DNA from: Bacteroidota bacterium
GTDB lineage: Bacteria > Bacteroidota > Bacteroidia > SXHM01
DNA: 35,191 nucleotides
Assembly: GCA_947479755.1 (NCBI GenBank)
Contig: CANKAM010000009.1
Span: 68,464-103,654, forward strand
Direction: 5' to 3'
Within the stretch, counting starts at the first letter, position 1; every line of letters starts with the position of its first letter. Shown piece by piece: positions 1 to 35,191 of the stretch. The notes under the pieces are model-generated. The model had not been told where the DNA came from. It saw only the letters and a program-made list of their open reading frames with translations, and did no database searches. A program made the translations under genes and the position numbers.

Positions 1-245
1 TTCAGTTCATTATCATTGGTGATAATTCGCTGTTCACCGCTGCCCTGATTAATTTCAGAAACAAGTTTTGGTTTAGACTCAGAAGTTTTTCCCGACACGG
101 TTTCCCATGCCTCTTTCTTTTCCGGTTTTGATATGATTTCTTCTGCGTAAGTGTTCCACTCACCGCATTCAGGACATTTGCCAATCCATTTTGCGCTTTG
201 CGCTCCGCAATTCTGGCAAAAAAAACCTGACTTAACCTTTGACAT
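1..245 (-). CDS. radA: DNA repair protein RadA, N-terminal part (cut by window edge)
   Basis: Reading leftward from the ATG at 243-245, the first 81 codons are open to the window edge. The translation starts MSKVKSGFFCQNCGAQSAKW and continues IGKCPECGEWNTY, which is the four-cysteine zinc finger (CxxC...CxxC, residues about 10-28) that opens RadA. It reaches the segment just before the usual LGGGIVPGS and Walker A region (here ITNDNEL). RadA is a RecA-like ATPase with a Lon-like C-terminal domain that helps branch migration and processing of recombination intermediates. The ATPase and Lon-like parts lie outside the window. A small lipoprotein gene ends 8 bases upstream on the same strand, so the two may be cotranscribed. 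The identity is strong because the zinc finger and its flanking residues are typical. Confidence 0.93.
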   Translation of the reverse strand, partial: MSKVKSGFFCQNCGAQSAKWIGKCPECGEWNTYAEEIISKPEKKEAWETVSGKTSESKPKLVSEINQGSGEQRIITNDNEL

Positions 246-253
246 AAAGGTTA

Positions 254-646
254 CTAGCGCTCAAACTCTCTGTTATAAAGACCTCCGTCTTTATCGTTTA
301 CTATATAAAGCTTACCTGCTTTTAATTCAACAATCCACCATTCAGCCTCGTAATAATTAAGATTATTGGTCATTTCAGATGTTGTTAAGCGGGTTTCAAG
401 AAACTTAGCTTCTACGGAGTATTTTCCTTCAGAAATAACAGCCACCCCTTGAGCTCCGTTTTGTCTTATAATAAGCCTTGAGTCATTAGTAAACTCCCAT
501 GTTTCACTTAAAGTGTCAGCGGGATCATGAATAGGAACCAACCTCCATTCGCCCTGAAGTTTATTAACGGTGTCCGTAGTGCAGGAAGTAAGGCTAAGGC
601 CAAGTATAATTGAAAGTAATCCTACAGAGTAAAAAATGTTTTTCAT
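254..646 (-). CDS. small lipoprotein, lipocalin-like size, function unknown
   Basis: This 130-residue protein begins with a lipoprotein signal peptide: a basic start, a hydrophobic stretch, and the lipobox LTSC with the lipidated Cys at about residue 22. The mature part contains LQGEWRLVPI, a W-x-E-TWEF stretch and alternating beta-like segments. That resembles the lipocalin-like lipoproteins common in Bacteroidota, where a GxW motif opens the barrel, but the assignment is only by pattern. Expected location is the periplasmic or outer membrane. It lies 8 bases upstream of radA on the same strand and diverges from the DUF2723 gene. No catalytic residues are recognisable. Confidence 0.8.
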   Translation of the reverse strand: MKNIFYSVGLLSIILGLSLTSCTTDTVNKLQGEWRLVPIHDPADTLSETWEFTNDSRLIIRQNGAQGVAVISEGKYSVEAKFLETRLTTSEMTNNLNYYEAEWWIVELKAGKLYIVNDKDGGLYNREFER

Positions 647-766
647 GCGCTTATTTTTTTGAAAAAATGCAGGTTAAAATTAAGTATTTATTCTGAAATG
701 CAAATTCCCGGCTTAAAGCCTCTGTTATATTTTTCTAATTTCGCGAGCCAAACCAAGAAAATCAGG

Positions 767-3700
767 ATGAAGAATCACCAGTATCTGAACAACCTCACCG
801 GTTGGATTATATTTATAATAGCAGCAGCAGTTTACCTGCTTACCATAGAACCAACTTCCAGTTTCTGGGATTGCGGTGAGTTTATTGCCTCATCCTATAA
901 ATTGCAGGTAGGGCATCCTCCCGGAGCTCCTTTCTTTATGATGCTGGGCAGAATTTTTTCACTTTTTGCAATGGGCGATGTTACTAAAGTAGCCATGATG
1001 GTGAACATTATGAGTGCTTTGTGCAGCAGCTTTACTATTCTGTTTCTGTTCTGGACCATTACCGCTTTCGCCAAAAAAGCAGCGCTTGCAGAAGGCGAAA
1101 TGACAACTGCAAAAACCATTGCTGTTTTAGGAAGCGGAGTTGTTGGTGCTTTGGCTTACACGTTTTCTGATTCGTTTTGGTTCTCAGCTGTGGAAGGGGA
1201 AGTTTATGCGATGTCATCGTTTTTTACAGCTGCAGTAGTTTGGGCAATGGTGAAGTGGGAATCGGTTGCCGATAAACCTCATGCCGACCGCTGGCTTATT
1301 CTGATTGCTTACCTGATGGGACTTTCAGTAGGTGTTCACTTGCTGAACCTGCTTTGTATTCCTGCTCTTGCTTTTATTTATTATTTCAAAAAATATGAGT
1401 TTTCGTGGAAAGGATTTATCATCACCGCTATAACAGGAGTTGGCCTTTTAGTTTTTATTCAATACGGAATTATCCCTGGTGTTGTGAAAATTGCCGCAAA
1501 ATTTGAAATGCTGTTTGTAAACAGTTTCGGAATGCCTTTTAATTCAGGATTGTTGGTTTACGGAATTGTGATTGTAAGTTTGGTTACTTATGGTCTGTAT
1601 TTCACCGGACAAAAAGGAATGCGACTTGCAAACACTGCGCTACTTTGCCTTACCGTAATCTTAATCGGCTATTCTTCTTACGCCATGATTGTTATTCGTT
1701 CTTCGGCAAAACCACCGATGAATGAAAATGAACCTTCCAACGTTTACAGTTTATTGGCATATCTGAATCGTGAGCAGTATGGTGACCGTCCTTTGGCTTA
1801 CGGACAATATTACAGTACGCCTTTAGAAATTGATTACGACAAGCAACAATACAAATACAAAGACGGCACTCCCGTTTACTATCAGGGAAAAGACAAAAGT
1901 GGAAAAGACCAATACTTAATTGCTGACGACCGCAAAGGATCCATTCCTGTTTATGATCCTAAATTTTGCACCATTTTCCCGCGTATGTACAGCTCGGAAG
2001 GGCATCACAAATCTGCCTACAGAAACTGGGCGGATATTAAAGGCAAAAAAATAAAAACAAACAGACCTGATGTTAAAGAAGTAGAGATGCCAACCTTTGG
2101 CGAGAACCTTACTTTCTTTTTTAAATACCAGTTGGGACACATGTATTTCCGCTATTTTATGTGGAATTTTGCGGGAAGACAAAACAACATTCAGGGACAC
2201 GGAAGCGCACTGGAAGGAAACTGGATAACGGGCATTCCTTTTATTGATGAAGGCTTAGTAGGTTCTCAGGAAAACCTCCCTGAATACATGGCTGAAAATA
2301 AAGCGATGAATAAATTCTATCTGCTTCCGTTAATCATTGGAATACTTGGTCTGGTTTGGCAATTAACCAAAGACAAAAAAGATTTTTTTGTGGTTTTCTT
2401 ACTCTTTATTTTCACAGGACTTGCCATTGTGGTTTACCTGAATCAGTACCCGTATCAGCCCCGTGAACGTGATTATGCTTATGCCGCTTCGTTCTATGCC
2501 TTCTCTATCTGGATTGGTTTTGGAGTATATTCTGTTTTTGATTTCCTAGCAACAAAACTACCACAAGGTATTTCAGCAGGAATTGCAACTGCGCTTTGTT
2601 TAATTGCTGCTCCTATAGTAATGGCAAAAGATGGCTGGAACGACCACAGCCGCGCAGGACGTTACTCAGCACGCGACTTCGCTATGAATTATCTGAACTC
2701 ATGTGAACCCAACGCCATACTTTTTACTAATGGTGACAACGACACGTTCCCTTTGTGGTACGCTCAGGATGTTGAAGGAATAAGAACAGATGTGCGCGTT
2801 GTTAATCTCAGTCTGCTCAACACCGATTGGTATATTGACCAAATGAAACAAAAGGCTTATGAATCCGAGCCATTGCCTATTTCATTTACAACCGATCAAT
2901 ACCGTCAGGGAACACGGGATTATCTTCCTATTGAGGAGATAACCGATAAAGCAGTTGACCTGCGTGAAGTGATGAAAATTGTTGCCAGTGAAGTTCCCAA
3001 CGCGAAGAAAGAATACGGTGATAATAAAATCAATTTTGTTCCTTCCAAACGACTTTTTATTCCTATTGATTCTGCACAGGTTGTCAGCAGCGGCTATGTT
3101 CCGAAAGATGCGGCAGGACAAGTGGTGAAACAAATGGAATGGGAATTAGACAAACGCTACATTCTGAAAAATGATATGATTTTGTTGGATATTCTTTCCA
3201 ACAATAACTGGAAACGTCCTGTTTATTTTGCAGTAACTGTGGGCAGCGACAACTATCTGGGATTGGAAGATTATTTTCAGTTAGAAGGAATGACCTACAA
3301 AATTGTTCCGATAAAAACTGCGAATGAAAATGGCTCAATTGGCAGAGTAAATACTTCAAACATGTTTGAAAATGTAATGACAAAATTCAAATGGGGAGGA
3401 ATGAAAGATCCTAGTCTTTATATGGATCCGGAAACTGTGCGATTAACAACCGGGTTGCGCTTGAATATGGCACGGTTAGCTTCTTCACTGGCAGAAGAAA
3501 ATAAAAAAGATTCTGCCGTTAAAGTATTAGACCTTTGTTTGCAGGAAATGCCAGATGAAACTATTCCTTACAACTTCTTGATGATTGCAGTTGCAGAGGC
3601 TTATTACAAAGCTGATGCGAATGACAAAGCAAATGCAATTTTGTTGCGAATGGCAGATATTTATGAGCATGAATTGAATTATTATTTTTCACTAGAGCCA

Positions 3701-3862
3701 CGTTTTGTGAAACTAGTGGGAGATGATATTGACCAGGCTTCTTCAGTTTTACAGCGCTCGCTTTCACTTGCAATGGTATATGATCAGAAAGAAGTTGCAG
3801 ATAAGATTGAGAAAAAACTGGATGCTGTGATGGAGAAGAACGCAGGAAAAATGAGAAAATAA
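767..3862 (+). CDS. DUF2723 family membrane protein, GT-C-like glycosyltransferase
   Basis: This is a large membrane protein of 1031 residues. The N-terminal half has many hydrophobic segments, the first at about residues 10-28. It is followed by EPTSSFWDCGEFIASSY and VGHPPGAPF, the DUF2723 signature. Its acidic residues in the first extracytoplasmic loop resemble the catalytic region of GT-C protein mannosyltransferases. Further on are a loop with YQPRERDYAYAASFYAF and the soluble segment AILFTNGDNDTFPLWYAQ, also conserved in this family. The C-terminus is helical and repeat-like, possibly TPR-type. The frame is open from a TTG at 659, but I chose the ATG at 767 because the 36 extra codons overlap a promoter-like TAATTTCG (736-743) and do not resemble the family start. 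A polysaccharide deacetylase follows after 12 bases, which suggests a shared role in glycan modification. The glycosyl substrate is unknown. Confidence 0.9.
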   Translation: MKNHQYLNNLTGWIIFIIAAAVYLLTIEPTSSFWDCGEFIASSYKLQVGHPPGAPFFMMLGRIFSLFAMGDVTKVAMMVNIMSALCSSFTILFLFWTITAFAKKAALAEGEMTTAKTIAVLGSGVVGALAYTFSDSFWFSAVEGEVYAMSSFFTAAVVWAMVKWESVADKPHADRWLILIAYLMGLSVGVHLLNLLCIPALAFIYYFKKYEFSWKGFIITAITGVGLLVFIQYGIIPGVVKIAAKFEMLFVNSFGMPFNSGLLVYGIVIVSLVTYGLYFTGQKGMRLANTALLCLTVILIGYSSYAMIVIRSSAKPPMNENEPSNVYSLLAYLNREQYGDRPLAYGQYYSTPLEIDYDKQQYKYKDGTPVYYQGKDKSGKDQYLIADDRKGSIPVYDPKFCTIFPRMYSSEGHHKSAYRNWADIKGKKIKTNRPDVKEVEMPTFGENLTFFFKYQLGHMYFRYFMWNFAGRQNNIQGHGSALEGNWITGIPFIDEGLVGSQENLPEYMAENKAMNKFYLLPLIIGILGLVWQLTKDKKDFFVVFLLFIFTGLAIVVYLNQYPYQPRERDYAYAASFYAFSIWIGFGVYSVFDFLATKLPQGISAGIATALCLIAAPIVMAKDGWNDHSRAGRYSARDFAMNYLNSCEPNAILFTNGDNDTFPLWYAQDVEGIRTDVRVVNLSLLNTDWYIDQMKQKAYESEPLPISFTTDQYRQGTRDYLPIEEITDKAVDLREVMKIVASEVPNAKKEYGDNKINFVPSKRLFIPIDSAQVVSSGYVPKDAAGQVVKQMEWELDKRYILKNDMILLDILSNNNWKRPVYFAVTVGSDNYLGLEDYFQLEGMTYKIVPIKTANENGSIGRVNTSNMFENVMTKFKWGGMKDPSLYMDPETVRLTTGLRLNMARLASSLAEENKKDSAVKVLDLCLQEMPDETIPYNFLMIAVAEAYYKADANDKANAILLRMADIYEHELNYYFSLEPRFVKLVGDDIDQASSVLQRSLSLAMVYDQKEVADKIEKKLDAVMEKNAGKMRK

Positions 3863-3874
3863 TTTCTTAAAAAT

Positions 3875-4486
3875 TTGTTTTACGTCAGTCCGCCTTTTAT
3901 TTACAAATGGTTTTTAAAGGATGCTGTTTTTCGTGTTCCTACTAAAGAGAAAAAACTTTATCTCACCTTTGATGACGGACCTGTACCTAAAGCAACTCCG
4001 TTTGTTTTAGAGCAACTGCAAAAGTATAATGCCAAGGCAACATTTTTCTGCATCGGAAAAAATGTGCAGGAAAATTCTGAGTTGTATAAAGAGGTTCTGG
4101 CAGAAGGACACAAAACTGCCAACCATACCTTTGACCATATAAACGGTTGGAAAACTAAAACTCAGGATTACCTTGCAAACACAGCTAAATGCGCTGAATT
4201 AGTTAATTCAAAATTATTTCGTCCGCCTTATGGCAAAATCAAATTTTCTCAATACTCAAATCTAAAATCTGAATATTCAATTATTCTCTGGGATGTTTTG
4301 AGTTGGGATTTCAATCCTGAAACAAAACCTGAAAAATGTTTGCAGAATGTTATTAAGAATGCAAAATCAGGAAGTATTATTGTATTCCACGACAGCAAAA
4401 AAGCGTTTAAGAATATGAGTTATGCGCTGCCGAAAGTACTGGAATATTTTTCTGAGAAAGGGTACAGATTTGAAGCGCTGAGCTAA
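3875..4486 (+). CDS. polysaccharide deacetylase family protein (NodB homology)
   Basis: This 203-residue protein has the ordered NodB motifs of carbohydrate esterase family 4. TFDDGP at 31-36 carries the catalytic base and metal aspartates. HTFDH at 84-88 carries the two metal-binding histidines, RPPYG is at 116-120, a WDVLSWDF stretch follows, and IIVFHDS near residue 170 carries the last active-site histidine. Members remove N- or O-acetyl groups from peptidoglycan, chitin or other polysaccharides. The start is the TTG at 3875, the first usable start after the upstream stop at 3860, which lies in the same frame. No signal peptide is evident, though the first residues are hydrophobic. The last bases overlap the stop of the convergent rsmI gene. 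The substrate cannot be told from sequence. Confidence 0.9.
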   Translation: MFYVSPPFIYKWFLKDAVFRVPTKEKKLYLTFDDGPVPKATPFVLEQLQKYNAKATFFCIGKNVQENSELYKEVLAEGHKTANHTFDHINGWKTKTQDYLANTAKCAELVNSKLFRPPYGKIKFSQYSNLKSEYSIILWDVLSWDFNPETKPEKCLQNVIKNAKSGSIIVFHDSKKAFKNMSYALPKVLEYFSEKGYRFEALS

Positions 4487-5157
4487 GAATCAGCACCGGC
4501 CACCACAATCACAATCTCGCCCTTTACTGTTTTGCTTTCAAAATAAGTCTGCAATTCTTCAAGCGTTCCTCGTTTCGTTTCTTCAAACATTTTAGTGAGT
4601 TCGCGTGAGACTGAGGCTTTGCGTTTATCGCCAAAAATTTCTTTGAGTTGTTCCAATGCTTTTATTAAACGATGTGGTGATTCATATAATACAATTGTAC
4701 AATCTAAAGTTGCTAAGTATTGCAGACGGGTTTGTCTTCCTTTTTTTTGTGGCAGAAAACCTTCAAAATAAAAACGATCGCAAGGCAATCCTGAATTAAC
4801 TAATGCAGGAACAAATGCCGTTGGTCCAGGCAGACATTCAATCTCCACTCCTACTTTAACACATTCACGCACTAATAAAAAACCAGGGTCAGAAATTCCG
4901 GGAGTTCCGGCATCGGTTACCAATGCAATATTTTCACCGTTGGCAATTCTTCCTGCAATATGCTGAACAGTTAAATGCTCATTGTGCTGATGATGTGCCT
5001 GAATTTTTTTCTCAATGCCAAAATGCTTCAACAGATTTCCAGATGTTCGCGTATCCTCTGCTAGAATCACATCCACTTCTTTTAAAATTCGCAAAGCACG
5101 TAGTGTTATATCTTCAAGATTGCCGATTGGCGTGGGTACGAGGTAGAGTTTCGACAT
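4483..5157 (-). CDS. rsmI: 16S rRNA (cytidine(1402)-2'-O)-methyltransferase RsmI
   Basis: The protein has 224 residues and is a SAM-dependent tetrapyrrole-methylase-fold enzyme. Visible motifs are LYLVPTPIGNLEDITLRA at the N-terminus, LAEDTRTSGNLLKHFGI, the SAM-binding loop ALVTDAGTPGISDPG, PGPTAFVPALVNSGLP and YESPHRL, all characteristic of RsmI. The enzyme 2'-O-methylates C1402 in the decoding centre of 16S rRNA together with RsmH. Length is near the usual size (about 220-290) and matches the shorter form without an extended C-terminus. The ATG shares its A with the stop codon of the upstream M28 peptidase (TGATG on the minus strand), so translation is probably coupled. The stop overlaps the stop of the convergent deacetylase gene. 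Confidence 0.96.
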   Translation of the reverse strand: MSKLYLVPTPIGNLEDITLRALRILKEVDVILAEDTRTSGNLLKHFGIEKKIQAHHQHNEHLTVQHIAGRIANGENIALVTDAGTPGISDPGFLLVRECVKVGVEIECLPGPTAFVPALVNSGLPCDRFYFEGFLPQKKGRQTRLQYLATLDCTIVLYESPHRLIKALEQLKEIFGDKRKASVSRELTKMFEETKRGTLEELQTYFESKTVKGEIVIVVAGADS

Positions 5158-6422
5158 CAGAATGTTTTTACAAAATCTGTAAGCAACCGAAATAAATCCT
5201 GAAACTCAGTGAGTGGAAGTGTTTCAGACTTGTCATACACATCGTGGTAGGCTTTTATTCCGCCCATTGTGTAAATAAAAAATGCCGGAACACCTTTCTC
5301 TGAAAAATAATAATGGTCGCTGTTGGCTGCCTTGCCGCGCACTTTCACCTGCATGAGATATTTTTTTTCATCATTCACATCTTTCAATGTATTAAACTCT
5401 TTTTCAAACACACTTCCGTTCACAACAGTAATTCCTTCTTCGCCTGTTCCTGCTAAATCAATGTTGATCAAGAATTTTATTTCTTCAAGCGGAAATACAG
5501 GATTTTCTGTATAAAACTTTGAGCCGACTAATCCAGCTTCTTCGGCACCGAAAAAGATAAACACTATCGTGTAATCAGGTTTATTTTCGGGTTTTGAATA
5601 ATACTGCGCGAGGTTTAATAACATTGAAGTTCCGCTGGCATTGTCATTTGCTCCTGGAAATATTGTTTCGCTGCCCATCATACCAAGATGGTCGTAATGC
5701 GCTGAAAAAACAATACTGCTATCGGGCTTAGTTTTGCCTTCAATAAAACCGAGAATATTTTGCGAACCATATTTCGACAAAAATTTATTGGTGATATTGA
5801 GAGTTATTTTCTTTCCATTCTCAGGAAAAGATTTCTTCAAAATTTCAAGTGTTGAAAATGATGAAACTTCCTGCGAAACTCCCCATGTGAGCTTTTCAGG
5901 AATAAGTTTAATAATAACTGTTGCTTCAAAAGAGTTTTGTTCAGCAGCAACAAAATATTCCTTCTGCACTTTATTAAAGCCTGTGGAATCCATCACCACA
6001 ACTTTTCCTTTTTTATTAGTCTTTTCAAATTCATCCATTTTATTCGGATTGCCAATAACTGATTTATTGAGATAGATAATATCATACTCCCCGTTTACAG
6101 ATGGCGCATCAGGTGAAACAATAAAATCAATTCCGGGATGCAATTGCTTTCCGTCAACATCTACTTCCATTGCTTCAGGAAACGTATTTACATTGATTTT
6201 AAAATCCTGATAGTAATTGAAATCAAAGGCTGATACACCCATCTTTTCCAACTGATTGCGTAGATAATGTGCAGCTGATTCATCGCCACCATTAACATAA
6301 CCACGACCATACATTTCGGGAGCGCACAAATCGTTAATCACATTTCGGGCATAATCAATATCCTGCGCAATTACTGTATTGCATAGAAAAATAAAAAATA
6401 AAAGTTGCCTTATTAACTTCAT
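5157..6422 (-). CDS. secreted M28 family zinc aminopeptidase
   Basis: This 421-residue protein opens with a signal peptide (MKLIRQLLFFIFLCNTVIA, likely cleaved before QD). The mature protein has an N-terminal region that may hold a PA-like insert (about residues 100-170), then the M28 catalytic core. Candidate zinc ligands are in SAHYDHLG (His242), GANDNASG (Asp260), FGAEEAGLVGS (Glu294 as base, Glu295 as ligand), INIDLAGTG (Asp322) and AYHDVYD (His393). These fit the two-zinc aminopeptidase arrangement. It probably trims peptides in the periplasm or outside the cell. It is the first gene of a pair with rsmI, overlapping it by one base, an odd functional pairing that may only reflect compaction. 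A candidate -7 element TAAATTCG lies just upstream on the minus strand. Confidence 0.92.
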   Translation of the reverse strand: MKLIRQLLFFIFLCNTVIAQDIDYARNVINDLCAPEMYGRGYVNGGDESAAHYLRNQLEKMGVSAFDFNYYQDFKINVNTFPEAMEVDVDGKQLHPGIDFIVSPDAPSVNGEYDIIYLNKSVIGNPNKMDEFEKTNKKGKVVVMDSTGFNKVQKEYFVAAEQNSFEATVIIKLIPEKLTWGVSQEVSSFSTLEILKKSFPENGKKITLNITNKFLSKYGSQNILGFIEGKTKPDSSIVFSAHYDHLGMMGSETIFPGANDNASGTSMLLNLAQYYSKPENKPDYTIVFIFFGAEEAGLVGSKFYTENPVFPLEEIKFLINIDLAGTGEEGITVVNGSVFEKEFNTLKDVNDEKKYLMQVKVRGKAANSDHYYFSEKGVPAFFIYTMGGIKAYHDVYDKSETLPLTEFQDLFRLLTDFVKTF

Positions 6423-6462
6423 AATTTGCGGACGAATTTACCTATTATAAGAAAACATGACG

Positions 6463-6484
6463 TGCCTCATTTTTTTGTGAGGCA
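6463..6484. promoter_or_regulatory. perfect 7-bp inverted repeat in the M28/hmgA divergent promoter region
   Basis: TGCCTCA (6463-6469) and TGAGGCA (6478-6484) form a perfect inverted repeat with an 8-base T-rich spacer. The spacer contains TTTG at 6474-6477, similar to the Bacteroidota -33 element. A -7-like TAATTTAG follows at 6494-6501, before the hmgA start at 6521. The position suggests either an operator for a repressor of tyrosine catabolism or a short RNA hairpin. Spacing between the two promoter-like elements (16 bases) is shorter than the usual 19-21, so the promoter reading is tentative. Confidence 0.4.
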
Positions 6485-6520
6485 AGGTTTATCTAATTTA
6501 GCCACACCAAAACACAAAAC

Positions 6521-7678
6521 ATGCCTATTTACCATAAGTTAGGAAAGATACCGCAAAAGCGCCACACGGTTTTCAAAAACAAAGACGGCAAGCATTATTA
6601 CGAACAACTTTTCGGAACGGAAGGGTTCGGGGGAATGTCGTCATTGCTGTATCATGTGCACCGCCCAACACAGATAAAAGAAATCGTTAAATCTTACAGC
6701 ATAGCACCAAAAATTGCGGTGGAGAAAAATATCCGTCCTATTTTGCTGAGTGGTTTTAGCGTAAAGCCAACAGCAGATTTTCTGGAAAGCAGAAAATACA
6801 TGTTGGTGAATAATGATGTGTTGCTCGGCCTTGCCGCTCCAACAAAATCGCTGACAAGTTATTTCTACAAAAATGCCGATGCTGATGAAATGCTTTTCAT
6901 CCACAAAGGCAGCGGAACACTGAAAACATATCTGGGAAATATCCCCTTTGAATACGGTGATTACCTCATCATTCCGCGCGGAATGATTTATCAAATTGAA
7001 TTTGATACAAAAGATAACAGGCTGTTATTTTTAGAATCATTTTCACCTATTTATACTCCTAAACGTTATCGAAATCCATTCGGACAACTACTGGAGCATT
7101 CACCTTTCTGTGAGCGCGATTTGAAACTTCCGAAAAATCTGGAGACCAATGACAAGAAAGGGAATTTCATGATGAAGGTTAAAAAAGAAGGAATGATTCA
7201 TGAAATAGTTTATGCCACACACCCTTTTGATGTCGTGGGTTGGGATGGTTATAATTATCCTTATGGATTTTCCATTCATAACTTTGAACCGATAACAGGT
7301 CGCGTGCATTTACCTCCGCCTATTCACCAAACGTTTGAGACAAACACATTTGTGATTTGTTCGTTCTGTCCGCGCTTGTATGATTATCATCCAAAGGCAA
7401 TTCCTGCGCCATACAACCACAGCAACATTGACAGCGATGAAGTGCTTTATTACGTTGATGGTGATTTTATGAGTAGAAATAATATCAAACAAGGACACAT
7501 TACCTTGCACCCGAAAGGCATTCCGCACGGGCCTGCACCCGGAGCAATGGAGCGCAGCATCGGACAAAAAGAAACGCAGGAATTGGCAGTGATGGTGGAT
7601 ACATTCCGTCCGCTGATGGTTACGGAAGATGCAATGAAAATTGACGATAAGGTTTACTACAAAACCTGGGTTGAATAA
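6521..7678 (+). CDS. hmgA: homogentisate 1,2-dioxygenase
   Basis: The protein has 385 residues and fits the bacterial short form of homogentisate dioxygenase, a cupin-fold Fe(II) enzyme that opens the ring of homogentisate to maleylacetoacetate. Visible segments include the N-terminal YEQLFGTEGFGGMSSLLYH, the cupin part HKGSGTLKTYLG..YGDYLIIPRG and the active-site region PAPYNHSNIDSDE. The C-terminal iron region is HPKGIPHGPAPGAMERS. By spacing with human HGD (His335, Glu341, His371), candidate iron ligands are His300 and His336, with Asp306 or Glu307 as the acidic ligand. The next gene, 23 bases downstream, encodes the preceding pathway enzyme, which strongly supports the call. Length is shorter than the roughly 430-445 residues of the classical form. 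Confidence 0.93.
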   Translation: MPIYHKLGKIPQKRHTVFKNKDGKHYYEQLFGTEGFGGMSSLLYHVHRPTQIKEIVKSYSIAPKIAVEKNIRPILLSGFSVKPTADFLESRKYMLVNNDVLLGLAAPTKSLTSYFYKNADADEMLFIHKGSGTLKTYLGNIPFEYGDYLIIPRGMIYQIEFDTKDNRLLFLESFSPIYTPKRYRNPFGQLLEHSPFCERDLKLPKNLETNDKKGNFMMKVKKEGMIHEIVYATHPFDVVGWDGYNYPYGFSIHNFEPITGRVHLPPPIHQTFETNTFVICSFCPRLYDYHPKAIPAPYNHSNIDSDEVLYYVDGDFMSRNNIKQGHITLHPKGIPHGPAPGAMERSIGQKETQELAVMVDTFRPLMVTEDAMKIDDKVYYKTWVE

Positions 7679-7701
7679 CTTAACGATTAAAGAACAAAGC
7701 C

Positions 7702-8862
7702 ATGGCAACAGAAATTAAAAACGTAGAATACGGATTAGAAAAAATTTTTGAAGGAGCGCAGGATTTTCTACCGCTTTTGGGAACAGATTATGTTGAATTC
7801 TATGTGGGCAACGCCAAACAAAGCGCACACTTTTATAAAACTGCTTTTGGCTTTCAATCATTGGCTTATGCAGGATTGGAAACAGGGGTGCGCGACAAAG
7901 CATCCTACGTTTTAGCACAGGATAAAATTCGTTTAGTTCTGACAACTCCGATGAACAGCAGTTCACCCATCAATGAGCATTTGCGCAAACATGGGGATGG
8001 AGTTAAAGTGATTGCCCTGTGGGTTGAGGATGCAACAAAAGCATTTGAAGAAACTACTAAACGTGGTGCAAAAGCCTTTATGCAACCAACGGTTGAAAAA
8101 GATGAACACGGTGAAGTTGTGCGCAGTGGTATTTATACTTATGGAGAAACTATTCACATTTTTGTGGAACGCAAAAATTACAAGGGCACTTTTCTTCCGG
8201 GCTACAAACCCTGGAAATCGGATTACAATCCAACACCTACAGGCTTAAAATTTATTGACCACATGGTTGGAAATGTTGGCTGGGGTGAAATGAATAAAAC
8301 CGTTAAGTGGTATGAGGATGTGATGGGTTTTGTTAATTTCCTTTCGTTTGACGATAAGCAGATTCATACCGAATATTCTGCGCTGATGAGTAAAGTAATG
8401 AGTAACGGAAACGGCAGAATCAAATTCCCGATTAACGAACCGGCTGAAGGCAAAAAGAAATCACAGATTGAGGAATACCTTGATTTTTATGAAAGTCCCG
8501 GCTGTCAGCATATTGCTGTGGCTACCGATGATATTATCAAAACGGTAACGGCTTTGCGTGAACGCGGAGTGGAATTTTTATCAGCTCCTCCCCGCACTTA
8601 TTATGAAGAAATTCCTGCGCGTTTGGGCGAGCATATGAAAATGATGCACGAAGATATTTCTGTGTTGGAGAAACTTGCAATTCTGGTTGATGCAGATGAA
8701 GAAGGTTACCTGCTTCAGATTTTTACCAAACCGGTTGAAGATCGCCCTACTTTGTTTTTTGAAATTATTCAGCGTATGGGTGCAAGAGGTTTTGGAGCAG
8801 GAAATTTCAAAGCATTGTTTGAGTCTATTGAAAGGGAACAGGAGAAAAGAGGGACTTTGTAA
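7702..8862 (+). CDS. hppD: 4-hydroxyphenylpyruvate dioxygenase
   Basis: The protein has 386 residues with two vicinal-oxygen-chelate domains: TDYVEFYVGNAKQSAHFYKT opens the first, and KFIDHMVGNV at about residue 185 opens the second. The Fe(II) ligands are His187 (IDHMV), His270 (GCQHIAVAT) and Glu354 (TLFFEIIQR). The C-terminal helix GARGFGAGNFKALFESIEREQ is typical. The enzyme converts 4-hydroxyphenylpyruvate to homogentisate, the substrate of the hmgA product encoded 23 bases upstream, so the two form a tyrosine/phenylalanine degradation operon. Fumarylacetoacetase is not in the window. A MITE-like repeat begins right after the stop codon. Confidence 0.96.
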   Translation: MATEIKNVEYGLEKIFEGAQDFLPLLGTDYVEFYVGNAKQSAHFYKTAFGFQSLAYAGLETGVRDKASYVLAQDKIRLVLTTPMNSSSPINEHLRKHGDGVKVIALWVEDATKAFEETTKRGAKAFMQPTVEKDEHGEVVRSGIYTYGETIHIFVERKNYKGTFLPGYKPWKSDYNPTPTGLKFIDHMVGNVGWGEMNKTVKWYEDVMGFVNFLSFDDKQIHTEYSALMSKVMSNGNGRIKFPINEPAEGKKKSQIEEYLDFYESPGCQHIAVATDDIIKTVTALRERGVEFLSAPPRTYYEEIPARLGEHMKMMHEDISVLEKLAILVDADEEGYLLQIFTKPVEDRPTLFFEIIQRMGARGFGAGNFKALFESIEREQEKRGTL

Positions 8863-8863
8863 A

Positions 8864-8958
8864 CGTCATTGCGAGGGTTTTTCACCCGAAGCAATCTGTT
8901 ATAAATTGTGAGATTTTTGCCTGCGGCAAAGAGAGTAGTTCCTTCGCTCGCAATGACG
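8864..8958. repeat. MITE/REP-like element with 12-bp terminal inverted repeats
   Basis: CGTCATTGCGAG at 8864-8875 is repeated in inverted orientation as CTCGCAATGACG at 8947-8958. The interior carries GAAGCAATCT, and a second small hairpin with TTTGCC/GGCAAA arms (8916-8930). I recognise the GTCATTGCGAG...GAAGCAATCT pattern from many bacterial genomes, where it occurs as a dispersed non-coding repeat. No coding capacity is visible. It sits between the stop of hppD and the terminator of the convergent PKD gene, as such elements often do. Confidence 0.75.
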
Positions 8959-8996
8959 AAAAAAAAGAAAGGGCGGACATTTCTGCCCACCCTTTC
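8959..8996 (-). terminator. Rho-independent terminator of the PKD/T9SS gene
   Basis: Read on the minus strand, a hairpin with arms GAAAGGGTGGGCAG and its near-complement (8967-8996, two mismatches, small AT-rich loop) is followed by eight T residues (8959-8966). It lies 23 bases past the stop of the minus-strand gene ending at 9020. The run of A before the hairpin on the plus strand gives much weaker support for bidirectional use. Confidence 0.8.
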
Positions 8997-9019
8997 TAAC
9001 ACACAACACAAACAGTATT

Positions 9020-11545
9020 CTATTCGGTCTTCACCAACTTCTTAGAAATCTTCAATGAACCATCTGTTGACTGAATGTTCAGTGTATAAATTCCTGCACT
9101 AAGGCTTGCTGTTTGTAAAGCAACCTGTGTTTTTCCTGAAGGAATTGTTACCAAACGACTGTCGGCCATTCTTCCTGCAACATCATAAATATTGAAGTTT
9201 AATTGCAGATTAGCCTCAGACGAAACTTGTATAAACATTTCGTTTGCCGAAGGGTTAGGGAACACATTTCCGAAACCAAGTTTTGCAGCTTCAACGGCTG
9301 AACCGATTCCGGTGGTAACTTCGGTTTCGTTCACAAAAATTTCGATGTTATCAATACTTGGCTCCTGAGCACCGATTGTTACGATTGCAGGTGTAGTTAA
9401 TAATCCTGCAACCTCGGCCCATATCTGGTAAGTACCATAAGGAACACCATCAAATTCAAAGTGGCCTTGAGCATCAGAGTAGGTATAAGCCACCGGATAG
9501 TTATTCATATCCAACAGCATTACCTGTACATCAGCAAGTGGATCACCCGGACCTTCTGTTTTGTTTGCACCTTGTGTTACATCACCACCGATGAAACCCG
9601 GACCACCTTGGTTTGCACCTGCAATCAGCCAGATGTCAACTCCGCTGGTATTTGCATTCACGTTAACCTGTGCGGCATAATTCCAGAAGAGAGAATTTCC
9701 GTAATAAGTAGGCAGGAAATTCCAGTAGTAAGATGAGTTTTGTGTCAACGCTGCTTTAATCAGATACTGACCGGCAGGAACCTGACAGAAGCTATACCAT
9801 CCGCTTGAGTCAACGTTTGTAGCCTGCACTGCCACCAGCATATTGGTATTCTGATCATAAGTAATCAGGTAAACAATAGCTACATCGGCAGGCAGGTTGG
9901 GAGTTCCAAGAAATACCTGGCCGCTGATGCAATAGTCAAACGTATTGTTGCCACCTATAATTACTGCCTCGCAGTATGAGTTCTGGCAACCTGTTGCAGG
10001 GTCGCTGACAAATACACACACCTGATAAGTTCCGGCTGAAAGCGCTACACTTATTGTTTGTCCCTGATAAGTTGTTCCGTTTATATTCCATGTATATTGT
10101 GCAGAGTTGCTTCCGGCACCATATGCGCTGAAAACACTTGCTCCACCAGGAACTGAATAGTATTGGTACCATACCTGACATGGATTGGTGTTTGTACTAT
10201 CTACAACCACCTGCTGGCAATAAGTATCTCCACAGGTGTTAAAGAAATCACCTACCTGCAGGCAAACATTATAAACTCCGGGGTTAGCATATTGATGAGT
10301 TGGATATTGGTCATTTGAAGTTGTTCCATCACCAAAATCCCATAACCAGTAACCAATATTGCCTGATGAATTATCAATAAACACAAGGGTTCCTGAACTA
10401 TCAACAGGGAAGAAGTATGCCTGACATCCTCCTGTATTATTACCCTGAACGGTTTCGCAATACGTGTTGGAGCAGTTGCCTGAAATAATAGTTAAGCAAA
10501 CAGTGTGTGCGCTATCGTCAATAAAATAATGGATAGGGTTTTCAAGAGTTGATGTTGAGCCATCACCAAAATCCCATAAATAGGTAGCATTTTGTGAACC
10601 CGAACTGTAGTTCGTGAACTGAAATCCCGATAATCCATTAGGATTGCTCACTGTATTCCAGCTATAATATGCATAGCAGTCATTGCTTCCATCGGTTACA
10701 TATACATTCTCGCAGTAGGCCGAATTGCAGTTGTTTACCGTGAGGCATACAACGTAATACCCTGTATCGCTGTAAGTATGTACAGGATTTTGCTCTGTTG
10801 AAGAACTTCCGTCACCAAAATCCCAGTACCATGAGGTTACGTTGCTGTTTGAGTAGCCATAAAAGTATTGAGTGAGGTAGTTAACACTGTCGCGCATATA
10901 GTAGAATGTGGCATCGCATCCGCTGCCGATGTTAGAGCCAACTGAGTCGCATGAACCGGCAGTGCAGCCTAAGAAGGTATTATATATCGTGAGGCAAACC
11001 AGGTAAGGTCCTGTTCCATTATAGCTATGGGTAGGGTATTGTCCTGTTCCGGTGCTTCCGTCTCCAAAATCCCACGTATAGTTTGTGCCACTGTTAGTGT
11101 CACCGTTTGCATAAAACTGGTAATTGGCAGTTCCGGGCGTTGTTCCCCATGTAAAAGAAGGGTCGCAGGTGTTTCCGTTGGAGGTGCAAACGTAAAAATC
11201 ATGATACCCGTTGTTTACCATTCCCTGATTATTATTGATGAGGGTATCTAAGTATTGCTGAAGACAATCCCAGGTGTAAACAGTATAGGCCACATTGGGA
11301 CCTATTACGCTACCGCCCGGAATGTAAAAACTGTAATACCCATTGGCATCGGTAGTATCACATGCACTGTAGGAAAACTGATTGCTTGAATCGGTTGATA
11401 CGCAAACGTACCACCCTGCGGCAGGTGATCCGCTGCCATTGTCATAAATGTACCCCTCAATGAGCATTGCATTGGGATCGGGCTGCGCATAGCTGCAGCA
11501 AAAAGCTGCAAAAACTATGGCAATTGTTGAAAGTAATTTTTTCAT
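9020..11545 (-). CDS. secreted multi-PKD protein with T9SS type A sorting domain
   Basis: This 841-residue protein has a signal peptide (MKKLLSTIAIVFAAFCCSYA, cleavage before QPDP). Residues about 27-120 form a carboxypeptidase-regulatory-like beta domain. Four PKD domains carry WDFGDG at residues 158, 241, 324 and 402, followed by a fifth degenerate repeat (YTWNINGTT near 484). Each repeat also holds four conserved cysteines. Two further carboxypeptidase-regulatory/SdrD-B-like domains follow (about 537-640 and 645-745). The C-terminal 80 residues (FGNVFPNPSANEMFIQV ... GIYTLNIQS ... KKLVKTE) are a type A T9SS sorting domain, so the protein is probably exported and anchored on or released from the cell surface. 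No enzyme domain is visible; an adhesin or structural role is inferred. A candidate promoter lies at 11633-11664. Confidence 0.93.
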   Translation of the reverse strand: MKKLLSTIAIVFAAFCCSYAQPDPNAMLIEGYIYDNGSGSPAAGWYVCVSTDSSNQFSYSACDTTDANGYYSFYIPGGSVIGPNVAYTVYTWDCLQQYLDTLINNNQGMVNNGYHDFYVCTSNGNTCDPSFTWGTTPGTANYQFYANGDTNSGTNYTWDFGDGSTGTGQYPTHSYNGTGPYLVCLTIYNTFLGCTAGSCDSVGSNIGSGCDATFYYMRDSVNYLTQYFYGYSNSNVTSWYWDFGDGSSSTEQNPVHTYSDTGYYVVCLTVNNCNSAYCENVYVTDGSNDCYAYYSWNTVSNPNGLSGFQFTNYSSGSQNATYLWDFGDGSTSTLENPIHYFIDDSAHTVCLTIISGNCSNTYCETVQGNNTGGCQAYFFPVDSSGTLVFIDNSSGNIGYWLWDFGDGTTSNDQYPTHQYANPGVYNVCLQVGDFFNTCGDTYCQQVVVDSTNTNPCQVWYQYYSVPGGASVFSAYGAGSNSAQYTWNINGTTYQGQTISVALSAGTYQVCVFVSDPATGCQNSYCEAVIIGGNNTFDYCISGQVFLGTPNLPADVAIVYLITYDQNTNMLVAVQATNVDSSGWYSFCQVPAGQYLIKAALTQNSSYYWNFLPTYYGNSLFWNYAAQVNVNANTSGVDIWLIAGANQGGPGFIGGDVTQGANKTEGPGDPLADVQVMLLDMNNYPVAYTYSDAQGHFEFDGVPYGTYQIWAEVAGLLTTPAIVTIGAQEPSIDNIEIFVNETEVTTGIGSAVEAAKLGFGNVFPNPSANEMFIQVSSEANLQLNFNIYDVAGRMADSRLVTIPSGKTQVALQTASLSAGIYTLNIQSTDGSLKISKKLVKTE

Positions 11546-11576
11546 TTTTTTATTGTTTTGGTTTTTTATTTAATTG

Positions 11577-11620
11577 CCCTTCGACTATCCTTCGACTACG
11601 CTCAGGACAGGCTGGTGACG
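11577..11620. repeat. dispersed CCTTCGACTACGCTCAGG-type repeat
   Basis: The sequence contains CCTTCGACT twice in tandem (11578-11586 and 11589-11597), the second continuing as ACGCTCAGGACAGGCTGGTGAC. A second copy of the family (CCTTCGACTAAGCTCAGGGTGACA) occurs at 24366-24389. I recognise this as a common dispersed intergenic repeat in Bacteroidota. It sits in the presumed 5' untranslated leader of the PKD gene, between the promoter-like elements and the start codon. Confidence 0.65.
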
Positions 11621-11632
11621 TTATTTACGGTG

Positions 11633-11664
11633 CAAATATGGGGGTGCTTATAAGTATGTGCAAC
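11633..11664 (-). promoter_or_regulatory. candidate promoter of the PKD/T9SS gene
   Basis: On the minus strand, GTTG (11661-11664) and CATATTTG (11633-11640) match the Bacteroidota -33 (TTTG/TTG) and -7 (TAnnTTTG, 7 of 8) elements with a 20-base spacer. The start codon is at 11545, giving a leader of roughly 80 bases that contains the dispersed repeat. The stretch from 11665 to about 11868 shows no other feature that I can support. Confidence 0.45.
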
Positions 11665-11869
11665 TCGAATTTACGGATTTCTTACACATACAGATACTCC
11701 TTTTAATAACAATTTGAATATAAATAACCCTTTTTAAAGAGCAATAAAGGCTTCTGTTTGTTACACACTCAGTATCTATTTCCCATGTAAAAATAAGTTG
11801 CTTTCTGTTTTGGCAAGGTCTATACTTGCTTTGTTGAACTTTTAAAACATCAAAATCTGATAAAATCGT

Positions 11870-12120
11870 TGAAAAGGACACTATTTACCTCAAAAAGTAC
11901 TCCTTTCAGAGGTGCGGAGGCTCCTTTTAGAGGTGCGGAGGCTCCTTTTAGAGGTGCGGGGGCTCCTTTTAGAGGTGCGGGGGCTCCTTTTAGAAGTGCG
12001 GAGTATACTTTTTTAGGTAGCGGCAACCCTTTTTCGGGTAAAAGCACTCCTCTCTGAAGTACGAACAATCCCTTTGCAGGTGGGACTGAATTTTTAGGAG
12101 ATGCAAGCAGTTCTGGAGAT
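11870..12120. repeat. 21-bp minisatellite with degenerate flanks
   Basis: Four near-identical 21-base units run from 11911 to 11994, with consensus GGTGCGGAGGCTCCTTTTAG plus A. Units 1-2 and 3-4 differ only at one A/G position. A fifth, diverged unit follows, and degenerate units of about the same length extend on both sides to roughly 11870 and 12120. The unit is seven codons long, so it reads as heptads on both strands: GAEAPFR on plus and PLKGASA or PLKGAPA on minus. Divergence increases away from the centre, as expected for a tandem array expanding by slippage. I annotate it as a repeat and not as a gene. It lies directly upstream of the promoter of the CocE hydrolase. Confidence 0.8.
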
Positions 12121-12152
12121 AAATAATTCTGAAAATCAGTTTCATAATATCC

Positions 12153-12160
12153 TACTTTTG
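12153..12160 (+). promoter_or_regulatory. Bacteroidota -7 element upstream of the CocE hydrolase
   Basis: TACTTTTG exactly matches the TAnnTTTG consensus and lies 26 bases before the ATG at 12187. No convincing -33 TTTG is seen at the expected distance. The flanking degenerate 21-bp repeat ends about 30 bases upstream. Confidence 0.45.
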
Positions 12161-12186
12161 CGCCCTTCCAAATTATTCCCTTAACC

Positions 12187-14100
12187 ATGTTCCGCTATCT
12201 CCTCGCACTACTTTGTCTTTTCATTTGCACAACTTCCTTCGCCCAGAAAAAAACAGATTATAAAGCCAGTGATGTTTCAACTGTTTCTCCTGCGCCTTAC
12301 GATTACAAATCGCAGAAACAATTTAAACATTACACCTACTCATCGTTTTACCTTACCATGCGCGATGGCAATAAAATTGCCGTTGAGGTTTACCTGCCTA
12401 AAGGATTAAAAGAAGGCGAAAAAATTCCGACCATCATGCACCAAACACGCTACTGGCGTTCGTTTCAGTTGCGCTGGCCTTACAAGTGGCTTACTAAAAT
12501 AAATATGGTGGAACCGCTTTATACCTTTATGATGCAGTTTGTGCGCAACGGCTATGCAGTGGTAAATGTGGATACCCGCGGCTCGGGTGCCAGCTTCGGA
12601 AGCATACCGCATCCCTGGACAAAAGATGAAGTACAGGACGGCTACGAAATTGCCGACTGGATTATAAAACAAGATTGGAGTAACGGCAAAATAGGTGCTT
12701 CGGGCGCATCATACAGCGGAACAACTTCTGAGTTTTTGCTTACCACCAAACATCCGAATGTAAAAGCGGTGGTGAATTTATTTTCGCTCTTTGATGTGTA
12801 TACCGACAATGCGTTTCCCGGAGGAGTTCACAACCGCTGGTTCACTTCGGTGTGGGGTTATGCCAACAGTAAATTGGATAAAAACGAATTGCCCACAAAA
12901 AATAAAAAAGTATTGGCGGCCGTAAAAGGCGTTAGTCCTGTGCAGGGCAAAGAAGGAAAAAAATTATTTCCTCAAGCCATTGCCAGTCATGCAGGAAATC
13001 TGAATGTAAACGATGGAGCAATGACCATTTCGTTTCGTGATGATGTGGCAAAAGTGGGCGGTGTGCAGTCAGATGATTTTAGTCCGCATACCTTTATGCA
13101 ACAGGAAAATGAATCAGGTGCACCTGTTTACAGCTACAGCGGCTGGAGCGATGGTGCTTATCAGCACGCTGCCGTTAAGCGTTTTTTAAATCTCACCAAT
13201 CCCAACAACAAGTTGCTGTTGGGCCCCTGGGAGCATGGCGGGAATTACAATACAAGCCCTGCCAATCCGGGTGCATCAGGCTTTGACCATTTGGGCGAAA
13301 TCATAAAATTCTTTGACTTTCACCTGAAAGGAATTCAGAACGGAATTGATAAAGAACCGCGCATCCACTACTTTACCATGGGCGAAGAAAAATGGAAAAG
13401 CTCGGATATATGGCCACCGCGTGCGGAAACCACCACTTTGTTTCTAGGCGGGAACAAAATGCTGACACGCAGAACCGACCTGAGAACTAAATCAATAAAC
13501 AGCATACGCGAGTACGAGTATGAAACGTATCAGGTAGATACCACCGTTGGCACAGGCCCCGATTCGCGTTGGCGTTCCGTTGCCGGTCAGTTGAAAACAC
13601 CAAAAGTTTATCCCGATCGCACCAAGCGCGACAGCGCATTATTAGTTTACAATACCATTGAACTCAGCAGCGATGTAGAAGTGAGCGGACATGCCATCAT
13701 TGATTTATTTGTAAGCTCTAATGAAACCGATGGTTGCTTTTTTGTTTACCTTGAAGATGTGGATGAGAACGGAAATGTACACTATGTTACAGAAGGATTG
13801 TTTCGGGCAGTGCACCGCAAACTAAGCACCGAAGCTCAGCCTTACAAAGATGTTGTTCCTTACCACACCTTTCTTAAAAAAGATGCACAACCCTTGGTTC
13901 CAAATGAAGTTGCCGAGTTGAAGTTTGATTTGCTGCCTGTCTCTTATTTATTCAAGAAAGGACATAAAATCCGCATTGCCATTTCGGGTGCCGATGCCGA
14001 CCATTTTCGTCCTATGACCAACAGTCAGCCATTAATTAAAGTGTGGCATACGGAGCAGTATCCTTCGCGTATTGAATTGCCGGTTGTAGAGAGTCGATAG
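12187..14100 (+). CDS. CocE/NonD family alpha/beta hydrolase (X-Pro peptidase-like)
   Basis: This 637-residue protein starts with a signal peptide (MFRYLLALLCLFICTTSFA). The alpha/beta hydrolase domain opens with MRDGNKIAVEVYLP and has VNVDTRGSGAS near 126-136. The nucleophile motif GASYSG holds Ser175, Asp322 lies in SGWSDGAY, and His350 lies in GPWEHGG, completing a Ser-Asp-His triad. The C-terminal third (from about 490, with VSGHAIIDLFVSSNETDGCFFVYLEDV) is the jelly-roll PepX C-terminal domain. The family includes cocaine esterase, glutaryl-7-ACA acylase and Xaa-Pro dipeptidyl-peptidases. The substrate cannot be told here, but secretion suggests peptide or ester scavenging in the periplasm. 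An exact -7 element precedes the gene. Confidence 0.92.
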   Translation: MFRYLLALLCLFICTTSFAQKKTDYKASDVSTVSPAPYDYKSQKQFKHYTYSSFYLTMRDGNKIAVEVYLPKGLKEGEKIPTIMHQTRYWRSFQLRWPYKWLTKINMVEPLYTFMMQFVRNGYAVVNVDTRGSGASFGSIPHPWTKDEVQDGYEIADWIIKQDWSNGKIGASGASYSGTTSEFLLTTKHPNVKAVVNLFSLFDVYTDNAFPGGVHNRWFTSVWGYANSKLDKNELPTKNKKVLAAVKGVSPVQGKEGKKLFPQAIASHAGNLNVNDGAMTISFRDDVAKVGGVQSDDFSPHTFMQQENESGAPVYSYSGWSDGAYQHAAVKRFLNLTNPNNKLLLGPWEHGGNYNTSPANPGASGFDHLGEIIKFFDFHLKGIQNGIDKEPRIHYFTMGEEKWKSSDIWPPRAETTTLFLGGNKMLTRRTDLRTKSINSIREYEYETYQVDTTVGTGPDSRWRSVAGQLKTPKVYPDRTKRDSALLVYNTIELSSDVEVSGHAIIDLFVSSNETDGCFFVYLEDVDENGNVHYVTEGLFRAVHRKLSTEAQPYKDVVPYHTFLKKDAQPLVPNEVAELKFDLLPVSYLFKKGHKIRIAISGADADHFRPMTNSQPLIKVWHTEQYPSRIELPVVESR

Positions 14101-14115
14101 TCAACAGACCATAGA

Positions 14116-14256
14116 CTACTTCACAATAAAATAAGCCAGGGCTAACCAAATCAGACCTTTTATTAGGAAGAAAAGAAAACCAACAAAGCCAATGCGCTTC
14201 AGCCACAGTTTTAGTTGTATTCGTTTTTTATTTTTCTCTTCCTCATCCAATATCAT
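14116..14256 (-). CDS. 46-residue membrane protein
   Basis: This small gene lies in the 309-base gap between the hydrolase and the TonB receptor, on the opposite strand. The product starts MILDEEEKNKKRIQLKLWLK, a charged amphipathic start. It continues RIGFVGFLFFLIKGLIWLAL and AYFIVK, one long hydrophobic segment (about residues 22-45). The pattern KRIGFxGFLFFLIKGLxWL resembles small conserved inner-membrane proteins I recall from Bacteroidota, but I cannot name a family. An upstream minus-strand frame, open from 14378, ends in EVKNAVETMESNKFAP with a TGA (14253-14255) that overlaps this ATG as ATGA, which hints at translational coupling. The only conventional starts of that frame are a GTG at 14322-14324 and a late ATG. 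Function is unknown. Confidence 0.62.
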   Translation of the reverse strand: MILDEEEKNKKRIQLKLWLKRIGFVGFLFFLIKGLIWLALAYFIVK

Positions 14257-14409
14257 GGAGCAAATTTATTGCTTTCCATGGTTTCAACAGCATTTTTAAC
14301 TTCCTGATTCTTGCAGTTTTCCACCGCTGTTTTCTGCCCGATTACCGACTTAATTATATTTTGATAAATTCGCCCCGTTCAATAACATATTTAATCTATA
14401 AATATCCAT

Positions 14410-16953
14410 ATGAAGCGTCACTACTCACTCATTTTTTCGGCAGCATTTTTATTTATTTGCCAACTTACTTTTGCACAGGGAACAGGAACTCTGAAAGGAG
14501 TAATTACCGACACCAAAACCGGTGAAACATTAATTGGTGCAAGCGTTACTCTTGAAAACGATAAAGCCAAAGGATCAGCAGCAGATTTTAACGGAAACTA
14601 TTCACTCACCCTTCCGGCAGGACAACACAAAATTGCTATTTCATTTACCGGCTACAACACCAAAACAAAAGAAGTAACCATTACAGCAGGACAAACCACA
14701 ACCGAAAACTTTGATTTAACTGTAACAGCAAAAGAGCTGGGAGCAGTAGTAGTATCAGCAGGAAAATTTGAACAGAAAGTTGAAGACCTTACCGTATCAG
14801 TGGAAATTATAAGCGCAGACCTGGTTGCCAACAAAGGAACCACCAGCGTTGAGACCGCAATTAACCAAACACCCGGAGTGCAGATTATTGACAGCGAGCC
14901 GCAAATTCGCGGTGGCAGTGGTTATAGTTTTGGAGCTGGTAGCCGTGTAGCTGTTTTGGTTGACGACCTTCCTATGATGAGTGGTGATGCCGGCCGACCA
15001 AGTTGGGGCTTTATTCCTGTAGAAAATCTGGAGCAGATTGAGGTAATAAAAGGAGCATCATCCGTTCTTTATGGTTCTGCAGCACTTAGCGGAATGATTA
15101 ATATCAGAACAGCTTATCCAAAAGATACACCGCAAACTAAAATTACTTTATTGTTTGGAATGTATGACACACCAAAACGTAAAGAAACCAAATGGTGGGA
15201 AGGGATGAACCCATTGATGGCAAACCTGAATTTCTTCCACTCACGTAAAATCGGAAACTTTGATTTAGTTATCGGTGGAAATTTGCTTGCAGATGACGGA
15301 CATGTTGGTCCCGGAAAAGAGGCCTACATTGGTGCTAATGGAGAAGACAGCGTAAGCCTAGGTTCAACCGTTTATAAGCCTTATGCAAAGTCTACTGCAT
15401 TCAGCAATGTAGCAAAAGAACAAGGGTTATATAACAAACGCTTTAGAATAAATACACAATTACGTTGGCGCTCAAAAAAACACGTTGGGCTGGCTTATGG
15501 TATTAACGTAAACTTCTCTAAAGGAATTTCTAAAGGTGCTTTGCTTTGGGAAAGCTACACTACTGGAATTTACCGCCCTTTCCCGGGTTCTGATACCCGC
15601 ACCGACCAGATTACTTATAATATTGACCCTTATATTACCTACTACGGCCGCATCAATGGAAACCGCAGCACGCTGCGCACCCGTATGTTTCACCAAAACA
15701 ACGCAAACACCAATAATCAGGCAAACAAAAGCACCTTATATTATGGTGAATACCAATTTCAGCGCAAGGTTAAAAGCATGAACGACCTTTTATTTACAAC
15801 CGGTTTAATGGGTACCTACAGCTCAGGGCAAGCGCAATTGTATGCAGGTATAGACCCGAGCGGGAAAAACTCCTATATAAATGCGGCAGCATATTTACAG
15901 ATTGATAAAAAATTCTGGAAAAAATTGAACCTTGTTATTGGTGGCCGTTATGAATTTTTTCAGGTTAACCAAAGCAAAAAACAAGGGGTGCCTGTATTCC
16001 GCATGGGCTTGAGTCTTCCGGTTGCACAAGCAACTTTCATCAGAACTTCTTTTGGTCAGGGCTTCCGTTTCCCAACTATTGCTGAGCGTTTTATACGCAC
16101 CAACGTTGGGGGTATCAACATTTTTCCAAATGCTAATATAGAACCTGAAAAAGCATGGAATGCAGAGATTGGAATTAAGCAGGGAATTAAAATCGGCAAG
16201 TTCTATGGCTACTTAGACATTGCAGGTTTCTGGCAACAATACTACAATACGGTTGAGTTTACATTTAATAAATGGGATACACTTCCGGGCTTCCAGAACA
16301 TTGCCAACAACCTTGGCTTTAAATCAGTAAACACCGGAAACACACGTGTTGTGGGAGTTGACGTATCTGTATTGGGACAAGGCAAATTTACCGAACACTT
16401 CGGAGTCAACATCCTTGCAGGTTATACTTACACACTTCCTCAAACGCTTAACCCCGACAAGGCTTATAATGCTCAATCTCCGGACTCTGCTTACCAAGCT
16501 GTTGCAGGAGCCCTGTCTTATAATACATCAAGTTTAGACCCAACAAACAATATTTTAAAATACCGCTTCCAGCACTTGGTAAAATTGGATGTTGAGTTTA
16601 ATGTGTACGGTGTTCAGTTAGGTATCAGCTACCGCTACAACAGCTTTATGCAAAATGCAGACAAAATATTTTACGATTTGGATGCAGGAGTTATTCCAAC
16701 AGCTCTAAAAGGCATCGGACTAATAGAGGCAAGAGAGGATAATGTTGACCGTGATAATCCAGAATGGACATTAAATGATCCTGCAAAAAAACCAGGAATT
16801 TCAATTGTTGATTTACGTGTAGCTTATTCTATTAAAAAGACTCATAAACTTGCTGTGATTGTAAACAACCTTTTCAATGTAGAATATGCACTCCGCCCTT
16901 TAAACATCAACCCGATGAGAATGTATAATTTACAATACACACTTGCTTTCTAA
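14410..16953 (+). CDS. TonB-dependent outer-membrane receptor with carboxypeptidase-regulatory N-domain
   Basis: The protein has 847 residues and a signal peptide (MKRHYSLIFSAAFLFICQLTFA). Residues about 25-110 form a carboxypeptidase-regulatory-like domain (GTLKGVITDTKTGETLIGAS). The plug domain follows, about 115-230, with ETAINQTPGVQI, IRGGSGYSFGAGSRVAVLVDD and EVIKGASSVLYGSAALSGMIN. The rest is a beta barrel ending with an aromatic residue (LQYTLAF). Such receptors import substrates such as siderophores, cobalamin, oligosaccharides or metals using TonB energy. No SusD partner lies next to it, so a polysaccharide-utilisation role is unlikely. Glutamate dehydrogenase starts 19 bases downstream. 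A -7-like TAAATTCG is at 14365-14372. The substrate is not predictable. Confidence 0.93.
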   Translation: MKRHYSLIFSAAFLFICQLTFAQGTGTLKGVITDTKTGETLIGASVTLENDKAKGSAADFNGNYSLTLPAGQHKIAISFTGYNTKTKEVTITAGQTTTENFDLTVTAKELGAVVVSAGKFEQKVEDLTVSVEIISADLVANKGTTSVETAINQTPGVQIIDSEPQIRGGSGYSFGAGSRVAVLVDDLPMMSGDAGRPSWGFIPVENLEQIEVIKGASSVLYGSAALSGMINIRTAYPKDTPQTKITLLFGMYDTPKRKETKWWEGMNPLMANLNFFHSRKIGNFDLVIGGNLLADDGHVGPGKEAYIGANGEDSVSLGSTVYKPYAKSTAFSNVAKEQGLYNKRFRINTQLRWRSKKHVGLAYGINVNFSKGISKGALLWESYTTGIYRPFPGSDTRTDQITYNIDPYITYYGRINGNRSTLRTRMFHQNNANTNNQANKSTLYYGEYQFQRKVKSMNDLLFTTGLMGTYSSGQAQLYAGIDPSGKNSYINAAAYLQIDKKFWKKLNLVIGGRYEFFQVNQSKKQGVPVFRMGLSLPVAQATFIRTSFGQGFRFPTIAERFIRTNVGGINIFPNANIEPEKAWNAEIGIKQGIKIGKFYGYLDIAGFWQQYYNTVEFTFNKWDTLPGFQNIANNLGFKSVNTGNTRVVGVDVSVLGQGKFTEHFGVNILAGYTYTLPQTLNPDKAYNAQSPDSAYQAVAGALSYNTSSLDPTNNILKYRFQHLVKLDVEFNVYGVQLGISYRYNSFMQNADKIFYDLDAGVIPTALKGIGLIEAREDNVDRDNPEWTLNDPAKKPGISIVDLRVAYSIKKTHKLAVIVNNLFNVEYALRPLNINPMRMYNLQYTLAF

Positions 16954-16972
16954 TAACAACTAAAAATATAAA

Positions 16973-18418
16973 ATGGCTACTAAAACAGCACCCGTTAAAC
17001 TTACCGAACAAAGAGAACACAGTTTCTTTAATGATGTACTACAATACTTTGACCGTGCTTCAGGTTATCTGAATCATCCGGCAGGTGTGTTAGAACAAAT
17101 AAAATATTGCAACAGCGTTTACCGCATGCGCTTCCCGGTAAAAGTTGACGGAAAAATAGAAGTAATAGAAGCTTATCGCGCAGAACACAGTCACCACAAA
17201 CTGCCTACCAAAGGCGGTATTCGTTACAGCATTCACGTAAATCAAGATGAAGTAATGGCACTGGCTGCTTTGATGACTTATAAATGTGCAATTGTTGATG
17301 TACCCTTCGGAGGTGCAAAAGGCGGAATAAAAGTAAGTCCTCGCAAAAGCACTCCCGAATTTATGGAAGCAGTTACAAGACGTTATACTGCCGAATTAAT
17401 CAAGAAGAATTTTATAGGTCCCGGCATTGATGTTCCTGCTCCCGACTATGGTTCAGGCGCTCGTGAAATGGCTTGGATTGCTGATACCTATTCAGCATTC
17501 TTTCCAACTGAATTAAATGCCATAGCGTGTGTTACCGGAAAACCATTAAGTCATGGCGGTATTCAGGGAAGAACAGAAGCAACAGGACTTGGCGTATATT
17601 ACGGATTGAAAGAAGCATTCAGCAAAAAAGAAGATGTAAAACAATGGGGCTTAACAACCGGGCTGGAAGGAAAAACTGTTGCCGTTCAGGGTTTAGGTAA
17701 TGTTGGTTACTACGCAGCAAAGTTTATGCATGAAGCAGGTGCAAAAGTTGTTGCCATTGCAGAATGGGATGCTACTGTTTACAGCGCAAAAGGAATTGAC
17801 CCCGACAAAATTTTAAAATTTAAAACTGAAACAGGCGGAATAAAAAATTTCCCGGGAGCAAAAACTATTCAGCCCAATACCGCGGCACTTGAAATTGAGT
17901 GCGACATACTTATTCCTGCCGCACTTGAGAACCAAATCCACTCAGGCAACGCAAAAAATATTAAAGCAAAAGTTATTGCAGAAGCTGCAAACGGACCTGT
18001 TACTCCCGAAGCTGAAAAAATTCTTCTGAAAAAAGGTGTTTACATTATTCCTGATATTTTCCTGAACGCAGGCGGTGTAACTGTTTCTTATTTCGAGTGG
18101 CTGAAGAACCTTTCACACGTGCGTTTCGGACGAATGGAAAAACGCTACGAGGCAAAAATGAATCACAACATTCTGGATACAATTGAACAGGCAACCGGTT
18201 CGCGCATTACCCGTGTTCAGAAAGATTTGATTGAACGCGGAGCTGATGAAAAAGACTTAGTATATTCAGGTTTGGAAGAAACAATGATTAACGCTTACAA
18301 CTCTATCCGCGACCGTTATAAAACCACTAAAGGAATGCCTGATTTGCGCACAGCTGCTTTTGCAACTGCAATTGACAAAGTGGCTATTTCATATCAGAAT
18401 TTGGGTATTTTCCCATAA
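16973..18418 (+). CDS. glutamate dehydrogenase, animal-type with short antenna
   Basis: This 481-residue Glu/Leu/Phe/Val dehydrogenase interconverts glutamate and 2-oxoglutarate plus ammonia. Visible parts are GYRAEHSxH-like [21 protein letters not shown] and the catalytic lysine region [46 protein letters not shown], the Rossmann motif [10 protein letters not shown] and [19 protein letters not shown] follow. The whole sequence reads very close to vertebrate GDH. Between [11 protein letters not shown] and SGLEETM it has a segment of about 45 residues where mammals have the longer antenna, so the antenna is present in shortened form. Coenzyme preference cannot be set by eye. It follows the TonB receptor by 19 bases and is closed by a strong terminator. 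Confidence 0.95.
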
Positions 18419-18438
18419 TCTTTTTTGTTTGACACAAT

Positions 18439-18480
18439 ACAACCCCGCCCGGCAAATGTTTGGCGGGGTTGTTTGTTTTA
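18439..18480 (+). terminator. Rho-independent terminator after glutamate dehydrogenase
   Basis: ACAACCCCGCC (18439-18449) and GGCGGGGTTGT (18462-18472) form a perfect 11-bp GC-rich stem with a 12-base loop, followed by the T-rich tract TTGTTTTA. It lies 20 bases after the stop of the dehydrogenase gene and before nadE. Confidence 0.88.
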
Positions 18481-18508
18481 AACCTATTTTTACTTCGCAA
18501 TTATATCT

Positions 18509-20140
18509 ATGAAAATAGCACTCGCACAACTCAATTACCACATCGGTAATTTTGAAAGCAACACCGAAAAAATAATCTCCGCTATTGATAAAGCAAAAGC
18601 TGAAGGTGCAGAGTTAGTAGTGTTTGCTGAGCTTTCGGTTTGCGGTTATCCACCACGCGATTTTCTTGAATTCAAAAGTTTTATTGAAGAATGCGACAAA
18701 AGTATTGCGGAAATTGCTTTTGTCTGCAAAGGTATTGCAGCCATTGTGGGTGCACCATCTTCCAATCCAAACATCCACGGAAAAAATCTTTTCAACTCAG
18801 CTTATTTTCTCGCTGAAGGAAAAGTAGAAAAAATAATTTCCAAAGCGCTTTTGCCTACTTATGATGTGTTTGATGAATACCGTTATTTCGAACCATCTCG
18901 CAAGTTTGAAGTAGTTGAATTTAAAGGCGAACGCATTGCTTTAACTATATGCGAAGACATTTGGGATATTGAACAAGACCCGATGTATGTGGTAAATCCT
19001 ATGGATGAACTGGCAAAGCAAAAACCAACGTTGATGGTGAATATTGCTGCCTCACCTTTTGATTACAATCATGCTGAAGAGCGCAGAAAAGTAATGCGCT
19101 ACAATGCTGAAAAGTATAAACTGCCTTTGTTTTATGTGAACCATATTGGCGCACAAACCGAACTGATTTTTGATGGCGGCAGCATGGTTACCGATAACAG
19201 CGGGAACATTGTTGAAGAACTGAATTACTTCAAAGATGATTTCAGAATTTTTGACACCGGAAAATTAAATTTTGAAAAAAAATTACACAAAACTGACTCT
19301 AAAATTGAGCGCATTCACGATGCGCTGGTGCTTGGCATTCGCGACTACTTCGGAAAAATGGGTTTCAGTAAGGCTATTCTCGGATTGAGTGGTGGAATTG
19401 ATTCTGCGGTGGTATTGGCGCTGGCTTCACGTGCGTTAGGGAAAGAAAATGTAAGCGTGCTTTTATTGCCTTCGCAATTTTCATCAGACCATTCTATTTC
19501 CGATTCAGAAGAAATGTGCAAACGATTGGGAACAACGTATCACATCATCGGAATTAAGGAAGCTTTTTCTGTCATTGAAAACAAACTGAAACCGATTTTT
19601 GCAGGAATGCCTTTTGATGTTGCTGAAGAAAATATTCAGGCGCGCATACGCGGTGTTTTGCTGATGGCAATGACCAACAAATTCGGAAGTATTTTATTAA
19701 ACACAACCAATAAAAGCGAAGCTGCCGTTGGTTACGGAACTCTTTATGGAGACATGAATGGAGGACTTTCCATTTTGGGCGATGTCTATAAAACGCAGGT
19801 TTATGCATTAGCAAACCACATCAACAAATTGGATAATTGCATTCCCGAAAATATTATGACCAAAGCACCTTCAGCCGAGTTGCGCGAAAATCAAAAGGAT
19901 TCCGACTCGCTTCCCGACTACTCTGTTCTTGACGAAATCCTTTTTGACTACATCGAAAAACACCTTGGTCCAAAAGAGCTGATTGCAAAAGGCTATGAAG
20001 AAAAACTAGTGATGCGTATTTTGAAAATGGTAAACACCACTGAATACAAGCGTCACCAGCTTCCTCCTGTTTTGCGTATTTCTCCTAAAGCATTTGGTGT
20101 TGGTCGCAGAATGCCGATTGTGGGGAAATACCTTTCTTAA
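18509..20140 (+). CDS. nadE: glutamine-dependent NAD+ synthetase
   Basis: The protein has 543 residues with two domains. The N-terminal nitrilase-type glutaminase domain has the Glu-Lys-Cys triad at Glu41 (VVFAELSVCGYPPRD), Lys112 (KALLPTYDVFDEYRYF) and Cys148 (LTICEDIWD). The C-terminal NAD synthetase domain has the ATP-pyrophosphatase loop LGLSGGIDSA (SGGIDS at 294-299) and NTTNKSEAAVGYGTLYGDMNGG. The enzyme amidates nicotinic acid adenine dinucleotide using glutamine-derived ammonia, the last step of NAD synthesis. It has its own transcription unit behind the terminator at 18439-18480. Its stop lies 4 bases from the stop of the convergent photolyase gene. Confidence 0.97.
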   Translation: MKIALAQLNYHIGNFESNTEKIISAIDKAKAEGAELVVFAELSVCGYPPRDFLEFKSFIEECDKSIAEIAFVCKGIAAIVGAPSSNPNIHGKNLFNSAYFLAEGKVEKIISKALLPTYDVFDEYRYFEPSRKFEVVEFKGERIALTICEDIWDIEQDPMYVVNPMDELAKQKPTLMVNIAASPFDYNHAEERRKVMRYNAEKYKLPLFYVNHIGAQTELIFDGGSMVTDNSGNIVEELNYFKDDFRIFDTGKLNFEKKLHKTDSKIERIHDALVLGIRDYFGKMGFSKAILGLSGGIDSAVVLALASRALGKENVSVLLLPSQFSSDHSISDSEEMCKRLGTTYHIIGIKEAFSVIENKLKPIFAGMPFDVAEENIQARIRGVLLMAMTNKFGSILLNTTNKSEAAVGYGTLYGDMNGGLSILGDVYKTQVYALANHINKLDNCIPENIMTKAPSAELRENQKDSDSLPDYSVLDEILFDYIEKHLGPKELIAKGYEEKLVMRILKMVNTTEYKRHQLPPVLRISPKAFGVGRRMPIVGKYLS

Positions 20141-20144
20141 AAAA

Positions 20145-21467
20145 TCAGACAGGAACTTCTTCGCGACTCAGCGCAACTTTATAGGCTTGCAGTACACGGT
20201 TGCGGGCAAACACATGTTCAACAATCGGCTGCGAATATTTTGAAGTGCCAAATTCAGGCACCCACTTTTTTATATAAACAAAGTCAGGATCAAATTTCTT
20301 CTGTTGTTCGGTTGGATTAAAAACACGGAAATAGGGAGCAGCATCACAACCGCAACCTGCAGCCCACTGCCAGTTTCCGTTGTTGGATGCTAACTCAAAG
20401 TCTAATAATTTTTCTGCAAAATAAGCTTCTCCCCATCGCCAGTCTATTAGCAAATGTTTGGTTAAAAAACTTGCCACAACCATACGCACACGATTGTGCA
20501 TTAAACCTGTGGCATTAAGTTCACGCATGCCTGCATCAACCATCGGGTAACCGGTTTTGCCTTCACACCATGCCTGAAAATGTTGTTCGTTATTGGTCCA
20601 TTCTATTCCATCGTAATCTTTTTTGAACGCATTATTTACAAGCCGAGGAAAGTGCCACAAAATCATTTGGAAAAATTCGCGCCAGATCAATTCATTCAAA
20701 AATTGTTCGTTGTTATTTTTCGCCAGAGCAACCATCTCGCGAACACTTACCGTCCCGAAACGAAGATGAACACTGATGTTTGATGTTCCGGCAACAGAGG
20801 GCGTGTTTCGTGTATCATGATAATTTTTCAGCAACCCTTCATTCAATCTTGCAGGCGGAACTTCAATTCCTGATTGCTCAAAGGTGAGTTCTTCCAACGA
20901 AGGTTTATGAAAAGGTGGAATTTTCACCAAATTATTTAGCAGCTTTTCAGAAGGGTAATCTCCTGCGGATAAATTTGCATACGCTGCTTTCCAACGAACC
21001 GAATAAGGTGTAAAAACAGTGTAGGGCTTTCCATCAGGCTTCATTACCTCATCTTTTTCAAAAATCACATGGTCCTTAAATGTGTGGAAAGCAACACCAT
21101 TTTCTGAAAGCAACTGTGAGATTTTTGCGTCTCTTTCCTTAGCGTATGGTTCGTAATCGCGATTAGTATAAACAGCAGATATCTTGTATTTATCAATCAG
21201 CCGTTTAAAAGCCATTTCGGTGCTTCCATAAATTATTTTCAGTGAGCTTCCTTGCTTTTCAAATTCGTCTTTGAGCTTTGAAAGTTGAGCATGAATAAAC
21301 TCAACGCGTGCATCTTTTTTATTCTCGAGTTGCGCAAGTATCTCGGTATCAAAAATAAAAATTGGCAAAACATTCCCTCCGTTTTTCAGAGCATGAAAAA
21401 ATCCGCAATTGTCGTGCAACCGCAGGTCTCTTCTGAACCAGAAAATGTTAACCGTAGTATTAGGCAT
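20145..21467 (-). CDS. phr: deoxyribodipyrimidine photolyase (cryptochrome/photolyase family)
   Basis: The protein has 440 residues, typical for a class I CPD photolyase. The N-terminal antenna domain begins VNIFWFRRDLRLHDN. The FAD-binding C-terminal part has FLNELIWREFFQMILWHFPR, GYPMVDAGMRELNATGLMHNRVRM and WRWGEAYFAEKLLDFELASN, followed by NGNWQWAAGCGCDAAPYFRV and FNPTEQQKKFDPD. The enzyme repairs UV-induced cyclobutane dimers using light. The ATG shares its A with the TAA of the upstream sigma-factor gene (TAATG), so the two are translationally coupled. Together with the CarH-like regulator further upstream this suggests light-controlled expression. It could instead be a DASH-type cryptochrome, but the FAD-domain wording is closer to CPD photolyases. 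Confidence 0.95.
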   Translation of the reverse strand: MPNTTVNIFWFRRDLRLHDNCGFFHALKNGGNVLPIFIFDTEILAQLENKKDARVEFIHAQLSKLKDEFEKQGSSLKIIYGSTEMAFKRLIDKYKISAVYTNRDYEPYAKERDAKISQLLSENGVAFHTFKDHVIFEKDEVMKPDGKPYTVFTPYSVRWKAAYANLSAGDYPSEKLLNNLVKIPPFHKPSLEELTFEQSGIEVPPARLNEGLLKNYHDTRNTPSVAGTSNISVHLRFGTVSVREMVALAKNNNEQFLNELIWREFFQMILWHFPRLVNNAFKKDYDGIEWTNNEQHFQAWCEGKTGYPMVDAGMRELNATGLMHNRVRMVVASFLTKHLLIDWRWGEAYFAEKLLDFELASNNGNWQWAAGCGCDAAPYFRVFNPTEQQKKFDPDFVYIKKWVPEFGTSKYSQPIVEHVFARNRVLQAYKVALSREEVPV

Positions 21468-21976
21468 TAGTTATTCTTGTAGTCCTTAAAATATTCCATC
21501 AGAATTTTGCGAGCTATGAAAATGCGGCTTTTCACAGTTCCCATTGGGATACCAAGTTTTTCGGCAATCTCTTCGTATTTATAACCATCAACGTGCATCA
21601 TAAATGGAATGCGATATTGCTCTTCCAGTTTATTAATACCTGCATGAATTTCTTTTTCGGCTAAACGTGATGTTGGCGAAGTAAAACCAGAATCCTGAGG
21701 CATGTTTAAATAAAACAAGTCTTTGGTATTGTCGAATAATTCGCCAGAACGTTGTTGTCTGCGATAGTTATTAATGAAGGTGTTCTTCATTATCGTATGC
21801 ATCCATGCCGAAAGGTTGGTGCTGTCGGTAAATTTTTCGCGGTAGGTAAGTGCTTTTACAATTGTATCTTGTAAAAGATCGTTCGCATCTTCCATGTCTG
21901 CGGTGAGTTTCAGCGCAAAATATTTTAGCTTGTTACTAAGGAATGATACCTGGGTGTTAAATTCGATTGCTGTCAT
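21467..21976 (-). CDS. ECF-type RNA polymerase sigma factor
   Basis: This 169-residue sigma-70 family protein has region 2 with LKYFALKLTADMEDANDLLQDTIVKALTYREKF and LSAWMHTIMKNTFINNYRRQ. Region 4 contains LEEQYRIPFMMHVDGYKYEE and IAEKLGIPMGTVKSRIFIAR, a helix-turn-helix for -35 recognition. I start it at the ATG of MTAIEFNTQV (21974-21976). The frame stays open to a TTG at 22000, but that codon lies inside an exact -7 promoter element. No anti-sigma gene is adjacent; the next gene, overlapping by one base, is the photolyase. Closely similar sigma factors occur near carotenoid genes in Bacteroidota, so a role in light or oxidative stress response is a reasonable inference. Confidence 0.93.
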   Translation of the reverse strand: MTAIEFNTQVSFLSNKLKYFALKLTADMEDANDLLQDTIVKALTYREKFTDSTNLSAWMHTIMKNTFINNYRRQQRSGELFDNTKDLFYLNMPQDSGFTSPTSRLAEKEIHAGINKLEEQYRIPFMMHVDGYKYEEIAEKLGIPMGTVKSRIFIARKILMEYFKDYKNN

Positions 21977-21997
21977 GGTTTGTTTGTTTTTATGGCA

Positions 21998-22005
21998 CAA
22001 ACGTA
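21998..22005 (-). promoter_or_regulatory. Bacteroidota -7 element of the sigma/photolyase operon
   Basis: On the minus strand TACGTTTG exactly fits TAnnTTTG and lies 21 bases before the ATG at 21976. A TTG occurs about 10 bases further upstream, closer than the standard -33 position, so the promoter may be atypical and activator-dependent. It overlaps the alternative TTG start at 22000, which argues for the downstream ATG. Confidence 0.5.
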
Positions 22006-22137
22006 ATGCATGTTACAACACTATGTTTAATATTTTCGACAATTTGTTAAACAAAATAGTAAAAAGAGCAAATTTATATTGAAATGTTAAATAATTTTAA
22101 CACTTAAAATCCGATGAAAGGTAAAATGTGGGTGTTT

Positions 22138-23022
22138 CTAGTTCTTTATTCCTTGTAGCAAAGAATAAATGTCTGCTACACTGCTAATGCAATGTACATT
22201 TTTGAGAGCCACAAAATCAACATCGCAGGTTTGCATACCAGCAATATATACAGGGAGGACTTTACAGGTTTGGCACAAATCCTTTAAATAATCATGAATT
22301 CCGCCTTCAATAGGTGATGTTATATAGGTAAGAAGATAGTCAGGCTTCCTGGTATCCAGAGCATCCGTAAGATATTTATTTGGCATAGATTGTCCCAGAT
22401 AAATAACCTTATGGCCATTCTTTCTTAATATGTACTTAGTAAAGAGTAATCCAATTTCATGCATTTCGCCATCAGGCAAAAAAAGAAGAAAAGATTTAGC
22501 GCCTTTAGTTTCATCTTTTGGCAACCTGTCAATTGCAACTATAATCTTACGCCTGATAAGGTTAGAAATAAAGTGCTCTTGTGCAGGTGTTACATTTCCG
22601 GTTTGCCAAAGCAGTCCTACTTTGTCAAAGAATGGATAAACCACTTGAAGCATCGCATCTTCAAAACCATCTTTTAAAATCTGGTTGTCAAGGTGCTGTT
22701 CAAATTTTTCCTCACTCATTTCAATCATTGCAACAACCAGCTGCTCAATCTGAGCATCGTAGCTTTTGTCTCCGGAAGCCACTTTTTCAACTTCTGTGCA
22801 GATATCACTTTCACTAAGGCCTGCAATTTTAGAAATCTTGTAACCGTGATTGTTTAACAACGAAATATTGAGCAATTTTTTCAGTTGCTCATCATTGTAA
22901 TATCTGAAATTGGTTTCGGTGCGGCTGGGCTCAATGATTTTGAAACGCTTTTCCCAGATACGAATTGTATGCGCCTTTACTCCTGAGAGTTTTTCAAGAT
23001 CGTTAATTGAATAATTTCCCAT
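22138..23022 (-). CDS. MerR-family regulator with cobalamin-binding domain, CarH/LitR-like
   Basis: The protein has 294 residues. The N-terminal MerR helix-turn-helix reads YSINDLEKLSGVKAHTIRIW then EKRFKIIEPSRTETNFRYY. The middle is a helical bundle with Trp139, Glu149 and His150 in the arrangement W-x9-EH (LLWQTGNVTPAQEH), matching Trp131, Glu141 and His142 of Thermus CarH. The C-terminal B12-binding fold has E-x-H-x-x-G at Glu186-His188-Gly191 (GEMHEIG), the site of the axial histidine. CarH proteins bind adenosylcobalamin in the dark, repress light-induced genes and release DNA after photolysis. The downstream sigma/photolyase operon on the same strand is the natural target. The C-terminal part reads through GQSMPNKYL to DIYSLLQGIKN. 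Cobalamin binding and light sensing are inferred. Confidence 0.88.
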   Translation of the reverse strand: MGNYSINDLEKLSGVKAHTIRIWEKRFKIIEPSRTETNFRYYNDEQLKKLLNISLLNNHGYKISKIAGLSESDICTEVEKVASGDKSYDAQIEQLVVAMIEMSEEKFEQHLDNQILKDGFEDAMLQVVYPFFDKVGLLWQTGNVTPAQEHFISNLIRRKIIVAIDRLPKDETKGAKSFLLFLPDGEMHEIGLLFTKYILRKNGHKVIYLGQSMPNKYLTDALDTRKPDYLLTYITSPIEGGIHDYLKDLCQTCKVLPVYIAGMQTCDVDFVALKNVHCISSVADIYSLLQGIKN

Positions 23023-23048
23023 AGTATATGATAGAGCAATAATACAAA

Positions 23049-23121
23049 CAAAGTTGCGTATTGTTTAAAGTTTAGCGTTTTTTTTAGAACAAAGTTAGCT
23101 AAGAAAAAATGTAGCAAAGTT
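23049..23121. promoter_or_regulatory. AAAGTT repeat cluster in the divergent carH-like/lipoprotein spacer
   Basis: AAAGTT occurs at 23050, 23067, 23091 and 23116, three times as CAAAGTT. The intervals are 17, 24 and 25 bases. The cluster lies between the CarH-like gene (minus) and the lipoprotein gene (plus). MerR-type cobalamin repressors bind repeated sites near their own promoters, so this is a candidate operator region. The AT-rich composition makes chance repeats plausible. Confidence 0.3.
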
Positions 23122-23208
23122 TAAAAAGGATAAAATCACTTTGTGTTCTTTGCATAAAACCTTGTACACTTTGCGGTTAAATTGCCAGATTTGCAAAAAC
23201 TTACTTCT

Positions 23209-23655
23209 ATGATTCGTTTCTCCATTCTGTTTAGTGTATTTCTGCTTAGCTCCTGCATTTCGTACAAACCTGTTATGATTACATCAATAAAAGATGTCAA
23301 AACTGCCAATATTTCGGGTGAAAAAGTAGAACTTGCTTTTAATCTTGAAATAGATAATCCCAACGGGTTTAAAATTGTATTGAAGCAATACGATATGGAT
23401 GTGATGCTTAATGAGAAAGGGTTGGGCAAGGCCAGTTCAAGCGAAAAGATTGTAATAAAACGTAAATCAAAAGAAACACACCCGTTTAAGCTGAGTGCCA
23501 GTTACAAAGACTTTATGAGTGCAACGGTAACGGGTTTAGGTGCTCTTTTAAATAAAGAACCTGTTACCTTTAAAGTAAAAGGCGCTATCAGTGGCCGGAT
23601 ATGGTGGTTTAAAAAAAATATTCCGATAGAAACCACTCAGAAAATCAAGTTGTAG
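23209..23655 (+). CDS. LEA14-like (LEA type 2) lipoprotein
   Basis: From the ATG at 23209 the product has 148 residues: MIRFSILFSVFLLSSC is a lipoprotein signal peptide with lipobox LSSC. The mature part contains VELAFNLEIDNPNGFKIVLK and a beta-rich sequence (WHy/LEA14 domain), where the DNPN motif opens the immunoglobulin-like fold. The middle FKLSASYKDFMS and the end FKVKGAISGRIWWFKKNIPI are consistent with this fold. I prefer this start to the TTG 27 bases upstream, which would put nine residues before the signal peptide. It probably sits in the periplasmic leaflet of a membrane. Function of bacterial members is poorly defined, often linked to stress. It diverges from the CarH-like gene. 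Confidence 0.85.
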   Translation: MIRFSILFSVFLLSSCISYKPVMITSIKDVKTANISGEKVELAFNLEIDNPNGFKIVLKQYDMDVMLNEKGLGKASSSEKIVIKRKSKETHPFKLSASYKDFMSATVTGLGALLNKEPVTFKVKGAISGRIWWFKKNIPIETTQKIKL

Positions 23656-23709
23656 TAGGGTTTTAGAACTGCCGTTAATCGAAAAAACGAATTATTTTTG
23701 CTTTACCTA

Positions 23710-23740
23710 TTGACTTTGGTCGAAGGATAGCTTATATTTG
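23710..23740 (+). promoter_or_regulatory. well-formed Bacteroidota promoter of the MurD-like gene
   Basis: TTG (23710-23712) and TATATTTG (23733-23740) match the -33 and -7 consensus with a 20-base spacer; the -7 element is an exact TAnnTTTG. The start codon lies at 23819, giving a leader of about 70 bases that includes the stem-loop at 23757-23780. The spacer contains the 12-mer GTCGAAGGATAG, the inverse of a segment of the dispersed repeat at 11585-11596. Confidence 0.6.
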
Positions 23741-23756
23741 TATATTAATTAAAGGT

Positions 23757-23780
23757 ATTCGTCTACAAAAAAAGACGAAT
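23757..23780 (+). promoter_or_regulatory. stem-loop in the leader of the MurD-like gene
   Basis: ATTCGTCT (23757-23764) and AGACGAAT (23773-23780) form an 8-bp perfect stem with an A-rich 8-base loop. It is not followed by a T tract, so it is not a terminator. Its place between the promoter and the start codon suggests mRNA stability or translational control, but nothing more specific can be said. Confidence 0.4.
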
Positions 23781-23818
23781 TCGTGACTAACGATTAATCC
23801 TTAATACAGTACATAAAT

Positions 23819-24358
23819 ATGGACGAATCATTTGATCTTACTTCGGCACGTGGCATGAAAGTTCCTTTCATTGAAGATGACAAGGATTTTATGGAAATAC
23901 GTAAAGATATTATCCGCGAAAGCCTTTCGGATATTTATGACAAAACCTTCAATTTTGAAACCATTGCCACTATAAAAGGTGTGGACTATGTAAACGATGC
24001 ACATGCAATGACTGTTGACAGCACAGGGGCTTCTCTTTTACGTTGTTACAAGCCTGTAACCTGGATTGTTGCCGAGCCCCATAACTACTCAGAACTTGCC
24101 GGAATCTCGGAGATAGTGGAAGAAAAAGTGACTGCTATTATTTGTCTTGGCGAGAATGTGAACGAAATATTTAACGCCTTTGGAACTGCAAAAGCTCAGT
24201 TGTATTTGAATGCCGAAAACATGGAAGAAGCATTAAAAATTGCTTCGATGATTACAAGACCGGGCGAACTGGTGCTGTTTTCACCGGCTTCGGATAATGT
24301 GGAAAAAAATGCAGGGAAAGAGTTTAACAGGGCGGTGAGAGCTTTAAAGAATAAATAG
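23819..24358 (+). CDS. stand-alone MurD C-terminal-domain homologue
   Basis: This 179-residue protein has an N-terminal segment (1-45, MDESFDLTSARGMKVPFIED) without a recognisable fold. From about residue 46 it reads like domain 3 of MurD. It runs ATIKGVDYVNDAHAMTVDST (MurD: GVxFxNDSKATNxxST), then KPVTWIVAEPHNYS (MurD: PVVWIAGGxDKGxDY). Next come VEEKVTAIICLGEN, MEEALKIASMITRPGELVLFSPAS and GKEFNRAVRAL. The central ATP-binding and N-terminal UDP-binding domains are absent. Ligand residues are changed: the Lys of DSKATN is His here and the SPACASFD loop is SPASDNVE. It is therefore unlikely to be an active UDP-MurNAc-Ala:D-Glu ligase and could be a regulator or interaction partner of the Mur pathway. 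It has its own good promoter, so it does not look like mere debris. Confidence 0.78.
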   Translation: MDESFDLTSARGMKVPFIEDDKDFMEIRKDIIRESLSDIYDKTFNFETIATIKGVDYVNDAHAMTVDSTGASLLRCYKPVTWIVAEPHNYSELAGISEIVEEKVTAIICLGENVNEIFNAFGTAKAQLYLNAENMEEALKIASMITRPGELVLFSPASDNVEKNAGKEFNRAVRALKNK

Positions 24359-24364
24359 CAAAGG

Positions 24365-24390
24365 CCCTTCGACTAAGCTCAGGGTGACAC
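24365..24390. repeat. second copy of the CTTCGACT..GCTCAGG dispersed repeat
   Basis: CCCTTCGACTAAGCTCAGGG followed by TGACAC lies between the converging ends of the MurD-like and aldehyde dehydrogenase genes. It shares CCTTCGACTA.GCTCAGG with the copy at 11577-11620. It is short and has no coding content. Confidence 0.6.
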
Positions 24391-24404
24391 CCGACCAACA
24401 AATT

Positions 24405-25844
24405 CTAATACTTTACACACACATTTTTAGGCTCTGTAAAAAAGCGCAGGGCTTCCCAGCCGCCTTCGCGTCCAACGCCTGAACTTTTCATGCCGCCAAA
24501 AGGAGTGCGCAAATCGCGGACAAGCCAGCAGTTAATCCAGATGATGCCGCTTTTGAGTTGGGCGGCAACGCGGTGGGCTTTGCTTACATTTTCGGTCCAG
24601 ATGGTTCCAGCTAAACCAAACTCGATGGCATTGGCAAGTTGCAGGGCTTCTTCCTCGGTTTCAAAACTCTGAAGGGTAACAACAGGACCAAAAATTTCTT
24701 CCATGTTGGTGCGGCAGTTTTGGGGCAAGCCTTCAATAACTGTTGGTTCTATATAATAGCCGTCTTCAAAGCCTTCTACTATTTTGCGTTTACCTCCGCA
24801 TAGAATTTTACCGCCTTCCTGTTGTGCAAGTTCTATGTAAGACAGCACTTTTTGCATGTGTTGTTCTGAGACGATTGCCCCTAATTTTACGCTGTCATCT
24901 GTGGGGTTGCCCACTTTCATTTTTGCGGTGCGCTTTACCAATTCATCGCGGAATTTTTCATAGAGCGGTTTTTCAATCAGTATGCGTGAACCGCAGAGGC
25001 ATATCTCGCCTTGGTTGGAGAAGGATGAATTCAGGGTGGTCTTTATAGCTTCCTCAAAATCGCAATCGGCAAAAATGATGTTGGGGTTTTTACCGCCCAA
25101 TTCAAGCGAAAGTTTTTTGAACATCGGGGCAGCCGTGCGCGCTATTTCCGCGCCTGTTTTGGTGCCGCCTGTAAAAGAGATTAAGGGAATATCGGGGTGC
25201 GAGGTAATGGCTGCGCCTACTTTGTGTCCGTAGCCATGTACGATGTTGAGCACTCCGGGAGGCAGACCTGCTTTGATGCAGAGTTCGCTGAGCAGATAAG
25301 CCGTCATGGGTGTTATTTCGGATGGCTTGGATACTACGGTGTTTCCGGCTGCAAGGGCGGGCGCAATTTTCCAGCTAAACAAATAGAGCGGCAAATTCCA
25401 GGGCGAGATACAGCCTGCCACGCCCACGGGTTGGCGTAATGTATAATTAATAAAACCTTCTTCCATGCGGTGGCTTTCGCTGGCATGGTGCAGAATGGCG
25501 GTGGCATAAAAATGAAAATTGCTGGCGGCACGGGGTATATCCACGCGCTTGGCAAGCCACACGGGTTTGCCGTTGTCTGTGGATTCGGCAATAGCAAGGT
25601 TATCAAGGTTTTCGGTTATCAGTTGAGCGATTTTTAATAAAATCTCACTTCGTTTAGCTGCGGGGGTGGCGCTCCATGCAGGGAAGGCGGCAGTGGCAGC
25701 GGCAGTGGCAATATTCACATCAGCGGCATCTGAATCGGGAATGAGTGAATATACTTTTCCCGTTGAGGGGTTGTAGTTATCAATGTAGCTGTTGCTTTGG
25801 GGGGCGCTTAAGTTGCCATTGATATAATTGCTTAGCTTTTGCAA
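24405..25844 (-). CDS. aldehyde dehydrogenase, ALDH8/2-aminomuconic semialdehyde dehydrogenase-like
   Basis: The protein has 479 residues with the NAD(P)-dependent aldehyde dehydrogenase landmarks: Asn150 in ISPWNLPL, SFTGGTKTGAEI, the base Glu248 in SLELGGKNP, and catalytic Cys282 in SNQGEICLCGSR. EEIFGPVV lies in the C-terminal half. The segment WINCWLVRDLRTPFGGMKSS then GVGREGG.EALRFFTEPKNV is typical of the ALDH8 clade and hydroxymuconic/aminomuconic semialdehyde dehydrogenases. That would place it in the kynurenine or meta-cleavage pathway. Other kynurenine genes are not in the window, so the pathway is inferred. An acyl-CoA dehydrogenase gene lies 7 bases upstream. The coding sequence looks more GC-rich than its neighbours. 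Confidence 0.9.
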   Translation of the reverse strand: MQKLSNYINGNLSAPQSNSYIDNYNPSTGKVYSLIPDSDAADVNIATAAATAAFPAWSATPAAKRSEILLKIAQLITENLDNLAIAESTDNGKPVWLAKRVDIPRAASNFHFYATAILHHASESHRMEEGFINYTLRQPVGVAGCISPWNLPLYLFSWKIAPALAAGNTVVSKPSEITPMTAYLLSELCIKAGLPPGVLNIVHGYGHKVGAAITSHPDIPLISFTGGTKTGAEIARTAAPMFKKLSLELGGKNPNIIFADCDFEEAIKTTLNSSFSNQGEICLCGSRILIEKPLYEKFRDELVKRTAKMKVGNPTDDSVKLGAIVSEQHMQKVLSYIELAQQEGGKILCGGKRKIVEGFEDGYYIEPTVIEGLPQNCRTNMEEIFGPVVTLQSFETEEEALQLANAIEFGLAGTIWTENVSKAHRVAAQLKSGIIWINCWLVRDLRTPFGGMKSSGVGREGGWEALRFFTEPKNVCVKY

Positions 25845-25851
25845 AATTTTT

Positions 25852-26991
25852 TTAGTGTAGAATTGAACGTGAGATTACAATTTTCTGAATCTCAGAAGTT
25901 CCTTCATAAATCTGTGTGATTTTGGCATCACGCATCAAACGCTCCACATGGTATTCTTTAACATAACCATAACCGCCATGAACCTGAACCGCTTCAATGG
26001 TAGTATCCATAGCAACTTTTGAAGCAAACAGTTTTGCCATAGCACCTGATTGTGTGTAATCCATGTGCTGATCTTTGTGCCATGCTGCTTTGTAGCAAAG
26101 TAAACGTGCTGCTTCAATTTCAGTTGCCATATCAGCCAGTTTGAATTGAATAGCCTGATGCTCTGAAATTGGTTTGCCAAAGGCTTTGCGTTCTTTAGAA
26201 TATGCAAGCGCCAATTCATAAGCACCTGCTGCAATTCCCAAAGCCTGAGCTGCAATTCCAATTCTTCCGCCTGCCAATGTTTTCATAGCGAATTTAAAAC
26301 CGAAACCGTCCTCTCCTATTCTGTTTTCTTTCGGAACTTTTACATCCGTAAACATCAATGAAGTAGTGTCGCTTCCGCGAATACCCAATTTATTTTCTTT
26401 TGCTCCAACTACAAATCCGGGCATTCCCTTTTCAACAATAAAAGCGTTGATGCCGCGTGATCCTTTTGCTACATCGGTTTGTGCAATTACCAGATAAACC
26501 GAGGCAGTTGCTCCGTTCGTAATCCAGTTTTTAGTTCCATTTAAAAGATAGTGATCGCCCATGTCAATGGCGGTGGTGCGTTGCGAAGTGGCATCTGAAC
26601 CTGCTTCAGGCTCACTCAAACAAAATGCTCCTACAATTTCGCCTTTTGCCAAGGGCACTAAATATTTTATTTTTTGCGCTTCGGTTCCAAACTCTTCTAG
26701 TCCCCAGCACACCAATGAATTATTCACCGACATGCACACCGAAACCGAGGAGTCAATTTTTGAAATTTCTTCCATTGCTAACACATAAGAAATGGCATCT
26801 AAACCACCTCCACCATATTCAGGACTAACCATCATACCAAGAAAACCAAGCTCTCCCAGTTTTTTGCGTTGCTCATATGCTACTTCCTGTTTTTCATCGC
26901 GTTCAATTACTCCGGGCAGCAATTCAGTGCGTGCAAAATCACGTGCTGCCTTTTGTATCATTTTGTGTTCTTCGGTAAGTTGGATATTCAT
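25852..26991 (-). CDS. acyl-CoA dehydrogenase (short-chain type)
   Basis: The protein has 379 residues, the usual length. The N-terminal helical domain begins LTEEHKMIQKAARDFARTEL. The middle beta domain has the FAD/substrate motifs CLSEPEAGSDA and TKNWITNGATASVYLV. The C-terminal domain has ERKAFGKPISEHQAIQFKLA and the diagnostic end VHGGYGYVKEYHVERLMRDA followed by KITQIYEGTSEIQ, with Glu363 as the catalytic base. This placement of the base fits butyryl/short-chain acyl-CoA dehydrogenases. The enzyme introduces the trans-2 double bond in fatty acid or amino-acid-derived acyl-CoA degradation and passes electrons to ETF. The aldehyde dehydrogenase follows after 7 bases, which suggests cotranscription. 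An exact -7 element precedes the gene. Confidence 0.96.
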   Translation of the reverse strand: MNIQLTEEHKMIQKAARDFARTELLPGVIERDEKQEVAYEQRKKLGELGFLGMMVSPEYGGGGLDAISYVLAMEEISKIDSSVSVCMSVNNSLVCWGLEEFGTEAQKIKYLVPLAKGEIVGAFCLSEPEAGSDATSQRTTAIDMGDHYLLNGTKNWITNGATASVYLVIAQTDVAKGSRGINAFIVEKGMPGFVVGAKENKLGIRGSDTTSLMFTDVKVPKENRIGEDGFGFKFAMKTLAGGRIGIAAQALGIAAGAYELALAYSKERKAFGKPISEHQAIQFKLADMATEIEAARLLCYKAAWHKDQHMDYTQSGAMAKLFASKVAMDTTIEAVQVHGGYGYVKEYHVERLMRDAKITQIYEGTSEIQKIVISRSILH

Positions 26992-27047
26992 ATTATACGT
27001 TTGATTAATAAGCTATTGAAAATTATCAGTTTTTTTTGAAAGGCAGG

Positions 27048-27055
27048 CAAAAGTA
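27048..27055 (-). promoter_or_regulatory. Bacteroidota -7 element of the acyl-CoA dehydrogenase gene
   Basis: On the minus strand TACTTTTG matches TAnnTTTG exactly, 56 bases upstream of the ATG at 26991. No clear -33 partner is seen. It lies back to back with the promoter for the plus-strand operon at 27062-27094. Confidence 0.45.
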
Positions 27056-27061
27056 GAAAAA

Positions 27062-27094
27062 TTTGCGTTGGAGAAAAGGATAATTATACCTTTG
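27062..27094 (+). promoter_or_regulatory. promoter of the chalcone-isomerase-like operon
   Basis: TTTG (27062-27065) and TACCTTTG (27087-27094) fit the Bacteroidota consensus TTTG-N19-21-TAnnTTTG with a 21-base spacer. The ATG is at 27120, giving a short leader of about 20 bases. Confidence 0.62.
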
Positions 27095-27119
27095 AAAAAA
27101 ATCTAAAACCCTTAAACAG

Positions 27120-27689
27120 ATGAAAACTAAATTCTTTCTTCTTCTCACTTTCTTACTTTCTCACTTTCTAACATCAACGGCACAAGTAACTTTAAACGGT
27201 GTTACACTGCCGGCCAAACTAAAACAAGAAACAACAGAACTTGTTCTAAATGGCGGTGGAATCAGGACTAAAATTTTCTTTAAATTATACACTGCCGGCT
27301 TATATGTTAGTGCAAAAAGCAAAAACGGAAATGAAATTGTAACTGCCGATAAACCAACAGCCATAAGACTTACAATTACCTCGGGCATGGTTGACAGCGA
27401 AAAAATGAGCGAAGCCATCCGCGAAGGTTTCGGAAAATCAATGAAAGGAAACACCGCTCCGCTAAAAACACAAATCGACAATTTTGTTGGCACTTTTAAT
27501 AAAGAAGAAATTAAAGAAGGTGATGTTTATGAATTGTGGTATTTGCCTGGTGACGGTGTAAAAGCTTTTAAAAACGGGAAATTGCAAACCACCATTGCAG
27601 GACTTGATTTCAAAAAAGCATTGTTTGGTATCTGGCTCTCAGATACTCCTGTAGATGACGATTTAAAAGAAGGTTTACTCGGGCTGTAA
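27120..27689 (+). CDS. chalcone isomerase-like periplasmic protein
   Basis: This 189-residue protein has a signal peptide (MKTKFFLLLTFLLSHFLTSTA, cleaved before QVTL). The body follows the CHI-fold: VTLNGVTLPAKLKQETTELV, LNGGGIRTKIFFKLYTAGLY, then a helix SEKMSEAIREGFGKSMKG. The end is FKKALFGIWLSDTPVDDDLK, with the typical FGIWLG/S signature. Bacterial members are not flavonoid isomerases; related fold proteins bind fatty acids or act with unknown substrates. It is the first gene of a tight plus-strand run (3 bases before the next start). Function is unknown beyond the fold. Confidence 0.88.
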   Translation: MKTKFFLLLTFLLSHFLTSTAQVTLNGVTLPAKLKQETTELVLNGGGIRTKIFFKLYTAGLYVSAKSKNGNEIVTADKPTAIRLTITSGMVDSEKMSEAIREGFGKSMKGNTAPLKTQIDNFVGTFNKEEIKEGDVYELWYLPGDGVKAFKNGKLQTTIAGLDFKKALFGIWLSDTPVDDDLKEGLLGL

Positions 27690-27692
27690 TTT

Positions 27693-29324
27693 GTGAGCAG
27701 AAGTTTTCTTTTTCTGCTTCTATCATTTACACTCAGTTCCTGCGGCACTTATTATTTCGGGAAGAATAAGTTAGTTGCCAAGTTTAACTACGATACCATT
27801 CCGCCTGCAGTTTATTCGTTTGAAAAATATAACACACCAAACGATTATACTTCAGACCACACCTTAATTTCACATTGGGCTGACCAATCATTACCCGAAT
27901 GGAGCATTGAAGGAAAAGTATCCGCAGCCCGCATCATGATTGCAAAATTGTTGCAAGGCAGAGATGTGAAAGCCGTGAACGATTATATCCTGAGTAAGAA
28001 AAAACCTTGGGGGAAATCAGGAACAGATTGGGCTTTGAACCCAAATGGTGATTACGACTTTACTGAAACAACCCTTTGTCATTTACTCTGGATGTTTAAT
28101 GATAAGCCGGAATTATTATTTCCGGAAACCAAAAAACATCTGGCAACTATTTTACTGATTCATTCCGGTAATAAACCTGAACTAAAAGCCCCGCGTTCGT
28201 TAAAAATAATGAGCGAAACCGAGAACCATATTTTTATGAGTGAGACTTGTCGCTACCTCAAAAATCAATGGCTGCATGAAAATGGGGACACATCAAAACA
28301 CTATGATAATAAACGCAATGGCCTTGAGAAGTGGTTGCTAAATCACCTGGAAGAAAAATTCCGTTCCGGATTTTTTGAGTTTAATGCACAACCATATTCC
28401 GGCTATACACTCAGTCCTTTACTCACACTTTTCACATTTGCAAAATCAGATGAAATTAAAAAGCAATGTGATAAATTGCTGACACGTATGGTAATTGAAT
28501 ATTCATACTCTGCGCTTGATTTGCGCAGATATCCGCCTTTCCGCAGAAGGCTGGAAAGAGAGAAAGTAAAAACATTTGATGAAGATCCGCTGACAGGAAT
28601 GCTGAAAATTTGGCTCTCATTAAATCCTGAAAATAAAGTGGCACAAGGTGAAAAGCTGAAACATTTTGCTTTCATGGCGCTCATCAGTAATTACAGGCCA
28701 AATAATGAACTCGCAAAAATGCTTTTAAACAAAGAAGAATGTTTTATCTCATTGGGCCACGGAGTAAAATCATCACCGGAAATTTATAGTGGTGGAAAAA
28801 ATTATTTGTTGAGTGCAGGTGGCGTACAGCCTGCAAAAATTTCACAGATAGTGGCGCATCCTACGGTTTTGTTTTTGAATGATAATGTCCAATCACTTGA
28901 CAGTTGCTTTTACTTGTGCGACAAAGGAAAAATGCACAAATGGAATAACACGGGAGTCTATAAAAATTTCGCCTGCGCAAATCAGCCCGTTCATATTCCG
29001 CCACAATACAAGGCAATTATTGAAAAGGAAAATTGGAAATTTTTTAAACCTTACAATAACAACTTATCTGTAATTGTTTACAGCGAAGGAAAAATCGGAT
29101 TACTTTTTATAACCGAAAAAACCGATGCTCCAGAAAAGTTAATTGACGATATGATTTTAAAAAACAGCAAAGTCAATCTTTCTGAATTAGCAATTACAAC
29201 TGAAAATGACAGTATCGCTTATCAACTGAATGCTCCAAAAACCAAATGGGTTATGAAGTCGATAAACTCAAAACCATTAGACAGAAAATTCAATCACTGG
29301 AAAAAGATAACCCAATATCATTAA
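27693..29324 (+). CDS. large lipoprotein of unknown function, helical-toroid-like
   Basis: The gene starts with GTG at 27693, 3 bases after the preceding stop. The 543-residue product begins with MSRSFLFLLLSFTLSSC, a lipoprotein signal with lipobox LSSC. The middle is helical, with SLKIMSETENHIFMSETCRY, LEKWLLNHLEEKFRSGFFEF and NAQPYSGYTLSPLLTLFTFA. It then has YSYSALDLRRYPPFRRR, followed by FISLGHGVKSSPEIYSGGKN and a beta-rich C-terminus. An Asn-His pair in a helical toroid followed by a beta part is reminiscent of polysaccharide lyases such as alginate or chondroitin lyases, but no family motif can be matched. I do not assign an activity. The position behind a periplasmic protein and before DUF3137 suggests an envelope role. 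Confidence 0.82.
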   Translation: MSRSFLFLLLSFTLSSCGTYYFGKNKLVAKFNYDTIPPAVYSFEKYNTPNDYTSDHTLISHWADQSLPEWSIEGKVSAARIMIAKLLQGRDVKAVNDYILSKKKPWGKSGTDWALNPNGDYDFTETTLCHLLWMFNDKPELLFPETKKHLATILLIHSGNKPELKAPRSLKIMSETENHIFMSETCRYLKNQWLHENGDTSKHYDNKRNGLEKWLLNHLEEKFRSGFFEFNAQPYSGYTLSPLLTLFTFAKSDEIKKQCDKLLTRMVIEYSYSALDLRRYPPFRRRLEREKVKTFDEDPLTGMLKIWLSLNPENKVAQGEKLKHFAFMALISNYRPNNELAKMLLNKEECFISLGHGVKSSPEIYSGGKNYLLSAGGVQPAKISQIVAHPTVLFLNDNVQSLDSCFYLCDKGKMHKWNNTGVYKNFACANQPVHIPPQYKAIIEKENWKFFKPYNNNLSVIVYSEGKIGLLFITEKTDAPEKLIDDMILKNSKVNLSELAITTENDSIAYQLNAPKTKWVMKSINSKPLDRKFNHWKKITQYH

Positions 29325-29357
29325 ATTTTCTTTCCTTTGAGTTTATAAGGTAAGCCT

Positions 29358-30602
29358 ATGAACACAGAAATATCATTCCGCCAGTTTTACGATACGCATC
29401 TGCGACAAAAAGCAATTTCTTTCAACAGAAAAAAACTCGGAGCTATTATTGCCGGATTTTTCTGCCGACTTTACATTGTGATTTTTTTCATATCTATTAC
29501 CAGCCTTATTCTCGGCTTCCTTAACATGTTTCCGTTTCATGAATTCGGAGTCCCTGCAATTGAATATTTTTTTAAAGGATTCTTTCTGCTCGTTTTAAGC
29601 ATCATCATTGTCGGTCATGCACGAAACAGAATAAAGGAAGATTTAGTTCCGAAATATCCGGGGCTCTTTAAAATTGAGCAAAGTGTAACAATTGTTGCGC
29701 TTGTATTTTGGGCAATTGTGTTAGTTGGCAGTTGGTTTATCGGCACCAATTTTTTGGGTAAAGAATTCGGTTTTGCCTTTTTTACAAAATGGGGAGGCAC
29801 CATCCTCACCATGGCTTTTTTGATGCTTCCTTTCAAGTTACTGGAAAAAGTTGAAGCTAATTTTTCTACGAAATATAAAAATGCTATGCTTCCTGAGATT
29901 GTAAAATATGCAAATCCAAGCGCTGAATACATCACAGATAAATTCATTGAACAAACTGTGTTTGAAGAAAGCTCTCTCTTTCCTGCTCAAACAATATGGG
30001 ATTACAAAGGCTCAGATTATTTTAATGGGAAAAGCGATAAAACTGCTTTTGAATTTTCGCAGTTGCATGTAATACAAAGAGAAGAAAGACGCAGCAACGG
30101 TAAGTCAGAAACATCTTATACTGATTTGTTTAAAGGCATTTTTTATAAAGCGGATTTCAATAAGAATTTTTTGGGTGAAACGTTTGTTGTTCCTGATATT
30201 TCAAGAGAATTTTTTGGGTCGTATCTTGGCGAGATCCTGAACAAAAAAACCGAAGGTTTGGTGAGAAAAGAAACAAAACTTGTTTACATGGAGGATGTGG
30301 AATTTGAAAAACTGTTTGCGGTTTTTTCCAGCGACCAGCAAGAGGCACGTTACATTCTTTCTCCTTCGCTGATGCAGAAAATTACTGCATTGAAAAATAA
30401 GTTCTCTAATGACATGTACCTTGCTTTCCGCAAAGGAAGCCTATACATAGGAGTTTCATCAACCGAAGATTTTTTTGCACCCAATCTGTTTGGAAATATT
30501 GACGATTACGAAACAATTGAAAAACATTATTTGCTTATAAAAAATCTGTTTGATATTGCTGAAGAACTTGGACTAAACACCAGAATCTGGACTAAAGAAT
30601 AA
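29358..30602 (+). CDS. DUF3137 domain membrane protein
   Basis: This 414-residue protein has hydrophobic segments at about 28-55, 65-85, 110-130 and 140-160, the pattern of DUF3137 proteins with membrane segments at the N-terminus. The large C-terminal cytosolic part contains YKGSDYFNGKSDKTAFEFSQ, the segment FKGIFYKADFNKNFLGETFV and the final FRKGSLYIGVSSTEDFF. Function of this family is unknown. Its stop codon is immediately followed by the ATG of hemJ with no spacing, so the two are coupled. It follows the lipoprotein gene by 33 bases. Confidence 0.85.
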   Translation: MNTEISFRQFYDTHLRQKAISFNRKKLGAIIAGFFCRLYIVIFFISITSLILGFLNMFPFHEFGVPAIEYFFKGFFLLVLSIIIVGHARNRIKEDLVPKYPGLFKIEQSVTIVALVFWAIVLVGSWFIGTNFLGKEFGFAFFTKWGGTILTMAFLMLPFKLLEKVEANFSTKYKNAMLPEIVKYANPSAEYITDKFIEQTVFEESSLFPAQTIWDYKGSDYFNGKSDKTAFEFSQLHVIQREERRSNGKSETSYTDLFKGIFYKADFNKNFLGETFVVPDISREFFGSYLGEILNKKTEGLVRKETKLVYMEDVEFEKLFAVFSSDQQEARYILSPSLMQKITALKNKFSNDMYLAFRKGSLYIGVSSTEDFFAPNLFGNIDDYETIEKHYLLIKNLFDIAEELGLNTRIWTKE

Positions 30603-31154
30603 ATGGAAATACAAACCTTGCAAATAATAAAAGCGCTTCACATCATTTTTGTGGTAACCTGGTTTTCGGGTTTGTTTTATATCGTAAGGCTTTTTATTTA
30701 CCACACCGAAGCAGAGAAAAAAGAACAACCAGCAAAAGACATTCTTCAAACTCAATATAAAACAATGGAAACGCGCCTGTGGTATATCATCACTTGGCCC
30801 TCTATGATTTTTGTTTTGATTACAGGTGGCTGGTTGCTATTTTCTAAGTTCGGATTAATTACACAAGCATTCATGCAGTTAAAACTTGCTTTTGTTTTCT
30901 CATTGGTCTTATATCATTTGTATTGCCAAAAAATTTACAATCAATTGCAAAATGATGAGGTCAACTTTTCATCTTTTATCCTTCGTCTCTTCAACGAAAT
31001 TGCAACAGTATTGCTGTTTGCAATCGTATTTATAATAATTCTTCGAGATGAATTTGGTTTCCTTTGGGGCTTGGGCGGACTGCTTATTTTCGGGCTGCTC
31101 CTTTTTGTTGCAGCTAAACTCTACAAAGGTTCGAGAGAGAAGAAAGAAAAGTAA
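30603..31154 (+). CDS. hemJ: HemJ-type protoporphyrinogen IX oxidase (CopD/UPF0093 family)
   Basis: The protein has 183 residues and four or five membrane helices. The N-terminal signature IKALHIIFVVTWFSGLFYIV followed by RLFIYHTEA is characteristic of HemJ, with His13 as a likely haem or active-site residue. Lys94 in MQLKLAF and the helix LFNEIATVLLFAIVFIIILR also fit. HemJ oxidises protoporphyrinogen IX to protoporphyrin IX in the inner membrane in organisms lacking HemG or HemY. It may be the haem-pathway gene for this step, but other haem genes are not visible here. It starts directly after the DUF3137 stop, and its stop abuts the stop of the convergent SPOR gene. Confidence 0.85.
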   Translation: MEIQTLQIIKALHIIFVVTWFSGLFYIVRLFIYHTEAEKKEQPAKDILQTQYKTMETRLWYIITWPSMIFVLITGGWLLFSKFGLITQAFMQLKLAFVFSLVLYHLYCQKIYNQLQNDEVNFSSFILRLFNEIATVLLFAIVFIIILRDEFGFLWGLGGLLIFGLLLFVAAKLYKGSREKKEK

Positions 31155-32225
31155 TCAGTCTTTCCTGTAAACCCATGCATCCGGGTTTTCATTCTGAATT
31201 TCACTTAGCTTTTGAAGAGCTTCATTTTTGGTAGGAAATCCTTCGTAACTTACTTTTTGTAAATTTTCGTTTGGTTCGTCAAGTATGTATGCCCCAAAAC
31301 CTTTTTTGCGCAAATCGGCAACTAATAATTCTGCCAGGTCACTATACTTAAAAGCACCACCTATGATGTGGTATCTGTTTGCTCTTACAATAGCAACTGC
31401 TGCTATTTCAGGAACGGAAGTGTCTTCAACCATTTCTTCACCTAAACTCACAATCACCCCTGCTGCAAGGCTATCTGTAACCGTGTTATTTTCAACAAAA
31501 GAATATTTCACGGCTTTCCCTTCAGCTTCATAATCGAACAGAGAAGCATATTGTGCTGGTGCAGCATAGGGTTCAAAAAAATCTGCGGGACTATAAACCG
31601 GTGCAGGTGCATTGTAAAAAGGGTTGATACGTGAAAAGTTGATTTTCTCTTCTTTTATAACACCCGTTGCAAAAGGCAACCACAGTAATAAAACAAGCAA
31701 TGGAACTGCAACATAAGGAGCAACTCTTTTAAATACGCTTTTGCGGTCAACCGGTTTTGATCCACGATTTTCAAAAACAGTTTCTTTAACTCGCTTCTCT
31801 TCACGGTTAACGGGCAATGCCTGAATACTTTCGAGCCCGAAAGAAGAAGTAAGTAAATTAGTACTTGTATTAGGCTCAAACGAGATATTATTCTCAGCAC
31901 CCATCGCAAGCGTGCCAACACTTTCAATCAATATTATTTCTCCTTTTTCAAGACGTTTAATCACATTATCCGAAAAATTATTCAGGAAAATTATTGCTTC
32001 GCTAAACGTTTTTTGTTCAACTGCTGAAATGTACTCAGCCAGCAAGCCATCGTTGTTCTTGAGTTTCCTGTTAAATACTATTTTCTTGTAAGGCGGAAAA
32101 ACAATATGTCGGGAAAAATTAATTTCTGCAGGAGCATAATTAGCCACAAAGCCACCAAGTCCCGGAACAACCACGCAATCGTGTTCAAGCAAAAGTTCAG
32201 AAATATATTTTCCTGTTTGGTTCAT
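31155..32225 (-). CDS. HU-like (CCDC81-type) and SPOR domain membrane protein
   Basis: This 356-residue protein has an N-terminal domain (1-75, YISELLLEHDCVVVPGLGGFVANY) like the HU-CCDC81 module of Bacteroidota. A second HU-like part follows (about 76-150, FSDNVIKRLEKGEIILIESV) with a beta-hairpin. One membrane segment lies at about 170-190 (APYVAVPLLVLLLWLPFATGV). A C-terminal SPOR domain (about 280-356, YHIIGGAFKYSDLAELLVAD) closes it. SPOR domains bind denuded peptidoglycan glycans, often at the division septum. A link from a cytosolic nucleoid-like or polymer-binding domain to the cell wall is inferred. kdsB lies 20 bases upstream on the same strand, so both likely belong to one envelope operon. 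Confidence 0.88.
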   Translation of the reverse strand: MNQTGKYISELLLEHDCVVVPGLGGFVANYAPAEINFSRHIVFPPYKKIVFNRKLKNNDGLLAEYISAVEQKTFSEAIIFLNNFSDNVIKRLEKGEIILIESVGTLAMGAENNISFEPNTSTNLLTSSFGLESIQALPVNREEKRVKETVFENRGSKPVDRKSVFKRVAPYVAVPLLVLLLWLPFATGVIKEEKINFSRINPFYNAPAPVYSPADFFEPYAAPAQYASLFDYEAEGKAVKYSFVENNTVTDSLAAGVIVSLGEEMVEDTSVPEIAAVAIVRANRYHIIGGAFKYSDLAELLVADLRKKGFGAYILDEPNENLQKVSYEGFPTKNEALQKLSEIQNENPDAWVYRKD

Positions 32226-32245
32226 TTAAGTACAAAAGTAAAAAT

Positions 32246-32977
32246 TTAGCGCGAAAAATAAAGCGCTTCAGCACGTTTCAGGTCAAGTGGTGTGTCAATC
32301 GCTATGCTTTCCAGTTCAGTTTCAGCTACTTTGATTTTATATCCGTTTTCAAGCCAACGCAATTGTTCCAGTGATTCAGCAATTTCAAGCGAAGAAGGTT
32401 GGAGCGAGGTAATCTCTTTCAGTGTTTCAGCGCGATAAGCATACAAGCCAAGATGTTTGAAGTATGTAGGGATATTTTCATTTTCGCGATTAAAAGGAAT
32501 TGTGCTTCGGCTGAAGTACAAGGCATAATTATTTATGTCTTTAACAAGCTTCACCACATTTGGGTTTTCAATGTCATCTTCGTTTTTAATCTTTTTTATA
32601 AGTGTTGCAATCTTACAACTTGAATCAGAAAAACTTTCAGTTAGTTTATGCAATTGTTCAGGCTGAACAAAAGGTTCATCGCCCTGCAGATTAATTACCA
32701 CATCATATTTTTCTCCTGTTTTCTCCAATGCCTCAAAACATCTGTCTGTTCCGCTTTTGTGCTCTGCTGAAGTCATCACAACCTCTCCAAGAAAATCTTT
32801 AACATGCGAAAATATCCTCATATCATCTGTGGCAACAAGAACTTTTTCAGCAACACCGGATTTTACAGCCTGCTCATATACCCTTTGAATCATTGTCATT
32901 CCACCAATATCGGCAAGTGGCTTTCCCGGAAAACGGGTAGATGCATAACGCGCAGGAATGATGATAATATTTTTCAT
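32246..32977 (-). CDS. kdsB: 3-deoxy-manno-octulosonate cytidylyltransferase
   Basis: The protein has 243 residues, normal for KdsB. Motifs are IIPARYASTRFPGKPLADI at the N-terminus (nucleotide-binding loop with Arg and Lys), VLVATDD, HKSGTDRCFEA and the metal-binding INLQGDEPFVQPEQL. The family-typical YFSRSTIPFNRE and HLGLYAYRAETLKEITSL are followed by LEQLRWLENGYKIKV. The enzyme activates Kdo as CMP-Kdo for lipid A core assembly, which fits a Gram-negative envelope. It precedes the SPOR protein gene and diverges from the VWA gene. Confidence 0.97.
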   Translation of the reverse strand: MKNIIIIPARYASTRFPGKPLADIGGMTMIQRVYEQAVKSGVAEKVLVATDDMRIFSHVKDFLGEVVMTSAEHKSGTDRCFEALEKTGEKYDVVINLQGDEPFVQPEQLHKLTESFSDSSCKIATLIKKIKNEDDIENPNVVKLVKDINNYALYFSRSTIPFNRENENIPTYFKHLGLYAYRAETLKEITSLQPSSLEIAESLEQLRWLENGYKIKVAETELESIAIDTPLDLKRAEALYFSR

Positions 32978-33087
32978 TTTCAGACGACAATAATAAATGA
33001 TTTTTTCGCGATTTTATGGAATTATGTTTTCGGATGCATCAATCAGACAAATTAAAGCATTTGTCAAACCTCAAAAAATATCTAAAA

Positions 33088-34770
33088 ATGAAAACTCTGC
33101 TCTTCTTAATTATTCCGGTAATTGCCGCACTCGGCATGGGATTAGGTTTTATTGAAACCACAACACTTTCAGGAAACGTGAAAGATAAAACAACGGGCAA
33201 TGCCATTGCATTTGCAAACATAACTTTAGTACAAAAAGGTATTTTAATAACCGGAACAACTACCGACAGTAAAGGAAATTATTCCGTTAAGGAAATTGCA
33301 GCAGGAATTTATGACATAAAAGTAAAGTATGTGGGATATAAAACATCAATCCGCTCAGGAGTTGAAATAAAAAATGGCGAGACCGTTGTTGAAGATTTTT
33401 TGCTAGAAGCAACAACTGAAAAATTATCAGAAGTAACAATTACCAAAGAGGAATCGGCACCTATAGTTGAAGTTGAAAGCGATAAATCATTTGCTGATGA
33501 AGTGGTGGGTTTCTTTTCCCTTGGAAGTAAGTCTGCATCCGGAAAAGCCTCAGCAGATGTTGAAACCAGAGCTTATGACATGGCACCTGCAATGCATATT
33601 TCAGAAGCATCATCTTCAAAAGAATATGTTGCAAGAGGAAGCCGGGAGATAAAATCAATTGCAATAGAATCATCAAAAGCCGAACGGGAATCAAAAGCCA
33701 AACTGATGGCGGAGCCTGAAAAATATTCTTCTGCCGGAAAACTGACAGCCGGGAACTGGTGCGACAACCGTAACTGGGATTTTTTCAGTGATGTATTGAA
33801 AAAAAGTGACTGGAGTAAGATGAAAGAAACCTGGGAATTTAATCCTGAAGAACGTTATGTAGTGAAAGTGAAAAACGGAAAAGAAATTGCACAGGATGTT
33901 CCTGTAAAACTAAAAGACCGAAGCGGAAAAATAGTTTGGCAAACACATACCGACAATAAAGGTGAAGCGTTTTTATTTGCCAATATGTTTGAAAAAGGTG
34001 AAACTGTTTTTGAAGTAGAAGTTGGCGACAAAACAAATTTTGTTTCGCATACAATTGCCAGAACTTCTGCTAAAACAATTGAACTGGATTTTGCAGGTGC
34101 AGCAAAACCTTCAAAGGTTATTGATATTATGTTTATGATTGATGCCACCGGCTCAATGGGTGACGAAATGGAATACATCAGCGAAGAACTGAATGATCTT
34201 ATTTCACGCGTGAAACGTGCGCAACAGCAAATGCTTACCGTGCGTGTGAGCAACAATGTTTACCGCGATAAAGGAGATGATTATGTAGTGCGTTCATTCC
34301 CGTTTACTGAAAATATGAGCGTTGCATTGTCACAATTAAATGAGCAAAGTGCTGGCGGTGGCGGTGATTATGAAGAAGCAGTAGAAGAAGGTTTTGAAGA
34401 TGCTATAAAAAATCATGAATGGAGTTCAAGTGCTGCTGCACGATTGATGTTTTTTGTTCTGGATGCACCACCACACCTGAATGATGAAAACATCAAAAAG
34501 ATTCAGGAAGTGACAAAAATTGCTGCGGCAAAAGGAATTCGTGTAATACCTGTTGCATCAAGCGGTGTGGACAAAAACACAGAATTCCTGATGCGCTTTC
34601 TTTCAGTTTCTTCAGGCGGAACATATATTTTCCTGACTGACCATAGTGGAATTGGAAATTCTCATCTTGAACCCACCATTGGAAAATACGATGTTGAATA
34701 CCTGAACGATTTATTAGTGAAAGTGATTAACAGTTATTTGGAAGAAGATGATTTACTAACTAAAAAATAA
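33088..34770 (+). CDS. carboxypeptidase-regulatory and VWA domain protein
   Basis: From the ATG at 33088 the protein has 560 residues. The N-terminus is a signal or anchor segment (MKTLLFLIIPVIAALGMGLG). Residues about 26-108 are a carboxypeptidase-regulatory-like beta domain (TLSGNVKDKTTGNAIAFANI). A low-complexity linker rich in Ser, Ala and Glu follows, about 115-215, then LTAGNWCDNRNWDFFSDVL and a second beta region. The VWA domain starts near 344 with the MIDAS motif DATGS (352-356) in VIDIMFMIDATGSMGDEMEY, and it contains the glycine-rich SAGGGGDYEEAVEEG and FFVLDAPPHLND. It is probably an exported adhesion or assembly scaffold binding a divalent cation. The frame is open from an earlier ATG at 33016, but the 24 extra residues are charged and would spoil the signal peptide. 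Confidence 0.88.
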   Translation: MKTLLFLIIPVIAALGMGLGFIETTTLSGNVKDKTTGNAIAFANITLVQKGILITGTTTDSKGNYSVKEIAAGIYDIKVKYVGYKTSIRSGVEIKNGETVVEDFLLEATTEKLSEVTITKEESAPIVEVESDKSFADEVVGFFSLGSKSASGKASADVETRAYDMAPAMHISEASSSKEYVARGSREIKSIAIESSKAERESKAKLMAEPEKYSSAGKLTAGNWCDNRNWDFFSDVLKKSDWSKMKETWEFNPEERYVVKVKNGKEIAQDVPVKLKDRSGKIVWQTHTDNKGEAFLFANMFEKGETVFEVEVGDKTNFVSHTIARTSAKTIELDFAGAAKPSKVIDIMFMIDATGSMGDEMEYISEELNDLISRVKRAQQQMLTVRVSNNVYRDKGDDYVVRSFPFTENMSVALSQLNEQSAGGGGDYEEAVEEGFEDAIKNHEWSSSAAARLMFFVLDAPPHLNDENIKKIQEVTKIAAAKGIRVIPVASSGVDKNTEFLMRFLSVSSGGTYIFLTDHSGIGNSHLEPTIGKYDVEYLNDLLVKVINSYLEEDDLLTKK

Positions 34771-34774
34771 ATCA

Positions 34775-35191
34775 TCAATTCGTCAAAGCAAGAGTCATCG
34801 TCAATTTGAATGCAAAATTGTCGATGACTTCTTCTCTTTGATAACCGCCATAGCGATAATGAACACTAGCTCCCAAACCCAAAAGATTAACCCGCAGAAT
34901 ATTATTTATTGCAAGACCTGTTTCAAAATACCCTTTCTCAAATGAACGTGCGGAGCGGTTAAAATGATTTTCCGGATTACTTAAAAAACCGAACCCAATG
35001 TTGTTAAGCAAAACAATATTCGGACGAAATTTTTTATAGCGCAACAACAAGCTTCCGAAATCGTGTTTATGAAATAAAGCAACGTAACTGCTGGCAAGAA
35101 ATTCATTCATACCCATTGTTTCAAAACTGTTTTCAGTAGCTATCGGATATTTCTGATAACTACCTCTGCCATTGAAAAGTTTTGCATAAGG
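34775..35191 (-). CDS. DUF5686 outer-membrane protein, C-terminal part (cut by window end)
   Basis: The reading frame is open from the window end and stops at 34775 with a TGA. The visible 138 residues start PYAKLFNGRGSYQKYPIATE and contain MNEFLASSYVALFHKHDFGS, NPENHFNRSARSFEKGYFET and GLAINNILRVNLLGLGASVH, with alternating hydrophobic beta strands. That is the C-terminal beta-barrel-like region of DUF5686/carboxypeptidase-regulatory family proteins. The family usually has an N-terminal carboxypeptidase-regulatory domain before the barrel; that part lies outside. It converges with the VWA gene, whose stop lies 4 bases away. Confidence 0.8.
   Translation of the reverse strand, partial: PYAKLFNGRGSYQKYPIATENSFETMGMNEFLASSYVALFHKHDFGSLLLRYKKFRPNIVLLNNIGFGFLSNPENHFNRSARSFEKGYFETGLAINNILRVNLLGLGASVHYRYGGYQREEVIDNFAFKLTMTLALTN

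Follow-up and report, generated by a model that had tools for sequence, protein, structure and literature searches.

The 179-codon open reading frame (ORF) at 23819-24358 of the window, the window being the whole stretch of 35,191 nucleotides that was analysed, appears to encode a maintained, non-catalytic paralogue consisting of the third domain of MurD alone, a reading well supported by profile matches, orthologues and structure prediction. It stems from a freshwater Bacteroidia bacterium with two small MurD-domain-3-only proteins. As judged from sequence comparison, the solo MurD domains of Bacteroidia are an old paralogue family, usually encoded in the dcw operon with murD before and ftsW after the solo; the window ORF represents a diverged orphan branch of it. 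No prior description of such a family was found in the open-access literature. We give a probability of about 0.4 to the reading that the solos are non-catalytic partners or regulators acting in the Mur pathway by protein-protein contact, the window copy being a ligand-independent version. A first-pass annotation of the same DNA had recognised a Mur paralogue here and had overlooked that it is a member of a family found across the class and tied to murD and ftsW. The features of the locus are collected in Table 1.

Table 1. Features of the orphan solo locus (window coordinates).
Feature	Position	Strand	Evidence or remark
LEA_2-domain lipoprotein-like ORF, upstream neighbour	23182..23655	+	Pfam PF03168, E 3e-11; synteny in genus loci
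Bacteroidota-type promoter, TTG-N20-TATATTTG	23710..23740	+	same spacing in 7/7 orthologues
Small 5'-UTR hairpin, TTCGTCT/AGACGAA	23758..23779	+	94% of cells paired (7 sequences), one GC-to-AU double change
Solo MurD domain-3 ORF of 179 aa (orphan branch)	23819..24358	+	profile matches, AlphaFold2, orthologues
Residues 1-22, a unique N-terminus with predicted disorder	23819..23884	+	AlphaFold2 pLDDT <50, alignment
Helix plus linker (residues 23-45), homologous to the MurD central-domain end (EIRKDIIRESLSD)	23885..23953	+	alignment; low pLDDT
MurD domain 3, residues 46-179; D-Glu contact residues and most ATP contact residues gone	23954..24355	+	TIGR01087, alignment, AlphaFold2, Foldseek
Aldehyde dehydrogenase gene, convergent	24405..25844	-	Pfam PF00171; also beside the f44 orphan

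Domain content and predicted structure

Residues 32-158 of the window ORF match positions 294-419 of the 441 in the NCBIfam murD model TIGR01087 (E 1.3e-18), and the score of 67 against a full-length cut-off of 212 sets it apart from three-domain MurD. The UDP-binding and ATPase domains are absent, leaving a single domain 3 of the ligand-binding type, and no ligase reaction would be expected of that domain alone because the other two are missing. E. coli MurD in the PDB was matched at E 5e-4, aligned across residues 300-422. The match to Pfam PF02875 (Mur_ligase_C), a family otherwise made up of the end parts of complete enzymes, had an E of 8e-6 and at 27.1 bits narrowly missed the cut-off of 28.4; an orphan solo from family f44 reached 28.0 bits, just under it, and the two tandem solos tested passed with 44-45 bits. 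None of the curated NCBIfam and Pfam families accepts the window ORF, and the tested tandem solos pass the general Mur_ligase_C alone. An AlphaFold2 model built from 66 sequences collected in the analysis had pLDDT below 50 at residues 1-22 and 36-43; its block means were 72 over residues 41-50 and 79-98 from residue 51 to 179. In Foldseek all top matches of the model in the PDB (33/33) were MurD, with MurD domain 3 at E 5e-9. Model and structural matches thus place the fold in the Mur_ligase_C superfamily despite the Pfam score below cut-off. The alignment by eye in the first-pass annotation, to the C-terminal domain of MurD and to neither the UDP nor the ATP domain, agrees with TIGR01087, the PDB match and Foldseek, and two of the checks it proposed, HMMER against Mur_ligase_C and structure prediction, returned homology slightly under the cut-off and a confident domain 3 at residues 46-179.

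The same annotation had described a separate N-terminus of about 45 residues. About 22 of these (residues 1-22) are indeed unique to the protein, and their MDxSFD start is kept across the genus in the alignment. Residues 24-45 (EIRKDIIRESLSDIY...) instead align with the end of the MurD central domain and its linker (RKDIIRESLSD), where the organism's own MurD has RKESIRESLSDFQNVEHR. This helix and linker are conserved in the orphans and in a subset of the tandem solos.

Ligand-cleft residues

Residue positions are given in E. coli MurD numbering. The window ORF carries the substitutions H301F, R302N, S318A, K319H, T321M, G344A, G345E, K348N and S415N, lacks positions 419 and 422 and has SPASDN for SPACAS, while E304, N316, D317, A320, S410, P411 and A412 are retained. 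R302, D317 and K319 have an ATP-side role in MurD. The D-Glu part of MurD ligands is hydrogen-bonded by Ser415, Lys348, Thr321 and the Phe422 amide (PMC3527612), and at K348, T321 and S415 the window ORF has N, M and N. By alignment, nearly the entire ligand cleft is lost. Binding of the MurD product, as proposed earlier, is therefore unsupported for the window ORF. The Lys-to-His exchange (K319H) and the altered SPACAS loop, the latter with loss of the following residues, were correctly read, whereas the His is no family signature since it varies to Leu and Thr among the orthologues, being H in 6/7 of the genus, L in one (G005) and T in the probable f44 orthologue.

The tandem solos have kept more of the cleft. 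H301, E304 and N316 are invariant in them, S318 and S410-P411 are almost invariant, and most families retain D317, S410-A412, S415 and Y422. K348 is present in 57/58 MurD versus 11/53 tandem solos, those of f11 among the latter. Full-length MurD has R302, D317, K319, T321 and S415 in 58/58 sequences.

Same genome and genus

The genome is 3.9 Mb and 99.6% complete. An intact murD lies on another contig (C13), downstream of an mraY-like ORF identified by its similarity to a Pfam-checked copy in G002, and the ORF directly after it encodes another solo MurD domain 3, which has 37% identity to the window ORF. Mur_ligase_C occurs in nine places, namely seven in long frames and the two solos. The window ORF is the orphan, seated away from murD and ftsW, and it is the C13 paralogue that follows murD.

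Orthologues of the window ORF were found in 7/7 genomes of the genus, the one genus representing its order in the genome collection, with 69-96% identity and neither stops nor frameshifts. Within the genus, the dN/dS values (Nei-Gojobori) were about 0.09-0.21 (orphan), 0.03-0.06 (tandem solo) and 0.05-0.09 (murD); they should be taken as clearly below 1, since many dS values are near saturation. On these comparisons the orphan ORF is under purifying selection. The earlier proposal of a maintained, non-catalytic Mur paralogue is thereby borne out by the orthologues, the low dN/dS, the separate full-length murD and a second solo as the closest paralogue. Neither of the outcomes named as refuting it, a lack of orthologues with high dN/dS or a recent fragment of a neighbouring murD, occurred; the latter is ruled out by the separate murD, the genus orthologues, the tree and dN/dS.

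Promoter, 5'-UTR and neighbours

The motif TAnnTTTG is the Bacteroidota -7 element and has been used in published work. Upstream of the window ORF, TTG at 23710 is followed after 20 nt by TATATTTG at 23733-23740, and GACTTTnGTCGA overlaps the -33 element and the spacer. Promoter and GACTTTnGTCGA are kept in 7/7 orthologues save single bases, one of them having TATG for TATA, so that the consensus promoter ascribed to the ORF is both present and conserved in the genus. A regulon sharing the extended promoter pattern and spacer was looked for, and only one site was found in the whole genome. The hairpin of the 5'-UTR has modest support from covariation as a conserved RNA structure, and nothing convincing upstream of the ORF was found in Rfam. 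Attenuation at the start codon, by pairing of the hairpin 5' arm (23757-23763) with GACGAAT (23822-23828), was rejected, this pairing being possible in just 4/7 orthologues.

On the reverse strand at 20145-23022 of the window lie a photolyase, an ECF sigma factor and a MerR regulator with B12-binding domains, which adjoin the ORF genus-wide in an arrangement like that of a LitR/CarH light response.

The solo family across Bacteroidia

The class was surveyed by searching 396 genomes with the window ORF; 35 genomes were re-examined and ORFs were extracted. In this survey second MurD-domain-3 hits are free-standing ORFs about 155-205 aa long; the ORFs predicted at L003, L075, L076 and L098 are overlong and overlap murD, as each was read from its earliest possible start. 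The sample is a draw from the class with many MAGs, in which very diverged solos may escape detection. A profile search of the 396 genomes gave at least two matches in about 80 (a hand count, with three weak or odd cases that may be split genes). Solos directly follow murD on the same strand in 17 families and nearly always directly precede ftsW. In every tandem-solo locus where ftsW was found, it is encoded downstream of the solo and on its strand, mostly after 0-45 nt, after about 150-250 nt in f11 and after larger gaps in a few. In f40 the solo precedes ftsW by 6 nt with murD on a different contig. In f10, f15, f50 and f58 murD is followed by ftsW after 3-23 nt without a solo. Most sampled families of Bacteroidia are without a detectable solo, and the role is therefore not universal. 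Outside the class 0 of about 111 Bacteroidota genomes had a solo; one of these (G445) gave two matches that look like a gene cut by contig ends.

Some loci depart from the common arrangement. Two different solo MurD domains stand consecutively between murD and ftsW in one genome of f72 (G287, L095:2564-3641), and f40 has another highly diverged orphan away from dcw genes (L086:2371-2988). In G334 a DUF5906/helicase gene has beside it a MurD domain 3 whose N-terminus is rich in Cys (CLHCG...CPQC; L097:2670-3278); it is possibly on a mobile element, and the true host of that contig is unsure. A phage origin or a phage-borne inhibitor was considered and dropped, since no solo turned up in two scans of viral contigs; the two matches there (L118, L119) were full-length MurD, probably host DNA, and those in phage and plasmid records were mostly murD where annotated.

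Origin and constraint

In a tree of 121 domain-3 sequences a single branch (SH-aLRT 96) separated all MurD from all 63 solos, the window ORF grouping with the solos. In a rooted tree of fewer rows, which had additional MurDs and an outgroup taken from beyond the class and from which the longest branches were omitted, six orphans grouped with 24/28 tandem solos (94), and the four f11 solos fell inside MurD. The solos therefore had one or two origins, old either way. The f11 solo may be of separate origin and is perhaps what is left of an ancestral MurD after replacement of its full-length copy. The window ORF grouped with the f44 orphan (91; long branches) at 34-37% identity, and since the latter also has a convergent aldehyde dehydrogenase gene the two are probably orthologous.

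Constraint differed between families. In f11 (loci L055-L061 and L066, e.g. the solo at L057:3051-3599) solos of different genomes share 91-97% identity and have a dN/dS of 0.01-0.03, where the MurDs beside them share only 66-75% identity, and by this comparison the solo is more constrained there than the adjacent MurD. Conservation of the solo was similar to or below that of MurD in f4, f8, f9 and f1. At one f11 locus solo and ftsW are separated by a small 92-aa ORF (L057:3601-3879) that has a hydrophobic stretch and matches nothing in Pfam.

Proposed role and alternatives

A protein-protein role in the Mur pathway is proposed because the solos are one domain lacking the catalytic set, are under selection and sit between murD and ftsW. 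A solo would dock on MurD or on a MurD partner (FtsW, MraY or MurG) via its MurD-like surface and the helix retained from the central-domain end, and would so set or place the synthesis of UDP-MurNAc-dipeptide; the window ORF would be a separately expressed version for which the ligand is no longer needed. With MurD the solo shares the fold and sequence of domain 3, homologous to positions 294-440, while the window ORF differs in having neither the N-terminal UDP nor the central ATPase domain and in the loss of K348, K319, T321, R302 and S415. MurT of the MurT/GatD complex is likewise a Mur-ligase relative that works within a complex, but it retains the ATPase domain and is catalytic, whereas the solo is one domain. 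Tuning of MurD by a partner protein is known from Acinetobacter baumannii, where MigC inhibits MurD (PMC12208494); such tuning is the role proposed for the solos, although MigC is a COG0523 GTPase and no Mur-ligase relative.

Against the partner model stand the position of the orphan outside the dcw operon, its LEA_2, aldehyde dehydrogenase and photolyase/MerR-B12 neighbours, which do not indicate peptidoglycan, and K348 of the f11 solo, which would fit ligand binding instead. The last point leads to a ligand sensor, in which the retained cleft of tandem solos would still bind a nucleotide, or a substrate or product of MurD, and the solos would report the state of the precursors to FtsW or MurD. 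The cleft residues kept by most tandem-solo families, and K348 in addition in f11, speak for it; K348 is gone from most families, the UDP and ATP sites belong largely to domains 1 and 2, which the solos lack, and the window ORF with nearly all its cleft residues lost does not fit, which leaves sensing unlikely. The retained cleft and the place directly after murD would also suit a catalytic domain acting in trans, which would form a hybrid active site and there replace or supplement MurD's own domain 3, yet MurD, with its own domain-3 residues intact in 58/58, has no need of one and the window ORF lacks the required residues, making this very improbable.

For the orphan the link to the Mur pathway is weaker, given its own promoter and non-wall neighbours, and it could have left the pathway. 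A new function outside peptidoglycan, e.g. as a small binding domain under its own promoter, with only the tandem copy serving the Mur pathway, is also favoured by the long orphan branch and the lost ligand residues. It is doubtful, if somewhat less so than sensing, as the backbone signature residues and the RKDIIRES helix shared with tandem solos are still conserved and nothing positive points to any other pathway. That the solos are functionless, decaying fragments of a murD duplication might be read from their patchy distribution and from their being one third of an enzyme, but with dN/dS far below 1 across seven species, intact frames, a conserved promoter and solos in many families, hardly any weight is left for decay.

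Returning to the partner reading, it is tentatively suggested that many Bacteroidia carry an overlooked, operon-encoded protein without catalysis that is a subunit of the MurD step or regulates it, or does so for the connection between MurD and FtsW. It would derive from MurD domain 3 and be under stronger constraint than MurD in some families, and the window ORF would be a second version with its own regulation. The solos are a clear case of one domain of a multi-domain enzyme kept alone across many families of one class. MurD is essential, and MigC is the one protein regulator of it met in the literature examined. A solo between murD and ftsW would, if the partner reading is true, be a natural link of cytoplasmic precursor synthesis to septal wall synthesis, and the family is a directly testable candidate for that link.
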